From contig NZ_CP014517.1 in NCBI RefSeq assembly GCF_001577265.1, positions 859,001 through 923,000 of the forward strand: a stretch of DNA of 64,000 nt, written 5' to 3'. Below, in pieces: positions 1-64,000 of this stretch (the first letter of the stretch is position 1; each line of letters opens with the position of its first letter). The notes beneath the pieces are model-generated. The model worked only from the letters and a program-made list of their open reading frames with translations, had not been told where the DNA came from and did not search any database. Source of the stretch: Variovorax sp. PAMC 28711. Lineage in GTDB: Bacteria > Pseudomonadota > Gammaproteobacteria > Burkholderiales > Burkholderiaceae_C. Position numbers and translations under genes: made by a program.

Positions 1-2
1 TG

Positions 3-536
3 GGCTTCGTGGTCGGCAGTTCGCGCCTCGCCTATGCGGCGATGTACCCGCTCATGACGGCATTCAACGCGCTGCCCAAGGCCGCGTTCGTGCCGATCCT
101 GGTGGTGTGGTTCGGCATCGGCGTCGGGCCGGCGATCCTCACCGCGTTCCTGATCAGCTTCTTCCCGATCATGGTGAACATCGCGACGGGTCTCGCCACG
201 CTCGAGCCCGAGCTCGAAGATGTGCTGCGCGTGCTCGGCGCCAAGCGCTGGGACGTGCTGATGAAGATCGGCCTGCCGCGCTCGATGCCGTATTTCTACG
301 CGTCGCTCAAGGTCGCGATCACGCTGGCCTTCGTCGGCACCACGGTCAGCGAGATGACCGCGGCCAACGAAGGCATCGGCTACCTGCTGATCTCCGCCGG
401 CTCTGCCATGCAGATGGGCCTCGCCTTCGCGGGCCTGATGGTGGTCGGCGCGATGGCGATGGCGATGTATGAATTGTTCAGCGTGATCGAGAAGCACACC
501 ACCGGCTGGGCGCACCGCGGCTCACAGGGCGAATGA
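3..536 (+). CDS. ABC transporter permease, SsuC/TauC (nitrate/sulfonate/NMT1) type, 5' end missing
   Basis: Inner-membrane permease of a BPD_transp_1-type importer. The frame is already open at the first bases, so the gene begins upstream of the window; about 178 codons remain. The EAA loop that contacts the ATPase is visible (the stretch around LEDVLRVLGAKRWDVLMKI), flanked by hydrophobic helices, and the protein ends in a short polar tail. Its stop overlaps the start of the downstream deaminase gene by four bases (ATGA), implying translational coupling. The nearest binding-protein partner of this transporter class in the window is the NMT1-type protein at 6733-7761, which also overlaps a deaminase gene. 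I infer a purine or pyrimidine substrate; family membership is much more certain than substrate. Confidence 0.85.
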   Translation, partial: GFVVGSSRLAYAAMYPLMTAFNALPKAAFVPILVVWFGIGVGPAILTAFLISFFPIMVNIATGLATLEPELEDVLRVLGAKRWDVLMKIGLPRSMPYFYASLKVAITLAFVGTTVSEMTAANEGIGYLLISAGSAMQMGLAFAGLMVVGAMAMAMYELFSVIEKHTTGWAHRGSQGE

Positions 537-1015
537 CTGAAGCGCAGATCGCGATGGCGCTGCGTCGCGCGAACGAGGTGGCGAAACGCGCGATGGCGAT
601 GGGCCGCCATCCGTTCGGCGCCGTGCTGATCGCGCCCGATGGCGACACGGTGCTGGCCGAGCAGGGCAACATCGACACGGTGAACCACGCCGAGGCCACG
701 CTGGCCCGCCACGCGGCGGACAACTGGCCGGCCGACTACCTCTGGCAGTGCACGCTGGTCACGACCTTCGAGCCCTGCGCGATGTGCGCCGGCACCAGCT
801 ACTGGGCGAACATCGGCCGCGTCGTGTACGGCGCGGAAGAAGCGGCCCTGCTCGCGCTGACCGGCGACCATCCCGAGAACCCGACGCTGAGCCTGCCGTG
901 CCGTGAGGTGTTCGCGCGCGGCCAGAAGGCGGTCGAGGTGATCGGGCCAGTGCCCGAAGTGGCCGATGAAATGATCGCCGCGCACCGCGGCTTCTGGGAA
1001 GCGCGCGGCGGCTGA
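533..1015 (+). CDS. nucleoside/guanine deaminase family protein
   Basis: Zinc-dependent cytidine/deoxycytidylate deaminase-fold enzyme of 160 residues. The zinc site is intact: His52 and the proton-shuttling Glu54 in NHAEA, and Cys82 and Cys85 in EPCAMCAG. Length and the C-terminal region match the guanine deaminase/TadA-like group rather than true tRNA adenosine deaminases, but the substrate cannot be fixed from sequence alone. The ATG overlaps the stop of the upstream ABC permease gene. A second, divergent deaminase at 7758-8261 is coupled in the same way to a binding-protein gene, which supports a role in nucleobase salvage or breakdown rather than tRNA editing. Confidence 0.85.
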   Translation: MTEAQIAMALRRANEVAKRAMAMGRHPFGAVLIAPDGDTVLAEQGNIDTVNHAEATLARHAADNWPADYLWQCTLVTTFEPCAMCAGTSYWANIGRVVYGAEEAALLALTGDHPENPTLSLPCREVFARGQKAVEVIGPVPEVADEMIAAHRGFWEARGG

Positions 1016-1021
1016 TTCGCT

Positions 1022-1516
1022 TCAGCGCTTTTGCAGAACTTCGTCGAAGAGCGAGAGCAGTTCCCGCGCAAAGAGGTCCATGTTGCGCGGGCGGTCGGTG
1101 TGGCCGGTTTCGAGGGTCCGGCTCGCGCTGACCGCGCCGACCACCGCCACGCAAACGTGCCCCGGCGCGTCGCCGTAGGGGCTGCCCGCCGGACCGGCCG
1201 CACCGCTTTCACAAAGGCCCCAGCTCGCGCGATGGCTGTCGCGCATGCGGCCCGCGATGAAGGTCGCATACGGTTCCGTTTCGGCGCGCATGCCGACCAT
1301 GTCGTCTTTTGTGAGCCCGAGCAACGCCTTGCCGGCGCGCCGCGAATAGACCACCGCACCGCCCAGAAAGAATGCCGAGGCGCCCGGGATGGCGAGCAGC
1401 GCAGCCGACACGAGTCCGCCGGCCGACGATTCGCCGACCGCAACAGTTTCGCCGCGCTGGCGCAAGGCCGCCCCGACGCGGTCGGCCAGAAAGGCGAGCG
1501 GTGGAAGCGCCGACAT
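1022..1516 (-). CDS. pncC: CinA C-terminal family protein, probable nicotinamide-nucleotide amidase
   Basis: A 164-residue protein corresponding to the stand-alone CinA C-terminal domain. In characterised members this domain deamidates nicotinamide mononucleotide to nicotinic acid mononucleotide in NAD recycling. The GESSAGG loop around Ser30, the small-residue-rich helix after it, and the GAAGPAG/GDAPGHV segments are all present. It is cytoplasmic, with no signal or membrane segment. It lies 3 bases after the yebC-family gene on the same strand, so the two are probably co-transcribed. It lacks the N-terminal molybdopterin-binding-like domain of full CinA, which is normal for this subgroup. 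Confidence 0.85.
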   Translation of the reverse strand: MSALPPLAFLADRVGAALRQRGETVAVGESSAGGLVSAALLAIPGASAFFLGGAVVYSRRAGKALLGLTKDDMVGMRAETEPYATFIAGRMRDSHRASWGLCESGAAGPAGSPYGDAPGHVCVAVVGAVSASRTLETGHTDRPRNMDLFARELLSLFDEVLQKR

Positions 1517-1519
1517 GCG

Positions 1520-2233
1520 TCAGCCCGCCAGCCCGACGTACACGTTCTGCACGTCGTCGTTCGCGTCGATCTCGGCCAGGAACGCCTCGACTTCTTCGAG
1601 GTGTTCGGCGCTCAGGTTCGCGGGGTCGATCGGGTTCTTCGCCTTGTAGGCGAGCTTGGCCGAGAGCACGCTGAAGCCCTGCGCCGGCAGCGCGCGGCTC
1701 ACCAGGTCGAGGTCGGTCGCTTCGGTCAGGAACAGCGTGACACCGTCTTCGGCGCCCGGCTCGAAGTCCTGCGCGCCCGCTTCGATGGCGGCCACTTCGG
1801 GGTCGGCGCCGGCCGTCGCGGGCTCGGCTTCGATCATGCCGACGTGGTCGAAATCCCAGGACACCGAACCCGAGGTGCCGAGCTGCCCCTTGCGAAACAG
1901 CACGCGCATCTGCGGCGCGGTGCGGTTCACGTTGTCGGTCAGGCACTCGACCATCACGGCCACCTGGTGCGGCGCGAAACCTTCATAAATCACATGCTCG
2001 AAGTGCACTGCTTCGCCAGTGAGCCCGGCGCCCTTCTTGATCGCGCGGTCGAGCGTTTCCTTCGGCATCGACACCTTGCGCGCTTGTTCGACCACCAGGC
2101 GCAGTCGTGAATTCGAGCCCGGATCGGCGCCGCCGCGTGCGGCGACCATGATTTCCTTGGCCAGTTTTCCGAACAGCCGGCCCTTGGCATTCGCCGCCAG
2201 GTCCTTGTGTTTTGCTTTCCACTGCGCGCCCAT
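1520..2233 (-). CDS. YebC/PmpR family DNA-binding regulatory protein
   Basis: 237 residues, the usual family length, starting with the highly conserved [12 protein letters not shown] (family MAGHSKW-like) and a [13 protein letters not shown] segment. These proteins are cytoplasmic; different members are described as transcription regulators or as translation factors easing ribosome stalling at polyproline. All three family domains appear complete, ending in the acidic C-terminal domain. The start ATG is at 2233-2231. It is followed 3 bases later by the pncC-like gene. The divergent oxidoreductase gene begins about 80 bases upstream, so this gap must hold both promoters. Confidence 0.9.
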
Positions 2234-2313
2234 GTCGTTGCTCCTTTTGTCGGGAATGGTTGTGCCGATGGTGGCACAAGCGAGGATCGGCCGGCGCGGT
2301 CAGAATCATCCGC

Positions 2314-3429
2314 ATGAGCCATCTCTTCACCCCCATTGACATCGGCGCCTTGCCGCTCGACAACCGCATCCTCATCGCACCCATGTGCCAGTACTCGGCC
2401 ACCGAGGGCACGCCTGGCGACTGGCACATGATCCACCTCGGACAGCTCGCGCTGTCGGGCGCGAGCCTGCTGATCCTGGAGGCCACGGCCGTCTCGCCGG
2501 AGGCGCGCATCACGCCCGCCGACCTCGGCCTCTACAGCGACGAAAACGAAGCCGGCCTCGCGCGCATCCTGAAGGCGATTCGCCAGTATTCGCCCATCAA
2601 GGTCGGCATGCAACTCGGCCACGCAGGGCGCAAGGCGTCGAGCGACGTGCCTTGGGACGGCGGCCAGCAGATCCGTTCCACCAACCCGCGCGGCTGGACC
2701 ACGGTGTCGTCGTCGAACCTGCCGCACGGCCCCGACGACGACGCGCCGGTGGCGCTCGATGCGACCGGGCTCGCCAAGGTGCGCGACGACTTCGCGGCGG
2801 CCGCACGCCGCGCGGCGCGCCTGGGCATCGACGGGCTGGAGATCCATGCAGCGCACGGCTATCTGCTGCACCAGTTCCTCTCGCCCATCGCGAACCAGCG
2901 CACCGACGAATACGGCGGCTCGCTGGAAAACCGCATGCGCTTTCCGCTCGAAGTGTTCGATGCGGTGCGCGCCGCCGTCCCGGCCGAGGTGCCGGTGTGG
3001 GTGCGCCTGTCGGCCACCGACTGGGTGCCGGACGGCTGGGACATCGAGGGCACCCTCGCGCTGTCGAAGGCGCTCGAAGCGCGCGGCTGCGCGGCCATCC
3101 ACGTGTCGAGCGGCGGCGTGTCGCCGCAGCAGACCATCCCGCTTTCGCCGGGCTACCAGGTGCCTTATGCCGCACAGGTCAAGCGCGAAGTCGGCATCCC
3201 GACCATCGCGGTCGGCTTCATCACCGAAGCCGAGCAGGCCGAAGCGATCCTCGCGAACGGTGAGGCCGATGCGGTGTCCCTGGCGCGCGGCATCCTGTAC
3301 GACCCGCACTGGCCATGGCACGCCGCGGCCACACTCGGCGCCCAGGTGAAGGCGCCGCCGCAGTACTGGCGCTCGCAGCCGCGAGAGTTCAAGAACCTGT
3401 TCCAAGCGGCCGCGTTCGGGCAGCGCTGA
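2314..3429 (+). CDS. NADH:flavin oxidoreductase, Old Yellow Enzyme family (YqjM/XenA class)
   Basis: FMN-dependent TIM-barrel ene-reductase of 371 residues that reduces activated C=C bonds or nitro compounds with NAD(P)H. The class-specific Cys25 in PMCQYSA, the GHAGRKAS loop and the HAAHGYLLHQFLSP segment carrying the substrate-binding histidine pair and tyrosine are present, as are the NQRTDEYGGS and C-terminal phosphate-binding regions. The frame is open further upstream, but the ATG at 2314 gives the family's normal N-terminus (SHLFTPIDI). It is transcribed divergently from yebC. The natural substrate cannot be read from sequence. Confidence 0.9.
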   Translation: MSHLFTPIDIGALPLDNRILIAPMCQYSATEGTPGDWHMIHLGQLALSGASLLILEATAVSPEARITPADLGLYSDENEAGLARILKAIRQYSPIKVGMQLGHAGRKASSDVPWDGGQQIRSTNPRGWTTVSSSNLPHGPDDDAPVALDATGLAKVRDDFAAAARRAARLGIDGLEIHAAHGYLLHQFLSPIANQRTDEYGGSLENRMRFPLEVFDAVRAAVPAEVPVWVRLSATDWVPDGWDIEGTLALSKALEARGCAAIHVSSGGVSPQQTIPLSPGYQVPYAAQVKREVGIPTIAVGFITEAEQAEAILANGEADAVSLARGILYDPHWPWHAAATLGAQVKAPPQYWRSQPREFKNLFQAAAFGQR

Positions 3430-3437
3430 GCCGGGCG

Positions 3438-4184
3438 TCAGACGCCGCCATAGCGCTCGGTGCGGATGCGCGCCGCACCGATGCCGACATCGAGCAGGCC
3501 GTTCGCCACCGCCTCCACGAAGCCATTGGCGCCGCACACGAAGACGTGTCGCGGGGTCCGGCCCCAGCGGTCGAGCAGGCCCCGCAGCGACGCGGCGTCG
3601 AGTCGGCGGCCAAGGTCGGTCGGACGTGGCGGCGCCCCCCGCGTCGTGACGGCGACGAAACGAAAGCCTGGCCCGCGCGCTTCCGCGGCAACGAATTCGT
3701 CGTAGCCGCACAGTTCCTCTGCGCTGCGCGCCGAATGCACCAAGAGAATGTCAGCGCCGGTGGTCGCAGCGGCAAGGCCCGCCCGCACCATCGCCATCAG
3801 CGGCGCGATGCCGGAGCCGCCGGCCACCAGCAGCAGCGGCCCACCGTCCTCGGGCCGCCACACGAAGTGGCCACCGAGCGGGCCGCGCACCTCCAGCGTG
3901 TCGCCGGTTCGCGCGATGTCGTGAAAGAACGGCGAGACCTCGCCGTCGTCGAGCCGCTCGATCAGCAGTTCAACCTCGCCCGCACCGGGCGCCGAAGCGA
4001 CCGAGTAGCTGCGCTGCGCCACATAGCCGTCTTCGGCGGTCAGCCTCACGTCGACGTGCTGGCCAGCGCGGTGCGACGCGAGCGAGGTTTTCAGGAAGAA
4101 GCTCTTGAGGCGCGGCGTGCGCGGCACGATGCGCGTGAGGGTCGCTTCGTGCCACGGCCCGTCATGTGGCGCCGGGCTGCTCAC
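3438..4184 (-). CDS. FAD/NAD(P)-binding ferredoxin reductase-type oxidoreductase
   Basis: A 248-residue flavin reductase of the ferredoxin-NADP reductase fold without an attached 2Fe-2S domain. The FAD-binding RSYSVAS motif, the nucleotide-binding GGSGIAPLMAM loop and the terminal CGANGF motif are present. The GTG at 4184-4182 is the preferred start because it overlaps the stop of the upstream molybdopterin gene (GTGA) and gives a family-like N-terminus; longer frames run into that gene. The tight coupling indicates that it delivers electrons to, or takes them from, the molybdopterin protein. It could also serve the Rieske oxygenase just upstream, which has no reductase of its own here. Confidence 0.85.
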   Translation of the reverse strand: MSSPAPHDGPWHEATLTRIVPRTPRLKSFFLKTSLASHRAGQHVDVRLTAEDGYVAQRSYSVASAPGAGEVELLIERLDDGEVSPFFHDIARTGDTLEVRGPLGGHFVWRPEDGGPLLLVAGGSGIAPLMAMVRAGLAAATTGADILLVHSARSAEELCGYDEFVAAEARGPGFRFVAVTTRGAPPRPTDLGRRLDAASLRGLLDRWGRTPRHVFVCGANGFVEAVANGLLDVGIGAARIRTERYGGV

Positions 4185-4792
4185 GGATCGTCCGAATAGC
4201 GTTGCTGCCGCCACGGATCGCCGTACATGTGATAGCCGCGCAACTCCCAGAACCCGGCCTCGTCGCGCGCGGTGAACTTGAGGCCCTTGAGCCACTTTGC
4301 GCTCTTCCAGAAATACAGGTGCGGCACCAGCAGGCGCGCCGGCCCACCGTGTTCGGTGGTGAGCGGCTCGCCGCCGAAATGCGTCGCGACCATTGCACGA
4401 CCGCCGATCAGGTCGGCCACCGGCACGTTGGTGTCGTAGTCGTCGAACGAGAGCGCCAGCAGAAAGTCAGAGGGCGGTGCGATACCGGCGGCGGCGAACA
4501 AGTCGTCGACGCTCACGCCTTCCCAGCGGGTGTCGAACTTCGACCAGGTGGTCACGCAGTGGATGTCGCCCTTCCATTCGGTGCGCGGCAGCGCTTCGAA
4601 TTCGACCCAGGTCCAGCTGGCGAGCGGCTTCGCGCCGTGGCTCAGGGTGAAGCGCCAGCTGTCGAGGTCGATGCGGGGTGTCGGGCCTTTGGAGAGCACC
4701 GGAAAGTCATCGGTCTCGAACTGGCCCGGCGGAAGGCGCCGGGCGAAGGCGGCGGTCAGACGCCTGCCGTTGAAACCACGCGTCGTGACCAT
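4181..4792 (-). CDS. sulfite oxidase-like molybdopterin-dependent oxidoreductase (YuiH type)
   Basis: A 203-residue protein consisting only of the oxidoreductase molybdopterin-binding domain of the sulfite oxidase family. The molybdenum-ligating cysteine is Cys79 in GDIHCVTTWSK, and the GGPARLLVPHLYFWKSAKW segment of the cofactor pocket is intact. No signal peptide is evident, unlike periplasmic MsrP, so the enzyme is probably cytoplasmic. It overlaps the flavin reductase gene downstream, suggesting a two-component molybdenum reductase or oxidase. The physiological substrate is unknown for this subgroup; sulfite or methionine sulfoxide chemistry is only an analogy. Confidence 0.85.
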   Translation of the reverse strand: MVTTRGFNGRRLTAAFARRLPPGQFETDDFPVLSKGPTPRIDLDSWRFTLSHGAKPLASWTWVEFEALPRTEWKGDIHCVTTWSKFDTRWEGVSVDDLFAAAGIAPPSDFLLALSFDDYDTNVPVADLIGGRAMVATHFGGEPLTTEHGGPARLLVPHLYFWKSAKWLKGLKFTARDEAGFWELRGYHMYGDPWRQQRYSDDP

Positions 4793-4825
4793 CTCGATGC
4801 TCCTGCAAGTTGCGCAACAGCCAGT

Positions 4826-5902
4826 TTAAGCAGCTTGCGCGAGCGGGATCACCTTCATCCCGCGATGAATCTCCGCCTCGCCATGCCGCGCGAGCAACTG
4901 CATCAGGTGTTTGCGAATCAGCATGCCGGGCTTGTCGGATTCCATCGAGTACTCGACGCCGCGGCGGCGCGTGTCGACCAGCGCATCGGGATCGGTGGAT
5001 TCGAGGATGTCCTTGTCTTCGCGCGTGATCTCGTCGTCGAAGTCGATCAGCATCTGCGCCGCGCAATCGGCCTCGGTGTCGTTGCGGAACAGCCATTGGC
5101 ACAGCTGCATGCGCCCGTCGTCGATCGGCGTGAAGCAGTTGATGATGATGTGGCGAATGCCCGACGGGTACTCGATGTCGAGCCGCCGCGAGAACGGCAG
5201 GAAATACGCGTTGCGCATGTGGCGCGTGGTGATCGGGTCTTTCACGCCGCTGATCGCGTGGAATTTTTCGGGGTTGGCCGCGTCGATCACCGTCTCTGCG
5301 TAGAAGCCGCCGTCGTTCTCGACCAGGTTGTACTGGCTCGGCTTGGGGCTGGCCGCCACGCCGAAGGTCGCGCGGTGCACGAAGCTGAAGTGCGAGTTGT
5401 CGAAGGAGTTCTCGAGCGCACGCATCGGGCTCGTGTTCCAGCTTTCGTAGAACTGGAAGATCGTGCGGTAGGCCGGATCGTCGAACTCGGGGAACGCGGG
5501 AATGTCGGCGATCGGGTCTTCGAGCGCGACCCACGCGTAGCCGTAGCGCGCGCTGCAGTGGTAGGCCGGAGTCTTGTACTCGGGCGAGATCTTGCGGTCG
5601 GGCTCGTACTGCGGAATGCGGATGACCTGGCCGCTGCGGTCGTAGGTCCAGCCGTGGTAGCCGCACTGGATGGCGCCGCTGCCGCAGGGCTTGCCCTCGG
5701 TGTCGACGCACCAGCCCTTGGACAGCTTCGCGGTGCGGTGGCAGCAGCGATCGCGCAGCGCAGCAGGCTGGCCATCGGCATCCATGAAAAGAACGATGTC
5801 TTCGCCGAGCAGCCTGAAAGGTTTGGGGCCGTTGGCCAGTTCGGTGAGCGGCATGACGGCATGCCAGAACTTGCGGAAGACGGGTTGTTGGGTGACGAGC
5901 AT
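4826..5902 (-). CDS. Rieske [2Fe-2S] non-haem iron oxygenase, alpha subunit, under a putative xanthine riboswitch
   Basis: A 358-residue oxygenase. The Rieske centre has Cys53/His55 (DRCCH) and Cys80/His83 (CGYHGW). The mononuclear iron site is in NSFDNSHFSFVH with Asp168, His171 and His176; the third ligand is probably an Asp in the ITREDKDILESTD segment. Architecture (FWHAV start, LRDRCxHRxAKLS) resembles VanA-type O-demethylases and the methylxanthine N-demethylases NdmA/NdmB. A clear ribosome-binding site (AAGGAG) precedes the ATG at 5902, and a putative xanthine riboswitch ends about 40 bases upstream. I infer a purine-related substrate from this regulation; a plant-aromatic substrate remains possible. 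The electron-donor reductase is not certain. Confidence 0.88.
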   Translation of the reverse strand: MLVTQQPVFRKFWHAVMPLTELANGPKPFRLLGEDIVLFMDADGQPAALRDRCCHRTAKLSKGWCVDTEGKPCGSGAIQCGYHGWTYDRSGQVIRIPQYEPDRKISPEYKTPAYHCSARYGYAWVALEDPIADIPAFPEFDDPAYRTIFQFYESWNTSPMRALENSFDNSHFSFVHRATFGVAASPKPSQYNLVENDGGFYAETVIDAANPEKFHAISGVKDPITTRHMRNAYFLPFSRRLDIEYPSGIRHIIINCFTPIDDGRMQLCQWLFRNDTEADCAAQMLIDFDDEITREDKDILESTDPDALVDTRRRGVEYSMESDKPGMLIRKHLMQLLARHGEAEIHRGMKVIPLAQAA

Positions 5903-5939
5903 GCGTGGAACTCCTTGGGGTTGCGTGTGGGGACGAACT

Positions 5940-6004
5940 CAAAGAGCAATTTCCGACCACGGCCTGTTCGATGGACAGGTGCCGGGCTGAACGCTTCTAC
6001 TCTG
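5940..6004 (-). promoter_or_regulatory. xanthine riboswitch (NMT1 motif), copy 1, upstream of the Rieske oxygenase gene
   Basis: Read on the minus strand, the leader contains the conserved bulge strand GUAGAAGCGUUCAGC and its partner CGGAAAUUGCUC. They are enclosed by a short outer stem (AGAG with CUCU) and capped by an inner hairpin (CCUGU/ACAGG around 5959-5976). This matches my recollection of the xanthine-I/NMT1-motif aptamer consensus; the inner stem sequence differs from copy 2 while the bulge is kept, as expected for an RNA. The aptamer ends about 40 bases before the oxygenase ATG, with the AAGGAG ribosome-binding site between, so translational control is plausible. No terminator-like U-run follows. 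Confidence 0.85.
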
Positions 6005-6083
6005 GGCAAGTTGCGATGCAAATTGCGGGCCCGATTGTCCCGCGGAACGCGGGGTTCGTGTGCCGTGGCGGTATGCTCTGAAA

Positions 6084-6563
6084 ATGATAGCAACTGCCCG
6101 CATGCTCACCCTCGTCGGCATCTGCCTGCTGGCCGTGGCGTGCAGCACGCCGCGCGCACCTTCTTCCCGAACTTTTTCTTACCCGACGCTCACGCCCGAG
6201 CAGTCGAGCGACATTGCCATCCACGCGCTCGGCCTCGTCGGTACGCCCTACCGTTACGGCGGCAACACGCCGGACAGCGGCTTCGACTGCAGCGGCCTCA
6301 TCGGCTACGTCTACCGCAGCCGCGCGGGCATCGCACCCCCACGCACTGTGGCGCAACTCGACGGTTTCGGCCAGCCGGTGAGCACGAGCGAGCTGCGCAC
6401 CGGCGACCTCGTCCTCTTCGGCGGCGGTCGGCCCTTTCATGCCGGCATTTACGTGGGCGAAGGCCGCTTCGTGCATGCGCCTTCCACCGGCGGCGAAGTG
6501 CGCCTCGACCGTCTCGCCAGCGTGTACTGGTCGAAGCAAGCGGTCGCGGTACGCCGGCCCTGA
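6084..6563 (+). CDS. NlpC/P60 (C40) peptidoglycan endopeptidase lipoprotein
   Basis: A 159-residue cell-wall hydrolase that cleaves within peptidoglycan stem peptides. The chosen ATG at 6084 gives a lipoprotein signal with lipobox LAVAC (lipidated Cys20); the frame is open from 6060 but that adds an unlikely N-terminus. The catalytic Cys69 in GFDCSGL and His119 in FHAGIYVG are present, and His131 is the likely third polar residue. It should be anchored in the outer or inner membrane facing the periplasm. It sits between two inverted riboswitch copies without being controlled by either: copy 1 faces away and copy 2 lies downstream. Confidence 0.9.
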   Translation: MIATARMLTLVGICLLAVACSTPRAPSSRTFSYPTLTPEQSSDIAIHALGLVGTPYRYGGNTPDSGFDCSGLIGYVYRSRAGIAPPRTVAQLDGFGQPVSTSELRTGDLVLFGGGRPFHAGIYVGEGRFVHAPSTGGEVRLDRLASVYWSKQAVAVRRP

Positions 6564-6578
6564 AGGTCGTGGCTGGCA

Positions 6579-6601
6579 TGCGTCGTGCATGACACGACGC
6601 A
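6579..6601 (+). other. perfect 9-bp hairpin between nlpC-type gene and riboswitch copy 2
   Basis: TGCGTCGTG and CACGACGCA form a perfect stem around a 5-base loop (CATGA). It lies 15 bases after the NlpC/P60 stop and ends one base inside the predicted outer stem of the xanthine riboswitch, so the two helices compete for C6600/A6601. There is no following T-run, so a classic intrinsic terminator is not supported. It could be a 3'-end processing hairpin for the lipoprotein mRNA or a protein-binding palindrome. Confidence 0.45.
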
Positions 6602-6662
6602 AGAGTAGAAGCGTTCAGCTGCGCACGCACCACCGACGTGCGCCGCCCGGAAATTGCTCTTG
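6600..6662 (+). promoter_or_regulatory. xanthine riboswitch (NMT1 motif), copy 2, upstream of the NMT1-type binding protein gene
   Basis: Outer stem CAAGAG (6600-6605) with CUCUUG (6657-6662), conserved asymmetric bulge GUAGAAGCGUUCAGC and GCCCGGAAAUUG, and inner stem GCGCACG/CGUGCGC (6621-6643). Compared with copy 1, 18 bp and 14 bp blocks are identical while the 28-30 base middle is unrelated in sequence but again forms a hairpin. The motif class is named for its association with NMT1-domain transporter genes, exactly the gene that follows. The next start codon (6733) is about 70 bases downstream, with a purine-rich stretch (AAGGGGAAA) in between; control of translation is the simplest model. 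Confidence 0.88.
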
Positions 6663-6732
6663 AAGCGCCTCCTGCCCCGTCCCGTCGGATGGCAAGGGGA
6701 AATTCAAGACCACAAGATTCGTGACCCACGCC

Positions 6733-7761
6733 ATGCAACGCCGTTCCTTCCTCATTGCCAGCACCGCCACAGCCGGCGCCCTCGCCTTCCCGACCGTGTT
6801 CGCCCAGAGCGGCAAGCTCACGCCACTCAAGTTCACGCTCGACTTCCGCATCAACGGCCAGACCTCGCCGTTCTTCCTCGCGCAAGCCAAGGGCTACTAC
6901 AAGGACGAAGGTCTCGACGTGACGCTGGACACCGGCGCCGGCTCGGTCGCGTCCATCACCCGCATCGCGAGCGGCGTCTACCAGATGGGCCTGGGCGACA
7001 TCAGCTCGCTGGTCGAGTTCAATGCGCAAAACCCCGGCACGCCGGTGGTGCAGGCGGTGTACCAGTACTACAACCGCGCACCGTTCGTGATCATCGGCCG
7101 CAAGGACCGCGGCGTGACCGGCGACTTCAAGAGCCTGCAGGGCAAGAAGGTCGCAGCGGCCGCGGTCGAATCGACGCGCCGCGCCTGGCCGATGGTGGCG
7201 CGCAAGCAAGGCATGAAACCCGACGCCTTCGCCTGGCAAACCACCGACTTCAGCGCGCGCGACAACGTCATGGTGCGCGGCGACGTCGATGCCGCCACCT
7301 ACTTTCACGACTCCGCCATCTCGCTCTTCGCGCGCATGAAGCCCGAGGAGTTGTCGGTGCTGAAGTACGCGGATGCGGGCGTCAATCTCTACGGCAACGC
7401 GGTCCTCGCGAGCAGTAATCTCATCGCGCAGAGCCCGAAGGTGGTCGCGGCTTTCCTGCGGGCGACCAACCGCGCGATCGTCGAGACTTTCGCGCACCCC
7501 GGCCCGTCGATCGCGGCGATGCGCCAGCGCGAACCGATCCTCGACGAGAAGATCGAGCTCGACCGCTGGGCCATCACCGCGCAGTACGTCGGCGCGGCCG
7601 ACACGCGCGCGCACGGCCTCGGCGACATCAAGAAGTTCACGCTCGAGCAGCAGGTCGACGAAGTGGCCGAGGTGTTCGGGCTCAAGACCAAACCCTCGGC
7701 CGATGCGCTGTTCAACACCTCGATGCTGCCGCCGCGCAGCGAACGCATGATCAAGGCATGA
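6733..7761 (+). CDS. ABC transporter substrate-binding protein, NMT1/SsuA-like
   Basis: Periplasmic binding protein of 342 residues. The N-terminus MQRRSFLIAS has a Tat-like RR pair and a hydrophobic core, with probable cleavage after VFAQ near residue 24. The SSL/NMT1 fold begins with LKFTLDFRINGQTSPFFLAQAKGYY, typical of proteins that bind pyrimidine precursors, nitrate, sulfonates or purines. A GTG at 6721 is an alternative start. The gene follows a putative xanthine riboswitch, and its stop overlaps the next deaminase ATG, so xanthine, urate or a related purine is the likely ligand. Its permease may be the partial gene at the window start or lie elsewhere. Confidence 0.87.
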   Translation: MQRRSFLIASTATAGALAFPTVFAQSGKLTPLKFTLDFRINGQTSPFFLAQAKGYYKDEGLDVTLDTGAGSVASITRIASGVYQMGLGDISSLVEFNAQNPGTPVVQAVYQYYNRAPFVIIGRKDRGVTGDFKSLQGKKVAAAAVESTRRAWPMVARKQGMKPDAFAWQTTDFSARDNVMVRGDVDAATYFHDSAISLFARMKPEELSVLKYADAGVNLYGNAVLASSNLIAQSPKVVAAFLRATNRAIVETFAHPGPSIAAMRQREPILDEKIELDRWAITAQYVGAADTRAHGLGDIKKFTLEQQVDEVAEVFGLKTKPSADALFNTSMLPPRSERMIKA

Positions 7762-8261
7762 ACCTCCCTGAAGAAACCGAACTCGACGAACGCGACGGGC
7801 GCTACCTGCGCAAGGCCATCGGCTGGTCGCACGCGGCACGTCGCCGCGGCAACCGACCCTTCGGCTCCATCATCGTGTCGGCCGACAACGAAGTGCTGAC
7901 TGAAGCCTGGAACAGCACCGCCGAAACGGCCGACTGCACCGGCCACGCCGAGATGAACGCGATCCGGGCACTGGCCGAGCGCAAGCTCACGCGGGAGCAG
8001 CTCGCCGGCGCGACGATCTATGCATCGGGCGAGCCGTGCGTGATGTGCGCGGGCGCGATCTTCTGGTCGGCCATCGGCCGCGTGGTGTTCGGCATCGATG
8101 CCGAAAGACTGCGCGTCTACCGCGGCGAGCGCGGCGACCAGCGCGACGCCGAACTCTCGTGCCGCGACGTGTTCCGCGCCTCGCCGCATGCGATCGAATG
8201 CATCGGGCCTGCGCTGCTCGACGAAGCGAGTGCTGCGCACGACGGGGCTTGGAAAACCTGA
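7758..8261 (+). CDS. nucleoside/guanine deaminase family protein, second copy
   Basis: A 167-residue cytidine-deaminase-fold enzyme. Zinc ligands are His63 (with catalytic Glu65, GHAEMNA) and Cys94/Cys97 (GEPCVMCAG). It differs substantially from the 533-1015 copy, so it is not a recent duplication. The ATG overlaps the binding-protein stop by four bases, placing it in the riboswitch-controlled transcript. Conversion of guanine to xanthine, the riboswitch ligand, would make physiological sense, but other aminopurines or cytosine derivatives cannot be excluded. Confidence 0.85.
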   Translation: MNLPEETELDERDGRYLRKAIGWSHAARRRGNRPFGSIIVSADNEVLTEAWNSTAETADCTGHAEMNAIRALAERKLTREQLAGATIYASGEPCVMCAGAIFWSAIGRVVFGIDAERLRVYRGERGDQRDAELSCRDVFRASPHAIECIGPALLDEASAAHDGAWKT

Positions 8262-8285
8262 GTTCGCCGCTCGCCCTGCCTTCTC

Positions 8286-9329
8286 TCAGCCGATATACGA
8301 AACGTTCGGACGCGCCAATGTGCTGCGCACGAGCTCGGCACGCTGAGTGACCTTCAGGCAGGAGTTTTCCAGGTGCGTCCGCAGCGCCGCTTCGGCAGCG
8401 CCGATGTCACCCCCCGCCAGCGCCTGGAACACGGCAAGGTGCTCGGCCATGAAAGGGTCGCGCCGCGGCATCGGCGCGGCACCGCCGAGCACGTGCTTGC
8501 TGAGCGTCAGGATGCAACGGGTCCGCTGCAGGCTGTCGAGCAGCGGCTGGTTCCGGCAATGCGCCAGGAACGCGACGTGCAGATCGTGCTCCAGACTGTC
8601 CATCTCCGCGCGCGAAACCTTCGGATAGGCCTTCATGGCCTTGCGCAGGCGGTGGACCATGGCCTCGGCCTCGCCCTTCGGCGCGGCGAGGGCTGCGACG
8701 CGCAGCGCCGCGGGCTCCAGCAGCCAGCGCAGTTCGTACAGATGGCGGATGCGCTCGCCCTCCAGCGGCAAGACAGCCCAGCGCAGGCGTTCGTCCTTTT
8801 CGATCAGCCCGAGCCCCTCCAATCGGAGAAGCACGTCGCGCGCCACTGTCCGTCCCACGTTGAAATGCCGCGCCAGTTCGAGTTCGTTGATACGACAGCG
8901 ATCGAACACCGACAAATGCACGACGTCCTGCTCCACCTGCTGGTAGATCGATTCCCAGCCCGGCGCGTTGCGCACCGGCGCTGCACTGTCGCCATGCCCC
9001 AGCATGGCGGCGGTCAGCGTCACGCGGGAGGGGAGCACCCCGGCGGGCCCGGCCAGCATGCCGCGTCCCTCGAACCGGCTCACCAGCCCCTCGAAATCCA
9101 GTGCCTGCAGTGCCTGGCGCACGGGCGTGCGCGTCACGCCGAGGATGTCGGCCACGTGGCCTTCCAGCAGCACGGCGCCCTGCGGAATGGAGCCGCACGA
9201 GATGGCGTCGCTCAACACCCTCTTGACACGTGCGTGGATCGGCGAGCGCAGCCGGCGATCGCCGTCGGCACGTTCGTCGGGGACTGATTCCTCGGGTTCC
9301 AGCGTCACTTCGTCGAATCCTTTGTTCAA
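8286..9329 (-). CDS. GntR/FCD-family regulator with two winged-helix domains
   Basis: 347 residues, about 100 longer than ordinary FadR-type regulators. Residues 31-92 form a GntR winged helix (VADILGVTRTPVRQALQAL). Residues 127-192 form a second one (LARHFNVGRTVARDVLLRL), and 195-325 are an all-helical FCD ligand domain with histidines (HDLH at 248-251, His297, His319) suited to metal and carboxylate binding. It is divergent from the amino-acid-type ABC operon starting at 9446, with a 116-base gap, and is the obvious candidate regulator of that operon and the sugar-acid genes behind it. The duplicated DNA-binding module is unusual. Confidence 0.88.
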   Translation of the reverse strand: MNKGFDEVTLEPEESVPDERADGDRRLRSPIHARVKRVLSDAISCGSIPQGAVLLEGHVADILGVTRTPVRQALQALDFEGLVSRFEGRGMLAGPAGVLPSRVTLTAAMLGHGDSAAPVRNAPGWESIYQQVEQDVVHLSVFDRCRINELELARHFNVGRTVARDVLLRLEGLGLIEKDERLRWAVLPLEGERIRHLYELRWLLEPAALRVAALAAPKGEAEAMVHRLRKAMKAYPKVSRAEMDSLEHDLHVAFLAHCRNQPLLDSLQRTRCILTLSKHVLGGAAPMPRRDPFMAEHLAVFQALAGGDIGAAEAALRTHLENSCLKVTQRAELVRSTLARPNVSYIG

Positions 9330-9445
9330 TCGATCGATGGTAAGTCGGCCCGCCGCTTCGACAACTCCGATCAGGGAAAACCATAGTGCTTACTGCCGGC
9401 ATTAGTCGTTTACATTGACTTCCGTCCGCACTGGTCATTATTTAT

Positions 9446-10129
9446 ATGAATTACGACTTCGACTTCAGCTTTCTGTCGACGCACTGGCAAGCACTGCGTG
9501 ACGGCATGCTGCTGACGCTGCGCATGTCGGTCGCGACGATTCTGTTCGGCTTCCTTGCTGGCGTCGCATTGGCGGTGGTCCGCACGCAAGGGCCGCCATG
9601 GGCAAGCCGCTTGGTCACGGGATACGTGGACCTGATCCGCAACACACCGCTGGTGATCCAGGCTTTTTGGCTATTTTTCGGTCTTGCCGCACTGCAGATC
9701 CGTGTGCCGGCAATGGCCGCCGCGGTCATCGCGCTGACGATCAACGTGTCGGCCTACACCACGGAAATCGTGCGAGCAGGCATCGAATCGATCCCACGCG
9801 GACAACTCGAGGCGGCGTCGTGTCTGGGCATGTCACGCTGGACGATGCTGCGCCTCGTGATCCTGCCGCAGGCGGTCGAACGCATGTACCCCGCGCTGAT
9901 CAGCCAATTCGTCCTGATGATGCTGGCGACGTCGATCATGTCGCAGATCTCGGCCGAGGAACTCACTGCAGCCGGCTACGCAATCCAGTCCGAGACCTTC
10001 CGTGGATTCGAGATCTACCTCGTGATCGCCGTGCTCTATCTCTTGATGTCATGGCTACTCCGACTTTCGATGGCCGGTGTCGCCGCCTTGGCCTTCACCC
10101 GCCGACGCAGGCTCAAGACGCCGCTCTGA
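9446..10129 (+). CDS. amino acid ABC transporter permease (HisM/GlnP family)
   Basis: A 227-residue inner-membrane permease of the polar-amino-acid (PAAT) family. The N-terminus (FDFSFLSTHWQALRDGM) and first helix are typical. The EAA loop reads EIVRAGIESIPRGQLEAASCLGMSRW, preceded by DLIRNTPLVIQAFW, and several hydrophobic helices are evident. The ATG at 9446 lacks a recognisable ribosome-binding site and is followed directly by the family-typical N-terminus. It is first in an operon with a second permease, an ATPase and a binding protein, followed by sugar-acid genes, so the true substrate may be an acidic sugar derivative rather than an amino acid. Confidence 0.9.
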   Translation: MNYDFDFSFLSTHWQALRDGMLLTLRMSVATILFGFLAGVALAVVRTQGPPWASRLVTGYVDLIRNTPLVIQAFWLFFGLAALQIRVPAMAAAVIALTINVSAYTTEIVRAGIESIPRGQLEAASCLGMSRWTMLRLVILPQAVERMYPALISQFVLMMLATSIMSQISAEELTAAGYAIQSETFRGFEIYLVIAVLYLLMSWLLRLSMAGVAALAFTRRRRLKTPL

Positions 10130-10157
10130 GTCGACTCGACTTTCCAAGGAAAAAAAG

Positions 10158-10802
10158 ATGGACGGCATCTCGATCAGTCAACTCGGCTTCATCTTCAAGG
10201 GTGCGGGCTGGACCCTGGTGCTCTCGGCCATGGGGTTCGCGGGCGGGGCCTTGGTGGGCCTGCCCCTGGCGCTGGCCCGTGCTCGCGGCGGGCGAGTGCT
10301 GCGCCTCCTGTCAGGGGCTTATGTGCAGTTGATCCAGGGCATTCCGCTGCCGGTCGTGATGTTCCTCTGCTATTTCGGCATCAGCATCGCGGGCTTCGAA
10401 GTACCGGCGTTGGTGGCCGCGGCCATCGCCATGACGGCCTATTCGAGCGCCTATCTCGGCGAGATCTGGAAGGGCTGCATCGAGGCCGTATCGCGCACCC
10501 AGTGGGAAGCGGCCGAATGCCTGGCGCTCCGCCCGCTGCAGCGCATCGTCTACGTGATCCTGCCGCAGGCGACCCGCGTCGCGATCGCGCCCACCGTGGG
10601 CTTCCTGGTGCAGATCGTCAAGAACTCCTCGTACGCGGTGGTGATCGGCTTCTTCGATCTCACCTATTCGTCGAAGGTCGTCAACAACTCGACCTTCAAG
10701 CCCTTCCTCGTGTTCAGCGTGGCGGCACTGATCTATTTCGCCATCTGCTATCCGCTGTCGTCGCTCTCGTACCGACTCGAAAAGCGAATGGCGCGGCGTT
10801 GA
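10158..10802 (+). CDS. amino acid ABC transporter permease (second subunit)
   Basis: A 214-residue permease of the PAAT family and partner of the preceding one. The ATG at 10158 follows an AAGGAAAAAAAG ribosome-binding region; the frame is open further upstream but overlaps the previous gene. GAYVQLIQGIPLPVVMF and EIWKGCIEAVSRTQWEAAECLAL are the PAAT signature and EAA loop. Together the two permeases would form the transmembrane heterodimer used by the ATPase at 10844. Confidence 0.9.
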   Translation: MDGISISQLGFIFKGAGWTLVLSAMGFAGGALVGLPLALARARGGRVLRLLSGAYVQLIQGIPLPVVMFLCYFGISIAGFEVPALVAAAIAMTAYSSAYLGEIWKGCIEAVSRTQWEAAECLALRPLQRIVYVILPQATRVAIAPTVGFLVQIVKNSSYAVVIGFFDLTYSSKVVNNSTFKPFLVFSVAALIYFAICYPLSSLSYRLEKRMARR

Positions 10803-10843
10803 TTGCTTCACCGTCGAACCCTCAAACAACGGAGCCCCAAGTG

Positions 10844-11572
10844 ATGGACGAAATCGTCAAGTTCGACAAGGTCTGCAAATCCTATGGCCCCACGCCGATT
10901 CTCAAGGGCGTGAGCTTCTCGGTCGGCCGCGGCGAGGTGGTCGCGTTGATCGGCCGCAGCGGCTCGGGCAAGACGACGGCGCTGCGCTGCATCAACGGTC
11001 TGGAAACGATCCAGGGCGGCGAGTTGCACGTGTGCGGCCGCGCCATGCACGGCGCCGGCGTCGATCTGCTGACGCTGCGCCAGGAAGTCGGCATCGTCTT
11101 CCAGAGCTACAACCTGTTCCCGCACCTCACGGTGCTACAGAACATCACGCTCGCTCCGCGCAAGGTCAAGGGCGTGCCGCGCAAGGAGGCCGAGGAGCTC
11201 GCCATGCACGTCCTGCACAAGGTCGGACTGCACGAGCGCGCCGGCTACTACCCCGAACAGCTCTCAGGCGGTCAGCAACAGCGCGCCGCGATCGCCCGCT
11301 CACTGGCGATGCAGCCGAAGCTGATGTTGTTCGACGAGGTGACTTCGGCGCTCGACCCGGAACTGACCGGTGAGGTGCTGCGCGTCATCGAAGGTCTGGC
11401 CGAGGACGGCATGACGATGGTGCTGGTCACGCACGAGATGGCGTTCGCGCGCTCCGTGGCCGACCAGATCATGTTCATGCACCAGGGCATCGTCTGGGAA
11501 TGCGGCCGTGGCGACCTGCTCACGCAACCGGCCACGCCCGAGCTGCAGCAGTTCGTCGGTAGCGGTCTCTGA
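10844..11572 (+). CDS. amino acid ABC transporter ATP-binding protein
   Basis: A 242-residue ATPase of the GlnQ/HisP family. Walker A GRSGSGKTT, Q-loop in VFQSYNLFPHLTV, signature LSGGQQQRAAIARSL, Walker B LMLFDEVTSALDPE and switch histidine VTHEM are all intact. The ATG at 10844 is chosen over the longer open frame, which overlaps the permease gene; a GTG lies at 10841. It is encoded between the permeases and the binding protein of the same transporter. Confidence 0.93.
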   Translation: MDEIVKFDKVCKSYGPTPILKGVSFSVGRGEVVALIGRSGSGKTTALRCINGLETIQGGELHVCGRAMHGAGVDLLTLRQEVGIVFQSYNLFPHLTVLQNITLAPRKVKGVPRKEAEELAMHVLHKVGLHERAGYYPEQLSGGQQQRAAIARSLAMQPKLMLFDEVTSALDPELTGEVLRVIEGLAEDGMTMVLVTHEMAFARSVADQIMFMHQGIVWECGRGDLLTQPATPELQQFVGSGL

Positions 11573-11623
11573 CGCCTTTTCTCTTTCCCGCTTTCACATC
11601 AAAAACCCCACGGAGACACACCC

Positions 11624-12421
11624 ATGATTTTCAACCGCCGCCAGATCGCCCTGCTGGTTTCCGCGCTGCTGCTCGGCGTGTCCGCCAGCGCGTCTGCCGA
11701 CACCCTCGACACCATCAAGCAACGCAAGAAGATCCTGATCGCCGTGGACATCGGCGCTCCGCCCTACGGCATGCTGGACCAACAGGCCCAGCAATCGGGC
11801 TCGGATGTCGAGGCGGCACGCCTGCTTGCCAAGGATCTGGGCGTGGAACTGGAGATCGTGCCTGTGAATGGCCCGAACCGTGTTCCTTTCCTATTGAGCC
11901 GCAAGGCCGATGTGGTGATGGCATCGTTTTCTATCACCGACGAGCGCAAGAAGGTCATCGACTTTTCCGAGCCCTACGGCGTCGTCCCCGTAGTGATCGG
12001 TGGCCCCGCCGCCGCAAAGCTCGCGAGCTTCGCCGACCTGAGCGGCAAGACCGTGGCCGTGACACGCGGCACCACCAGCGACCAGGAGCTGACACGCGGC
12101 AGCAAGGAAGTGGCCGGCGTCACCATCGTTCGCTACGAGGACGATGCCACCACCAACACCGCCCTGGCCACGGGCCAGCAAGACTATCTGGCAGCCGCGC
12201 CCAGCGTGATTCCGGCTGTGAAGAAGAGCAACCCGTCGCGCGACATCGTCGTGAAGTTCACGATGAAGTCCTACCCCTACGGCATCGGCTTGCGCAAGGA
12301 CGACGTCGCCCTCAAGGCCTGGCTTGACACCTGGGTGAAGGCCAACCTCAAGAACGGCAAGTTCAACGAGATCTACACCCGCTACTTCGGCATGTCGCTG
12401 CCGCCCGAGATGTTGAAGTAA
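11624..12421 (+). CDS. transporter substrate-binding protein, PAAT family
   Basis: 265 residues with a Sec signal peptide (cleavage probably after SASA near residue 25) followed by an SBP_bac_3 domain beginning DTLDTIKQRKKILIAVDIGAPPYG. RADVVMASFSITDERKKVIDFSEPY-type ligand-pocket sequence is present. It completes the four-gene transporter (9446-12421). The dehydratase gene begins 23 bases later, suggesting co-transcription and a ligand that is a sugar acid or acidic amino acid derivative. Confidence 0.9.
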   Translation: MIFNRRQIALLVSALLLGVSASASADTLDTIKQRKKILIAVDIGAPPYGMLDQQAQQSGSDVEAARLLAKDLGVELEIVPVNGPNRVPFLLSRKADVVMASFSITDERKKVIDFSEPYGVVPVVIGGPAAAKLASFADLSGKTVAVTRGTTSDQELTRGSKEVAGVTIVRYEDDATTNTALATGQQDYLAAAPSVIPAVKKSNPSRDIVVKFTMKSYPYGIGLRKDDVALKAWLDTWVKANLKNGKFNEIYTRYFGMSLPPEMLK

Positions 12422-12444
12422 TTGCCACCACGGAAAGCGCGCCC

Positions 12445-14019
12445 ATGTTGACTCCCATTGAAGAGAAGCCCATCACGCAACCGCCGCTGCGGCCGCACGC
12501 CCGCGTGATCCGCCTGCATCCGCAGGACGATGTCGTGATCTCGCTCGACCAGCTGGTCTCGGGCACGCATATCGCGAGCGAAGGCGTCACCGTTTCCGGT
12601 CTGGTGCCACCGGGCCACAAGCTCGCGACACGGGCAGTAGAAACAGGCGCCGCAGTGCGCCGCTACGGCCAGATCATCGGCTTCGCCAGCCAGCCGATCC
12701 GTGCCGGACAGCATGTGCACACGCACAACCTCGCCATGGGCGACTTCACGCGCGACTATGCGCATGCGGTCGATGCCAGGCCTGCGCCCCGCGCCGAGGC
12801 TCCGGCGACCTTCCAGGGCATCGTTCGCGAGGACGGACGCGTGGCCACGCGCAACTACATCGGCATCCTGACCTCGGTCAACTGCTCGGCCACGGTGGCG
12901 CGCGCCATCGCCGACCACTTCCGGCGCGACATCCATCCCGAGATGCTCGCGGCTTTTCCCAACGTCGACGGCGTGGTCGCACTCACGCACGGCGCCGGTT
13001 GCGCAGTCGACCCCGAGGGCGAAGGCCTGGCCATCCTGCAGCGAACCCTCGGCGGCTATGCCTGCCACCCCAACTTCGCAGGCGTGCTGGTGATCGGCCT
13101 CGGCTGCGAGACCAACCAGATTCCGAAGCTGCTCGCCACGCAGGGCCTCAGCGACAGCGCACGCCTGCGCAGCTTCACGATCCAGGACACGGGCGGCACC
13201 ACGCGGACCATCGCGCACGGCATCGAGCAGATCAAGGCAATGCTGCCGCAGGCCAACGACGTGAAGCGGCAGACCGTGCCGGCTAGCCATCTGGTGATCG
13301 GCCTGCAGTGCGGCGGCTCCGACGGTTACTCCGGCATCTCGGCCAACCCGGTGCTCGGCGCTGCAGTGGACCTGCTCGTGGCGCATGGCGGCACCGCCAT
13401 CCTGAGCGAGACGCCGGAGATCTACGGGGCCGAGCATCTGCTGACGCGCCGCGCAGAATCCGCCGACATCGGCCACAAGCTGGTGGCGCGCATCCGCTGG
13501 TGGGAGGCCTACTGCGCGCGCAACGGCGCCGCGATGGACAACAACCCATCCTCCGGCAACAAGGCTGGCGGCCTGACCACCGTGCTGGAGAAGTCTCTGG
13601 GCGGTATCGCCAAGGCGGGCTCGACCAACCTGGTCGATGTCTACGAGTACGCGCAGCCGGTGCGCGCGCACGGGCTGGTGTTCATGGACACGCCCGGCTA
13701 CGACCCGATCTCCGCCACGGGACAAGTGGCCGGCGGCGCCAACCTGATCTGCTTCACCACAGGGCGCGGATCGGCCTACGGCTGTGCACCCTCGCCATCG
13801 TTCAAGCTGGCGACCAACACCGCCCTGTGGGAGCGCCAGTCCGACGACATGGACCTGAACTGCGGCGAGGTGCTCGACGGCACGCGCAGCATCGCCGAGC
13901 TGGGCGAGCGGCTGTTCCGCATGCTGCTCGCCACGGCCTCCGGCCAGCCCTCGCGCAGCGAACTGCATGGCTATGGGCAAAACGAGTTCGTCCCGTGGCA
14001 GATCAGCGTGATCACCTAA
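12445..14019 (+). CDS. UxaA/GarD-family sugar-acid dehydratase
   Basis: 524 residues, full length for the altronate/galactarate dehydratase family (iron-dependent removal of water from a hexarate or hexonate to give a 2-keto-3-deoxy acid). An N-terminal SAF-like domain (about 20-110) is followed by the core with RNYIGILTSVNCSATVARAI, LTHGAGC, the cysteine-containing GLGCETNQ and QCGGSDGYSGISANP segments, and TTGRGSAYGCAPSP. It is followed by a DapA-family dehydratase and a semialdehyde dehydrogenase. Exact substrate (galactarate, altronate, arabonate or another sugar acid) is not readable. Confidence 0.88.
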   Translation: MLTPIEEKPITQPPLRPHARVIRLHPQDDVVISLDQLVSGTHIASEGVTVSGLVPPGHKLATRAVETGAAVRRYGQIIGFASQPIRAGQHVHTHNLAMGDFTRDYAHAVDARPAPRAEAPATFQGIVREDGRVATRNYIGILTSVNCSATVARAIADHFRRDIHPEMLAAFPNVDGVVALTHGAGCAVDPEGEGLAILQRTLGGYACHPNFAGVLVIGLGCETNQIPKLLATQGLSDSARLRSFTIQDTGGTTRTIAHGIEQIKAMLPQANDVKRQTVPASHLVIGLQCGGSDGYSGISANPVLGAAVDLLVAHGGTAILSETPEIYGAEHLLTRRAESADIGHKLVARIRWWEAYCARNGAAMDNNPSSGNKAGGLTTVLEKSLGGIAKAGSTNLVDVYEYAQPVRAHGLVFMDTPGYDPISATGQVAGGANLICFTTGRGSAYGCAPSPSFKLATNTALWERQSDDMDLNCGEVLDGTRSIAELGERLFRMLLATASGQPSRSELHGYGQNEFVPWQISVIT

Positions 14020-14062
14020 ATCCAGTCCCACCTTCCCAACATTCGCACCACTGTTTTTCCCC

Positions 14063-14989
14063 ATGACCCTCTCCGCTCCCCGCTACCGCGGCATCTACCC
14101 GGTCGCGCCCACCACCTTCACCGAATCCGGCGCGCTCGATCTCGCGAGCCAGAAGCGCTGCTTCGACTTCATGATCGACTCCGGCGTCGACGGCATCTGC
14201 ATCCTGGCCAACTTCTCCGAGCAGTTCCTGCTGTCGGACGACGAGCGCGAAGTGCTGACCCGCACCGCCCTCGAACACATCGCCGGCCGCGTGCCGGTGA
14301 TCGTGACGACCACGCACTTCGGCACCACCGTCTGCGCCGAGCGCAGCCGCCGCGCGCAGGGCATGGGCGCGGCCATGCTGATGGTGATGCCGCCTTACCA
14401 CGGCGCCACCTTCCGCGTGCCCGAGGCGCAGACCTTCGAGTTCTATGCGCGGCTGTCCGATGCGGTGTCGATCCCGATCATGGTGCAGGACGCGCCGGCC
14501 AGCGGCACGGTGCTCTCCGCCGCCTTCCTCGCGAAGATGGCGAAAGAGATCGAGCAGGTCAGCTACTTCAAGATCGAGACGCCCGGTGCGGCCAGCAAGC
14601 TGCGCGAGCTGATCCGCCTGGGCGGCGAAGCCATCGAAGGGCCCTGGGACGGCGAGGAAGCGATCACGCTGCTGCCCGACCTGGACGCGGGTGCCACCGG
14701 TGCGATGACGGGCGGCGCCTTCGCCGACGGCATCCGCCCGATCATCGAGGCGCACCGCGCCGGCGACATGGACCAGGCCTTCGCGCTGTACCAGCGCTGG
14801 CTGCCACTGATCAACGTCGAGAACCGGCAGGCCGGCTTTCTCGCGGCCAAGGCGCTCATGAAGGAAGGTGGCGTGATCGCCTGCGAGGCGCCGCGCCATC
14901 CGTGGCCGGCGATGCACCCCGAGGTGCGCAAGGGACTGATCGCGACAGCCAGGCGGCTCGATCCGCTCGTGCTGCGCTGGGGCAAATAA
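14063..14989 (+). CDS. DapA-superfamily lyase, L-2-keto-3-deoxyarabonate dehydratase-like
   Basis: 308-residue TIM barrel of the dihydrodipicolinate synthase superfamily. The Schiff-base lysine is Lys170 in SYFKIETPGAASK. The tyrosine of the usual NAL-superfamily motif is replaced by the VQDAPASG segment, as I recall for the Azospirillum L-2-keto-3-deoxyarabonate dehydratase of the oxidative L-arabinose pathway. LANFSEQF, GAAMLMVMPPYHGATFRVPEA and IEGPWDGEEAITLL also fit that subgroup. The expected product is alpha-ketoglutarate semialdehyde, which the next gene would oxidise. A generic DapA-type aldolase is less likely. Confidence 0.85.
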   Translation: MTLSAPRYRGIYPVAPTTFTESGALDLASQKRCFDFMIDSGVDGICILANFSEQFLLSDDEREVLTRTALEHIAGRVPVIVTTTHFGTTVCAERSRRAQGMGAAMLMVMPPYHGATFRVPEAQTFEFYARLSDAVSIPIMVQDAPASGTVLSAAFLAKMAKEIEQVSYFKIETPGAASKLRELIRLGGEAIEGPWDGEEAITLLPDLDAGATGAMTGGAFADGIRPIIEAHRAGDMDQAFALYQRWLPLINVENRQAGFLAAKALMKEGGVIACEAPRHPWPAMHPEVRKGLIATARRLDPLVLRWGK

Positions 14990-14999
14990 AGGAAGCGAC

Positions 15000-16436
15000 A
15001 TGCAACAACACGACAACCTGATCGGCGGCGAATGGAAGAAGGGCGCGAGCTACAGCCCGAACCTGAACCCGTCGAACCTGGGCGACACCATCGCCGAGTA
15101 CACGCAGGGCGATGCCGCCCAGGTCGATGCGGCCGTGGCCGCCGCGACGGCTGCGTTCCCCGCCTGGTCCACCAGCGGCATCCAGATGCGCTCCGACGCG
15201 CTCGACAAGATCGCCACCGAGATCCTGGCGCGCAAGGAAGAGCTGGGCACGCTGCTGGCGCGCGAAGAAGGCAAGACCCGCGCCGAAGGCATCGGCGAGG
15301 CGACCCGCGCCGGCCAGATCTTCAAGTTCTTCGCCGGTGAATGCCTGCGCCTGGCCGGCGAGATCATTCCGTCGGTGCGCCCGAACATCGGCGTGGAGAT
15401 CACGCGCGAACCTGTCGGCGTCGTCGGCCTGATCACGCCGTGGAACTTCCCCATCGCGATTCCGGCCTGGAAGATCGCGCCGGCCCTGGCCTTCGGCAAT
15501 TGCGTCGTGCTCAAGCCCGCCGACCTCGTTCCCGGCTCGGCCTGGGCCCTGGCCGAGATCATCAGCCGCTCGGGCATCCCCGCGGGCGTCTTCAACCTGG
15601 TGATGGGCCGCGGCAGCGTCATCGGCAATGCGCTGGTCGAGCACCCCGGCATCCACGCCATCAGCTTCACCGGCTCGGTCGGCGTGGGTCGCGCCATCGG
15701 CGTCCGGTGTGTGACCAACCAGAAGAAAGTGCAGCTGGAGATGGGCGGCAAGAACCCACAGGTGATCCTGGACGACGCCGACCTGAACCAGGCGGTGGAA
15801 CTGAGCGTGCAGAGCGCCTTCTATTCCACCGGCCAGCGCTGCACCGCGTCGAGCCGCTTGATCGTCACCAACGCCATCTACCCCAAGTTCATCGAAGCGA
15901 TGAAGGCGCGCATGGAGAAGATCAAGGTGGGCGATGCCCTGGTGCAAGGCACGGACATCGGCCCGGTCTCCAGCCAGAGCCAGCTCGACCAGGATCTGGC
16001 GTACGTGAAGATCGGCCAGGACGAGGGCGGCACGCTCGCCATCGGCGGCCAGCGCCTGAAGCTGGACACCGACGGCTTCTACATGTCGCCGGCGCTGCTG
16101 GTGGACACCGACAAGGCCGCGCGCATCAACCGCGAAGAGGTGTTCGGCCCGGTGGCCAGCGTGATCCGCGTGAAGGACTACGAAGAGGCGCTGGCCACGG
16201 CTAACGACACGGAGTTTGGCCTGTCGGCGGGCATCGCGACGACCAGCCTGAAGTACGCGACGCACTTCAAGCGCCACAGCCAGGCGGGCATGGTGATGGT
16301 GAACCTGCCGACGGCGGGGGTGGACTACCACGTGCCCTTTGGCGGGCGCAAGGGCTCGAGCTACGGCCCGCGCGAGCAGGGCAAGTACGCGCAGGAGTTC
16401 TTCACGGTGGTGAAGACGGCGTACACGCTGGCCTGA
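15000..16436 (+). CDS. aldehyde dehydrogenase, probable alpha-ketoglutarate semialdehyde dehydrogenase
   Basis: 478-residue NAD(P)-dependent aldehyde dehydrogenase. Catalytic Cys281 (STGQRCTAS), general base Glu247 (LEMGGKNP), Asn149 (PWNFP) and the Rossmann FTGSVGVG loop are present. It starts 10 bases after the DapA-family gene, with GGAAG upstream. The pairing with a 2-keto-3-deoxy-acid dehydratase points to oxidation of 2-oxoglutarate semialdehyde to 2-oxoglutarate, feeding the TCA cycle. Aldehyde dehydrogenase family membership is certain; the specific substrate rests on context. Confidence 0.9.
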   Translation: MQQHDNLIGGEWKKGASYSPNLNPSNLGDTIAEYTQGDAAQVDAAVAAATAAFPAWSTSGIQMRSDALDKIATEILARKEELGTLLAREEGKTRAEGIGEATRAGQIFKFFAGECLRLAGEIIPSVRPNIGVEITREPVGVVGLITPWNFPIAIPAWKIAPALAFGNCVVLKPADLVPGSAWALAEIISRSGIPAGVFNLVMGRGSVIGNALVEHPGIHAISFTGSVGVGRAIGVRCVTNQKKVQLEMGGKNPQVILDDADLNQAVELSVQSAFYSTGQRCTASSRLIVTNAIYPKFIEAMKARMEKIKVGDALVQGTDIGPVSSQSQLDQDLAYVKIGQDEGGTLAIGGQRLKLDTDGFYMSPALLVDTDKAARINREEVFGPVASVIRVKDYEEALATANDTEFGLSAGIATTSLKYATHFKRHSQAGMVMVNLPTAGVDYHVPFGGRKGSSYGPREQGKYAQEFFTVVKTAYTLA

Positions 16437-16614
16437 AGACAACACAAGCAGTCTCCCACCCGATCAGCAAGCTCAAAACGGATGCACGCACCAAAGGTCA
16501 ATGTGCGATCGCGACCTGCAACAACCACATGCGCCTGATGCAGGGGTAAGGCGCGGTTAGCAAGACCCCTTCTCGTAGTGACTTTCTCAGAATCAATTCA
16601 AACCAGGAGACATC

Positions 16615-17739
16615 ATGACCCGTCATTTCCACATCGCTGCAGCCGCTATCGCCCTTGCGAGTTCATTCGCAGTACATGCCGCCGGTCCCGCAGTCGTCAA
16701 CGGTCCCGGCGAAAACCCGGGCTGCTTCAAGCCCTGGGACGCCAAGACCAAATACTTTCAGTGGCCGGCCAAAAAAGGTCCGTATCGCATTGCACTTGCC
16801 AATGGCTTCGTTGGAAACACCTGGCGCATCCAGATGATCAAAATGGCCAAAGCCTATGCAGCAACTCCCGAGATGAAGTCCCAGATCAAGGAGTTCAAGA
16901 TCGTCTCGACGGGTACCGACGTGGCCGCACAAATCGCTGCGATGGACAACTTCATCAATTCGGGCTACGACGCGATCGTCACGCTGGCCGTCAATCCCGC
17001 TGCTTTCGCGCCAGTCATCCGGCGCGCCAACGCAGCCGGCATCGTGGTTGTGCCTTTCGACAACGTGCTCGACACGGATCAGGTCATGATGGTCAACGAA
17101 GACCAGCACCGCATCGGCACACTGTCAGGGGAGTGGTTGACGAATAACCTCAAGGGCAAGAGCGGCAAGCTTCTGGAGGTGCGTGGACTCGCGGGCAACT
17201 CGGTGGATCGGGATCGACACGATGGATTCCGCACAGTGGTGGAGGCACCGGGCAACAAGTTCGAAGTCGTGGAGGTCGTCGGCAACTGGGACGACGGAAC
17301 CGCGCAAAAGGCGGTGGCCGATGCCGTCTCGGTGCACAAGAAATTCGATGGCATGTTCGTCCAGGCGGGTTCGACCGGCGCCGTGCGTGCGCTGATCGAT
17401 GCCAAGCACCCGATGATTCCAGTCGCCGGAGCCGATGAGAACGGTTTCCGAAAGCTCTGCGTTGCCAACGCCAAGGACGGACTGCTTTGTGCTTCGATCG
17501 GTCAGTCGCCGGGACTGGTTGCCATTTCGATGAAGGCCGCCATTTCTGCACTGCAGGGCAAGGTGATGCCGCAGATGATCTCGGTGCCGATTCCCCAGGT
17601 CAGTCACCCGAACTTCAAGGCAGGCGAGAACTACTACCCTGATCTGACCGACAACTTCTTCACCGCCAACGAATTTCCGGCCTGTGACGTGACCCTGACG
17701 GCCAAGGACATCATGTCCAAGGACGAGAAGAACAATTGA
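16615..17739 (+). CDS. sugar ABC transporter substrate-binding protein (ribose/RbsB type)
   Basis: 374-residue periplasmic binding protein of the Peripla_BP_4 family. Signal peptide MTRHFHIAAAAIALASSFAVHAAG, cleaved about residue 23. The mature part has GNTWRIQMIKMAK, DAIVTLAVNPAAFAPVIRRANAAGIVVVPFD and a C-terminal lobe. A strong AGGAG precedes the ATG. The 178-base gap before it (16437-16614) is the likely promoter of the transporter operon. Codon use and GC are somewhat lower from here to about 22.2 kb than in neighbouring regions. Ligand: a sugar, not further identified. Confidence 0.9.
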   Translation: MTRHFHIAAAAIALASSFAVHAAGPAVVNGPGENPGCFKPWDAKTKYFQWPAKKGPYRIALANGFVGNTWRIQMIKMAKAYAATPEMKSQIKEFKIVSTGTDVAAQIAAMDNFINSGYDAIVTLAVNPAAFAPVIRRANAAGIVVVPFDNVLDTDQVMMVNEDQHRIGTLSGEWLTNNLKGKSGKLLEVRGLAGNSVDRDRHDGFRTVVEAPGNKFEVVEVVGNWDDGTAQKAVADAVSVHKKFDGMFVQAGSTGAVRALIDAKHPMIPVAGADENGFRKLCVANAKDGLLCASIGQSPGLVAISMKAAISALQGKVMPQMISVPIPQVSHPNFKAGENYYPDLTDNFFTANEFPACDVTLTAKDIMSKDEKNN

Positions 17740-17748
17740 AAGGGCGGC

Positions 17749-19266
17749 ATGTCACCCATCCTTCAACTCGTCGATATTGCCAAGAAATACGGGGGCGTCC
17801 GCGCGCTGGAGCGCGCTCAGTTCTCCTGCGCGGCGGGTCGCATCCATGCACTGCTCGGAGAAAACGGGGCCGGCAAGTCCACGCTGATCAAGATCATGAC
17901 CGGCGTGGTGCAGCCAGACGCCGGTCGTATCGTGCTGGAAGGCCGTGACCGCCAGTTTGGCCATCCCAAGGAAGCGGTGGCAGCAGGTATCGCCTGCATA
18001 TTTCAGGAGCTTTCGTTGATGCCGAGTTTGAGCGTCGCCGACAACATCTGCATCACCGATCCACCGACACGGTTCGGGCTTGTCGATCGCGTCGCGCAAC
18101 GGCGGATTGCCGAAGAGGCGCTCGCGCGAGCTGGGGCGGAGGACATTCACCCCATGGCGCCGGTCGGGGACCTGACGTTGTCGCGGCGGCAGATGGTGGA
18201 GATCGCGAAGGCGTTGGCGCGAAAGCCCAAGATCCTGATCCTCGACGAAGCGACATCGGCACTGACTGCGGCCGACGTATTGCGCGTCTTCGAGTTGCTC
18301 AAGCGACTTCGCAATGAAGGCATGGCCATCGTCTACATCTCGCACCGCATGAATGAAATCGCGGAACTGGCCGACGACTGTTCGGTATTTCGCAATGGAA
18401 GTCATGTCGCGACTTTTGAAGCCGGGACGTGCAGCAACGCGCAGATGGTAGAGATGATGATTGGCCGCGACATCAAGCATGTGTATCCGCCCAAGACCAC
18501 GCCGACGCCCGATGCGCTGCGCCGGCCCGCACTCGAAACGCGCGGCCTCAGCTGGAACAATCGGCTTCACGGCGTCGATCTTTCGGTCAGTCCGGGCGAG
18601 ATCGTGGGCCTGGGCGGCCTCGACGGTCAAGGGCAGCGTGAGTTTTTTCTGGCGTTGTTCGGTGTTCTGCGTGGCGTGGAGGGCCAGATTCTCGTGGACG
18701 GGAAGCCGGTTTCCATTCGCAATCCGGGGCACGCGAAATGCGATGAACTTGCCATCGCTCTCGTGCCGGAAGATCGCAAAACCGACGGCCTGATGCTCCC
18801 CATGTCGGTGGGTGACAACCTGGGCTATGCATCGCTGAAGCGGTTCAGCCGGAGGGGCGTGTTGGACCGCGACAAGGAATCCGCAGCCGTGGCCACGATG
18901 GTGAAGCGACTATCGATCAAGGTGTCGAATTCCTCGGTACCCGTCGGCACGCTGTCGGGAGGAAACCAGCAGAAGGTCGTGATCGGAAAGTGGCTTCTGA
19001 ACGCGCCGCGTGTCCTGTTATTGAGTGACCCTACACGCGGCATCGACGTCGGCACCAAGCAGGAGATCTATCTGCTGCTGCGTCAACTTGCCGACGCGGG
19101 CACCGCCATCCTTTTGTATTCGACCGACTATGCCGAACTGATCGGCTGCTGCGACCGTGTCGCCGTGTTCTTCGATGGGCGCGTAGTGCGCTGGCTCGCG
19201 GGCGAGCAACTGACCGAGCGGGCGCTCGTGTCAAGCGCCCTCAACCTTTCCGAGGAAACCGTATGA
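17749..19266 (+). CDS. sugar ABC transporter ATP-binding protein, double-NBD (RbsA/XylG/AraG type)
   Basis: 505 residues with two fused nucleotide-binding domains. The first has a canonical Walker A (GENGAGKST), a Q-loop (IFQELSLMPSLSVADN) and Walker B (ILILDEATSALT). Its signature is replaced by LTLSRRQMVEIAKAL. The second has the degenerate GLGGLDGQGQREF loop and a canonical LSGGNQQKVVIGKWL signature with SDPTRGIDVG. This asymmetry is normal for the family. It follows the binding protein by 9 bases and overlaps the first permease (ATGA). Confidence 0.93.
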   Translation: MSPILQLVDIAKKYGGVRALERAQFSCAAGRIHALLGENGAGKSTLIKIMTGVVQPDAGRIVLEGRDRQFGHPKEAVAAGIACIFQELSLMPSLSVADNICITDPPTRFGLVDRVAQRRIAEEALARAGAEDIHPMAPVGDLTLSRRQMVEIAKALARKPKILILDEATSALTAADVLRVFELLKRLRNEGMAIVYISHRMNEIAELADDCSVFRNGSHVATFEAGTCSNAQMVEMMIGRDIKHVYPPKTTPTPDALRRPALETRGLSWNNRLHGVDLSVSPGEIVGLGGLDGQGQREFFLALFGVLRGVEGQILVDGKPVSIRNPGHAKCDELAIALVPEDRKTDGLMLPMSVGDNLGYASLKRFSRRGVLDRDKESAAVATMVKRLSIKVSNSSVPVGTLSGGNQQKVVIGKWLLNAPRVLLLSDPTRGIDVGTKQEIYLLLRQLADAGTAILLYSTDYAELIGCCDRVAVFFDGRVVRWLAGEQLTERALVSSALNLSEETV

Positions 19267-20249
19267 AACAGAGTGATGCGTACTACTTGCTGAGAGAGCA
19301 TCGCGCGACGTTGGTGGCCGCGGGTCTCTTCGTTGTCATCTTTGCAATCTATATCGGCAAGCACCAGATGGGATGGACTTCGGCGGTCCTCACGACCGCC
19401 GCGAACAAAGGCGTGTTGCTCGCGGTTGTGGCGATGGCACAGACACTGGTCGTTCTGACGGGCGGCATCGACCTCTCGGTGGGCATGGTGTTCGTTCTTG
19501 CGAACTGCCTGTCATCGCACTGGGTCGTGGGAACACCGGCGCAGGCTGCGCTTGGCGCGGTGGGTGTGCTGATGATGGGTGCGCTGTGCGGATTCATCAA
19601 TGGTGCGATCATCGTTTACGGACGACTGCAGCCCATCATCGCCACGCTTGCCACCGGCAGCATCTACTACGGTCTGGCGCTCGGACTGCGGCCGGTACCG
19701 GGCGGCGAAGTTCAACCTGACGTCGCCGATGCACTCACAGGCACGCTTCCAGGTGGGGTGCCTTCCATGCTGGTCGTGCTGCTTGTCGTCGTGCTCGTGG
19801 TCTGGGTGCCGTATCGAAGATCGGCACTGGGTCGGTCGGCGCTCGCCGTCGGCTCATCGGAGGCCGCGACATACATGTCGGGCGTCTCTGTCGGACGTAC
19901 CAGAATCGTGACCTATTCGCTGGCAGGACTGTTGGCCGCGACGGGTGGCGTGCTGCTGACTTTCGTGACGTACTCAGGCGAAGCATCATCAGCGATCGGC
20001 AGCGTCTACACGTTGAATTCCATCGCAGCCGTGGTCATTGGAGGCGCGGTTCTGGCGGGCGGCAGCGGCAGCGCTGTAGGTTCGATCTTCGGCGCCTTCG
20101 CGCTGCGCACCATTGGCGACCTTCTGTTCGTCTTCGACCTCGAACCTCTTTGGCAACCGCTATTCCAGGGCCTGGTCCTGCTGGCCGCCGTCAGCTTCGG
20201 CGCGTTCGGGCTGTTCAAACTGCGCAATCGCCTGGAGATCTACAAATGA
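19263..20249 (+). CDS. sugar ABC transporter permease (RbsC family), subunit 1
   Basis: 328-residue multi-spanning permease of the branched-chain/ribose (BPD_transp_2) class. It has a series of hydrophobic helices, GGIDLSVGMVFVLANCLSSHW near the start, and the conserved AAVVIGGAVLAGGSGSAVGS region near the end. Its ATG overlaps the ATPase stop, and its stop overlaps the next permease start, so the three genes are translationally coupled. Confidence 0.9.
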   Translation: MKQSDAYYLLREHRATLVAAGLFVVIFAIYIGKHQMGWTSAVLTTAANKGVLLAVVAMAQTLVVLTGGIDLSVGMVFVLANCLSSHWVVGTPAQAALGAVGVLMMGALCGFINGAIIVYGRLQPIIATLATGSIYYGLALGLRPVPGGEVQPDVADALTGTLPGGVPSMLVVLLVVVLVVWVPYRRSALGRSALAVGSSEAATYMSGVSVGRTRIVTYSLAGLLAATGGVLLTFVTYSGEASSAIGSVYTLNSIAAVVIGGAVLAGGSGSAVGSIFGAFALRTIGDLLFVFDLEPLWQPLFQGLVLLAAVSFGAFGLFKLRNRLEIYK

Positions 20250-21226
20250 CCGCCGCCGTGACAACCCTTTCAAGTCGGCTGCGGAGTTCGGACCACTTCC
20301 CGGTCGCGGCAGGTGCAGTCTGCACGGTAGCGATGCTTCTGGTCGGCAGTCTCTATTCGAAAAACTTTCTCTCCGCCGACTACCTGCTCATGCAGTTGCA
20401 GATCGCCTCGTTCCTCGGCGTGATTGCAACGGGCGCCATGCTCGTCATCCTGCTCGGAGCCATCGATCTCTCGGTGCCCTGGCTTGTCACTGTCGGCGGC
20501 ATGATGTCTGCTGCTGCTGCCGGATGGTGGGGCGAAACTGGCGCATGGTTCGCAATTCCCTTTGGCATCCTTTGTGGCGCTGCGCTGGGCCTTGTGAATG
20601 GCATCGGCGTGGCTTATCTTCGCGTGCCGTCCATGATCTTTACGCTAGGAATCAACGCCGTCGCGCAGGGATTGATCGTTCTCCAGACTGGCGGTTTTGC
20701 GCCGCAGGACCGGGCGACGCCCGCAATGCATTTGCTGGCAACCGGCCGTGCCGTGTTCGGCATACCGAATGCACTGTGGGTCTGGGCGGCGATCGGTGCA
20801 GCGACTTTCTTCCTGCTGCACCGCACCACGTTCGGACGTTCGGTGTACGCCATCGGCAACCGTGAGCGCGCCGCTTATCTGTCCGGTGTCGATACGCGAC
20901 GGATCACGTTGCTTTGCTTCGTGATTGCCGGCGCCTGCTCGGCCGCCGCAGGCGTTCTGCTCACTGGCTATTCCACCAAGGCTTACCAAGCCATGGGCGA
21001 CGCATATCAGCTTCCTGCGATCGCGGCCGTGGTATTGGGAGGTACGCGCATCCTCGGCGGGAAGGGAGCCTATCTGGGGACTGTGGTGGGTGTCGTCATG
21101 ATCACACTGCTGCAATCGATCCTCTCGGTCATGCAGATCTCGGAGATGGGACGCCAAGTCACCTACGGCGTGGTGATCATTGCAATGTTGCTCGTCTACG
21201 GTCGCGATCGGCACCACTCGGCATGA
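20246..21226 (+). CDS. sugar ABC transporter permease (RbsC family), subunit 2
   Basis: 326-residue partner permease; the ATG at 20246 overlaps the upstream stop and excludes the longer open frame. It carries the family-typical LLGAIDLSVPWLVTVGGMM segment and AAVVLGGTRILGGKGAYLGTVVG near the C-terminus. Two different permease genes instead of a homodimer are seen in several sugar importers of this class. Confidence 0.9.
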   Translation: MTAAVTTLSSRLRSSDHFPVAAGAVCTVAMLLVGSLYSKNFLSADYLLMQLQIASFLGVIATGAMLVILLGAIDLSVPWLVTVGGMMSAAAAGWWGETGAWFAIPFGILCGAALGLVNGIGVAYLRVPSMIFTLGINAVAQGLIVLQTGGFAPQDRATPAMHLLATGRAVFGIPNALWVWAAIGAATFFLLHRTTFGRSVYAIGNRERAAYLSGVDTRRITLLCFVIAGACSAAAGVLLTGYSTKAYQAMGDAYQLPAIAAVVLGGTRILGGKGAYLGTVVGVVMITLLQSILSVMQISEMGRQVTYGVVIIAMLLVYGRDRHHSA

Positions 21227-21251
21227 ACGCATCAGACAACCGGAGCATGGG

Positions 21252-22187
21252 ATGACGCTGCAACTGACATCTTCTTTCGAGGTAATCGATCCAATTTTTC
21301 GTGGCCTGGTCTTTCCGAATGTCAATGTAGAGAAGCTCTATACGGGCTGCCGGTGGGCCGAAGGGCCGGCGTGGTTCGCGGCGGGGCGATATCTGGTGTG
21401 GTCGGATATACCGAACGATCGCATCTTGCGCTGGGACGAAACGGACGGGTCGGTGTCGGTCTTTCGACAGCCCGCGCTGAATGCCAACGGGAACACGGTC
21501 GATCTGCAGGGTCGGCTGGTGTCGTGCGAGCATCGCGGACGGTGCGTATCGCGTACCGAGCACGATGGCAGCCGCACCATCCTGGCTTCGCACTACGACG
21601 GCAAACGACTCAACTCACCAAACGATGTGGTGGTCAAATCCGACGGAAGCATCTGGTTCACCGACCCCAGCTACGGCATCGATAGCGACTACGAAGGCGA
21701 TGCTGCTCCCACTGAGATCTATGCGCGATGCCTGTATCGGATCGATCCCGAAAACAGCCATGTCGCCTTGGTGGCCGACGGCTTCATACAACCCAACGGC
21801 TTGGCGTTCTCCCCGGACGAGCAATTGCTCTACGTGGCCGATACCGGCGCGACTCACGTGCCCAACGGCCCGCGGCATATCCGCAGATTCAACGTTCGAG
21901 CCGATGGACGCGGACTCGATGGTGGAGAAGTCTTTGTCGAGTCCAGCAACGGCTTGTTCGACGGATTTCGCATTGACGCGTCGGGCAATATCTGGACGAG
22001 TGCCGGAGATGGCGTCCACTGCGTGACTCCCCAGGGGCGATTGATTGGAAAGATTCTCTTACCCGAGGCCGCCGCGAATGTTTGTTTCGGGGGAGCGAAG
22101 AGCAACCGCCTGTTCATCTGTGCGACGACGTCGCTCTATTCGGTGTATCTCAATGCACGCGCAGCTTCCCGATCCCGGTTCATGTGA
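21252..22187 (+). CDS. SMP-30/gluconolactonase family protein, probable sugar lactonase
   Basis: 311-residue six-bladed beta-propeller of the SGL family, hydrolysing aldonolactones with a divalent metal. The metal site is recognisable: the WAEGPAWF glutamate near the start, the NSPNDVVVKSDGSIWFTDPSYG region, FIQPNGLAFSPDEQLLYVADT and the later FDGFRIDASGNIW aspartate. The chosen ATG at 21252 follows GGAGCATGGG; the longer frame overlaps the permease. Located last in the sugar ABC operon, it would open the lactone formed by a sugar dehydrogenase not present in this window, supplying the aldonic acid that the 12.4-16.4 kb enzymes could consume. Confidence 0.88.
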   Translation: MTLQLTSSFEVIDPIFRGLVFPNVNVEKLYTGCRWAEGPAWFAAGRYLVWSDIPNDRILRWDETDGSVSVFRQPALNANGNTVDLQGRLVSCEHRGRCVSRTEHDGSRTILASHYDGKRLNSPNDVVVKSDGSIWFTDPSYGIDSDYEGDAAPTEIYARCLYRIDPENSHVALVADGFIQPNGLAFSPDEQLLYVADTGATHVPNGPRHIRRFNVRADGRGLDGGEVFVESSNGLFDGFRIDASGNIWTSAGDGVHCVTPQGRLIGKILLPEAAANVCFGGAKSNRLFICATTSLYSVYLNARAASRSRFM

Positions 22188-22362
22188 TCGGCCAAACGAG
22201 TTGTCGAATCGCACCGCTCAAACCCATCGACTCCATCCCGCCTGGAGAAGCTGAGGCAACCGCTTAGCGGCAATTCGCCAGTCAGTCCGCCACGACGGCG
22301 GCATGACTTGAACCAGGCGGCATCCTCGAATCCCGGGGTGACTCAGTCCTTACACTTGCAGA

Positions 22363-23193
22363 ATGCCCTGGCACGCACGCCTTCACCTCGCCTATCAAAA
22401 CGAATCCGACCGCACCGTCGCACGCTTCAAGCACGACGGGCCGCTGCGCATCCTGCAGAGCCTTTATCCCGAGGGCGATGCGGTCTGCCACAACGTGCTG
22501 GTGCATCCGCCGGGCGGCCTGGTCGGCGGCGACACGCTCGACATCGCCATCGAAGCCGCCGCCGGAAGCCATGGCCTCGTCACGACGCCCGGCGCCTCGC
22601 GCTTCTATCGCTCCGAAGGCGAACTCGCGCTGCAGCGCACGAAGATCCGGCTGGCGGCCGGTGCGCGGCTCGAGTGGCTGCCGCTCGAAGCCATCTGCTA
22701 CAGCGGATGTCTGGCCGAGAACCGCATCACGGTCCACGCCGAGCCCGGCGCCGAACTCATCGGCTGGGACATCACGGCGCTGGGTCTGCCCAACGCCAAC
22801 CTGCCCTTCGAGCGCGGCACGCTGCTGCAGCACATCGAGGTGCCGGGCGTGTGGCTGGAGCGCGGACGCATCGACGCCGCCGACCATCGTTTGCTGCAAA
22901 GCCCGATCGGTCTGGCGGGCCAACGCTGCATTGCGTCGCTCTTCTTCGTGGCGGGCTCGCCGATCGCAAAGGCGCGGCGCGATGCACTGCTCGACATCGC
23001 GCGTGGCTTGCTCGAAGCGCACGCGCTGTGCGAGAGCGCAGGCGCGACCAGTCCGCAACCCGAAGTGATCGTGCTGCGCGTGCTGGCGCCCGTGGTCGAG
23101 CCCGCGATGCAGTTGCTGCGGCAGGTGTGGACCGCATGGCGTGCCGAACTGTGGTCACTGAGCGCGGCGCCACCGCGCATCTGGGCCATGTAG
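22363..23193 (+). CDS. ureD: urease accessory protein UreD (UreH)
   Basis: 276 residues, full length for UreD, the scaffold that with UreF and UreG delivers nickel to apo-urease. Recognisable family blocks include GPLRILQSLYPEG, HNVLVHPPGGLVGGD, TTPGASRFYRS, LEWLPLEAICYSG and WDITALGLP. No ureABCEFG genes occur anywhere in the window, and the urtABCDE transporter is 13 kb away on the other strand, whereas ureD is usually joined to the structural genes. The gene is open and apparently intact. The 175 bases upstream (22188-22362) show no other gene and may hold its promoter. Confidence 0.9.
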   Translation: MPWHARLHLAYQNESDRTVARFKHDGPLRILQSLYPEGDAVCHNVLVHPPGGLVGGDTLDIAIEAAAGSHGLVTTPGASRFYRSEGELALQRTKIRLAAGARLEWLPLEAICYSGCLAENRITVHAEPGAELIGWDITALGLPNANLPFERGTLLQHIEVPGVWLERGRIDAADHRLLQSPIGLAGQRCIASLFFVAGSPIAKARRDALLDIARGLLEAHALCESAGATSPQPEVIVLRVLAPVVEPAMQLLRQVWTAWRAELWSLSAAPPRIWAM

Positions 23194-23213
23194 ATCAAAG
23201 CAAAGGAACAAAC

Positions 23214-23804
23214 ATGAGCGACAAGATTCTGGTTTTCTACGGCTCGTACCGGTCCGACCGGATGGGCGTGCGGCTCGCCGACTACGTCGTCGCGGGCCTG
23301 AAGGCGCGCGGCGCCGAGGCGGAACTGGTCGACGCCAAGGCCGTCGACCTGCCGATGCTCGACCGCATGTACAAGGAATATCCCAAGGGCACCGCGCCCG
23401 CGGCGATGGAGGCGTTGGCGCAAAAAATCATCGGTGCCGACGCGTTCGTCTTCATCACCGGGGAATACAACTGGGGACCGCAACCGGGCCTGAAGAACCT
23501 GACCGACCACTTTCTCGAAGAGTGGTTCTGGCGGCCCGCCGCGATCGCCAGCTATTCCGCAGGCCGTTTCTCGGGCGTGCGCTCCGGCACGGCGTGGCAT
23601 TCGATCCTTTCGGAGATGGGCATGGTCGTGGTGTCGAGCACCCTCGCGGTCGGCCCGATTTCGCAAACGCTCGACGACCAGGCGCAGCCGGTCGGCGCAC
23701 CGGGCCAATCGCTCGACAAGTCGTTCGGCCGATTCGCCGACGACCTGGCCTGGTGGACCGAAGCCGCACGCGCCCAACGCGCGCGCCGGGCACCGCCCTA
23801 CTGA
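23214..23804 (+). CDS. NADPH-dependent FMN reductase family protein
   Basis: 196-residue flavodoxin-fold protein (FMN_red family) that reduces free flavins or quinones. The FMN phosphate loop is FYGSYRSDRMG near the N-terminus; the ring-binding loop GEYNWGPQPGLKNLTDH and the SGVRSGTAWHSILSEMGM helix are present. The ATG at 23214 is preceded by AAAGGAAC and lies 20 bases after ureD, so the two are probably co-transcribed even though their functions are not obviously linked. Its stop overlaps by 7 bases the inferred end of the convergent MFS gene. Confidence 0.85.
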   Translation: MSDKILVFYGSYRSDRMGVRLADYVVAGLKARGAEAELVDAKAVDLPMLDRMYKEYPKGTAPAAMEALAQKIIGADAFVFITGEYNWGPQPGLKNLTDHFLEEWFWRPAAIASYSAGRFSGVRSGTAWHSILSEMGMVVVSSTLAVGPISQTLDDQAQPVGAPGQSLDKSFGRFADDLAWWTEAARAQRARRAPPY

Positions 23805-25073
23805 GCGGCCGCGAGCGCCGTGCGCCCGCGAAATTCGGTGAGTACAGCAGCAAGCCAAGCGCGATGAAGCCGCCGCCCAGCAAGCTGAGGGCGGTCCATC
23901 CGTGAAACGCGTACACCGCGCGGCCAGGCCAGACGCTACGGCTGCGCAGAGGAACACGAAGGTCATGTAGAGCCCGTTCAGCCGGCCGCGCAGTTCGGGC
24001 GCCAGCATGAAGAGGCTGCGGATGCTCAGCACCTGGCCCAGCTGCACCGCGGCATCGAGCAACACACCCGCGACCACCAGGCCGGCCAGCGAGTGGAAGT
24101 GCACCGACACCGCGCCGATCGCGAACGACAGGATGGCGATCACCATCGCCGCGCCGGTCGCGGGCCGCGTGAGGCCGCGGTCGGCCAGCCGGCCGGCCCA
24201 GGGCGCGGCCAACGCACCGGCGGCGCCCGCGAGCGCAAACACGGCGATGCCGCCCTGGCCCAAGCCGAACTCGTGCACCAGCGCGAGCGGCACCGCTGTC
24301 CAGAAAGCCTGAAAGCCCGCGAACATCGTGCCCTGATAGAACGCGCGGCGGCGCAGCACAGGCGTGCGCCAGACCATCCCCGGCAACGAAGCCATGGTGC
24401 GCACGTAGCCGATGGAGCCGTGTGGCTGACGGTCCGGCAAGGCACGCCACAGCACGACGATCAGGCTGGCCATGATCAGCGCCGAAATCCAGAACACCGC
24501 GCGCCAGCCGAGGCCGGCCGCGACGAGGCTCGAGAACGGCCGCGCCAGCATGATCCCGCCGACCAGCCCGGCCATGATGTTGCCGACCACCTTGCCCCGC
24601 GTCGCCTCCGGCGCCAGGTGGGACGCAAAGGGCACCAGCACCTGCGCCGCGACGGCGCACAGACCCACCACGAACGAGGCTGCCATGAAGGTGACGGCCG
24701 ACCCGGAGAGCGCGATGCCCACCAGCCCCAACACCGCACCGACCAGCGCGCCGACCACCAGCCGCCGGTTCTCCACCACGTCGGCCAGTGGCACGAGCAG
24801 GAGCAGCCCAGCGCCGTAGCCGAGCTGCGTCAAAGTCATGATCAAGCCGGCCAGGCCGGCGTGCAGCCCGAGTTCGGCAGAAATCGGACCGATCAGCGGC
24901 TGCGCGTAATAGATGTTGGCGACGCACAGGCCGCAGGCCACGGCGAAGACGAGCGTGAGGCCCGTGGTCAGGCCACGGGGAGAAGGAGCTTGGGGAAGGG
25001 GCACGGCAGGCGTCTCGGGTGAGGCGAACAGGGCGTTCGCAAGGGCGTGCGGGTCGACCCGAGCCGCGGGCAC
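23798..25073 (-). pseudogene. MFS transporter, frameshifted near its 3' end
   Basis: Twelve-helix major facilitator of the drug/arabinose exporter type. A GTG at 25073 is the first possible start. The N-terminal part (about 375 codons) is intact, including LVFAVACGLCVANIYYAQPLIGPI and the inter-domain loop. Around 23921-23926 the sense frame switches: the expected helix (RAVYAFHGWTALSLLGGG) continues in another frame, restored by one extra G (CTGGCCGC for CTGGGCCGC). A second single-base loss near 23851 would lead to a natural ending FRGRTALAAAQ and stop at 23798. Unrepaired, the first frame reads through antisense to the FMN reductase and ureD genes. This may be decay or a sequencing error. 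Confidence 0.75.
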
Positions 25074-25117
25074 CTTAGCATGTGGACCTCATTCATGCTT
25101 TCACAGGGGAACCCGCC

Positions 25118-26185
25118 ATGACTCAGGCCCGCGCCTACGCCGCCCATTCCGCCACCACACCACTGGTGCCCTTCACGTTCGAACGCCGCGCGCCACTCGC
25201 GCGCGACGTGGCCATCGACATCCTGCATTGCGGCGTGTGCCACTCCGACCTGCACACCGCGCGCGGCGAATGGGGCCACACGGTGTTCCCCTGCGTGCCG
25301 GGCCACGAGATCGTCGGGCGCGTCACGGCCATCGGCGACGGCGTGTCGAAGTTCAAGGTGGGCGACTTCGTCGGCGTCGGCTGCATGGTCGACAGCTGCC
25401 AGCATTGCCAACCCTGCGCCGACGGCCTGGAGCAATACTGCGACAACGGCATGACCGACACCTACAACGGCCGCGAGCAGCAAGGCAAGGCCAACACCCT
25501 CGGCGGCTATTCCGACCACATCGTGGTGCACGAGAAGTTCGTGCTGCGCGTGTCGCACGCCGAGGCCGACCTCGCTGCCGTCGCGCCGCTGCTGTGTGCG
25601 GGCATCACCACCTACTCGCCGTTTCGCCAGTGGGACGTGGGTCCGGGCCAGAAGGTCGGCGTGGTCGGGCTCGGCGGCCTGGGCCACATGGGCGTGAAGA
25701 TCGCCGCCGCGATGGGCGCGCACGTGGTGCTCTTCACCACCTCGCCGGGCAAGCGCGACGACGCGCTCAAGCTCGGCGCGAAGGAAGTCGTCGTTTCGAA
25801 GAACCCGGACGAGATGAAAGCGCATCGCAACAGCTTCGACTTCATCCTCAACACCGTGGCCGCGCCGCACAACCTCGATCCGTTTCTGCAACTGCTGAAG
25901 CTCGACGGCACCATGACACTCGTCGGCGCGCCGGCTTCGCCGCACCCCTCACCGACAGTGTTCGGTCTCATCATGAAGCGCCGCCGCCTCGCCGGATCGC
26001 TCATCGGCGGTATCGCAGAGACGCAGGAAATGCTCGACTTCTGCGCCGAGCACCAGATCCTCGCGGACATCGAAACCATCGCGATCGACCAGATCGAAAC
26101 CGCGTATGAGCGCATGTTGAAGAGCGACGTGAAGTACCGCTTCGTGATCGACATGGGGACGCTGAAGGCGGCGCACTCCGCCTGA
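25118..26185 (+). CDS. zinc-dependent NAD(P) alcohol dehydrogenase, cinnamyl-alcohol/YahK type
   Basis: 355-residue medium-chain dehydrogenase reducing aldehydes or oxidising alcohols. Catalytic zinc ligands lie in CGVCHSDLH and GHEIVG. The structural zinc motif is CMVDSCQHCQPCADGLEQYC, and the nucleotide-binding loop is VGLGGLGHMG. The ATG at 25118 follows GGGGAAC; an upstream GTG at 25082 overlaps the MFS promoter region and is less likely. A broad-specificity aldehyde reductase is the usual role. Confidence 0.92.
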   Translation: MTQARAYAAHSATTPLVPFTFERRAPLARDVAIDILHCGVCHSDLHTARGEWGHTVFPCVPGHEIVGRVTAIGDGVSKFKVGDFVGVGCMVDSCQHCQPCADGLEQYCDNGMTDTYNGREQQGKANTLGGYSDHIVVHEKFVLRVSHAEADLAAVAPLLCAGITTYSPFRQWDVGPGQKVGVVGLGGLGHMGVKIAAAMGAHVVLFTTSPGKRDDALKLGAKEVVVSKNPDEMKAHRNSFDFILNTVAAPHNLDPFLQLLKLDGTMTLVGAPASPHPSPTVFGLIMKRRRLAGSLIGGIAETQEMLDFCAEHQILADIETIAIDQIETAYERMLKSDVKYRFVIDMGTLKAAHSA

Positions 26186-26197
26186 GCGCCCGCCCGC

Positions 26198-26299
26198 TCA
26201 ACGCATCGGCAGCGGTGCCGGTGACGGATCGGTCACCGGCACGGGCGGCGGATTGAGCGGATCGACGGGCTCTGGCGGGGCTGAAGGTTGCGTGGCCAT
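26198..26299 (-). CDS. small proline-rich protein of unknown function
   Basis: A 33-codon frame starting ATG at 26299, preceded by AAAGG at good spacing and 4 bases after the stop of the upstream small gene. The product begins MATQPSAPPEPVDPLNPPPV and ends LPMR, about 40 percent proline. Short proline-rich proteins of this style recur in Burkholderiales as I recall, but no function is known to me. The DNA within it contains an 11-bp perfect hairpin (26215-26225 with 26232-26242), which could double as the 3'-end structure of the convergent alcohol dehydrogenase transcript. Confidence 0.5.
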   Translation of the reverse strand: MATQPSAPPEPVDPLNPPPVPVTDPSPAPLPMR

Positions 26300-26303
26300 G
26301 GCG

Positions 26304-26486
26304 TCAACCTTTCTCATCGATGGGCGCGAGGGGCTGGCCCGGCTTGTCGCGGCCCAGCTCTTCCATCATTTTTTCGCCGTCATGATCCTGGCCGTCGGAC
26401 GGCACGGATTCCTCGCGCGTGATGTCGGGCTCGTCCTGGGCACGGCCGTCTTGCGACGGCGCGGGAGTGGTGGGGTTGCTGTTCAT
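26304..26486 (-). CDS. small acidic hypothetical protein
   Basis: A 60-residue polar protein (MNSNPTTPAPSQDG... EKMMEELGRDKPGQP), rich in Asp, Glu and Pro and lacking hydrophobic segments, so probably disordered and cytoplasmic. An AGGAGG-like sequence lies just upstream of the ATG (GCCTCC on the plus strand near 26494), which strongly supports translation. It sits directly ahead of the proline-rich 33-residue gene. I do not recognise a family or function. Confidence 0.6.
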   Translation of the reverse strand: MNSNPTTPAPSQDGRAQDEPDITREESVPSDGQDHDGEKMMEELGRDKPGQPLAPIDEKG

Positions 26487-26587
26487 GGTCGAGGCCTCCT
26501 GTGGTTGCCTGCAGCGTGGCCGGAGCCGTTCGCCGCGCTGTACGGCAAAGGGCGCAAGGCCCTGTCAGCGCACGCCCACGCGCGCCC

Positions 26588-27022
26588 TCAGCGCGGCGCG
26601 TCACCCTTGCGGTACTCGGCGGTGAGCTCGTCGAGCTGTTTCTTCAGATCGGCATCGAGCGTGTAGTCGGCGGCGGCCAGCGTCGCGTCGAGTTGCTCGG
26701 GACGGCTCGCGCCGAGCAGCGGCGCGGTGATCAGCGGATTGGCCATGACCCATGCGACCGCCAGCGTGGCGAGCGGCACGCCGGCCTCGTCGGCCAGCTT
26801 GTGCAGCTGCGTCACGGTGGCGAAGCTGCGGTCGTTCCAGTAGCGGTCCTGGTACATGTTGCCGGCGGTGCCGAGCGTGAAGCGCGTGTTGTCTTCGGGC
26901 TTCGCGCCGGCCGCGTACTTGCCGGTCAGCAGGCCGCCGGCCAGCGGGTTGTACGGAATCACACCGAGCCCCTCTTCATCGGCCAGCGGCAACAGCTCGC
27001 GCTCGATCTCGCGGAACAGCAA
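26588..27022 (-). pseudogene. aldo/keto reductase, 3' fragment
   Basis: Encodes about 145 residues equal to the C-terminal 45 percent of an aldo/keto reductase (LLFREIERELLPLADEEGLGVIPYNPLAGGLLTGKY ... NDRSFATVTQLHKLADE ... LLGASRPEQLD). The catalytic Asp-Tyr-Lys-His tetrad lies in the missing upstream part, so the fragment cannot be active alone. Homology starts abruptly at about 27022, inside a GCAAGCTTGC palindrome. Immediately upstream is a terminator and the CBS-domain gene. The only possible start is TTG at 27022. A 5' fragment of the same kind of gene is found at 27532-27596. Confidence 0.85.
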
Positions 27023-27044
27023 GCTTGCTGGCGCTCTGAACGCG

Positions 27045-27073
27045 AAAAGGGCGCCGTTCGGCGCCCTTTTTTT
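27045..27073 (-). terminator. intrinsic terminator of the CBS-domain gene (bidirectional)
   Basis: GGGCGCC (27049-27055), loop GTTC, GGCGCCC (27060-27066), flanked by four A residues on the left and seven T residues on the right. It therefore terminates transcription on the minus strand (T-run from the A tract) and on the plus strand. It starts 15 bases after the CBS gene stop and separates that gene from the aldo/keto reductase 3' fragment, which it would silence. Confidence 0.9.
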
Positions 27074-27087
27074 CGATTTCGCTGTCG

Positions 27088-27531
27088 CTACTTCTTGCCG
27101 GGTGTGTCTTCTTCTTCGGCCGGCCAGTCGCGGATGTAGGCCTTGAGCATCTTGTTCTCGAAATTCTGGCTGTCGACCACCGCCTTGGCGACGTCGTAGA
27201 AACTGATCACGCCCATCAACATCCGCTGGTCCATCACCGGCATGTAGCGGGCGTGGCGCGCGAGCATGATGCGGCGGATTTCGTCGAGCTCGGTTTCGAC
27301 GGTGCAGGTGACCGGCGCATCGTCCATCGCCTTGCGCACCTGGGTACCGCCGAGCTGGCCGCCGTTGGCGACGATCGCCAGGATCACCTCGCGAAAAGTC
27401 AGCATGCCAACGAGGTCGCCATGCTCCATGACGACGAGCGAGCCGATGTCTTTTTCGGCCATGGCCGACACCGCGGTCGACAAAGGCTCATCGGGCGTGA
27501 CGGTGAAAAGGGTGTTGCCCTTGAAGGTCAT
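27088..27531 (-). CDS. CBS-domain pair protein fused to an aldo/keto reductase leader
   Basis: 147 residues from the ATG at 27531: two CBS motifs (about 5-60, NTLFTVTPDEPLSTAV ... DLVGMLTFREVI; about 70-130, VRKAMDDAPVTCTVETE ... HARYMPVMDQRMLMGVISFYDV), a small adenosine-ligand-binding regulatory module, ending KAYIRDWPAEEEDTPGKK. The frame is open further upstream to 27627, but those codons spell the start of an aldo/keto reductase in part, so the normal CBS N-terminus seems replaced. A terminator follows. Whether translation starts at 27531 or upstream is uncertain; no good ribosome-binding site precedes 27531. Confidence 0.8.
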   Translation of the reverse strand: MTFKGNTLFTVTPDEPLSTAVSAMAEKDIGSLVVMEHGDLVGMLTFREVILAIVANGGQLGGTQVRKAMDDAPVTCTVETELDEIRRIMLARHARYMPVMDQRMLMGVISFYDVAKAVVDSQNFENKMLKAYIRDWPAEEEDTPGKK

Positions 27532-27596
27532 GGTGCCGAGTGCGAGCCTCGACACGGTGAGGCCGGTGCGGCCAGACGGGTGGTTGGGATGGTCAT
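27532..27596 (-). pseudogene. aldo/keto reductase, 5' fragment with a one-base deletion
   Basis: From ATG 27596 the sequence reads MTIPTTRL and then, after a single missing G (CTGGCCGC where CTGGGCCGC is expected, about 27572), GRTGLTVSRLALGTMTF, the universal aldo/keto reductase N-terminus. It then joins directly to the CBS gene (AAGGGCAACACC). Together with the 26588-27022 fragment it brackets the CBS gene and its terminator, and about 165 middle codons of the reductase are missing. Confidence 0.75.
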
Positions 27597-27857
27597 GAAG
27601 AAGGCTCGCTGTGGGTGAGCGGGCCATCTTAGTCAGCGCTGGCGAAACGTGCCCGCAGTCTCACACCGGCAAGCCCTTCGCCCGCAAGACCGCGTCGAAA
27701 CGTTCCGGGTCGACCTGCCCGGCCGCACTGCCCGCGCGGATCGCGGCTTCCCTGACCAGGTGCGTGCGCGCGCGAAGATCGGCATGCCCTCCTCGCCCAC
27801 TCGCCCGCGCGCCGATGCGGCAGCCCCCAAGCCAGTGGGGCGAGCGACCGTCGGCCG

Positions 27858-29042
27858 TCATGCAATGGCGCCGCGCCGCGCGCTGGCATCGGCCCGCGCA
27901 CTCAGCAACGAGGCGCCGAACACGCCGAGCCCCGCGATCGCGAGCAACGCGCCGACCCAGCCGGTCGACGTCCAGCCGAGGCCCGCGCTGATCGCGACAC
28001 CGCCGAGCCAGGCGCCCAGCGCGTTGGCCATGTTGAAGGCCGAATGGTTGAGTGCGGCGGCGAGTGTCTGCGCATCGCCCGCCACGTCCATCAGGCGAAT
28101 CTGCAACGCCGGCGCGATGGCGACGATGGTGCCGATGAGAAACACGTTGATCGCCGCGGTGACGATGTGGTGCGCCGCGAACGTGAACACCGACAGCACC
28201 AGCATCGACCACACGAGCAACCCGCCGATCGTGCGCGTCAGCGACTTGTCGGCCAGGCGCGCGCCGACCAGATTGCCCGCCACCATGCCGACGCCGAACA
28301 GCGCCAGCACGATCGGCACGCCGCCGATCGGCAGGCCCGCCACCTCGATCAAGGTGGGCTTGATGTAGCTGAACACCGAGAACATGCCGCCGAAACCGAT
28401 GGCACCGATGCCGAGCGTGAACCACACCTGCTTGCGCTTGAGCGCGCCGAGCTCGCGCCACGGGCTGGCACCGGCGGCGGCCGGCATGTCGGGGATGTCG
28501 CGCCGAAGCAGCACGACCGCGATCAGCGCGATGACACCGACGAAGACGAAGGCCGCGCGCCAGCCGAAGAGCTGGCCGAGCCATGCCGCGATCGGCACGC
28601 CGACGAGCGTGGCGCCGGTGAGCCCGAGCATGACCAGCCCCACGGCCCGCGCCCGCCGATCGGGCGGCGCCAGCGCGGCTGCGACCAGCGCCGCCACGCC
28701 GAAGTAGGTGCCATGCGGCAGCCCGGTCATGAAGCGCAACACGTTCAACGACAGATAGCCCGGCGCCAGCGCGCTCGCGAAGTTGCCCGTCGCGAACACG
28801 GCCATCAGCGCGACGAGCAGCGCGCGACGATGCCAGCCCGCGGCCAGCACCGCGAGCACCGGCGCGCCGATGACAACACCGAGTGCGTACGCGCTGATCA
28901 CGTGGCCCGCCTGCGGAATGCTCACGGCGATGTCGTTCGCGACCTCGGGCAGCAAGCCCATGATCACGAACTCGCCGGTGCCGATGGCGAAGCCGCCCAC
29001 GCCGAGCGCGAGCATCGCGCGGCGAAAGTTCACGGGCGCCAT
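27858..29042 (-). CDS. MFS transporter, sugar-efflux/arabinose-exporter (AraJ/YdhP) type
   Basis: 394-residue major facilitator with twelve predicted helices. Diagnostic segments are GTGEFVIMGLLPEVANDI, LNVLRFMTGLPHGTYFGVAALVAA and the central polar loop (RRDIPDMPAAAGASPW). The ATG overlaps the stop of the GntR gene (ATGA), so the regulator and exporter are one unit. Family members export sugars, amino acids or drugs; no substrate can be read. Between its stop and the next gene start (27628-27857) there is a 230-base gap with a short frame ending VDPERFDAVLRAKGLPV that looks like a gene remnant. Confidence 0.9.
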   Translation of the reverse strand: MAPVNFRRAMLALGVGGFAIGTGEFVIMGLLPEVANDIAVSIPQAGHVISAYALGVVIGAPVLAVLAAGWHRRALLVALMAVFATGNFASALAPGYLSLNVLRFMTGLPHGTYFGVAALVAAALAPPDRRARAVGLVMLGLTGATLVGVPIAAWLGQLFGWRAAFVFVGVIALIAVVLLRRDIPDMPAAAGASPWRELGALKRKQVWFTLGIGAIGFGGMFSVFSYIKPTLIEVAGLPIGGVPIVLALFGVGMVAGNLVGARLADKSLTRTIGGLLVWSMLVLSVFTFAAHHIVTAAINVFLIGTIVAIAPALQIRLMDVAGDAQTLAAALNHSAFNMANALGAWLGGVAISAGLGWTSTGWVGALLAIAGLGVFGASLLSARADASARRGAIA

Positions 29043-29736
29043 CACTCGCCTCCCATGATCGAGCGCTTCACGTCGTCCTGCAGCCGGCGCAGGTGCTCGC
29101 GCATCGCGCTGCTGGCGGCGCCCGGATCGCGCGCACGCAGCGCGCGCACGATCTCGCCGTGCTCGTCGTGGTTTTCCTGCTTGCGATGAAGCGGGCTGTG
29201 CAGCCGGAACAGGCGCGCGTTGACGCGCAGTTCTTCCACCAGCCGCGGGAACACCACGTTGCCGCTGGCGGCGGCGATCATCACGTGCAGCTTGTCGTCG
29301 AAATGCCAGTGTTCGAGTTCGTCGTGTTCGCCGGTGTTGAGCGCCTCGATCTCGGCGGCCAGCGCGTCGAGATCGCTTTCGCTGATCTTCGGGGCGGCCA
29401 GCGCGATGGCTTCGCACTCGATCACCTCGCGTGCGCGCATGCAGTCGAAATACTCGCGCGTGCGAGCGCGCGCACCGCGTAGGAGCGCGCGTCGCGTGCG
29501 TCGCACCAGCAGGCCTTCGCCGGCGAGCCGCACGAGCGCCTCGCGCATCGGCGTGCGAGAGATGCCCAGGTCCACGGCCAGCTTGCCTTCCTGCAGCGGG
29601 CTGCCGCCGGAATCTTGCGATCGAGGATAAGGCCACGGAGTCGCTCGTAGGCTTGTTCGGCCAGGCTGGCCGAACGGACCTCCAGCGGCGCGATGGTGAT
29701 GGTGGCGGGTTGGGCCGGACTGGGGAGGCTGGGCAT
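29042..29736 (-). pseudogene. GntR/FCD-family regulator, frameshifted in the DNA-binding domain
   Basis: From ATG 29736 the N-terminus reads MPSLPSPAQ ... SLAEQAYERLRGLILDRKIP. The frame then breaks at about 29614, where one G appears missing (CCGGCGGC for CCGGGCGGC), and the rest continues in another frame as GSPLQEGKLAVDLGISRTPMREALVRL through a full FCD domain (FHMIAAASGN-like DDKLHVMIAAASGN, DEHGEIVRALRARD, MREHLRRL). If intact it would be a FadR-type repressor, probably of the linked hydantoinase/DapA/fusion-oxidase genes whose promoter carries a GTATAC palindrome. The MFS start overlaps its stop. Confidence 0.8.
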
Positions 29737-29803
29737 GCGGAGGAGCGGTGGCGCGAGAGGAAGCAAAAAGCTTAGCAGGCGCACACCCTGCATCGTTGCG
29801 TGC

Positions 29804-31258
29804 TCACAGCCATTTGCCGATCGGGCTCGCATTGCGCGGCACTTGCGGCCGCAGGCACGGCAGGAACTCGCCCGAGCCCGGCGCCGCATCGAAGACGCCG
29901 TTCGCCCACACGGTGCGCCCGCGCGACAGCGTGATCGCCGGCCACGCGCGCAGCTGCATGCCTTCGTACGGCGTGTAGTCGACCGCGTGGTGCAGCATGG
30001 TGTTGGTGAGCGTGCGCGCCTGGCCGGGCTCGAACACGTCCCACACCACCAGGTCGGCATCGCTGCCCACCGCGATGGTGCCCTTGCGCGGATACAGCCC
30101 GTACAGGCGCGCCGGATGCGTGCTCGTGAGCTCGACGAAGCGGTGGATGTCGATGCGCCCTGCGAGTACGCCTTCGCTCATCAGGAGCGGCAGCCGGGTC
30201 TCGATGCCGGGCACGCCGTTGGGGATGCGGTCGAACGACGCTTCCTCGCCGCCCGCGAGCTTGCCGCCCTCGCCGCCCATCGAGAACGGCGCATGGTCGG
30301 ACGAGACGATGGTGAAGAGACCGCTCGACAGCCCGTTCCACACGAACTGCTGGTTCGCCTTGTCGCGCGGTGGCGGGCTGCAAATGCAGCCCGCGCCCTT
30401 CATCGGGTGGTCCGGGTCGATGCCGAGGTCTTCGGCGCTCAGGAACAGGTACTGCGGACAGGTCTCGGCGAACACCGGCAGGCCGCGCCCGCGCGCCCAG
30501 TGGATCTGCTCGATGGCTTCGCGGCCCGACACGTGGACGATCAGGATCGGCGTGTCGAGCAGTTCCGCCAGCGCGATGGCGCGGTGCGTGGCTTCGCGCT
30601 CCACCGCCATCGGGCGCGACGACGAGTGATAGCGCGGCGCCGTGAGGCCGGCTTCGAGCAGCTGCTCGGTGAGCCAGGCGATGCAGTCGCTGTTCTCGGC
30701 GTGGATCATGGTCATGGCGCCGTGCTTGCGCGCCGCCGCCAGCACTTCGATGATCTGGCGGTCGCCGAGCTTCAGGTCGTCGTAGGTCATGTAGACCTTG
30801 ATCGAGGTGTAGCCCTGCTCGATCAGCGCGGGCAGTTCGCGTTGCGTCACGTCCTTGGTCGGGTCGGACACGATCAGGTGGAAGGCGTAGTCGATCACCG
30901 CCTTGCCCTCGGCGCGCCGGTGGTAGTCGTCGACCGCTTCCTGCAGGCTGTGGCCCTTGAACTGCAGCGCGAAGGGCAGCACGGTGGTCGTTCCGCCGCA
31001 GGCTGCGGAGCGGGTGCCGGTAAAGAAATCGTCGGCGAATTTCGATCCGTCGCTGGTGGGCTGGTCGAGGTGCACATGGCCGTCGACGCCGCCGGGCGTG
31101 ACCAGCCGGCCCGCCGCATCAAGGGTCTCGCTCGCCTCGCCTTCCAGCGCCTGTGCGATGGCGACGATGCGGCCGCCGCGCACGCCGATGTCGGCCGTGT
31201 AGCGGTCGCCCACGGTGGCGATGTCGGCGTTGCGCAGGATCAGGTCGTAGTGGGTCAT
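29804..31258 (-). CDS. dihydropyrimidinase / D-hydantoinase
   Basis: 484-residue amidohydrolase opening cyclic ureides (dihydropyrimidines, hydantoins). The binuclear metal site is complete: His61 and His63 (GHVHLDQP), carbamylated Lys154 (TSIKVYMTYDD), His186 (MTMIHAEN), a later HVSG histidine and the SSDHAPFS aspartate. The ATG at 31258 gives the standard MTHYDLILRNADI start. It follows the amino-acid permease by 22 bases on the same strand. Context of an amino-acid uptake pair suggests that hydantoin-like or ring-amide substrates are converted to N-carbamyl amino acids; no carbamoylase is visible. Confidence 0.9.
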   Translation of the reverse strand: MTHYDLILRNADIATVGDRYTADIGVRGGRIVAIAQALEGEASETLDAAGRLVTPGGVDGHVHLDQPTSDGSKFADDFFTGTRSAACGGTTTVLPFALQFKGHSLQEAVDDYHRRAEGKAVIDYAFHLIVSDPTKDVTQRELPALIEQGYTSIKVYMTYDDLKLGDRQIIEVLAAARKHGAMTMIHAENSDCIAWLTEQLLEAGLTAPRYHSSSRPMAVEREATHRAIALAELLDTPILIVHVSGREAIEQIHWARGRGLPVFAETCPQYLFLSAEDLGIDPDHPMKGAGCICSPPPRDKANQQFVWNGLSSGLFTIVSSDHAPFSMGGEGGKLAGGEEASFDRIPNGVPGIETRLPLLMSEGVLAGRIDIHRFVELTSTHPARLYGLYPRKGTIAVGSDADLVVWDVFEPGQARTLTNTMLHHAVDYTPYEGMQLRAWPAITLSRGRTVWANGVFDAAPGSGEFLPCLRPQVPRNASPIGKWL

Positions 31259-31280
31259 GGCATGGGTCGGGAAGAGTTGG

Positions 31281-31997
31281 CTAGCGCTGCTCGAGCGCGA
31301 TGTCAGGTGGCGGCGCCGTCGTCTTGCCGCTGCCACCGGGGCTGTAGGCACGGGCGTAGTGGCGTTCGATGCGCCGCTGGATGAAGTCCCACGCCGTGGT
31401 CATCAGCAGGTAGTAGAGGGCGGCCACGAGAAAGAGCTCGAGCACCATGAACTTTTCCTGGATCAGCACCTGCGTGCGCCGCAGCAGTTCTTCCATCGAG
31501 ATCACGGAGGTCACCGAGGTGGTCTTGAGCAGCCCGTTGACGCTGTTGCCGAGCGTCGGGACGATCATCCGCATCACCTGCGGCATGACGACATAGCGCA
31601 TCGCCTGCGGGGCGGTGAAGCCCATCGCGCGCGCCGCGTTGGTCTGCCCGACCGAGATCGACTGGATGCCGCCGCGCACGATCTCGGCGAGGTAGGCCGC
31701 TTCGTTGAGGATGAGCCCGAGCAACGCCGATTCGATCACCGACAACTTGATGCCCAGCTGCGGCAACCCGGTGTAGATGATGATGAGCTGCACCAGCAGC
31801 GGCGTGCCGCGGAACACCCAGATGTAGAGGTGCGCCGGGCCCGACAGCCAGCGCAGGGGCGACAGCCGCGCAAACGCCAGTGCGCACCCCACCACCAACC
31901 CGCCCGCGATGGCCGCCAGCGTCAGCCACAGCGTGGTGAGCGCGCCGCCCAGGATGTACGGGTTGAACAGGTATTCGAGAAAGCCCGCCCCGCTCAA
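31281..31997 (-). CDS. amino acid ABC transporter permease
   Basis: 238-residue PAAT-family permease with the LYIWVFRGTPLLVQLIIIYTG signature, the EAA loop EIVRGGIQSISVGQTNAARAMGFT and a polar C-terminal tail. The start is TTG at 31997-31995, overlapping the TGA of the binding-protein gene (TTGA), so translational re-initiation is likely. No ATPase gene lies in this operon and there is only one permease; the transporter would have to be a permease homodimer borrowing an ATPase from elsewhere, for example the one encoded at 10844-11572. Confidence 0.88.
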   Translation of the reverse strand: MSGAGFLEYLFNPYILGGALTTLWLTLAAIAGGLVVGCALAFARLSPLRWLSGPAHLYIWVFRGTPLLVQLIIIYTGLPQLGIKLSVIESALLGLILNEAAYLAEIVRGGIQSISVGQTNAARAMGFTAPQAMRYVVMPQVMRMIVPTLGNSVNGLLKTTSVTSVISMEELLRRTQVLIQEKFMVLELFLVAALYYLLMTTAWDFIQRRIERHYARAYSPGGSGKTTAPPPDIALEQR

Positions 31998-32824
31998 GCC
32001 GCTGGCCCCTTGACCGTGACCGCGCCGTCGATCGGCTTCACGCCGTACTGGTCGAACAACTTCTGGAAGCTGCCGTCGGCCTTCATGTCATTGAGCGCCT
32101 TGGCCATGGCGGCGGCCAGGTCCTTGTTCTTGGCAGCGAAGGCGACCGGCGTCGGGAACAGGCCGTTCAGCACGCGCTCGAAGTCGCCGCGCTTCTGGTA
32201 TTCGGCGGCGGTGGAGTCGATCGACAGCGCGACCTCGACCTGGCCCGCGCGCAGCGACTGGAACGACATCGCGAAGTTCTCGAAGGTGCGGATGTTCATG
32301 CCCTTCATGCCCTTGTCGGTGAGCTGCTTGTCGAGCTCGCGCGTCTTGCGCTCCTCGAAGCCGCCGATTTCCACGCCGATCGTCTTGCCCGACAGGTCTT
32401 CGGGCTTGGCGATCTTGAGCGGGTTGCCCTTGGCGGTGCTGATGCTGATGGCCTGGTCTTCGTACTGCAGCATCTGCATGAGCTTGGCGCGCTCTTCGGT
32501 ATAGAAGATGCCGGTGTTGATGACGTCCCAGCGGCCCGCCTGCAGGCCCGGGATCATGGCGGAGAACTCGATGCGCACGTACTCGGGCGTGAGGCACAGG
32601 CGCTTGGCGATCATCTCGCCCAGCTCGACGCGCATGCCCTTGAGCGTGCCGGTCGAATCCACGAACTGCATCGGCGGCAACGTCGGGTTGACCGACATGG
32701 TGAGCGTGCCTTTCTTGACCAGCGCCGAATCGGGCACCGGCGACTTGCAGGCCTGGGCGTGCGCGCCGGCGGTGCAGAAAACGAAGAGCGCGGCGACGGA
32801 AGCAATGGCGGGAAGCAATTTCAC
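31994..32824 (-). CDS. amino acid ABC transporter substrate-binding protein
   Basis: 276 residues starting GTG at 32824 with signal peptide VKLLPAIASVAALFVFCTAGAHAQ, then an SBP_bac_3 domain (LTMSVNPTLPPMQFVDSTGTLKGMRVELGEMIAKRL). The ligand-binding arginine region (VALSIDSTAAEYQKRG) is plausible for an amino acid or imino acid. It follows the DapA-family gene by about 65 bases and overlaps the permease start. Confidence 0.88.
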   Translation of the reverse strand: MKLLPAIASVAALFVFCTAGAHAQACKSPVPDSALVKKGTLTMSVNPTLPPMQFVDSTGTLKGMRVELGEMIAKRLCLTPEYVRIEFSAMIPGLQAGRWDVINTGIFYTEERAKLMQMLQYEDQAISISTAKGNPLKIAKPEDLSGKTIGVEIGGFEERKTRELDKQLTDKGMKGMNIRTFENFAMSFQSLRAGQVEVALSIDSTAAEYQKRGDFERVLNGLFPTPVAFAAKNKDLAAAMAKALNDMKADGSFQKLFDQYGVKPIDGAVTVKGPAA

Positions 32825-32889
32825 GGGGCAATCCTTCGAGAAGGTGAATGGACGAAACGAGGAAGAGAAAGGAAGAAAACGGGTGGCGT

Positions 32890-33786
32890 TCAGACCGGGA
32901 TCGAATCGAGCAGGCCGAGCTTGTCGAGTGCGACGCGCAGGTCGCGTGCATCGGCTTCGGGCAACGGCAGGCGCGGCGCGCGCGGCTGGCCCACGGGCAG
33001 GCCCATCATCCCGAGGCCGTCCTTCGAGGCAGCGACGTAGCGATGACCGCCGACCCAGCGCACGATCTCCAGGATCTCCTTGTAGAGCGCGAGCGCGGCC
33101 GGCATGTCTTGCTTGTCGGCGACCAGTTCGAAGAGTTGCGCCGACTTCCTCGGAATCAGGTTGGAGCACACGGCCACCCACCCCTGGGCACCGAGCCAGA
33201 ACGACTCGTAGCCCAGGATGCCGGCGAACACCGTCATGCGGTCGCCGCACAGCTCGATGATGTCGCGCACCCGCGTGACCTCCAGCGTCGATTCCTTGAT
33301 GTAGCGGCAGTTGTCGATGCGCGAGAGGCGCGCCACCAGTTCGGGCTTCAGGTCGACGTTGGCCGTGGCCGGATTGTTGTAGACCATGATCGGAATGCCG
33401 ATCGACTCGCCCACCTTCTTGTAGTGCGTGAAGAGCTCGTCGTCGGTCGGCGAGCTGTAGAACGGCGGAATGATCATCACGCCATCGGCGCCCATCGTTT
33501 CGGCCTCGCGGCTGAGGCGGACGCACTCGTCGGTCCATTCGGCGCCGGTGCCGATCAGCACGGGCACGCGTTTTGCTGCAGTGTCGATGCAGGTCTCGAT
33601 GACGAGCTGCCGCTCATCGGGCGTCATGGACAGGAATTCACCCGTGCTGCCGAGCGGGATCAGCCCGTGAATCCCCTCTTCGATCTGCCAGTTCACGAGC
33701 TTCTTCAGGGCCGGCACATCCACCGATTTGCCATCGGCGGTGAAGGGGGTGATGAGCACCGTATAGGTGCCTCGAAACGCGGTCAT
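32890..33786 (-). CDS. DapA-superfamily lyase (possible pyrroline-4-hydroxy-2-carboxylate deaminase or related)
   Basis: 298-residue TIM barrel with the superfamily catalytic residues Tyr136 (IMVYNNPATA) and Lys164 (RYIKESTLEV) and the GSTGEFLSMT pyruvate-binding loop. Unlike the 14063-14989 protein it keeps the standard Tyr. It is the first gene of a minus-strand operon with amino-acid uptake genes and hydantoinase, divergent from a D-amino-acid-oxidase-like fusion. That combination resembles hydroxyproline or D-amino-acid catabolic clusters, in which a DapA-family deaminase follows the dehydrogenase; the assignment is inference. Confidence 0.8.
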   Translation of the reverse strand: MTAFRGTYTVLITPFTADGKSVDVPALKKLVNWQIEEGIHGLIPLGSTGEFLSMTPDERQLVIETCIDTAAKRVPVLIGTGAEWTDECVRLSREAETMGADGVMIIPPFYSSPTDDELFTHYKKVGESIGIPIMVYNNPATANVDLKPELVARLSRIDNCRYIKESTLEVTRVRDIIELCGDRMTVFAGILGYESFWLGAQGWVAVCSNLIPRKSAQLFELVADKQDMPAALALYKEILEIVRWVGGHRYVAASKDGLGMMGLPVGQPRAPRLPLPEADARDLRVALDKLGLLDSIPV

Positions 33787-33816
33787 GTCGGTCCTTGGGC
33801 TGAAAAACGGTGCAAA

Positions 33817-33853
33817 GTATTCGGTATACGATTAGTATACGTATACCGAATAC
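33817..33853. promoter_or_regulatory. perfect 13-bp inverted repeat operator between divergent genes
   Basis: GTATTCGGTATAC (33817-33829) and GTATACCGAATAC (33841-33853) are exact reverse complements separated by 11 bases that contain a further GTATAC (33835-33840), giving three GTATAC boxes, two of them adjacent. The region is markedly AT-rich against its surroundings and lies 30 bases before the lyase start on one side and 10 bases before the fusion-oxidase start on the other, so binding would affect both promoters. GTATAC-type boxes are typical for FCD-type GntR repressors (NanR, VanR-like). Confidence 0.8.
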
Positions 33854-33863
33854 AAAGTCAACT

Positions 33864-36830
33864 GTGACCGATCGCCTTTTTCCTGTCGACCTCGCCTCGC
33901 GAGCAAACCGCCTCTCGCACCCCGCCATCCAATCCGCCGGCCAGCCGATCCGCTTCTGGTACGACGGCCAGCCAGTGGACGGCCTCGAAGGCGAAACGAT
34001 CGCCGCGGCGTTGTCCGCCGCGGGCATCGCCGCGCTGCGCCAGACGCGCAGCGGCCAGCCGCGCGGTCTCTATTGCGGCATGGGCGCCTGCTTCGATTGC
34101 CTCGTGACAGTCGATGGCCAGGCCAGCCAGCGCGCCTGCCTGACCAAGGCAGCCGACGGCCAGCAGGTGCGCTCCGCGATGCCAGCCGGCACACCGGACG
34201 ACCCCTTGCAGCCGCTGGCACCCGAACCCGGCGCCGAGCCTGTACAGCTCAGCACCGACGTGCTCGTGATCGGCGGCGGACCGGCCGGTCTGCGTGCCGC
34301 GCTGGCCGCACGCAAGGCCGGCGCCAGCGTGCTGCTGCTCGACGAGCGGCCCCAGAGCGGCGGCCAGTTCTACAAGCCGCTGGCGCCGTCGCACGCGGCC
34401 GTGTCCGCCCCGGATCGCCAGTTCGCCGACGGCCTGGCCTTGACGCACGCCGTGCAGGCGGCCGGCGTCGAGGTGCATCAGGGCGCGCAGGTGTGGGCCG
34501 CTTTCTCGGCCACCGAGGTCGGCGCGCTCATCGATGGGCGCTCGACCGTGGTCACCTGCAAGCAATTGGTGATCGCGCCCGGTGCCTACGAACGCCCCGC
34601 CCCTTTCCCGGGCTGGACCTTGCCCGGCGTGATGACCACCGGCGCGGCGCAGACGCTGGCGCGCGCCTACCGCGTCGCGCCGGGGCAGCGCGTGCTGATC
34701 GCGGGCAACGGCCCGTTGAACCTGCAGCTGGCCGCCGAACTGCTGGCCGGTGGCGCGACGGTGGTGGCCGTGCTCGAGTCCGCGGCCAAGCCGTCGCTGG
34801 CGCAGGCCCGGTCGCTGTGGCGCGCAGCCCGCACAGCGCCCGATCTGCTCTGGCAAGGCGCGCGCTACCTGCGCCAACTGCGCCGCCACCAGGTGCCGGT
34901 GCTGTGGCAGCACACGGTCACCGCCGCGGAAGGCGATCAAGGCGCCCCGCGCGTTCGACGCATCGCCGCGTCAGGCCCCGACGGCGCGGTGTTTTTCGAC
35001 GCCGACACGCTGTGCCTCGGCTACGGCTTCGTGCCCTCCACCGAACTGGCGCGCATGCTGGGTTGCGAACACCGCCTGGTCGATCGGCACCTCGGCTACC
35101 TGGCGACCGTCACCGCCGAAGACGGCGCGACCAGCGTGCCGGGCGTGTTCGTGGTGGGCGACGGCGCCGACCTGGGCGGCTCCCGCGTGGCGCTCGCGCG
35201 CGGCGCGCTCGCCGGTGCTGCGGCGGCACGCCGACTCGGGCTGTCACCCCAGGTTCCGGAAGACACGCAGCGACAACTCGAACGCGCATTGCAATTCCAG
35301 CAGGCACTGTGGTCGCTCTACGCCGCGCCGCCCGTGTCGCTGGCCTCGGTAAGCGACGACACGGTGCTGTGCCGCTGCGAAGAAATCACCTTCGGCTCGG
35401 TGCGCGCGCAGATCCGCGCCGGCCGCGACACGCTCGCCGCGCTCAAGCGCAACACGCGGCTCGGCATGGGCCGCTGCCAGGGCCGCTACTGCGCCAACAC
35501 GGCGGCGCGTCTGGTCAAGGAAACGACGGGCCGCGCGGCCGAACCCGAGCAGTACTTCGCGCCGCGCCTGCCGGCCAAGCCAGTGCCGGCCGGCGCCCTC
35601 GGTTTCGAGAAACCCGAATGGGGCGGTCACAAGCCCGCCATCACGCCCAACCTGGCGCGACCGGTCGCGCACGACACGCTGCCGCCGATGCAGGCCGACG
35701 TGCTGGTGATCGGCGCCGGCGTGCTCGGTGCGTGCCTGGCCTACTACCTCTCGCTGGCCGGCCAGGACGTGATGGTGGTCGACCGCGACGACCTCAACCT
35801 GCAGGCCTCGGGCGCCAATGCGGGCAGCCTGCACGTGCAGCTGCTGTCCTTCGACTTCGGTGCCAAGGCGGAGGCCGGCGGTGGCCCGGCAGCCGCCACG
35901 CTGCCGCTCGGCCCGATGTCGGTGCGGCTCTGGCAGGAACTCGAAGCCGCGTGCGGCGAAGACATGGAGATCAAGATCACTGGCGGCCTGATGGTGGCCG
36001 ACAGCGAAGCGGGCATGCGTTTCATCGAAGCCAAGGCCGCACTGGAACGCCGCCACGGCGTCGATGCACAGGTGATCGACGGCGCCGAGCTGCGCCGCCT
36101 CTCCCCTGCCCTGTCTCCCGACCTGCTCGGCGCCGAGCTGTGCCCGATGGAAGGCAAGATCAACCCGCTGCGCGCCACCTACGCCGTGGCGGCACGCGCG
36201 ACGCAACAAGGCGCCCGCTTCCTGCGCGGCTGCAACGTGAGCGCCATCGAACGGCTGCCCGGCGACGGCGCGGGCTTTCTCGTGCACACCTCGCGCGGCG
36301 TGATCCGCGCCGGCCGCATCGTCAACGCGAGCGGCGCCTGGTCGAGCACCGTGGGCGACATGCTCGGCGTGCGCATCCCGGTCAAGGGCGCGCCGCTGCA
36401 GATGATCGTGACCGAACCCGCACCGCCGCTGGTCGATCACCTGATCGCGCATGCCGACCGGCACCTGAGCCTGAAGCAGGCCGCGACCGGCGGTCTCATC
36501 ATCGGCGGCGGCTGGACCGCGGCGTTTCACGAAGGCATGCGCCTGAACCGCGTCGAGCGCGCCAGCATCGAGGGCAGCCTCTGGGTGGCGCGCCGCACGC
36601 TGCCGGCGGTGAGCGGACTGCACATGGTGCGCTGCTGGGCCGGCATGAACGTGAACATCGACGGCGCGCCGATCCTCGGCGACGTGCCCGGCGTGCCGGG
36701 ATTCTTCAACGCCGTGACGTCGAACGGCTACACGCTGGCGCCGATCGCCGCAAAGCTGGTGACCGACCTTCTCGTGCGTGGCCGCACCGACGTGGACATC
36801 ACGCCGTTCCGCATCGACCGCTTCATGTAG
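33864..36830 (+). CDS. four-module flavoprotein: ferredoxin + HcnB-like + BFD-like [2Fe-2S] + HcnC/DadA-like oxidoreductase
   Basis: 988 residues from GTG 33864 (alternative GTG 33810 would lie before the operator). Residues about 25-110 form a 2Fe-2S ferredoxin-like domain (YCGMGACFDCLV, then RACL). At 131 a first FAD domain begins (DVLVIGGGPAGLRAA, later VPGVFVVGDGADLGG). About 500-552 is a BFD-like cluster domain (LCRCEE ... GMGRCQGRYC). At 611 a second FAD/DAO domain begins (DVLVIGAGVLGACLA) and runs to the C-terminus (CWAGMNVNIDGAPILGDVPG). In opine, D-hydroxyproline and cyanide-forming glycine oxidases these are separate A, B and C subunits. Expected role: oxidation of a secondary amine or D-amino acid at the membrane or in the cytoplasm. 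Confidence 0.87.
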   Translation: MTDRLFPVDLASRANRLSHPAIQSAGQPIRFWYDGQPVDGLEGETIAAALSAAGIAALRQTRSGQPRGLYCGMGACFDCLVTVDGQASQRACLTKAADGQQVRSAMPAGTPDDPLQPLAPEPGAEPVQLSTDVLVIGGGPAGLRAALAARKAGASVLLLDERPQSGGQFYKPLAPSHAAVSAPDRQFADGLALTHAVQAAGVEVHQGAQVWAAFSATEVGALIDGRSTVVTCKQLVIAPGAYERPAPFPGWTLPGVMTTGAAQTLARAYRVAPGQRVLIAGNGPLNLQLAAELLAGGATVVAVLESAAKPSLAQARSLWRAARTAPDLLWQGARYLRQLRRHQVPVLWQHTVTAAEGDQGAPRVRRIAASGPDGAVFFDADTLCLGYGFVPSTELARMLGCEHRLVDRHLGYLATVTAEDGATSVPGVFVVGDGADLGGSRVALARGALAGAAAARRLGLSPQVPEDTQRQLERALQFQQALWSLYAAPPVSLASVSDDTVLCRCEEITFGSVRAQIRAGRDTLAALKRNTRLGMGRCQGRYCANTAARLVKETTGRAAEPEQYFAPRLPAKPVPAGALGFEKPEWGGHKPAITPNLARPVAHDTLPPMQADVLVIGAGVLGACLAYYLSLAGQDVMVVDRDDLNLQASGANAGSLHVQLLSFDFGAKAEAGGGPAAATLPLGPMSVRLWQELEAACGEDMEIKITGGLMVADSEAGMRFIEAKAALERRHGVDAQVIDGAELRRLSPALSPDLLGAELCPMEGKINPLRATYAVAARATQQGARFLRGCNVSAIERLPGDGAGFLVHTSRGVIRAGRIVNASGAWSSTVGDMLGVRIPVKGAPLQMIVTEPAPPLVDHLIAHADRHLSLKQAATGGLIIGGGWTAAFHEGMRLNRVERASIEGSLWVARRTLPAVSGLHMVRCWAGMNVNIDGAPILGDVPGVPGFFNAVTSNGYTLAPIAAKLVTDLLVRGRTDVDITPFRIDRFM

Positions 36831-36840
36831 TGGCGCGTCG

Positions 36841-37533
36841 TCAGATCGCGACGAGCTGACGCACGCCGTTGGCTTCCATGTCCTTGCCGAGTCCGCGCGC
36901 GATGACTTCGCCGCGCTCCATCACGAGGTAGTCGTCGGCCAGTTCCTGCGCGAAGTCGTAGTACTGCTCGCACAGCACGATCGCCATGTCGCCGCGGTCG
37001 GCCAGCATGCGGATGACGCGGCCGATGTCCTTGATGATCGACGGCTGGATGCCTTCGGTCGGCTCGTCGAGGATGAGCAGTTTGGGGCCCGGCGCCAGCG
37101 CCCGCGCGATGGCGAGCTGCTGCTGCTGCCCGCCCGACAGGTCGCCGCCGCGGCGATTCATGAACTGCTTCAGGATCGGGAACAGCTCGAACAACTCGGC
37201 CGGAATCGGCGTGCTGCCGCTCTTGTAGGCCAAGCCCATGCGCAGGTTTTCCTCGACCGTGAGCCGCGCGAAGATCTCGCGGCCCTGCGGCACGAAGCCC
37301 ATGCCGGCGCGGGCGCGTTCGTAGGGCGTCTGCTTGTGGATGGCCTTGCCGTCGAACTCGATGCTGCCGCTCTTGATCGGCACGAGGCCCATCAGACTCT
37401 TGAGCAACGTGGTTTTGCCCACGCCGTTGCGGCCCAGCAGCACGGTGACTTTGCCCAGCGTGGCGGTGAAGCTGACGTCGCGCAGGATGTGGGAGCCGCC
37501 GTAGTACTGATGGATGTTTTTGACTGTGAGCAT
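36841..37533 (-). CDS. urtE: urea ABC transporter ATP-binding subunit UrtE
   Basis: 230-residue ATPase of the LivF class. Walker A GRNGVGKTT, signature LSGGQQQQLAIARAL, Walker B LLILDEPTEGIQPS and the C-terminal ARGLGKDMEANGVRQLVAI are intact. UrtE-specific N-terminus MLTVKNIHQYYGGSHIL. It is the last urt gene and is separated from urtD by 511 bases of repeat sequence, an unusual break in an otherwise overlapping operon; it may depend on read-through or its own promoter. Confidence 0.92.
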   Translation of the reverse strand: MLTVKNIHQYYGGSHILRDVSFTATLGKVTVLLGRNGVGKTTLLKSLMGLVPIKSGSIEFDGKAIHKQTPYERARAGMGFVPQGREIFARLTVEENLRMGLAYKSGSTPIPAELFELFPILKQFMNRRGGDLSGGQQQQLAIARALAPGPKLLILDEPTEGIQPSIIKDIGRVIRMLADRGDMAIVLCEQYYDFAQELADDYLVMERGEVIARGLGKDMEANGVRQLVAI

Positions 37534-37559
37534 TTTTGTGGCCTCTGGTCAGCTCTGGT

Positions 37560-38030
37560 TACGTTGGCTCTCGACGGGCCGCCCGGCATGCGGTGCAGTC
37601 TGTGCGACCCCACTGCGCGGGCCCTTCGGGCTTCCTTGCGGTACTCGCTCCGGGCGGGGTCTGCAGAACTCGCTTCGCTCAAACAGCTGCAGCCCTGATC
37701 CGCCCTGCACTGCGTTCCTCAGCCGCGCACAGGGGAACCGCCCAGCCCGCACCGCATGCCGGGCTCGGGGGTGTTCCTTCTCCCTCTCCCCGTGGGAGAG
37801 GGCCGGGGTGAGGGCCGAATGCCCAACGTTCGCGTCCAGCGTCGGCGGGTGGCAAGCCTGCGGGCGAGCGTCAGCCTGCGGCGAGCACCGCAGCGAAAGG
37901 CGGATCAGGGCCGCGCGTGTTTGAGCGCAGCGAGTTTGCGCGGACCCCGTCTTTCGCGAGGAGCAGCAGCGAAGTCCGAAGGACCGCAGGCGCCAGCCGC
38001 CCGCAGGCTTGCCACCCGCCGACGCCACCC
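37560..38030. repeat. repeat-rich, non-coding spacer between urtD and urtE
   Basis: The 37534-38044 gap holds no credible gene. It contains a 28-bp perfect inverted repeat (37839-37866 with 37998-38025), a 12-bp inverted pair (37693-37704 with 37899-37910), a CCCTCTCCC/GGGAGAGGG hairpin near 37785-37805 and two oppositely oriented copies of an AACTCGCTKCGCTCAAAC sequence. The last two look like intergenic repeats I recall from Burkholderiales genomes. The nested arrangement would fold into a large stem-loop in the urt transcript. Confidence 0.75.
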
Positions 38031-38044
38031 CAAACGAGTGAGAC

Positions 38045-38917
38045 TCAGCGCCCAAGATAAACCTCGATGACCCGCTCATCCGCCTGCACTTCATCGAGCG
38101 TGCCCTGCGCCAGCACCGAGCCGTCGCACAGCACCGTGACGATCTCGGAGATGGTGCGGATAAAGCTCATGTCGTGCTCGACCACCATCAGCGAATGCTT
38201 GCCCTTGAGCGTGAGGAACAGCTCGGCGGTGCGCGCGGTTTCCTCGTCGGTCATGCCGGCGACGGGCTCGTCGAGCAGCAGCAGCTTCGGGTCCTGCATC
38301 AGCAACATGCCGATCTCCAGCCACTGCTTCTGGCCGTGGCTCAGGTTGCCGGCCATGCGGCTCACGCTGTCGGACAGGTGGATCGTCTCGAGGATTTCGG
38401 CGAGGCGATCGCTCTGTGCCGAGTCGAGCTTGAAGAACATCGAGTGCTTCACGCCCTTGTTCGTCTTCAGCGCGAGCTCGAGGTTCTCGAACACGGTGAG
38501 GTGTTCGAACACCGTCGGTTTCTGGAACTTGCGGCCGATGCCCAGCTGCGCGATGTCGGCTTCCTTGTGGCGCAGCAAGTCGATGGTGCTGCCGAAGAAA
38601 ACGGTGCCCGAATCGGGCCGCGTCTTGCCGGTGATGATGTCCATCATCGTCGTCTTGCCGGCACCGTTCGGGCCGATGATGCAGCGCAGCTCGCCGGGCG
38701 CGATGTCCAGGCTCAGCTTGTTGATCGCCTTGAAGCCGTCGAAGCTCACGCTCACGTCTTCCAGGTACAGGATGCGGCCGTGCGTCACGTCCACTTCGCC
38801 CGGCGTGCCGACGCGGCCGTAGCCGGCCTCGCGGCCGCCGGACTCGGTCATGCCCGGCTCGATGCCATGCAGCTTGGCGGCGCGGTGCGCGCCCTCTTCC
38901 ATCAGATCGGGTGTCAT
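38045..38917 (-). CDS. urtD: urea ABC transporter ATP-binding subunit UrtD
   Basis: 290-residue LivG-class ATPase: Walker A GPNGAGKTT, Q-loop GRKFQKPTVFE, signature LSHGQKQWLEIGMLL, Walker B LLLLDEPVAGMTDEE, switch VEHDM. The ISFDG-like SVSFDGFKAINKLSLDI start of the ATPase fold is preceded by about 40 extra residues. Its ATG overlaps the UrtC stop (ATGA). Confidence 0.93.
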   Translation of the reverse strand: MTPDLMEEGAHRAAKLHGIEPGMTESGGREAGYGRVGTPGEVDVTHGRILYLEDVSVSFDGFKAINKLSLDIAPGELRCIIGPNGAGKTTMMDIITGKTRPDSGTVFFGSTIDLLRHKEADIAQLGIGRKFQKPTVFEHLTVFENLELALKTNKGVKHSMFFKLDSAQSDRLAEILETIHLSDSVSRMAGNLSHGQKQWLEIGMLLMQDPKLLLLDEPVAGMTDEETARTAELFLTLKGKHSLMVVEHDMSFIRTISEIVTVLCDGSVLAQGTLDEVQADERVIEVYLGR

Positions 38918-40125
38918 GCGCGGGCGCCTCCGGTTTCAGCGCCCAGGGGCGGCAGTGCAGCGGGCTCCACACCTTCCGACGCGGCCAGCGAGCGTTGCGC
39001 CTCGAGGCGGCCTTCGGTCGGCGCGCCATCGCGCTTCAGCAGTTTCCTGACCAGGCCGACGATGCCGTCCGGCAGGAACAGCGTGACGGCGATGAAGATC
39101 GCGCCGAGAAAGTACAGCCAGTATTCCGGGTACGCCACCGTGAGCCAGCTCTTCGCGCCGTTCACGATGAAGGCGCCGATGATCGGCCCGATCAACGTCG
39201 CGCGGCCACCGACCGCCGCCCAGATCGCGATCTCGATCGAGTTGGCCGTGCTCATTTCGCCGGGGTTGATGATGCCGACCTGCGGCACGTACAGCGCGCC
39301 CGCCACGCCGCACATCACGGCCGAGATGACCCAGATCGTGAGCTTGTACGGCAGTGGGTTGTAGCCCGAGAACATCACGCGGGTTTCGGCATCGCGGATG
39401 GCCTGCAGCACGCGGCCGAACTTGCTGCCGATGAGCCATTTGGCGAACAGGAAGAAGAGCAGCAGCGTGACGCCCGTCATCGCGAAGATCGTCATGCGCA
39501 TCTCTTGCGTGGCGATCGGGATGCCCAGGATGCGCTTGAAGTCGGTGAAGCCGTTGTTGCCGCCGAAGCCCGTCTCGTTGCGGAAGAACAGAAGCAGCGC
39601 CGCAAAGGTCATGGCCTGCGTGATGATGGAAAAATACACGCCCTTGATGCGCGATCGGAAGGCGAAATAGCCGAACACGAAAGCGATCAGGCCCGGCACC
39701 GCGACGATGAGCGCCAGCGTCGCGATGAAGCTGTCGCTGAAGGTCCAGTGCCAGGGCAGCGTCTTCCAGTCGAGGAACACCATGAAGTCTGGCAGGTCGC
39801 TCTTGTAGTTGCCGTCGCGGCCGATCTGGCGCATGAGGTACATGCCCATCATGTAGCCGCCCAGCGCGAAGAAGAGTCCGTGCCCGAGCGACAGGATGCC
39901 GGTGTAGCCCCAGATGAGGTCCATCGCCAGCGCGCAGATCGCGTAGCACATGATCTTGCCGACCAGCGCCACCGCGTAGTCGCTCATGTGCAGCGGGCTG
40001 CCCGCCGGCACCGCGATGTTGAGCACCGGCGCGAGCCCGCACACCACGATCAGCGCGACGAAGAAAACGGTCCAGCCCTTGCCGCTCAGCAGCGGTCCCT
40101 TTGTTGGAAGTACGACTTTGCTCAT
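38914..40125 (-). CDS. urtC: urea ABC transporter permease UrtC
   Basis: 403-residue LivM-class membrane protein with about ten hydrophobic segments. Typical UrtC blocks: DLIWGYTGILSLGHGLFFALGGYMMGMYLM, GVYFSIITQAMTFAALLLFFRNETGFGGNNG, PQVGIINPGEMSTANSIEIAIWAAVGGR. ATG 40125 overlaps the urtB stop. The C-terminal tail (about 35 residues) is polar and low complexity. Confidence 0.93.
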   Translation of the reverse strand: MSKVVLPTKGPLLSGKGWTVFFVALIVVCGLAPVLNIAVPAGSPLHMSDYAVALVGKIMCYAICALAMDLIWGYTGILSLGHGLFFALGGYMMGMYLMRQIGRDGNYKSDLPDFMVFLDWKTLPWHWTFSDSFIATLALIVAVPGLIAFVFGYFAFRSRIKGVYFSIITQAMTFAALLLFFRNETGFGGNNGFTDFKRILGIPIATQEMRMTIFAMTGVTLLLFFLFAKWLIGSKFGRVLQAIRDAETRVMFSGYNPLPYKLTIWVISAVMCGVAGALYVPQVGIINPGEMSTANSIEIAIWAAVGGRATLIGPIIGAFIVNGAKSWLTVAYPEYWLYFLGAIFIAVTLFLPDGIVGLVRKLLKRDGAPTEGRLEAQRSLAASEGVEPAALPPLGAETGGARA

Positions 40126-41717
40126 GCTTCTGCACTCCGGCCCTTGATGGCGAAGATGCCTTGCGGCCGCTTCTGGATGAAGACGATGAGGAGCACCAGC
40201 ACCGCGATCTTCGCGAGCACGGCGCCGGCCCATCCTTCGATGAATTTGTTCAGGATGCCGAGGCCGAGCGCCGCGTACACCGTGCCGGCGAGCTGGCCGA
40301 CGCCGCCCATCACCACCACCATGAACGAGTCGACGATGTAGCTCTGGCCGAGGTCGGGCCCGACGTTGCCGATCTGGCTCAGCGCGCAACCCGCGAGGCC
40401 GGCAATGCCCGAACCGAGCGCGAAGGCGTAGGTGTCGATGCGCGCGGTGTTCACGCCCATGCACGAGGCGATCGGGCGGTTCTGCGTGACACCGCGCACG
40501 AAGAGGCCAAGGCGCGTGCGACCGATCAGCCAGCCCATTGCCAGCAGCACGAGCACCGCGAACACGATGATGGCGATGCGGTTCCAGGGCAGCGCGACGT
40601 TGCCGAGCATCGTGAAACCGCCGCTCATCCAGGCCGGGTTTTCGACGCCGACGTTCTGCGCACCGAACAGCGAGCGCACCAGTTGTTGCAGCATCAGGCT
40701 GATGCCCCAGGTGGCGAGCAGCGTTTCGAGCGGCCGGCCGTAGAGAAAGCGGATCACGCCGCGTTCGAGGATCGCGCCGACCAGCGCTGACGCGAGGAAC
40801 GACACCGGAATCGCAGCGATCAGGTAGCCGCCGAACCACGACTCGGGCAGGTAGCGCTGGAACAGCCCCTGCATCATGTAGGTGGCGTAGGCGCCGATCA
40901 TCATGAGCTCGCCGTGCGCCATGTTGATCACGCCCATGAGGCCGTAGGTGATCGCCAGGCCGAGCGCGGCGAGCAGCAGCACCGAACCGAGGCTGATGCC
41001 GCTGAAGATCGCGTTGATGCGGTCGCCCCACACCAGCGCGCCGTCGATGCTGGCGATCGCGGCGACCAGCGCCGTCTTGACGGACGCATCGGTTTCTTCA
41101 GTGAGGCGCTCGTTCAGGAGCAGCTTGGTGTCGGGGCTCTTGTTTTCGCCCAGTGCCTTCGCCGCGGCGATGCGTTTGGCGGAGTCGCCGCTATTGAGCA
41201 ACGACGCAGCACGCACGAGTTCGAGCCGGACCTTGATGCCGGCGCTGGTCTCGGCAGCAAGTGCTTTTTCGATCAGCGGGATGCGGGACTCGTCGGGGTT
41301 CTTCAAGAGCGCGTTGGCGGCTTCGAGGCGCACCGCTTCGTCCTTGCTGCTCGTGAGCTTGAGCACGGATTGCGCGGCATCGAGCGCGCCGCGCATGAGG
41401 TTGTTGTTGACCACGTCTTCGGCCGTGTCGGGCACCTTCAGCTCGGCGCCGGTGACGGGGTCGAAACCCTTGTCGTCTTTCATCACGAAGACCTTGTCTT
41501 CGGCGACCTTGACCGCGTCGTCGGACATCGCCTGGATGAACGCGGAGGTCTTGTCGTCGGCGGTGAGCACCGCCTTGTTCAGTGCAGCGACACGCGCTTC
41601 GGTGTCGCCGGCGGCGATGGACCGGGCTTCGTCGGCCGTCAGTGCATGGGCCGACGCCCCCATCAGACAGAGTGCGGCGAACGCAGCATGGAAAGTTCGG
41701 CGCAGGTGCTTGTTCAC
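40122..41717 (-). CDS. urtB: urea ABC transporter permease UrtB
   Basis: 531 residues, made of a signal peptide (MNKHLRRTFHAAFAALCLMGASAHA), a periplasmic helical region of about 200 residues with HEAT-like repeats (ALDAAQSVLKLTSSKDEAVRLEAANALL) and a LivH-class permease core (GLAITYGLMGVINMAHGELMMIGAY). The extended N-terminus is characteristic of UrtB rather than LivH. It begins 163 bases downstream of the urtA stop, after a terminator-like hairpin. Confidence 0.93.
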   Translation of the reverse strand: MNKHLRRTFHAAFAALCLMGASAHALTADEARSIAAGDTEARVAALNKAVLTADDKTSAFIQAMSDDAVKVAEDKVFVMKDDKGFDPVTGAELKVPDTAEDVVNNNLMRGALDAAQSVLKLTSSKDEAVRLEAANALLKNPDESRIPLIEKALAAETSAGIKVRLELVRAASLLNSGDSAKRIAAAKALGENKSPDTKLLLNERLTEETDASVKTALVAAIASIDGALVWGDRINAIFSGISLGSVLLLAALGLAITYGLMGVINMAHGELMMIGAYATYMMQGLFQRYLPESWFGGYLIAAIPVSFLASALVGAILERGVIRFLYGRPLETLLATWGISLMLQQLVRSLFGAQNVGVENPAWMSGGFTMLGNVALPWNRIAIIVFAVLVLLAMGWLIGRTRLGLFVRGVTQNRPIASCMGVNTARIDTYAFALGSGIAGLAGCALSQIGNVGPDLGQSYIVDSFMVVVMGGVGQLAGTVYAALGLGILNKFIEGWAGAVLAKIAVLVLLIVFIQKRPQGIFAIKGRSAEA

Positions 41718-41728
41718 ATCATCCTCGG

Positions 41729-41768
41729 CAAAAGAAAGGCCCGATCGAGACCAGCAAGGATCGGGCCT
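41729..41768 (-). terminator. hairpin with T-rich tail between urtA and urtB
   Basis: AGGCCCGATC (41737-41746) pairs perfectly with GATCGGGCCT (41759-41768) around a 12-base loop; on the minus strand it is followed by TTTCTTTT. It lies after urtA and just before the urtB start, where partial termination would give far more binding protein than membrane subunits, a common arrangement in importer operons. Confidence 0.75.
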
Positions 41769-41784
41769 GAGAAATCGCTGAACA

Positions 41785-41877
41785 CCGCGGAACGGGCTTT
41801 GCCCGGCCGCTGGTGTTGCCCCCGGTAGGGGGTGGGAGAAGGCGACACGCAGTGCGCCGCATCCTGGGGGCGAGCCA
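41785..41877. repeat. intergenic repeat-like segment after urtA
   Basis: GC-rich stretch containing GCCCCCGGTAGGGGGTGGGAG and GGCGACACGCAGTGCG, ending CCTGGGGGCGAGCC. It resembles a short palindromic element I recall between genes in Comamonadaceae. No coding frame is plausible here. Assignment to a repeat family is from memory. Confidence 0.4.
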
Positions 41878-41879
41878 AG

Positions 41880-43148
41880 TTACATCGACTTGCCGGCGGG
41901 CTGGTCGGGCTTCTTGTCGTTGCCTTCGATGTACGGGCTCCACGGCTTGGCCTTGACCGGACCCGGCGTCTTCCAGACCACGTTGAACTGGCCGTCGGCC
42001 TTGATCTCGCCGATGAACACGCTCTTGTGCAGGTGGTGGTTCTTCTCGTCCATCTTCGAGACGATGCCCGACGGTGCGTTGAAGGTCTGGCCGGCCATGG
42101 CGGCGATCACCTTGTCGGTGTCGGTCGACTTGGCCTTCTCGACGGCCTGCTTCCACATGTGGATGCCGATCCAGGTGGCTTCCATCGGGTCGTTGGTCAG
42201 CGGCTTGTCCATGTGGCCCGGGATCTTCTTGGCCTTGGCGTAATCGCTCCACTGCTTGATGAAGGCGGTGTTGGTCGGGTTCTTGATCGACATGAAGTAG
42301 TTCCATGCGGCCAGGTGACCCACCAGCGGCTTGGTGTCCACGCCGCGCAGTTCTTCCTCGCCCACCGAGAAGGCGACGACCGGCACGTCCTTCGCCTTCA
42401 GGCCCGCGTTGCCCAGTTCCTTGTAGAAGGGCACGTTGGAGTCGCCGTTGATGGTCGACACCACGGCGGTCTTGCCGCCGGCCGAGAACTTCTTGACGTC
42501 GGCGACGATGGTCTGGTAGTCGCTGTGGCCGAAGGGCGTGTACTTCTCGTCGATGTCCTTGTCGGCCACGCCCTTGCTCTTGAGGTAGGCGCGCAGGATC
42601 TTGTTGGTGGTGCGCGGGTACACGTAGTCGGTGCCCAGCAGCACCCAGCGCTTGGCGCCGCCGCCTTCCTTGCTCATCAGGTAGTCGACCGCCGGAATGG
42701 CTTGCTGGTTGGGTGCTGCGCCCGTGTAGAACACGTTCTTCGACAGCTCTTCACCTTCGTACTGCACGGGGTAGAAGAGCAGGCCGTTCATTTCCTCGAC
42801 CACCGGCAGCACCGACTTGCGCGACACCGAGGTCCAGCAGCCGAAGATCACCGAGACCTTGTCCTGGCCCAGCAGCTGCTTGGTCTTTTCAGCGAACAGC
42901 GGCCAGTTGGAGGCCGGGTCGACGATCACGGGCTCGAGCTGCTTGCCCATCACGCCACCCTTTTTGTTGATGTCCTCGATGGCCATCAGCACGGTGTCTT
43001 TCAACACGGTTTCCGAGATCGCCATGGTGCCCGAGAGCGAGTGCAGCACGCCGACCTTGATGGTGTCGGCAGCGAATGCGGGCGCGGTGCCGAGGGCGGC
43101 AAGCGCGACGCTGGCGGTAAGCGCCTTGAGTGTGAAACGACGTTGCAT
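41880..43148 (-). CDS. urtA: urea ABC transporter substrate-binding protein UrtA
   Basis: 422-residue periplasmic protein with signal peptide MQRRFTLKALTASVALAALGTAPAFA and a Peripla_BP_5 domain. UrtA hallmarks: DTIKVGVLHSLSGTMAISETVLKD, VIFGCWTSVSRKSVLPVVEE, GLLFYPVQYEGEE, ATWIGIHMWKQAVEKA. Start ATG 43148 is preferred over 43154 because GGAGAAGG then has normal spacing. It is first in the urt operon; its promoter is in the 149-base gap to the divergent nuclease gene, which also contains a 7-bp hairpin (43181-43202). Such operons are normally nitrogen-controlled, but no NtrC or sigma-54 site was recognised. Confidence 0.93.
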   Translation of the reverse strand: MQRRFTLKALTASVALAALGTAPAFAADTIKVGVLHSLSGTMAISETVLKDTVLMAIEDINKKGGVMGKQLEPVIVDPASNWPLFAEKTKQLLGQDKVSVIFGCWTSVSRKSVLPVVEEMNGLLFYPVQYEGEELSKNVFYTGAAPNQQAIPAVDYLMSKEGGGAKRWVLLGTDYVYPRTTNKILRAYLKSKGVADKDIDEKYTPFGHSDYQTIVADVKKFSAGGKTAVVSTINGDSNVPFYKELGNAGLKAKDVPVVAFSVGEEELRGVDTKPLVGHLAAWNYFMSIKNPTNTAFIKQWSDYAKAKKIPGHMDKPLTNDPMEATWIGIHMWKQAVEKAKSTDTDKVIAAMAGQTFNAPSGIVSKMDEKNHHLHKSVFIGEIKADGQFNVVWKTPGPVKAKPWSPYIEGNDKKPDQPAGKSM

Positions 43149-43297
43149 GTGCATCCTTCTCCGGTGGTAGTTGAAATCCGTCGTCAGCGCTTTTTCTGAC
43201 GATGGACGGAGTGTGCGGACGACGCGCGGCCAGACAAATACGCCGGGTGGCGTACGGGGCACTACGATGCCGCCGACGTCACCAATCCAAATCCGAA

Positions 43298-44152
43298 ATG
43301 ACCCAAGATCTTTCGCTACCCAACTGGCAACTTGTGCTCCAGGCTATGCAAGCGTTGGGCGGGCGTGCATCACAATGCGAATTGGAGGCGTACTTCCGCG
43401 AGCACTTTCCAGATCGAAAGATCAGCAATGTCGGCCCCGACGCGACGCTGTTGACCGTCAATGCACATTCGCGTATCCACCACGCCAGTGGCAAGCAAGC
43501 CAGACGAACCGACGCCGGCAATCGCTACGACAAATTATTTCGTCGTGGCGACGGCAGTTATGAGTTCTACGACCCACTGGTCCATGGTGTTTGGGAAGTG
43601 GCGCAAGACGCGAACGGTAATCGCAGCGTGCGACAGGCAACCGACATGCCTGTCACTTCAGCCGCAGATCCATCGGGCGAGGTTGCGGGTACACCAAGCG
43701 CAGAAGCAAGCGGCGAGGGTGGCGGCCGCTTTGCGCTCGAAGCGCACCTTCGCGACTACCTTGCACAGAATCTGGCGAGCATTGCCGGGCTGCCGTCTCA
43801 CCTGTCGCTGTACACCGATGGCGCGGGGGTGCCTGGCGTCGAATACCGCACAGATGTCGGGATCATCGACATCTTGGCGCGAGGCCACGACGACGCTTGG
43901 TACGTGATCGAACTCAAACTCGGCCGCGGTCCCGATGCAGCGCTAGGCCAGACGCTTCGCTATATGGGATGGATAAAGCACAAGCTAGCCGGCAATCAGT
44001 CTGTGTATGGTGTGGTCATCGCAGCCGAAATTTCGGACAAGCTGCGCTATGCGGCGTCCGTGACAACAGGGATCTTTCTCATGGAATATGACCTCAAGGT
44101 TGCGCTCCGCCTATCGAGGCAACTCGCGCCGGACACCAACACAGGAACTTGA
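43298..44152 (+). CDS. PD-(D/E)XK nuclease-like protein (NucS/DUF91-like C-terminus) with N-terminal winged-helix-like domain
   Basis: 284 residues. The C-terminal half reads like a NucS-type endonuclease core: Glu149 in FALEAHLRDYLAQNL, Asp191 in TDVGIIDILARG, Glu205-x-Lys207 in YVIELKLGRG and Gln218 in LGQTLRYMGW, a complete catalytic set. Residues 1-100 resemble a winged-helix/HARE-like domain (QALGGRASQCELEAYFREHF ... RRTDAGNRYDKLFRRGDGSYEFYDP). A 40-residue Ala/Gly/Ser-rich linker joins them. GC content is visibly lower than that of its neighbours. No methylase or toxin partner lies beside it. It could be a solitary defence nuclease or a repair factor. Confidence 0.7.
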   Translation: MTQDLSLPNWQLVLQAMQALGGRASQCELEAYFREHFPDRKISNVGPDATLLTVNAHSRIHHASGKQARRTDAGNRYDKLFRRGDGSYEFYDPLVHGVWEVAQDANGNRSVRQATDMPVTSAADPSGEVAGTPSAEASGEGGGRFALEAHLRDYLAQNLASIAGLPSHLSLYTDGAGVPGVEYRTDVGIIDILARGHDDAWYVIELKLGRGPDAALGQTLRYMGWIKHKLAGNQSVYGVVIAAEISDKLRYAASVTTGIFLMEYDLKVALRLSRQLAPDTNTGT

Positions 44153-44214
44153 AAATTTCGACTGCCTGCAGGCTCCAGGCGGTTCGCCAAGGGCTGCGTT
44201 GATGTGAACCCATG

Positions 44215-45279
44215 TCAGTTCCGCTGCGCCGCATCATCCAGCTTGAATGCCCTTGCGACGAAGGCCCACACCAGCTTCGACGCGTCCGGCCCGGCGGCGT
44301 CGGTGTAGGCGAAACGCGCCGCGCCACCGCTCCAAGCATGCCCGAGCCCACCGATCTGCCCCAGCGTGACGTGCACGCGCCCGGCGCGCTTGAAATCGGT
44401 CACGCGCATCGGGTGCCGCTGGCCGCGCTGCACCACGCGCTCGGTGCCGGCACGCGCTCCCGTGGCGGCGGCCCACACCGCTGCGGCGCTCGCCGCATTG
44501 CTCGACGCCACCACGGTGTCGGCATCGCCGTGCAGCACCAGCAACGGTGGCAGCACGGTGCCGAGCGCGGCGGCCCCGATCGCCTTGCCGACCGCGGTCG
44601 TCGGCATCGCCGGCGCGCGCCGGCCGGCCATCGCCCCGAGCGCACTCGCGGTCGACTGCGCAGCGCCGGGTGCCACGCCGGAATGCATGGCCACGGCGGC
44701 GAAGCGGTTCGCATAGCGGGTGGCGAGCAGCGCCGCCATGCCGGCACCGGCCGAGAGGCCGGCGACGGCCACGCGCGCGCGGTCGACCGGATAAAGCGCG
44801 ATGACCTGATCAAGCGCCGCCATCAACGTGGCGGCTTCGCGGTCGGCCTTGCCGGAGCGCGTCTCGTACCAGTTCCAGCAACCTTGCGGATGGTGCAGGC
44901 GGTCCTGCTCCGGGTAGAGCACCATGAACCGTTCGCGCGCGGCAATGCGGTTCATGCGCGTGCTGGCGGCGAAGTCGCGACCCGTCTGTCCGCAGCCGTG
45001 CAGCATCAGCAACAGTGGCAGCTTTTCGCCGGCGGCCAGCACCAGCCCCGGTGGCCGGTAGAGGTGATAACCGCGCGCGCCGCCGGGACCGATCGCGATG
45101 CCGCCGATCCACTCGCCCGCGCCCGGCGGCGGCTTGCGTTGCTCGGCGGCGGCGCGTGTGACCTGCCGGGTGACCTGGCCCGTGATGCGCTTCGTGGTCG
45201 TAAGCGTCGCCTTGGTCAGCGCCTTCAGGCCACGCTGGTAAGCGCGTGTGAGCGCAGAGGTGGAGGTGCGGCGGGCCAT
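44215..45279 (-). CDS. PHB-depolymerase family (LpqC-type) esterase
   Basis: 354-residue alpha/beta hydrolase of the extracellular poly(3-hydroxybutyrate) depolymerase/feruloyl esterase family. Oxyanion region LMLHGCGQTG, nucleophile Ser in VAGLSAGAGMAALL, acid Asp in LHGDADTVV and His in GLGHAWSGG. The N-terminus from ATG 45279 (MARRTSTSALTRAYQRG) is basic and not a typical signal peptide, so the location is uncertain. It may act on short hydroxyalkanoate or aromatic esters. Confidence 0.87.
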   Translation of the reverse strand: MARRTSTSALTRAYQRGLKALTKATLTTTKRITGQVTRQVTRAAAEQRKPPPGAGEWIGGIAIGPGGARGYHLYRPPGLVLAAGEKLPLLLMLHGCGQTGRDFAASTRMNRIAARERFMVLYPEQDRLHHPQGCWNWYETRSGKADREAATLMAALDQVIALYPVDRARVAVAGLSAGAGMAALLATRYANRFAAVAMHSGVAPGAAQSTASALGAMAGRRAPAMPTTAVGKAIGAAALGTVLPPLLVLHGDADTVVASSNAASAAAVWAAATGARAGTERVVQRGQRHPMRVTDFKRAGRVHVTLGQIGGLGHAWSGGAARFAYTDAAGPDASKLVWAFVARAFKLDDAAQRN

Positions 45280-45318
45280 GGTGCAGTGTGAACCCGAAGC
45301 CACGGACCTGCAAAAAAC

Positions 45319-46257
45319 TCAATAGCGCTCGGGCACCACCATCGTGTCCGGCACCGGCCGGCGCAAGTAGTCCGCGTGCCGCTCGCGTGCCGGCAAGGCG
45401 ATGGGTGCATGCGGCACCTCGTGGTACGGCAGTTGGTCAAGCAGGTGCGCGATGCAGTTCAGGCGCGCCTTCTTCTTGTCGTCCGCCTGCACCACCCACC
45501 ACGGCGCCTCCGCGATGTGGGTGCGGTCGAGCATGATCTCTTTCGCCTTGGTGTACTCCTCCCAACGGCGGCGGCTCTCCAGGTCCATCGGACTCAGCTT
45601 CCACTGCTTGAGCGGATCGTGGATGCGACCGAGAAAGCGCATGTGCTGCTCGTCGTCGGTGATAGAGAACCAGTATTTGATGAGCTTGATGCCCGAGCGC
45701 ACCAGCATCTTTTCGAATTCCGGCACCGTGCGGAAGAACTCGTCGTATTCCTCATCCGTGCAAAAACCCATGACGCGTTCGACGCCGGCACGGTTGTACC
45801 AACTGCGATCGAACAGCACCATCTCGCCGGCCGCCGGCAGGTGCGAGATGTAGCGCTGGAAATACCACTGCGTGCGTTCGCGGTCATTGGGCGCCGGCAG
45901 TGCGGCCACCCGGGCCACGCGCGGGTTCAGGCGCTGCGTGATGCGCTTGATGACGCCGCCCTTGCCGGCCGCGTCGCGCCCCTCGAAAAGAATGACGACC
46001 TTCTGCTTGCTGTGTTGCACCCAGTCCTGCAATTTGACGAGTTCGCCCTGCAGCCGGAAGAGTTCGGTGAAGTACGCCTGGCGCGCCGCCTTGTCGCCGA
46101 CGACGGGCGAAGCGCCGGCTTCGCCGTCGATGATGCGGTCCTCGATCTCCAGCTCGATCTCTTCGTCGTAGCTGTCCATCAGGTCGCGGGCAATGCGTTG
46201 CATCAGGTCGTCCTGGCCGGGAAGCGTAGTGGTCGTGGTCGTGGTCGTGGTCGTCAT
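45319..46257 (-). CDS. ppk2: polyphosphate kinase 2 family protein
   Basis: 312-residue PPK2 enzyme, transferring phosphate between polyphosphate and nucleotides. Walker A is FEGRDAAGKGGVIKRI, the lid/Walker B region is MVLFDRSWYNRAGVERVMG, followed by FSITDDEQHMRFLGRIHDPLKQWKLSPMD. The N-terminus is a run of ten threonines after Met, encoded by hexamer repeats. The start at 46257 is only 8 bases from the start proposed for the divergent transporter, so one of the two starts, probably the latter, may lie further in. Confidence 0.92.
   Translation of the reverse strand: MTTTTTTTTTTLPGQDDLMQRIARDLMDSYDEEIELEIEDRIIDGEAGASPVVGDKAARQAYFTELFRLQGELVKLQDWVQHSKQKVVILFEGRDAAGKGGVIKRITQRLNPRVARVAALPAPNDRERTQWYFQRYISHLPAAGEMVLFDRSWYNRAGVERVMGFCTDEEYDEFFRTVPEFEKMLVRSGIKLIKYWFSITDDEQHMRFLGRIHDPLKQWKLSPMDLESRRRWEEYTKAKEIMLDRTHIAEAPWWVVQADDKKKARLNCIAHLLDQLPYHEVPHAPIALPARERHADYLRRPVPDTMVVPERY
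46229..46252. repeat. four tandem GTGGTC hexamers in the ppk2 start
   Basis: GTGGTC repeated four times exactly, adjoining the ppk2 ATG and coding for Thr-Thr units on the minus strand. The unit is a multiple of three, so copy-number change would alter the length of the N-terminal threonine tract without shifting the frame. Confidence 0.85.
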
Positions 46258-46265
46258 GAGGCGGG

Positions 46266-47378
46266 ATGCTGCCGCCGCTGCATGACCGCTGTGTGACGGC
46301 CGTCACGCCGTTGTCATGTGCGCGCGGCAGCATCGCTGGCTTGCCTCTTGCACCCGAACTCCTTGCCGGCGCCTACGGTGGCGACGAAGCCGGCCTCATC
46401 TGCGGCTACCTTTTCGACGCCACGGCGCCGGCGCCCGTGTGCGCGGTCGATTCTGCCGCGGCGGCGGCATGGCTGGCCGATACCCCGGCGGCACCGGCCG
46501 GCGGCGGCGCCTATCTGTGGCTGCACTTCAACCTGAGCCACACGCAGGCCGAGCGCTGGCTGCTGCGCCATGCCGCGCTGTCCGACACGTTCTACGAAGT
46601 GCTGCGCGACGAGCTGCATTCCACGCGCATCGAGCGTGCCGACGATGCGCTGGTCGCGGTGATCAACGACCTGCATTTCGAGTTCCGCTTCGAGCCGTCA
46701 GACATCTCCACGCTGTGGATCAACGTGGGCCCGCGCCTCGTGGTGACGGCGCGCACCAAGCCGCTGCGCTCGGTCGATGCGCTGCGCACCGCTGTGCGCG
46801 CAGGCGATGCGCCGCGTTCGAGCACTGAACTGCTGGAGCATCTGCTGCGCACGCAGGCCGATGTGCTGGTGGCGATTGTGCGCGACGCCACCGCGCGCAT
46901 CGACGGCATCGAGGACGAACTGCTGGCCGGCCGGCTCGACCACAAACGCGCGCGGCTCGGCGCACTGCGGCGGCTGCTGGTTCGCTTGCAGCGCCTGCTC
47001 GCGCCAGAGCCTGCCGCCCTTTTTCGCCTGCTGCAAAGCCCGCCGGCGTGGATGGCCGAGCACGACGCGCTGGCGCTGCGCAGCGCGAGCGAGGAGTTCT
47101 CCGTGGTGCTGCGCGACATGCAGTCGCTGCAGGAGCGCATCAAGCTGCTGCAGGAAGAGGTCGCCGCCAACGTCAACGAAGACAACAACCGCAGCCTGTT
47201 CGTGCTGACGGTGGTGACGGTGCTGGCCTTGCCGATCAACATCCTGGCCGGCCTGTTCGGCATGAACGTCGGTGGCATTCCGCTCGCGGAGCACAAGCAC
47301 GGCTTCTGGATCGTGGTCGCGATCATCGCGACGTTCACCGGCGTGGCCGCGTGGGTTGCATTTCGCAAGAAGCGCTGA
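46266..47378 (+). CDS. CorA-family divalent metal transporter (ZntB-like)
   Basis: Up to 370 residues. Soluble N-terminal funnel domain (LHFNLSHTQAERWLLRH, LWINVGPRLVVTARTKPLRSVD), long coiled-coil helices, then two C-terminal membrane helices joined by the GMN loop (GLFGMNVGGIPLAEHKHGFW). WLHFNLS and GGIPLAE favour the ZntB zinc-transport branch over CorA magnesium channels. The start is uncertain: 46266 is the first ATG but nearly abuts the divergent ppk2 start; homologous sequence begins about residue 24 (LPLAPELLAGAYGG), where only GTG/TTG starts exist. Confidence 0.87.
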   Translation: MLPPLHDRCVTAVTPLSCARGSIAGLPLAPELLAGAYGGDEAGLICGYLFDATAPAPVCAVDSAAAAAWLADTPAAPAGGGAYLWLHFNLSHTQAERWLLRHAALSDTFYEVLRDELHSTRIERADDALVAVINDLHFEFRFEPSDISTLWINVGPRLVVTARTKPLRSVDALRTAVRAGDAPRSSTELLEHLLRTQADVLVAIVRDATARIDGIEDELLAGRLDHKRARLGALRRLLVRLQRLLAPEPAALFRLLQSPPAWMAEHDALALRSASEEFSVVLRDMQSLQERIKLLQEEVAANVNEDNNRSLFVLTVVTVLALPINILAGLFGMNVGGIPLAEHKHGFWIVVAIIATFTGVAAWVAFRKKR

Positions 47379-47403
47379 AGCGGCCGGCCGGCGTCGCTTC
47401 TTT

Positions 47404-47420
47404 GCTATCGAATCAATAGC
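47404..47420. repeat. GCTAT-N7-ATAGC short palindrome
   Basis: GCTATCGAATCAATAGC upstream of the PHP gene. A related sequence, GCTCTGAAAATGATAGC, sits at 6075-6091 across the NlpC/P60 start codon. I recall similar GCTAT/ATAGC palindromes as a common dispersed intergenic element of Comamonadaceae; function unknown. Confidence 0.5.
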
Positions 47421-47478
47421 GTCTCGCGCAGCATCCACGCGCCCTGCAAGCGGATTCGATCCGAAATAGAATGGCGGC

Positions 47479-48333
47479 GTGACCACCTATCTCAACGCCG
47501 ACCTGCACTGCCATTCCGTGGTTTCCGACGGCACCCTGACGCCCGAAGCGCTCGCCGCGCGGGCTGCCGGCAACGGCGTCGAGCTCTGGGCGCTCACCGA
47601 TCACGACGAGGTCGGCGGCCAGCACCGCGCCGCCGCCGCAGCCCGCGAGAACGGCATGCGCTACCTCACCGGCACCGAAATCTCGGTGACCTTCGCGAAC
47701 GAAACCGTGCACATCGTCGGCCTCGGCTTCGATCCCGACGACGCCGCCATGACGCAAGGCCTCTACGACACGCGTGGCGGCCGCGGCAAGCGTGCGCAGG
47801 AAATGGCCGAAGGTCTGGCGAAGGTCGGCATCACGGGCGCATACGAAGGCGCACTCAAGTTTGTCGGTAATCCCGAACTGATTTCGCGCACGCACTTCGC
47901 ACGCTTTCTGGTGGAGAGCGGCGTGTGCAAGGACACCTACGAGGTGTTTCGCAAGTACCTCACCGAAGGCAAGCCGGGTTACGTGCCGCACCGCTGGGCC
48001 TCGCTCAAGAGTGCGGTCCAGTGGATCACCGAAGCCAAAGGCATCGCGGTGATCGCGCATCCCGGCCGCTACAAGTTCACCGCGAACGAGGAGTACGCGC
48101 TCTTCCTTGAATTCCAGGCGCACGGCGGCCGGGCGATCGAAGTGGTCACCGGCAGCCACACGCCCGCCGAATATGTCGAGTACGCGGACAAGGCGATCGA
48201 GTTCGGCTTTGCCGGGTCGCGCGGCAGCGACTTCCACAGCCCCGACGAGAGCCACATGGACCTCGGCAAGCTGCCCTTGCTGCCCGGCAAGCTCACCCCG
48301 GTCTGGGAACTGCTCGAACACCGCATCCAGTGA
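47479..48333 (+). CDS. PHP-domain phosphoesterase (YciV/RNase AM-like)
   Basis: 284-residue metal-dependent phosphatase of the PHP superfamily. Metal ligands visible: His10 and His12 (DLHCHS), TDHDEVGG, GTEISV, SRTHFARF, IAHPGRY and RGSDFHSPDESH. Known relatives hydrolyse 3',5'-nucleoside bisphosphate and trim RNA 5' ends. The start is GTG at 47479. Its stop overlaps the EamA transporter start (GTGA). It is first in a plus-strand run of genes extending through trpS. Confidence 0.9.
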   Translation: MTTYLNADLHCHSVVSDGTLTPEALAARAAGNGVELWALTDHDEVGGQHRAAAAARENGMRYLTGTEISVTFANETVHIVGLGFDPDDAAMTQGLYDTRGGRGKRAQEMAEGLAKVGITGAYEGALKFVGNPELISRTHFARFLVESGVCKDTYEVFRKYLTEGKPGYVPHRWASLKSAVQWITEAKGIAVIAHPGRYKFTANEEYALFLEFQAHGGRAIEVVTGSHTPAEYVEYADKAIEFGFAGSRGSDFHSPDESHMDLGKLPLLPGKLTPVWELLEHRIQ

Positions 48334-49259
48334 GCGAGGTCCAGGCGCCGCCGCGCGGGGCACGCGACCTCGAGTCCGAGCGCATCCTGGCCGGCATCGG
48401 CCTCGTGCTCCTTGCCGTCGCGTGCTTCGCGACGCTCGACACGGCCACCAAGATTTCGGTCAGCACCGTGCCCATCGTTATGGGCGTGTGGTTCCGCTAC
48501 GCGTTCCAGGCGGTCGCGACCACGGCGGTGCTGTTGCCAACGCGGGGGCTGTCGATCCTGCGCACCGCGCACCCGAAGTTCCATGCGCTGCGCGGCGCCC
48601 TGCTGCTGACGACGAGTCTTTTCGCGTTCTTCAGCCTGCGCTACATGCCGCTCGCCGAATTCACCGCGGTCGTGCTGATTGCGCCCCTGGTGATCACGCT
48701 GTTCGCGGCCACGGTGCTCAAGGAGCGTGTGTCGGCCTTGCGCTGGTCGCTGGTGGCGGGCGGCTTCGTCGGCACGCTGGTCATCCTGCGGCCGGGCGGC
48801 AGCGCCTTCAGCTGGGCGATCCTGCTGCCGATCGGCTTGGTGATGACCAACGCGTGGTTCCAGGTGCTCACGAGCAAGCTGGCGCAAACCGAGAACCCGC
48901 TGACGATGCATTTCTACACGGGCTGGGTCGGCGCACTGCTCGCGGCATGTGCACTGCCTTTCGTGTGGACCACGCTGCCGTCGTGGCATTCGTGGGCCTT
49001 GCTGTGCCTGATGGGCGCGATGGGCACGGTCGGCCATTTCATGCTGATCCTGGCGTACCAGCGCGCGCCCGCTTCCACGCTCACGCCCTTCCTCTACGCG
49101 CAGATTGCCTTCGCGATGCTCGGCGGCTGGCTCATGTTCTCGCATGTGCCCGACACGGTGTCGCTGGTCGGCATGGGGCTGATCGCGGTGTGCGGCGCGG
49201 CCGGTGCCTGGCTCACGGTGCGCGAGCGCCGCTTGCCGATCGAACCCGCAGAATCCTGA
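48330..49259 (+). CDS. DMT-family (EamA) transporter
   Basis: 309 residues with about ten helices arranged as two EamA repeats. The first includes GVWFRYAFQAVATTAVLLP and LAEFTAVVLIAPLVITLFAATVLKERV; the second includes HFMLILAYQRAPASTLTPFLYAQIAFAMLGGW. It starts GTG at 48330, overlapping the PHP stop. Members export amino acids or other metabolites; no substrate assignment is possible. Confidence 0.9.
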   Translation: MSEVQAPPRGARDLESERILAGIGLVLLAVACFATLDTATKISVSTVPIVMGVWFRYAFQAVATTAVLLPTRGLSILRTAHPKFHALRGALLLTTSLFAFFSLRYMPLAEFTAVVLIAPLVITLFAATVLKERVSALRWSLVAGGFVGTLVILRPGGSAFSWAILLPIGLVMTNAWFQVLTSKLAQTENPLTMHFYTGWVGALLAACALPFVWTTLPSWHSWALLCLMGAMGTVGHFMLILAYQRAPASTLTPFLYAQIAFAMLGGWLMFSHVPDTVSLVGMGLIAVCGAAGAWLTVRERRLPIEPAES

Positions 49260-49272
49260 TTGGAGACACCCT

Positions 49273-49908
49273 ATGGCCCAGTATTTCGAAGTTCATCCCG
49301 AGAACCCGCAGCAGCGCCTGCTCAAGCAGGCTGTTGCACTGCTCGGCCGCGGCCAGATCGTCGCGGTTCCGACCGATTCCAGCTACGCGTTGGCTTGCCA
49401 TCTCGACGACAAGGATGCAGTCGACCAGTTGCGCCGCATCCGCCAGGTCGACGACAAGCACCACCTCACGCTGCTGTGCCGCGACCTGAGCGAGCTCGCG
49501 AACTACGCGCGCGTCGACAACAAGCAGTACCGCTTGCTGAAGACCGCGACGCCGGGGCCTTACACCTTCCTGCTCGAGGCCACGAAGGAGGTGCCGCGCC
49601 GCGTGAGCCATCCGCAGCGCAAGACCATCGGCCTGCGCGTGCCCGATCACAAGGTGCTCAACGAACTGCTGATGCTGCACGGCGAACCGCTGCTCGCGAC
49701 GACGTTGATCCCGCCCGGCGAAACCGAGCCGATGAACGACGCGCAAGAAATTCGCGAACGCTTCGAGAAGCTCATCGGCGCCGTGATCGATGCGGGCGCC
49801 TGTCCGTCGGAGCCGACGACGGTGGTCGACCTCACGCCAATGGGTGCAGGCGACGACCCGGTGGTGGTGCGCCAGGGCCGCGGCGGACTCGCCTTGCTGG
49901 GGCTTTAA
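49273..49908 (+). CDS. Sua5/YciO/YrdC family protein (threonylcarbamoyl-AMP synthase-like)
   Basis: 211 residues with the YrdC fold: GQIVAVPTDSSYALACHLDDKDAV, RIRQVDDKHHLTLLCRDLSELANYARVDN, PGPYTFLLEATKEVPRR, RKTIGLRVPDHKV. The pattern is that of YciO, a paralogue of the tRNA t6A enzyme TsaC whose main role is less settled. The ATG at 49273 follows TGGAGACACC. Confidence 0.9.
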   Translation: MAQYFEVHPENPQQRLLKQAVALLGRGQIVAVPTDSSYALACHLDDKDAVDQLRRIRQVDDKHHLTLLCRDLSELANYARVDNKQYRLLKTATPGPYTFLLEATKEVPRRVSHPQRKTIGLRVPDHKVLNELLMLHGEPLLATTLIPPGETEPMNDAQEIRERFEKLIGAVIDAGACPSEPTTVVDLTPMGAGDDPVVVRQGRGGLALLGL

Positions 49909-49959
49909 GCCATTGGTATTCCTCACGGAAGTGGCAGCCCGTCTGAGACAATCCAGCCA

Positions 49960-50631
49960 GTGGATTTCTCCAACCTGATTCAAACCGTCCTGATTTACGC
50001 ACTGCCCGTGGTCTTCGCGATCACCGTGCACGAAGCAGCCCACGGCTACGTGGCGCGGCACTTCGGCGACAACACCGCCTACACGCTCGGCCGCGTGACG
50101 CTCAACCCCATCAAGCACATCGATCCGGTCGGCACGATCCTGATGCCTTTGATGCTGTACTTCGCCACCTCGGGCGCCTTCCTGTTCGGCTATGCCAAGC
50201 CGGTGCCGGTCAACTTCAATCAGCTTCGCAATCCGAAGCGCGACATGATCTGGGTCGCGCTCGCGGGCCCGGCCTCGAACTTCATCCAGGCCATCCTGTG
50301 GGCGCTGCTGTTCGTCGCACTGGTGGCGGGCAACGTCACCGAAACCTTCTTCCTGAAGATGGCGCAAGGTGGCGTGCTGGTGAACCTCGTCATGTGGGCC
50401 TTCAACCTGTTCCCGCTGCCGCCGCTCGACGGCGGGCGCGTGCTCGCCGGCCTGCTGCCGCGTGGCGCGGCGCAATCCTTCCTGGCGCGCATCGAGCCTT
50501 ATGGCTTCTTCATCGTCATGGCCCTCGTGCTGGCGGGCATCGTCAGCAAGTATTGGCTGAGCCCGCTGATGGCGCTCGGCTACCAGGGCATCAACCTGCT
50601 GATCACCCCCCTTCTGGCGCTCTTGCGCTGA
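49960..50631 (+). CDS. site-2 protease family (M50) membrane metalloprotease
   Basis: 223-residue integral membrane protein. The zinc motif His24-Glu25-x-x-His28 (VHEAAHGY) lies in the first helix and the third ligand in FPLPPLDGGRVLAG. There is no PDZ domain, so it belongs to the small stand-alone group of unknown substrates. The start is GTG at 49960. It is embedded between yciO-like and trpS genes, a neighbourhood common in betaproteobacteria. Confidence 0.9.
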   Translation: MDFSNLIQTVLIYALPVVFAITVHEAAHGYVARHFGDNTAYTLGRVTLNPIKHIDPVGTILMPLMLYFATSGAFLFGYAKPVPVNFNQLRNPKRDMIWVALAGPASNFIQAILWALLFVALVAGNVTETFFLKMAQGGVLVNLVMWAFNLFPLPPLDGGRVLAGLLPRGAAQSFLARIEPYGFFIVMALVLAGIVSKYWLSPLMALGYQGINLLITPLLALLR

Positions 50632-50640
50632 GACCCCGAC

Positions 50641-51969
50641 ATGGCTTCCACCTCGCCTGCGCCAACGCGCTTCCTCACCGGCATCACGACCTCCGGCACG
50701 CCCCACCTCGGCAACTACGTCGGTTCGGTGCGACCTTCGGTGCGTGCCAGCCAGCGCGCGGAGGTGCAGAGCTTCTATTTCCTGGCCGATTACCACGCGC
50801 TGATCAAGATCGACGACCCGGCGCGGATCCAGCGCTCGACGCTCGAGATCGCGGCGAGCTGGCTGGCCTGCGGCCTTGATCCGGAGCGCGTCACTTTCTA
50901 CCGGCAGTCGGACATCCCGGAGATCGCCGAGCTCACCTGGTTCCTGACCTGCGTGACCGGCAAGGGCGTCCTGAACCGCGCCCATGCGTACAAGGCTCAG
51001 CTCGACAAGAATCTCGCGAAGAACGAAGAGCCCGACGCCGATGTGACGGCCGGCCTTTTCATGTATCCGGTGCTGATGGGTGCGGACATCCTGCTGTTCA
51101 ACGCCCACAAGGTGCCGGTCGGGCGCGACCAGATCCAGCACATCGAGATGGCGCGCGACATGGCGCAGCGCTTCAACCACCTCTACGGCGATCACTTCCT
51201 CCTGCCTGAAGCCGACATCGACGACGCGGTGGCAACCCTGCCCGGCCTGGATGGCCGCAAGATGAGCAAGAGCTACGACAACACGATCCCGCTCTTCTCG
51301 CCACGCGCGCAGTTGCAAAAGCTGATTGGGGGCATCCTGACCGACTCGCGCGCCCCCGGCGAACCCAAGAACACCGAGGGCTCCGCGCTGTTCCAGATCT
51401 TCCAGGCCTTCGCCGATATCGACGAGACCGCGGACCTGCGCCAGGCGTTTGCCGAAGGGATCGGCTGGGGCGATGCCAAGCAACGCGTGTTCGAACGCAT
51501 CGACCGCGAGATCGGCCCTTTGCGCGAGCGCTACGAAGCACTCGTCAACGACCCTGCGCAGATCGAACGCATCCTGCTGGCCGGCGCCGAGAAGGCGCGT
51601 GCGACCTCGCGTCCGTTCATGGCGACGCTGCGCCAGGCGGTGGGCCTGCGCAGCCTCGCCGACCTCGGCAGCCACAAGGCGGCAGCCGGTCGAAAAGCCG
51701 TGAAATCCGCCAAGCCCAGCTTCAAGCAATACCGCGAACGCGACGGTCTCTTCTATTTCAAGCTGCTCGACGGGGGCAACGCGACGCTGCTGCAGAGTCG
51801 CGGTTTCCAGTCACCGCAAGATGCGGGACGCGCCATCGCGGCGCTCCAGCAGCAACAGGGCGAGGCCCTGGCGGCACTCGCGCATCAGCTCGAACCGGTC
51901 GACAATGTGGCGCTCGACGCCCTGACCGAAGCCCTTGGCACCTTTGCCGAGTCAGACACTGGTAGGTAA
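50641..51969 (+). CDS. trpS: tryptophanyl-tRNA synthetase with C-terminal DUF1508-like extension
   Basis: 442-residue class I synthetase. The HIGH-like motif is TSGTPHLGNYVGS and the KMSKS loop is GRKMSKSYDN. The catalytic and anticodon domains fill residues 1-340. After an Ala/Lys linker, residues about 355-405 (SFKQYRERDGLFYFKLLDGGNATLLQSRGFQSPQDAG) resemble the small DUF1508/YegP fold, making the protein roughly 100 residues longer than E. coli TrpS. The start follows the M50 gene by nine bases. Confidence 0.93.
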   Translation: MASTSPAPTRFLTGITTSGTPHLGNYVGSVRPSVRASQRAEVQSFYFLADYHALIKIDDPARIQRSTLEIAASWLACGLDPERVTFYRQSDIPEIAELTWFLTCVTGKGVLNRAHAYKAQLDKNLAKNEEPDADVTAGLFMYPVLMGADILLFNAHKVPVGRDQIQHIEMARDMAQRFNHLYGDHFLLPEADIDDAVATLPGLDGRKMSKSYDNTIPLFSPRAQLQKLIGGILTDSRAPGEPKNTEGSALFQIFQAFADIDETADLRQAFAEGIGWGDAKQRVFERIDREIGPLRERYEALVNDPAQIERILLAGAEKARATSRPFMATLRQAVGLRSLADLGSHKAAAGRKAVKSAKPSFKQYRERDGLFYFKLLDGGNATLLQSRGFQSPQDAGRAIAALQQQQGEALAALAHQLEPVDNVALDALTEALGTFAESDTGR

Positions 51970-52039
51970 AAGACAGATTTGCCAGCAAAACAGCGGCAAT
52001 CTCTGTAAAAAGCACTACGGCGCAACATTAAAGCAAGAC

Positions 52040-52642
52040 ATGAGCATTTACGTAATCGACGACCACCCCCTGATGCGCGACGCCATCGTGATGGTGCTGC
52101 GACGCCTTCGGCCCGCCGAAAACATCGTGGAGCTCGAAAGGCTCGACAAGCTGGCCGGCGCAGTGAAGCAGCATGGGGCACCCGACCTTTTCTGCCTGGA
52201 CCTGAAATTGCCGGACACCACCGGCTGTTCCGGCGTCATGGCGGTGAAACAGGCCTACCCGGCCGTGCCCATCGCGGTGTATTCCGCCTCGCCCGCCAGC
52301 GACATGGAAGAGGCGTGCATCGAGGCAGGTGCCGACACCTACATTGAGAAATCGGCCAGCTCGGCTGAGCTGACGGCCGCATTGCGCGGCTTGCTCATGG
52401 CCGATTCGGACGTCGAAGAGCCCGCCCTGGCCAGCAACAGCAAGCTGTCGAAGCGCCAGACCCAGCTCATCGCCATGCTGGACAAGGGCATGAGCAATCG
52501 CGACATCGCGACCGAGCTGGAGATCAGCGAGCACACGGTCAAGGTGCATCTGTGGCGCCTGTTCCGACGCCTCGCCGTCAAGAGCCGCACCCAGGCGTTG
52601 CACTACGCGCGCACCAACGGACTGCTCTCGACCAACAGCTGA
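52040..52642 (+). CDS. LuxR/NarL-type response regulator
   Basis: 200 residues. The receiver domain has the acidic pair in YVIDDHP, phosphoacceptor Asp54 (FCLDLKLPD) and conserved Lys104 (YIEKSAS). The HTH_LuxR domain spans about 135-195 (LSKRQTQLIAMLDKGMSNRDIATELEISEHTVKVHLWRLFRRL). The ATG at 52040 is chosen; the longer open frame overlaps the trpS end. The 70-base upstream gap is AT-rich with an imperfect hairpin. It converges on the histidine kinase gene, its probable partner. Confidence 0.92.
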   Translation: MSIYVIDDHPLMRDAIVMVLRRLRPAENIVELERLDKLAGAVKQHGAPDLFCLDLKLPDTTGCSGVMAVKQAYPAVPIAVYSASPASDMEEACIEAGADTYIEKSASSAELTAALRGLLMADSDVEEPALASNSKLSKRQTQLIAMLDKGMSNRDIATELEISEHTVKVHLWRLFRRLAVKSRTQALHYARTNGLLSTNS

Positions 52643-52662
52643 GTCCGGCGCCCCGGGCGCTG

Positions 52663-54099
52663 TCAGCCGACGGCAGAACTCACGCGTGCCTGCGCCTGGG
52701 ATTCGTCGGCATCGTGCAGCAACACCCGGAAGACGCTCCCCTTGCCCAGCCGCGACCGGACGCTCACGGGATGTCCAAGCGCATGCGACAACCGCGCCAC
52801 GATGGCCAGGCCGAGACCGAAGCCATCCGACGTGCCCGCATGGTCGGCCACCTTGTAGAACTCGAGGAACACATCGCGCAAATGCTCCCGCGCGATGCCG
52901 ATGCCCGTGTCCCACACCTCGACACGCAAGCCGTCCTTCGTTTGACGTGAGGCCAACAGCACGCCGCCTTCGGTGGTGTACTTGATGGCGTTGGCGAGCA
53001 GGTTGCCGATCATGCGACGCACCCGGATCGGGTCGGTCAGCACGGTTCCGCGCGTGAGGTGCACGCTGAATTTGAGGCCCTTGGCTTCTGCGACCGGCCG
53101 ATATTGCAGCTCGAGGTCGTGCAGCAGCTGGCCCACATCGACCCGTTCGATGTGCAGGCGCACCTGTCCCGAATCGATGCGCGCGAGGTCGAACAGCGAG
53201 TCGAACAACGCGTTGACGGCGTGCGTGGCTCGCACGATCTTGGGTGCGATTTCCTGGACCAGTTCCGGCTCGTTGCGCAGCCAGTCGGCGTAGAGCGACA
53301 GCGCGAGCACCGGTTGCCGCATGTCGTGCGCGGCGCTCGCCAGGAAGCGGTTCTTCATGGCCACCGCCGACACCGCCGCCTGGCGCTGTTGCGTGAGCGA
53401 CGCGATCAGGATGTGGTTATGGAACAGCAGCTCGAAACTGTTGCGCGCCGTCTCGTGGATGCGCCGGCCGGCCCGCAGCAGAAGCCACCAATGGAGCATC
53501 GGCAGCAACAGGAAGCCGACGTTGAAGTGCGACTCGGAAAAGCCCAACTCGGTGAGGCGAAACAGCACCGACGAAAGCATCGCGATGAACAGCGTGTTGA
53601 CGTAGCGCTTGAGCAACGGCGGGTGCAGTGCCAGTCCGTTCAGCGGAAACGTCGCGACGCCGGCCACGATCAGCCAGCTCATGAACTGGTTGATGAGCGG
53701 CGCGCGCTCGAAAAAGATCAGGATCGAAATCCCCCATGCGAAGGCACTGGCGCTCCAGAGGTAGGAATATTTCTGGACGAAGCGTTGCTGGCCTTCCGAA
53801 TCGCGGTCGGCATAACGGCGGGCGTAGAGCCGTTCGCCCCAGATGCGGCAGCCCGTGGCGGAAATTCCGACGCTCAGCCACACCATCAGTTGCCAGAGCG
53901 GGACGTGTCCCCAGCTCAGCCCCACCATCGCCGGCATGAGCGCGGCGGCCAGCAGGTGCGAGCCGCGCGAGGCGCGCATCAAACTTCGGATGAGCTCGCC
54001 GCGAACCCACGGCTCGGCCTCGTCGGCCGAAGCCGGGGCGGGCGTCAGGCTGGCAAAGGACGAGTTGCCCAGGCCGGCGAAGGAAGAGTTGCCCTTCAT
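52663..54099 (-). CDS. membrane sensor histidine kinase
   Basis: 478 residues from ATG 54099 (MKGNSSFAGLG; the N-terminus contains a short repeated NSSFA-GLG/SL unit). About six membrane helices occupy residues 50-225. The HisKA phospho-site is His258 (AAHDMRQPVLALSLYADWL), followed by a HATPase domain with N box (IGNLLANAIKYT), G1 (WDTGIGI) and G2 (GFGLGLAIV). There is no receiver domain. The HDMRQP variant is typical of a Burkholderiales subgroup. The gene is convergent with the response regulator gene, leaving 20 bases between the stops. Confidence 0.9.
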   Translation of the reverse strand: MKGNSSFAGLGNSSFASLTPAPASADEAEPWVRGELIRSLMRASRGSHLLAAALMPAMVGLSWGHVPLWQLMVWLSVGISATGCRIWGERLYARRYADRDSEGQQRFVQKYSYLWSASAFAWGISILIFFERAPLINQFMSWLIVAGVATFPLNGLALHPPLLKRYVNTLFIAMLSSVLFRLTELGFSESHFNVGFLLLPMLHWWLLLRAGRRIHETARNSFELLFHNHILIASLTQQRQAAVSAVAMKNRFLASAAHDMRQPVLALSLYADWLRNEPELVQEIAPKIVRATHAVNALFDSLFDLARIDSGQVRLHIERVDVGQLLHDLELQYRPVAEAKGLKFSVHLTRGTVLTDPIRVRRMIGNLLANAIKYTTEGGVLLASRQTKDGLRVEVWDTGIGIAREHLRDVFLEFYKVADHAGTSDGFGLGLAIVARLSHALGHPVSVRSRLGKGSVFRVLLHDADESQAQARVSSAVG

Positions 54100-54130
54100 T
54101 GCACTGATCGGACCCCACTGAACAGGCCAA

Positions 54131-54153
54131 CAAAAAAGCCCCTCGAAAGGGGC
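54131..54153 (-). terminator. intrinsic terminator downstream of tRNA-Ser
   Basis: GCCCCT (minus-strand reading) pairs with AGGGGC around a TTCG loop at 54138-54153 and is followed by six T residues (plus-strand A tract 54132-54137). It ends the serS/tRNA-Ser transcript and insulates the histidine kinase gene. Confidence 0.9.
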
Positions 54154-54191
54154 CCCTGGAGGCGGCACGAGGCCGCGCTGAAAAACGTCAC

Positions 54192-54279
54192 TGGAGGAGA
54201 GGGAGGGATTCGAACCCTCGGTACGTTACCGTACGCCTGATTTCGAGTCAGGTACATTCGACCACTCTGCCACCTCTCC
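54192..54279 (-). tRNA. tRNA-Ser (anticodon CGA)
   Basis: 88-base cloverleaf read on the minus strand: acceptor GGAGAGG/CCTCTCC, anticodon stem-loop CCTGA-CTCGAAA-TCAGG with anticodon CGA (reads UCG), long class II variable arm (GTACG-GTAA-CGTAC), T arm GAGGG-TTCGAAT-CCCTC and an encoded CCA. The discriminator base appears to be U rather than the usual G of bacterial tRNA-Ser. It lies 46 bases downstream of serS on the same strand and is followed by a terminator. Confidence 0.95.
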
Positions 54280-54325
54280 GGTCGCTGTCGAGCCTCAGAT
54301 TCTAGCAGAGGCTGGACGCGTTTTT

Positions 54326-55666
<1,341 letters not shown>

Positions 55667-55728
55667 TTAGGCGGCGGGACTGCGCTCGCCACCCGCCTTC
55701 GTGCGCTTCGTGTCGCTTCGCGCGACGA

Positions 55729-56694
55729 TCAATTCAGCGTCGACGGGTCGACGTTCGCGCCGCAAACGATCAGGCACACCCTCTCCCCGGGGCGAGGTGC
55801 GTAAACGCCGGTCTGCAGCGCCGCGAGCGGCAAGGCGGCCGCCGGTTCGACGGCGAGCTTCAGCGCTTTCCACAGCCAAAGTTGCGCGGCGCGGATCGCC
55901 TCGTCCGGCAGCAGCAACGCATCGCGTACCTGCTGCTGCGTGATCCCCCACGCGAGCGCACCGATGCGTTTGGCACCGAGCGAATCGGCGGCCACCCCGC
56001 CCACCTCGACATCGACCGGCTCGCCTGCTTCGCGCGCGCGAAACAGGGTTGGCGCACGCTCGGGCTCGAGTGCGACAACCCGGCTGCGCTGTTCGAACCA
56101 CGCCGCCAACCCACCCACGAGGCCGCCACCGCCCACGCTCACGAGCACGGCATCGGGCAAGCCGCCCTGCGCTTCGATCTCGCGCCCGAGCGTGCCGGCG
56201 CCAGCCACCACTTCCGGCTGGTCGTAGGCGTGCGTGAGCAGCGCGCCGGTCTCTTGCTGCCGTGCAAGACACGCGGCCAGCGCATCCGAATAAGCGTCGC
56301 CGACCACGACCACTTCGGCGCCCAACGCGCGCAGCTTGGCGCGCTTGGCTTCGGGTGAGGCGCCGGGCAGGAACACTTCGCAACGCACGCCAAGCGAACG
56401 TGCCGCCTCAGCCGTGGCGATGCCTGCGTTGCCGCCCGACGCGACGATCACGCCACTGGCGGGAATGTGATTCGCCAGCAGGCGGTTCATCATGCCGCGC
56501 GCCTTGAAGCTGCCGCCGGTTTGCAGATGCTCGAGCTTGAGCCAGACCTCGACGCCATCGGCGAGGTTCAGGCCGAGCGCGGCAGCGGGCAGTTTCCAGA
56601 GCGGCGTTTCGAGAATGAAATGCCCGGAATGTCCGTCGAGCCGGCGTGCGGCGCGATCGATTTCATCGCGCCAGTCAATGGGCACGGCGCTCAC
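55729..56694 (-). CDS. threonine/serine dehydratase family (PLP fold type II)
   Basis: 321-residue catabolic threonine dehydratase-like enzyme. The PLP lysine is in GGSFKARGMMN, the phosphate loop is ASGGNAGIATAEA and the glycine-rich SVGGGGLVGG loop is present. No C-terminal ACT regulatory domain, so not the feedback-regulated IlvA. It starts GTG at 56694, overlapping the ispH stop. ATHAYDQPEVVAGAGTLGREI is typical of the serine/threonine dehydratase branch, but serine racemase or hydroxyaspartate dehydratase activity cannot be excluded. Confidence 0.88.
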   Translation of the reverse strand: MSAVPIDWRDEIDRAARRLDGHSGHFILETPLWKLPAAALGLNLADGVEVWLKLEHLQTGGSFKARGMMNRLLANHIPASGVIVASGGNAGIATAEAARSLGVRCEVFLPGASPEAKRAKLRALGAEVVVVGDAYSDALAACLARQQETGALLTHAYDQPEVVAGAGTLGREIEAQGGLPDAVLVSVGGGGLVGGLAAWFEQRSRVVALEPERAPTLFRAREAGEPVDVEVGGVAADSLGAKRIGALAWGITQQQVRDALLLPDEAIRAAQLWLWKALKLAVEPAAALPLAALQTGVYAPRPGERVCLIVCGANVDPSTLN

Positions 56695-57668
56695 GAGATG
56701 TGCCCCGGCGGCGCCATATCGTCGAGCTTCAGGCCCTTGGGCAACGGGAATTTGATGGTCTCTTCGATGCCGTCCATCTTGCGTACCGACACCGCACCGA
56801 GCGCGCGGATGCGGTCGATCACCTCGCGCACCAGCACCTCCGGCGCCGACGCACCGGCGGTGAGGCCAATGCGGCTTTTGCCTTCGAACCACGCCGGTTG
56901 CAACTCGGCGGCCGAATCGACCATGTAGCTTTCGGTGCCCAGGCGCTGCGCGAGTTCGCGCAGACGGTTGCTGTTGGAACTGGTCGGGCTGCCCACCACA
57001 ATCACGAGGTCGACCTGCGGGCTCATGATCTTGACCGCGTCCTGGCGGTTCTGCGTGGCGTAGCAGATGTCCTGTTGCTTGGGCTCTCGCACTTTCGGGA
57101 AGCGCGCGCGCACGGCCGCCGAGATTTCGGCGGCGTCGTCGACGCTCAGCGTGGTCTGCGTGACGACGGCGAGCTTGTCGGTCTGCGCGGGTTGCACCGT
57201 GGCGACGTCCGCGACGTCCTCGACCAGATGGATGCCGCTGGAAAGCTGGCCCATCGTGCCTTCGACTTCCGGGTGACCCTTGTGGCCGATCATGATGAAT
57301 TCGTAGCCTTCTTTGGCGAGCTTCGCGACCTCGACATGCACCTTGGTCACCAGCGGGCAGGTCGCGTCGAAAATGTCGAAGCCGCGGGCGCGCGCTTCCT
57401 GCTGGATCGCCTTGCTCACGCCATGTGCGCTGAACACCAGCGTGGCGCCGGGCGGCACGTCGGAGAGCTCTTCGATGAAGATCGCGCCCTTGGACTTGAG
57501 TTCGTTCACCACGTAGGTGTTGTGCACGATCTCGTGGCGCACGTAGATCGGCGCGCCGAACTTTGCCAGCGCGCGCTCGACGATCTCGATGGCGCGATCC
57601 ACACCGGCGCAGAAACCACGCGGTTCCGCGAGGATGATTTCGTCGAGCGTTTTGACGACAGCCGTCAC
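56691..57668 (-). CDS. ispH: 4-hydroxy-3-methylbut-2-enyl diphosphate reductase
   Basis: 325-residue iron-sulfur enzyme producing IPP and DMAPP in the last step of the MEP isoprenoid pathway. The three cluster cysteines lie in PRGFCAGVDRA, DATCPLVTKVH and DICYATQNRQ; the substrate-binding SSNSNRL and GASAPEVLV segments are intact. The start is GTG at 57668 overlapping the fkpB stop. The fkpB-ispH pair is conserved across proteobacteria. Confidence 0.96.
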   Translation of the reverse strand: MTAVVKTLDEIILAEPRGFCAGVDRAIEIVERALAKFGAPIYVRHEIVHNTYVVNELKSKGAIFIEELSDVPPGATLVFSAHGVSKAIQQEARARGFDIFDATCPLVTKVHVEVAKLAKEGYEFIMIGHKGHPEVEGTMGQLSSGIHLVEDVADVATVQPAQTDKLAVVTQTTLSVDDAAEISAAVRARFPKVREPKQQDICYATQNRQDAVKIMSPQVDLVIVVGSPTSSNSNRLRELAQRLGTESYMVDSAAELQPAWFEGKSRIGLTAGASAPEVLVREVIDRIRALGAVSVRKMDGIEETIKFPLPKGLKLDDMAPPGHIS

Positions 57669-58123
57669 AGCACGCCGATCAGTTGCACTTCGAAGGTCAC
57701 GGGCTGGCCCGCGAGCGGATGGTTGAAGTCGAAACGCACCGCCGTGTCGTTCGACTCGGTCACCGCGCCGGCGTAGCTGCCGGCGCCATCGGGCGTCGGG
57801 AACTGCACCACGTCGCCGACGGCGTATTTCTCGTCCGGGTCGCCCAGCTTCGCGAGCAGCGTCTTGGCCACCCACTGAAGCATCTCGGCATTGCGGTCGC
57901 CGAAGGCCTCGCCGGTCGGCAGTTCGAAGGTGGTATGCGTGCCTTCTTCGAGCCCGATGAGGCGCTGCTCCATGGCCGGCGACAGCTCGCCCGTGCCGAG
58001 CGACAGCGTCGCCGGCTTGTCGGCGAAAGTATTGATGATGTCACCCGCAGGCCCGGCAAGCCGGTAGTGCAGGGTCAGGAAGGAGCCAGCCGAAACGACG
58101 GCGGCGGGTGTGGGCAAAGACAA
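57665..58123 (-). CDS. fkpB: FKBP-type peptidyl-prolyl cis-trans isomerase (SlpA/FkpB type)
   Basis: 152-residue two-domain SlyD/SlpA-like foldase: FKBP strands with the chaperone insert (about 70-125, GEAFGDRNAEMLQWV ... PDEKYAVGDVVQF) and the terminal VRFDFNHPLAGQPVTFEVQLIGV. It lacks the histidine-rich metal tail of SlyD. Cytoplasmic. It heads the fkpB-ispH-dehydratase operon and is divergent from radC, with 89 bases between the starts. Confidence 0.93.
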   Translation of the reverse strand: MSLPTPAAVVSAGSFLTLHYRLAGPAGDIINTFADKPATLSLGTGELSPAMEQRLIGLEEGTHTTFELPTGEAFGDRNAEMLQWVAKTLLAKLGDPDEKYAVGDVVQFPTPDGAGSYAGAVTESNDTAVRFDFNHPLAGQPVTFEVQLIGVL

Positions 58124-58212
58124 GATGGGGGTCCCGATAAACTGAGCCTCATTTTAAGGAGCGGCGCTTTCCCCTCGTTTGCGCCGCCCGATCAGGGTCT
58201 TATCTCCCCGCC

Positions 58213-58890
58213 ATGGCCTTCAAGGACCTCCCCGCCGACGCCCGTCCGCGCGAAAAACTCATCGCGCGCGGCGCCAGCGCGCTCGGCGACGCCGAACTGC
58301 TTGCGCTGCTGCTGCGCACCGGCGTGGCAGGCAAGAACGTGCTGCAGATGTCGCAGGAGCTGCTCGACACCTTCGGCGGCATCGCCGGCCTCCTGAACAC
58401 CAGCGTCGACGACCTGAAGAAGATCAAGGGGCTGGGCGGCACCGCCAAGCGCGCCGAGCTCACCGCCGTGCTCGAACTCGCTCGCCGGGCCATGGCCGAG
58501 CGCCTCAAGGAGCGCGCGATCTTCGACTCGCCGGAGGCCGTCAAGCACTACCTGCAGTTGCACATCGCCTCGCGCCCGCACGAGGTGTTCGCAGCGCTGT
58601 TCCTGGATGCGCAGCACCGGCTGATCGCGCTCGAAGAACTGTTCCGCGGCACGCTTACCCAGACCAGCGTGTACCCGCGCGAAGTCGTGATCCGCGCACT
58701 GCACCACCACGCGGCCGCGGTCGTGCTGGCGCACAACCACCCGAGCGGCGGCGTCGAGCCGTCGCGCGCCGACGAATCGCTCACGCAGACGCTCAAGGCG
58801 GCGCTTGCGCTGGTCGACGTGCGCGTGCTCGACCATGTGATCGTTGCCGCCGGCCAGACGCTGTCGATGGCCGAAAAAGGATTGGTTTGA
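58213..58890 (+). CDS. radC: RadC family JAB/MPN-domain protein
   Basis: 225 residues: N-terminal helix-hairpin-helix part ([31 protein letters not shown]) followed by an MPN domain with the metal motif His-x-His-x7-Ser-x2-Asp in [15 protein letters not shown] and glutamate in [18 protein letters not shown]. The family was once linked to DNA repair; its present role is unclear. The stop overlaps the next start (TGATG). Confidence 0.93.
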
Positions 58891-59555
58891 TGGCCGCGAC
58901 ACCGAAAAAGCCTGCTGGCCTGAAGTCGCTCGCCGACTTGAAGAGCGTCCAGAAAACGCTGGCCGACACCCGCACGCGAGAGGCCGCGGAAGCCGCCGCG
59001 CGTCTCGCGGCGGAGAAAAAGCGGCTGGCCGAAAAAGACCTGTTCAGCCGCGCCATCGGCGCCACGCAGCCACTGCGCCGCGTGGCCGCCGTGCCGCTCG
59101 CGCCCGAGCCGCCGGCGCCCATCCCGTTCCAGCATCAACTGGACGAACAACGCGTTCTGCGCGAATCGATCAGCGACGAGTTCGACGTGACGACGTTGCT
59201 CGACGTCGACGATGCCATGAGCTTTCGCCGCCCCGGCATCGGCACCGACGTGACGCGCAAGCTGCGCGCGGGCGAGTGGTCGATCCAGCGGCAGGTCGAC
59301 CTGCACGGCCTGCGCAGCGACGAAGCGCGCGAGGCGCTCGGCGCCTTCATTCGCACCTCGCACAAACAGGGCGTGCGCTGCGTGCGCGTGGTGCACGGCA
59401 AGGGGCTGGGATCCCCCGGCAAGTTGCCGGTGCTCAAGACCAAGACACAGCGCTGGTTGATCCAGAAAAAAGAGGTGCTCGCCTTCGTGCAGGCGAAGCC
59501 GGCCGAAGGCGGCGCGGGCGCGCTCGTCGTGCTGCTGGCGCCGGTGGGGCGTTGA
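58890..59555 (+). CDS. Smr (MutS2 C-terminal) domain protein
   Basis: 221 residues. The N-terminal half is charged and Ala-rich, likely coiled coil (TREAAEAAARLAAEKKRLAEKDL). The Smr domain spans about 130-215, with QVDLHGLRSDEAREALGAFI, the nuclease-associated VVHGKGLGSPGKLPVLK and a final LVVLLAP strand. Proteins of this type nick DNA or cleave mRNA on collided ribosomes. Coupled to radC by a one-base overlap. Confidence 0.92.
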   Translation: MAATPKKPAGLKSLADLKSVQKTLADTRTREAAEAAARLAAEKKRLAEKDLFSRAIGATQPLRRVAAVPLAPEPPAPIPFQHQLDEQRVLRESISDEFDVTTLLDVDDAMSFRRPGIGTDVTRKLRAGEWSIQRQVDLHGLRSDEAREALGAFIRTSHKQGVRCVRVVHGKGLGSPGKLPVLKTKTQRWLIQKKEVLAFVQAKPAEGGAGALVVLLAPVGR

Positions 59556-59565
59556 GAGGCGCTAC

Positions 59566-60118
59566 GACGCCGCGAACACGTCTACCGGCTTCCAAGGCCC
59601 CGCGAATCGCTGTCCACGTTGGTATAGCGCGCTTCCATCAGCTCGGTACGGTCAAGCAATTTCGGGCGCCACAGCGATTTATCTTTGGCAATCACGATCA
59701 CGTCGTCGTGGTGTTCACTAAAGAACTGAGCGCTATTCTTTGGCGAATAGTTCTTCTGCCAAACCACGTTTGCAATGAACGCGTCCTCCCCAAAAATCTC
59801 ATCCAGCACCCTCCGCGCCCGGTGCACCTCGTTGCCATCCCGCGTGATCCAGAGCGAGCCGCGCTCGCTCAGCAGTTTGCGCAGCAGTCGTTCACGCAAT
59901 GACACCCGCCGCGGCCACATCATGCAAAGCCATTTGGCGTGGCGCACGCATGTCTTCGGCATCGACCGGGTTGCTGCTCAGCCACTCTTTCATGGTCGGC
60001 GAGTTGACGCCGTCGCTGTAGAGCGAGCCTTCGTCGCCGGTGTTGTGCGGCGGGTCGATGAAGATCAGATCGGTCGGCCCGGCGCTCTTGCCCGGGTCGC
60101 GGCGATTGTCTGGCACGG
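59566..60118 (-). pseudogene. type III restriction-modification methyltransferase (Mod), truncated and frameshifted
   Basis: About 180 codons of an adenine-N6 methylase. The catalytic motif is IFIDPPHNTGD (His in place of the usual Tyr/Phe), followed by DGVNSPTMKEWLSSNP. After a frameshift near 59948 it continues HAKWLCMMWPRRVSLRERLL, WITRDGNEVHRARRVLDEIFGEDAFIANVVWQKNYSPKN and LLDRTELMEARYTNVDSDSRG. A second frame change near 59596 gives PWKPVDVFAAS and a stop at about 59566. Target-recognition, SAM-binding and restriction parts are absent on both sides. It is a dead remnant wedged between smr and the next gene. Confidence 0.85.
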
Positions 60119-61468
60119 TTAGTCCCGCTTCGACGGCCGGAAGTCGTGTGCGATGTTCCCGTTGTTGTCGAGCAGGACCGACGGGGTGGAAGAGTCCGAC
60201 GTGACGTAGAAGCCCGAAGGCAGCGGATCGGCGCTCAAGTACGTGCCGTTGCGCGTGATCTGCGGCAATTGGTCCACCGTTCGGCTCCACACCACTGCGT
60301 GGGTCAGCTTGTCGATCAGTTGGAGGATGCGGCCCTGCTCGGTGACGGGCGTCGGTGCGTAGGCCACCAGTACGCGTGTGGCGTTCTCGGCCAGCACGTT
60401 GGCCCGAAAGCGTTTTTGTCCTGGTGGCAGCAGCGTCAGGTTGACGATGCCGAGCTCCTTCAGCCGGAGCGCGTTGACCATCCATTCCGGCGTCACTGCG
60501 GCATAGCGTTCTGGCATCGAACGCAGTCCCGAATTCTCCGCATCGAGCAACTCGAGGTAGGGCCGATTCGTGTACTCGCCCGGGCGGACCTTTTGCTCGT
60601 AACTGACCAGCAGGCCGGGGTCGTTGCTGCTCCCGCGGTCGCGGTCCGAGCTCGCGCTGGCGACCGCAATGCGCTTGACCGTGTCCGTGTAACTGGCATA
60701 GGGGCGCTTGCGCAGATCGTCGTAGCTTTCGCCCTCTCGCAGGATCTCACCGGTCAGCCAGTAGACGTTGTAGTTCTCGCCGCTGTTGGTGGTCACCTTG
60801 AGCAGGTCGGGGTAGGCACTGATCGCGAGCTCCAGCTTGGCGACGCCCACGCCGAGTTGCTGGGGATAGCGGTTGATCAACGCCTCGTTCATGTCGACGA
60901 AACGGGGGCCGGCAGGCTCCAGCCGCATCAGCCGCTGAGCGTTGAGGACCAGGTAAATACTGCCATCCGAAAAATGCTTGATCGCCGGCCGTCTCGATCC
61001 GGTGTTGCGCTGAAAGTCGATGGTCTGCGGCTCCGCCAGGCTCTTGCCCGAAGCCAGATCGGTGATAACGATGCGGTAGCGGTCGCTGCGATCGTCGCCG
61101 GTCTCCAGCACGCGCACAAAGCCGGTCTTGCCGCCTTCCGGGACATAGACGGTCGAGGCCTCGAGCCGGCCTGGTTGTTCGGGCGGCGGTCCCGCTTTCT
61201 TGAAGCGGTCCAAGAGGAAGGGTGTCAGCAACAGCACCATGAACACTCCGGCGCCCACCGCCAGCCCCAGCTTGAACTTGCGCAGCTTCTCGAACTGGTC
61301 GTGCGCCATGCTGTGCACCACATGGACGCTCTTGGGCGCGTTGCTGTCGCTCAGCACGAATTCGGCCTGGCAATTCTTGCAGGCGTAAAGGTTGGGCGTC
61401 CCTGTGACTTTGCTGGAGCCGGTGGCGCCGCACTGGGGGCAAACGAGCCCCTTGATCTGGATCGACAT
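60119..61468 (-). CDS. hypothetical membrane-anchored protein with N-terminal zinc ribbon
   Basis: 449 residues, not recognised. Residues 10-37 form a zinc ribbon (CPQCG ... ACKNC). A single membrane helix lies at about 69-88 (KLGLAVGAGVFMVLLLTPFLL), followed by about 350 residues rich in beta-strand patterns (VYVPEGGKTGFVRVLE, RYRIVITDLASGKSL, HFSDGSIYLVLNAQRLMRL, VVWSRTVDQLPQI, GFYVTSDSSTPSVLLDNNG) reminiscent of a beta-propeller outside the membrane. The zinc ribbon should be cytoplasmic. The ATG at 61468 gives this complete layout. Its stop directly abuts the methyltransferase remnant, and the ferredoxin reductase gene lies 17 bases upstream. Confidence 0.75.
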   Translation of the reverse strand: MSIQIKGLVCPQCGATGSSKVTGTPNLYACKNCQAEFVLSDSNAPKSVHVVHSMAHDQFEKLRKFKLGLAVGAGVFMVLLLTPFLLDRFKKAGPPPEQPGRLEASTVYVPEGGKTGFVRVLETGDDRSDRYRIVITDLASGKSLAEPQTIDFQRNTGSRRPAIKHFSDGSIYLVLNAQRLMRLEPAGPRFVDMNEALINRYPQQLGVGVAKLELAISAYPDLLKVTTNSGENYNVYWLTGEILREGESYDDLRKRPYASYTDTVKRIAVASASSDRDRGSSNDPGLLVSYEQKVRPGEYTNRPYLELLDAENSGLRSMPERYAAVTPEWMVNALRLKELGIVNLTLLPPGQKRFRANVLAENATRVLVAYAPTPVTEQGRILQLIDKLTHAVVWSRTVDQLPQITRNGTYLSADPLPSGFYVTSDSSTPSVLLDNNGNIAHDFRPSKRD

Positions 61469-61485
61469 CGACGACGGCCCGGCGC

Positions 61486-62727
61486 TCACGCGAGATGGTT
61501 CTTCAGCGGCATCCCCACGTCGGCCACCGCAGCCGCATCGGGGCTGCGTCCTGCTTCCAACAGCTTGCGGCTCATCATGTGATCGACGGGTGCGTTGGCC
61601 GATTCGACGCACACCAGCTGACCCGCGACGTAGTGGAACAGCGAGAACGCGTTGGGATTCGCGCCCGGCCCCGCGCGCCGCACGACGACATGCGCCGGCG
61701 TGCCTTCGGCCGGCACCAGCCCCGCCATCTGCAGGCGCATCGCGCCCTGCTCCGACCAGAACCACGGCAGCGCGTCGTGCGGCTTCGGTGCACCGGTGAG
61801 CGTGGCGACCGCGGTGCGGGCCTGGTCGTTGGCGTTCTGCACCGACTCCAGTCGCAGCGGCGCGGCGGCCCGACGATCGGTGAAGCGCGTGCAATCGCCG
61901 ATGGCCAGCACCGCGGCATCGCTCGTCTGCATGTGCGGGTCGACCACGATGCCGTCGGCGCATTCGAGTCCGGCCGCTTCTGCAAGCGCGGTCTCCGGCA
62001 CGGCGCCGATGCCGAGCAACAGCAGGTCGACCGGCTGCGCGACGCCGTCGACTTCCATCGACACGAGCCGGTCGCCCGCGATCTCGAACGCGCCGACCCG
62101 GGCGCCGAGCACCACGTCAATGCCGGCCGCACGGTGCGTCGCCAGCACATGCGCCGACAGTTCGGGCGACACCGCGCGGCCCAGCAGGCGCGGAGCGCTC
62201 TCGATCACGCGCACCGTCTTGCCGAGCGCCTGCGCGGTCGCAGCCACTTCGAGTCCGATGAATCCACCACCCAATACGGTGACGTTCTGCGCGGCGATGA
62301 GTCGGGCACGCAGCCGCTGCGCCTCGTCGGCGGCACGCAACATGGCGACGTTGTCCAGGCCGTCGGGCAACCCTGCGAGACGACGCGCGCGGGTGCCGGT
62401 GGCCAGCACCAGCCGTTCGTAGGGCAGCACGGCGCCGGAGCGCAGCGTGACCGTTCGCGCCGCGCGATCGATCGCGGTCGCGGCATCGCCCAAATGCAGC
62501 GTGATGCCGGCCTCGCGGTACCAGTCGGCGGCCTTGTGCGGCTGCGCGGCTTCCTCCGCATTCTTCAGGAACGCCTTCGACAGCGGCGGTCGGTGATAAG
62601 GCTCGCAAGCTTCTTCGCACACCAGGTGCACGCGCGCGCCCTGCCCGGCTTCGGCCAGGCCCACGCAGAGCTGGGCTGCGGCATGGCCGCCGCCGATGAT
62701 GACGATATGGTTGTGGGTGTTGCTCAT
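61486..62727 (-). CDS. FAD-dependent ferredoxin reductase (rhodocoxin/putidaredoxin reductase type)
   Basis: 413 residues. The FAD Rossmann motif is IVIIGGGHAAAQ at the N-terminus, the NAD motif VTVLGGGFIGLEVA sits near residue 145, and the ATG/GD motifs are LVLATGTRARRL and VLAIGDCTRF. The C-terminal reductase domain (WFWSEQGAMRLQMAGL) is complete. It transfers electrons from NADH to a 2Fe-2S ferredoxin for an oxygenase or P450. No ferredoxin gene is adjacent, so it could serve the Rieske oxygenase at 4826 only speculatively. It follows the truncated haemoglobin gene by 4 bases. Confidence 0.92.
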   Translation of the reverse strand: MSNTHNHIVIIGGGHAAAQLCVGLAEAGQGARVHLVCEEACEPYHRPPLSKAFLKNAEEAAQPHKAADWYREAGITLHLGDAATAIDRAARTVTLRSGAVLPYERLVLATGTRARRLAGLPDGLDNVAMLRAADEAQRLRARLIAAQNVTVLGGGFIGLEVAATAQALGKTVRVIESAPRLLGRAVSPELSAHVLATHRAAGIDVVLGARVGAFEIAGDRLVSMEVDGVAQPVDLLLLGIGAVPETALAEAAGLECADGIVVDPHMQTSDAAVLAIGDCTRFTDRRAAAPLRLESVQNANDQARTAVATLTGAPKPHDALPWFWSEQGAMRLQMAGLVPAEGTPAHVVVRRAGPGANPNAFSLFHYVAGQLVCVESANAPVDHMMSRKLLEAGRSPDAAAVADVGMPLKNHLA

Positions 62728-62731
62728 GGGG

Positions 62732-63151
62732 TCATTCGCCGCGGTTGCGCATCCAGTCGGCTGTTTTGAAAAAGGAATCGCGCAGACGCGCGCGCAGCGC
62801 TTCGTCCACGCCGGTCTCGCCCATCGCCTGGTCCATGCAGGCCAGCCACTGGTCGCGTTCCCGGATGCCAATGCTGTGGCCACCGATGCTTTGCGGCAGG
62901 TGCCGCGCGCGCAGCATCGGGTTGCCAAAGCGATCGGTGTAGTACGACGGTCCGCCGAGCCAGCCGCACAGGAACCAGAAGAGTCGTTGGCGCGCGTTCT
63001 CGAGCGTGTTGCCGTGCACCGCACGCAGCACGGCATACGCGGGCTCGAGTTCCATCAGGTCGTAGAAGCGGTCGACCAGCGCGCGGACCTTGTCTTCGCC
63101 GCCGATCCACTCGAAGGGCGTGTCGAACGCGGGTTTGTCCTGAATCTGCAT
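62732..63151 (-). CDS. group II truncated haemoglobin
   Basis: 139-residue globin of the 2/2 type: FEWIGGEDKVRALVDRFYDLMELEPAYAVLRAVH with the PheB/TyrB10 region, the LFWFLCGWLGGPSYYTDRFG segment with the group II Trp and CD/E residues, and proximal HisF8 in LRARHLPQSIGGHSIGIRERDQWL. Such proteins bind oxygen or detoxify NO and peroxide. Four bases separate it from the ferredoxin reductase gene, suggesting that the reductase could re-reduce the haem. Confidence 0.92.
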   Translation of the reverse strand: MQIQDKPAFDTPFEWIGGEDKVRALVDRFYDLMELEPAYAVLRAVHGNTLENARQRLFWFLCGWLGGPSYYTDRFGNPMLRARHLPQSIGGHSIGIRERDQWLACMDQAMGETGVDEALRARLRDSFFKTADWMRNRGE

Positions 63152-63172
63152 GAGGCTGTCGGCACGGGCCGG

Positions 63173-64000
63173 TTATTCCGCGGCACGCCGCAGGGTGTCG
63201 ACCACCGGCCGGTTCAGCACCTCGCGCAGGCCCCACCATCCCGCCGCGAGCGCCAGCACCGCGCCGGCCAGCGCCCCGCCGATCGGCACCAGCGGCGACG
63301 CGGTCCAGGTGAACTCGAACACGTAGCGCGCCAGGGCCCAGCCAATGGCCGACGCGACGAGGCTCGCGAGCAATCCCGCCAGCAGGCCGACGCCGACGAG
63401 CTCGGCGCGCTGCACCTGCCGCAATAGGCTCGCGCGTGCGCCGACTGCCCGCATGATCGCGAACTCGCGGGCGCGCTCCTCGCGCGTGGCCGTCACCGAG
63501 GCGAACAGCACCACCAGCCCCGCGGCCAGGGTGAAGCCGAACAGGAACTCAACCGCGCGGATCACCTGGTCGAGCACGCGCTGCACTTGCGCGATGGTCG
63601 CGCTCATGTCGACATTCGTCACGTTGGGGTAAGCGCGCACCAGCGCGTTGTCGAAGCCCTTGACCTCCGGCGCGCGGAACGCGCCCATGTAAGTGACCGG
63701 CACGTCGGCGAGCGTCGCCACCGTGTACATCACGAAGAAGTTGGCGTGCAGCGAACCCCAGTCGACCTTGCGCAGCGAGGTCATGCGCGCGTCGGTCGGG
63801 ATACCGCCGATGTCGAAGCGCAGGCTGTCACCGAGTTTCAGGCCCAGCGTCTCGGCCAGGCCCTCTTCCACGCTCACCTCGCCAGCCGCATCCGGCTTCC
63901 AGGCCCCGGCCGTGACGACGTTGTGCGGCGGCGCTTCGGCGCTGTTGCTCAGGTTGAACTCGCGATCGACCAAGCGCTTGGCGCGGTCTTCTTCGTAGTC
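63173..64000 (-). CDS. ABC transporter permease, FtsX/MacB-like (YbbP type), 5' end beyond window
   Basis: The last 275 codons of a large membrane protein; the frame is open to the window edge. Visible are a periplasmic beta-rich segment (LGDSLRFDIGGIPTDARMTSLRKVDWGS), then helices in VEFLFGFTLAAGLVVLFASV, the conserved EFAIMRAVGARASLLRQVQRAE after the first of them, LVGVGLLAGLLASLVASAIGW and PIGGALAGAVLALAAGWWG. Family members export lipids or thioesterase products together with a YbbA-type ATPase. Confidence 0.88.
   Translation of the reverse strand, partial: DYEEDRAKRLVDREFNLSNSAEAPPHNVVTAGAWKPDAAGEVSVEEGLAETLGLKLGDSLRFDIGGIPTDARMTSLRKVDWGSLHANFFVMYTVATLADVPVTYMGAFRAPEVKGFDNALVRAYPNVTNVDMSATIAQVQRVLDQVIRAVEFLFGFTLAAGLVVLFASVTATREERAREFAIMRAVGARASLLRQVQRAELVGVGLLAGLLASLVASAIGWALARYVFEFTWTASPLVPIGGALAGAVLALAAGWWGLREVLNRPVVDTLRRAAE

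Follow-up and report, generated by a model that had tools for sequence, protein, structure and literature searches.

The window, by which we mean the whole 64-kb stretch of DNA that was analysed, comes from a soil bacterium and contains two transcription units that diverge from one another, each headed by an aptamer of the xanthine riboswitch class (Table 1). On the reverse strand the aptamer is followed after 36 nt by the start of a gene for a Rieske oxygenase, with genes for a molybdopterin-binding oxidoreductase and an FAD/NAD-binding reductase behind it. On the forward strand 68 nt separate the aptamer from the start of a gene for an NMT1/THI5-like substrate-binding protein, which is followed by a gene for a deaminase. 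The Rieske and NMT1 genes both have a putative role with purines. The Rieske gene on one side, and the NMT1 and deaminase genes on the other, are the targets that the first-pass annotation, made from the letters of the DNA, had assigned to the two elements, and both assignments were right.

Table 1. Features of the divergent locus, with positions in the window.
Feature	Position	Strand	Remarks
FAD/NAD-binding reductase	3438..4295	(-)	ORF overlaps preceding gene; real start probably further in
Molybdopterin-binding oxidoreductase	4181..4792	(-)	33 bases past the Rieske gene
Rieske oxygenase	4826..5902	(-)	Rieske PF00355 and VanA_C domains; nearest solved structures NdmA/NdmB
Shine-Dalgarno region CAAGGAGU of the Rieske gene	5910..5917	(-)	8 contiguous pairs with 5940-5947
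P1 3' strand GCUCUUUG of the Rieske aptamer	5940..5947	(-)	anti-Shine-Dalgarno in the predicted ligand-free fold
Xanthine riboswitch aptamer, Rieske unit	5939..6007	(-)	RF03054, 54.0 bits, E 3.2e-9
Sigma54-type -24/-12 promoter GGGCCCG-CAAT-TTGCA	6017..6032	(-)	10 nt before the Rieske aptamer; expected +1 near 6006; same distance in 52/53 genus Rieske leaders
nlpC/P60 gene (PF00877)	6060..6563	(+)	between both promoter modules; bystander
Sigma54-type -24/-12 promoter TGGCATG-CGTC-GTGCA	6574..6589	(+)	9 nt before the NMT1 aptamer; expected +1 near 6600; 8 or 9 nt in 48/48 genus NMT1 leaders
Xanthine riboswitch aptamer, NMT1/deaminase unit	6598..6664	(+)	RF03054, 54.8 bits, E 1.9e-9
P1 3' strand UCUUGAA of the NMT1 aptamer	6658..6664	(+)	
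Anti-P1 strand UUCAAGA of the NMT1 leader	6703..6709	(+)	7 pairs with 6658-6664
NMT1/THI5-like substrate-binding protein	6721..7761	(+)	start probably ATG at 6733
Cytidine-deaminase-fold deaminase (TadA/guanine-deaminase superfamily)	7758..8261	(+)	

The two aptamers share, in opposite orientations, an 18-base block AGAGTAGAAGCGTTCAGC and a 14-base block CGGAAATTGCTCTT. Such inverted blocks had been picked out from the sequence at 5942-6003 and 6602-6661, which is correct to within a few bases, and with the E-values of Table 1 they are far above chance. The middles of the aptamers are unlike each other and, as had also been read, each forms a hairpin, in both cases P2b. When both strands of the 64 kb were searched against 4227 Rfam families, the test that the annotation itself had proposed for its xanthine (NMT1-motif) riboswitches, both copies scored well above the RF03054 gathering cut-off of 36 bits, and across the whole 4.3-Mb genome to which the window belongs there are no further RF03054 matches. 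The residues reported to shape the pocket and the tertiary structure (U5, A6, G7, A8, A9, G10, C11, U13, A16, G35, A38, A39, U40, U41 and G42 in the numbering of PMC8266621) are, on comparison by eye, intact in both aptamers, which read UAGAAGCGUUCA and CGGAAAUUGCUC.

To place the locus among its relatives we used a sample of 61 genomes of the genus, 57 of which carry the riboswitch and 47 of which have a divergent riboswitch pair less than 2 kb apart. The pair counts use 111 riboswitch places; loci were fetched for 110 of these, which two regular expressions for gene starts sorted into 53 Rieske, 48 NMT1 and 9 unlabelled. Of the 47 pairs, 43 have a recognisable Rieske start on one side and 42 have both Rieske and NMT1, so the proposed tie of the Rieske gene to the NMT1 and deaminase genes through paired riboswitches is a conserved one. 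The gap within the pair is 55-203 bp in 44 cases and 590-621 bp in three. The riboswitches do flank nlpC in the window, as first noted, but the gene is incidental to the arrangement, being found inside just 3 of the 47 pairs, the wide-gap ones (G000, G049 and G052). It therefore seems to have been inserted or captured at a later time, without damage to either control module. A relative of nlpC that lies near the riboswitch pair yet outside it (relative G035, locus L087, 6348) hints at local gene movement.

The inverted 18- and 14-base repeats on both sides of nlpC might also be taken as those of a mobile element or an invertible segment around this gene. However, the narrow spacing in 44 of the 47 genus pairs is too short to hold nlpC, the middles are unlike and both copies fit the covariance model of a riboswitch; on the RF03054 matches and the spacing we ruled this explanation out as extremely improbable. 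Judged by the covariance model and the pocket residues, both elements are genuine xanthine riboswitches, and the purine locus to which they belong is conserved and transcribed in two diverging directions.

In a wider sample of the family the riboswitch was present in 56 of 299 genomes and 39 of 141 genera, and a search for the aptamer pattern gave at least 119 stretches at at least 80 loci. One match (L228, 4405-4453) is on a contig labelled Flexivirga, outside the Proteobacteria, and may be due to chance or contamination. In relative G041 (L057, 8142-8256) tandem xanthine riboswitches precede a Rieske gene, with the spacer duplicated, and face a third copy, a natural two-aptamer arrangement.

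Among solved structures the Rieske protein matches NdmA (E 1.7e-33), SxtT (1.2e-31), SxtDIOX (3.9e-31) and NdmB (9.6e-30). NdmA and NdmB are methylxanthine N-demethylases, and so Rieske oxygenases that act on purines, though the similarity is distant and SxtT and SxtDIOX score between them. A homologue search gave 2461 matches at E <= 1e-20, and the best 120 of the 2461 carry generic names only. The kinship to NdmA and NdmB and the control by a xanthine riboswitch both point to a purine as the probable substrate. For the deaminase guanine and tRNA adenosine were considered as candidate substrates, and the best solved matches are a mixture of CMP/dCMP-type, TadA, guanosine and guanine deaminases that favours neither. 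A relative of the molybdopterin-binding protein is near the riboswitch in just 8 of the 60 loci examined, the window included. About 5 kb upstream (9-1015, and L032 7725-11015) are a second NMT1-like protein, an ABC ATPase, a permease and a second deaminase, which are near the pair in many relatives too. Xanthine dehydrogenase was over the cut-off in 57 of the 61 genus genomes, including that of the window (G000:C1:818992-821277). As the canonical enzyme is present, the Rieske gene cannot be its sole replacement, and the idea that the oxygenase stands in for a missing xanthine dehydrogenase was ruled out.

The NMT1 motif was reportedly described in a paper of 2017. As the xanthine riboswitch class (RF03054) it was presented by Yu and Breaker in 2020, with targets that include NMT1, Rieske-type and other dioxygenases and tadA (PMC7373994). 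The same paper notes opposed adjacent riboswitch copies in Hydrogenophaga intermedia S1, gives OFF as the reporter polarity of the class and likens the riboswitch-linked oxygenases to the purine-oxidising hpxD/hpxE of Klebsiella, a likeness taken here from that published description. The main claim of the first-pass annotation is thus right but not new, since the class, its Rieske, NMT1 and tadA-like targets and the opposed pair were already in print (PMC7373994). The window is the same as the published class in aptamer sequence and structure, in target genes, in having no terminators and in its opposed adjacent copies. The H. intermedia S1 locus (L175; names from translations and PMC7373994) resembles it further, with one riboswitch reading into a Rieske gene and the other into NMT1, deaminase, NMT1 and a pcbC-like gene, and with a sigma54-type block before both copies. 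Unlike the window, it has no nlpC between the copies, and the sequence of its NMT1-side aptamer and leader differs. Where the window departs from the published case, which is an OFF switch in an NMT1-side leader (PMC7373994), is in its Rieske leader, with a direct helix between the 3' strand of P1 and the Shine-Dalgarno region that predicts ON.

The DNA between the facing aptamers contains two conserved blocks, one adjoining each aptamer, and both fit a sigma54 -24/-12 promoter. Against TGGCAC-N5-TTGCW (the consensus is given as TGGCAC-N5-7-TTGCT in PMC12316311) each block of the window has the GG of the -24 and the GC of the -12 element at the exact spacing and matches at 6 of the 8 further positions. 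For the counts we required this GG and GC at the exact spacing, at least 5 of the 8 other matches and an aptamer 7-12 nt downstream. The pattern was present before 48 of the 48 distinct NMT1 leaders of the genus, 52 of the 53 Rieske leaders and 1 of the 4 2OG leaders. In other genera, taking one leader per genus, it was found for 34/39 NMT1, 16/21 Rieske and 24/27 2OG leaders with labels merged (36/41, 16/21 and 26/29 with labels unmerged). After mononucleotide shuffling, 0.9-2.5% of the upstream sequences had a match of this score somewhere within 66 nt. Upstream of the TPP riboswitches of the genus there was no match in 30, even in 200 nt, and upstream of its glycine riboswitches none in 30 in 50 nt and 4 in 30 in 200 nt, with 0 at 7-12 nt. 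Given so large an effect, a distance that does not vary and the result for the TPP riboswitches, chance is a very unlikely explanation. The position of the motif puts the expected first base of each transcript 2-3 nt ahead of P1.

The conserved block might instead be the binding site of some other protein or a part of the leader that has gone unrecognised. The start sites are predicted ones and the pattern was picked after the sequences had been inspected; moreover, in 29 further named loci, mostly from more distant bacteria, 18 of 34 matches failed the strict pattern, every Marinobacter, Halopseudomonas, Marinomonas and Vibrio match among the misses. The other 16, however, fit at the same distance, the letters and the spacing match the sigma54 consensus (PMC12316311), the pattern persists in many genera where other letters change, and the +1 would fall at the edge of the aptamer. 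We consider a block of another kind improbable and take a sigma54-type promoter as the preferred reading. The genome of the window has rpoN and ntrC genes, and no sigma70 promoters were found at 5900-6760. NtrC-like dyads matching at 10 or more of 12 positions are near 57% of the 47 pairs compared with 9% of 622 1-kb windows, which is above background yet unconvincing as an enhancer, as many of the best ones are 450-500 bases away within the downstream genes. In 40 of 43 NMT1-side aptamers of the genus, the type at 6598-6664 in the window, the P2b stem-loop has the form GCAC-N7-GTGC, which we take to be the shape of an NtrC site; it was seen in 2 of 40 from other genera, 0 of 80 Rieske and 0 of 46 2OG aptamers. 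The literature searched, with most subscription papers outside its scope, made no mention of a link between sigma54 and the xanthine riboswitch, and the main text of PMC7373994 has 'RpoN' 0 times and 'sigma' once, as Sigma-Aldrich.

In the Rieske leader the 3' strand of P1 is complementary to the Shine-Dalgarno region of the gene. In most of the 53 Rieske leaders of the genus the complement spans 8 bases, being GCTCTTTC:GAAGGAGT in 46 and GCTCTTTG:CAAGGAGT in 2, the window leader having the latter form, and the other 5 have 6 to 9 pairs. Across genera the pairing is kept by compensating changes, examples being GCTCTTGAAA:TTTCAGGAGC, GCTCTTGATA:TATCAGGAGC, GCTCTTTC:GAAGGAGT and GCTCTTTG:CAAGGAGT. 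The wider leader set comprised 284 places entered, 259 of them in one of three gene classes, and 237 after start assignment and deduplication; gene starts in other genera come from a script, certainly with some errors. For covariation we took one leader per genus, dropping leaders of 15 nt or less and NMT1 proteins with less than 55% identity to the window protein. The P1 3' strands of the Rieske leaders scored 15.68 with their own start region and 13.19 with those of other genera (n=22, z 4.5; 0/2000 permutations), and the result held without near-identical leaders (n=17, z 3.9; 0/2000 permutations). No mention of such covariation, or of an ON-type Rieske leader, was found in the literature searched.

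Folding of the genus leaders, of which 52 Rieske and 48 NMT1 were left once identical sequences had been removed, gave a mean probability of the Rieske Shine-Dalgarno being unpaired of 0.02 in the free RNA and 0.43 with the aptamer forced, and the value went up in 50 of 52 leaders. For comparison, strong Shine-Dalgarno sites of other genes had an unpaired probability of 0.28 (n=75). Shuffling only the nine bases at the P1 3' strand brought the free value to 0.32, and shuffling only the spacer to 0.23. When aptamers and leaders were exchanged in 54 loci, the Rieske combination went from 0.10 to 0.38 (45 up, 3 down), a Rieske aptamer with an NMT1 leader from 0.42 to 0.40 (5 up, 11 down) and an NMT1 aptamer with a Rieske leader from 0.31 to 0.40 (23 up, 5 down), so that strong opening of the Shine-Dalgarno requires both Rieske parts. 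The Rieske leaders of other genera had a free-fold value of 0.30 (n=27), which against 0.28 for ordinary genes is no extra closure, and their Shine-Dalgarno was mainly paired with the P1 3' strand in just 5 of 17. The bound fold of the Rieske leaders also comes at a computed cost, the free fold being favoured by about 9.5 kcal/mol; as this exceeds what a micromolar ligand would repay at equilibrium, kinetic control must be assumed. In 9 of 22 Rieske leaders of other genera (L132, L142 and L146, for example) the Shine-Dalgarno is followed directly by CGCUUC, complementary to GAAGCG of the aptamer core; this was seen in 0 of 29 NMT1 and 0 of 30 2OG leaders (genus labels unmerged).

The NMT1 leaders of the genus are built in another way, in that an anti-P1 strand (mostly UUCAAGA) upstream of the Shine-Dalgarno pairs with the P1 3' strand instead of the Shine-Dalgarno itself. 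In the bound fold 32 of 54 NMT1 leaders went up and 9 down. Between P1 3' strand and start region the NMT1 leaders (n=27) gave covariation z-scores of 2.5 for the contiguous helix and 4.3 for duplex energy. NMT1 leaders thus share both the rise and the covariation with the Rieske ones, yet the single NMT1 leader assayed in print is an OFF switch, which weighs against reading ON from these features. For 2OG genes (n=28) covariation in the whole leader (z 4.2) exceeded that in the start region (z 1.7). At 6710-6733 the NMT1 leader of the window is without the GAGG- or GGAG-type Shine-Dalgarno common in its relatives, TTCGTGACC replacing TTCCGAGGC. No terminator-like sites were found at 5900-6760, which makes control of translation likely.

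From these parts a mechanism can be proposed. The sigma54-type promoters imply that an enhancer-binding protein and RNA polymerase with sigma54 would both be required for transcription, for which nitrogen limitation is a plausible setting. Xanthine (or urate) would then bind the nascent leader and control its translation. In ligand-free Rieske RNA the Shine-Dalgarno would be hidden in the helix with the P1 3' strand, and ligand binding would form P1, free the Shine-Dalgarno and turn the oxygenase ON; a leader in which ligand binding draws the masking strand away into P1 has the build of an ON switch. On the NMT1 side, where the partner of the P1 3' strand is the anti-P1 strand ahead of the start, the leader could act as an OFF switch, as published for the homologous H. 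intermedia leader. Leaving polarity aside, the core of this proposal, namely real riboswitches, sigma54 promoters and control of translation, seems to us very probable. That the Rieske oxygenase is switched ON by xanthine is a tentative prediction from the build of its leader, a little less likely than not. It is possible, if rather doubtful, that the two form a pair of opposite sign, each driven by sigma54, in which under nitrogen limitation xanthine would turn the Rieske gene ON, for an oxygenase that uses up a purine, and the uptake and deamination genes OFF.

Both copies could equally be ordinary OFF switches, through which xanthine or urate would repress both units and so halt more purine import and oxidation, and we regard this as a serious possibility though short of probable. 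On this view the helix of the Rieske P1 3' strand with the Shine-Dalgarno would form only in passing as the RNA folds, or else the aptamer with its ligand would keep the ribosome away by steric hindrance; the shortest Rieske leaders do have their Shine-Dalgarno only a few nt past P1. In the same gene arrangement a binding-dead mutant leader was expressed above the wild type (PMC7373994). That polarity, however, was read from a single NMT1-side leader and a single point mutant, expressed from the E. coli thiC promoter, and the Rieske-side leader was not the one used (PMC7373994), so the published OFF and an ON prediction for the Rieske side need not conflict. The covariation of the Rieske helix also argues against OFF on both sides, as it predicts release on binding. 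Our folding of the published H. intermedia NMT1 leader did not reproduce OFF, and the power of folding to predict polarity is to that extent unproven.

As Yu and Breaker describe it, no known member of the class is on genes that use up oxidised purines, and they left the purpose of the class open (PMC7373994). A sigma54 start beside most aptamers of these beta-proteobacteria would suggest a testable purpose, namely that the cell draws nitrogen from purines, with nitrogen status as the gate and xanthine as the fine control. For the oxygenase, an ON leader would speak for consumption of xanthine or urate by the enzyme, and an OFF leader for their production. If the ON-type Rieske leader is true, the class would work in both directions, and xanthine or a close relative would be indicated as the substrate of the oxygenase. 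If the opposite-sign sigma54 picture is true, it would provide the first xanthine ON switch together with a riboswitch class that is generally wired to sigma54.
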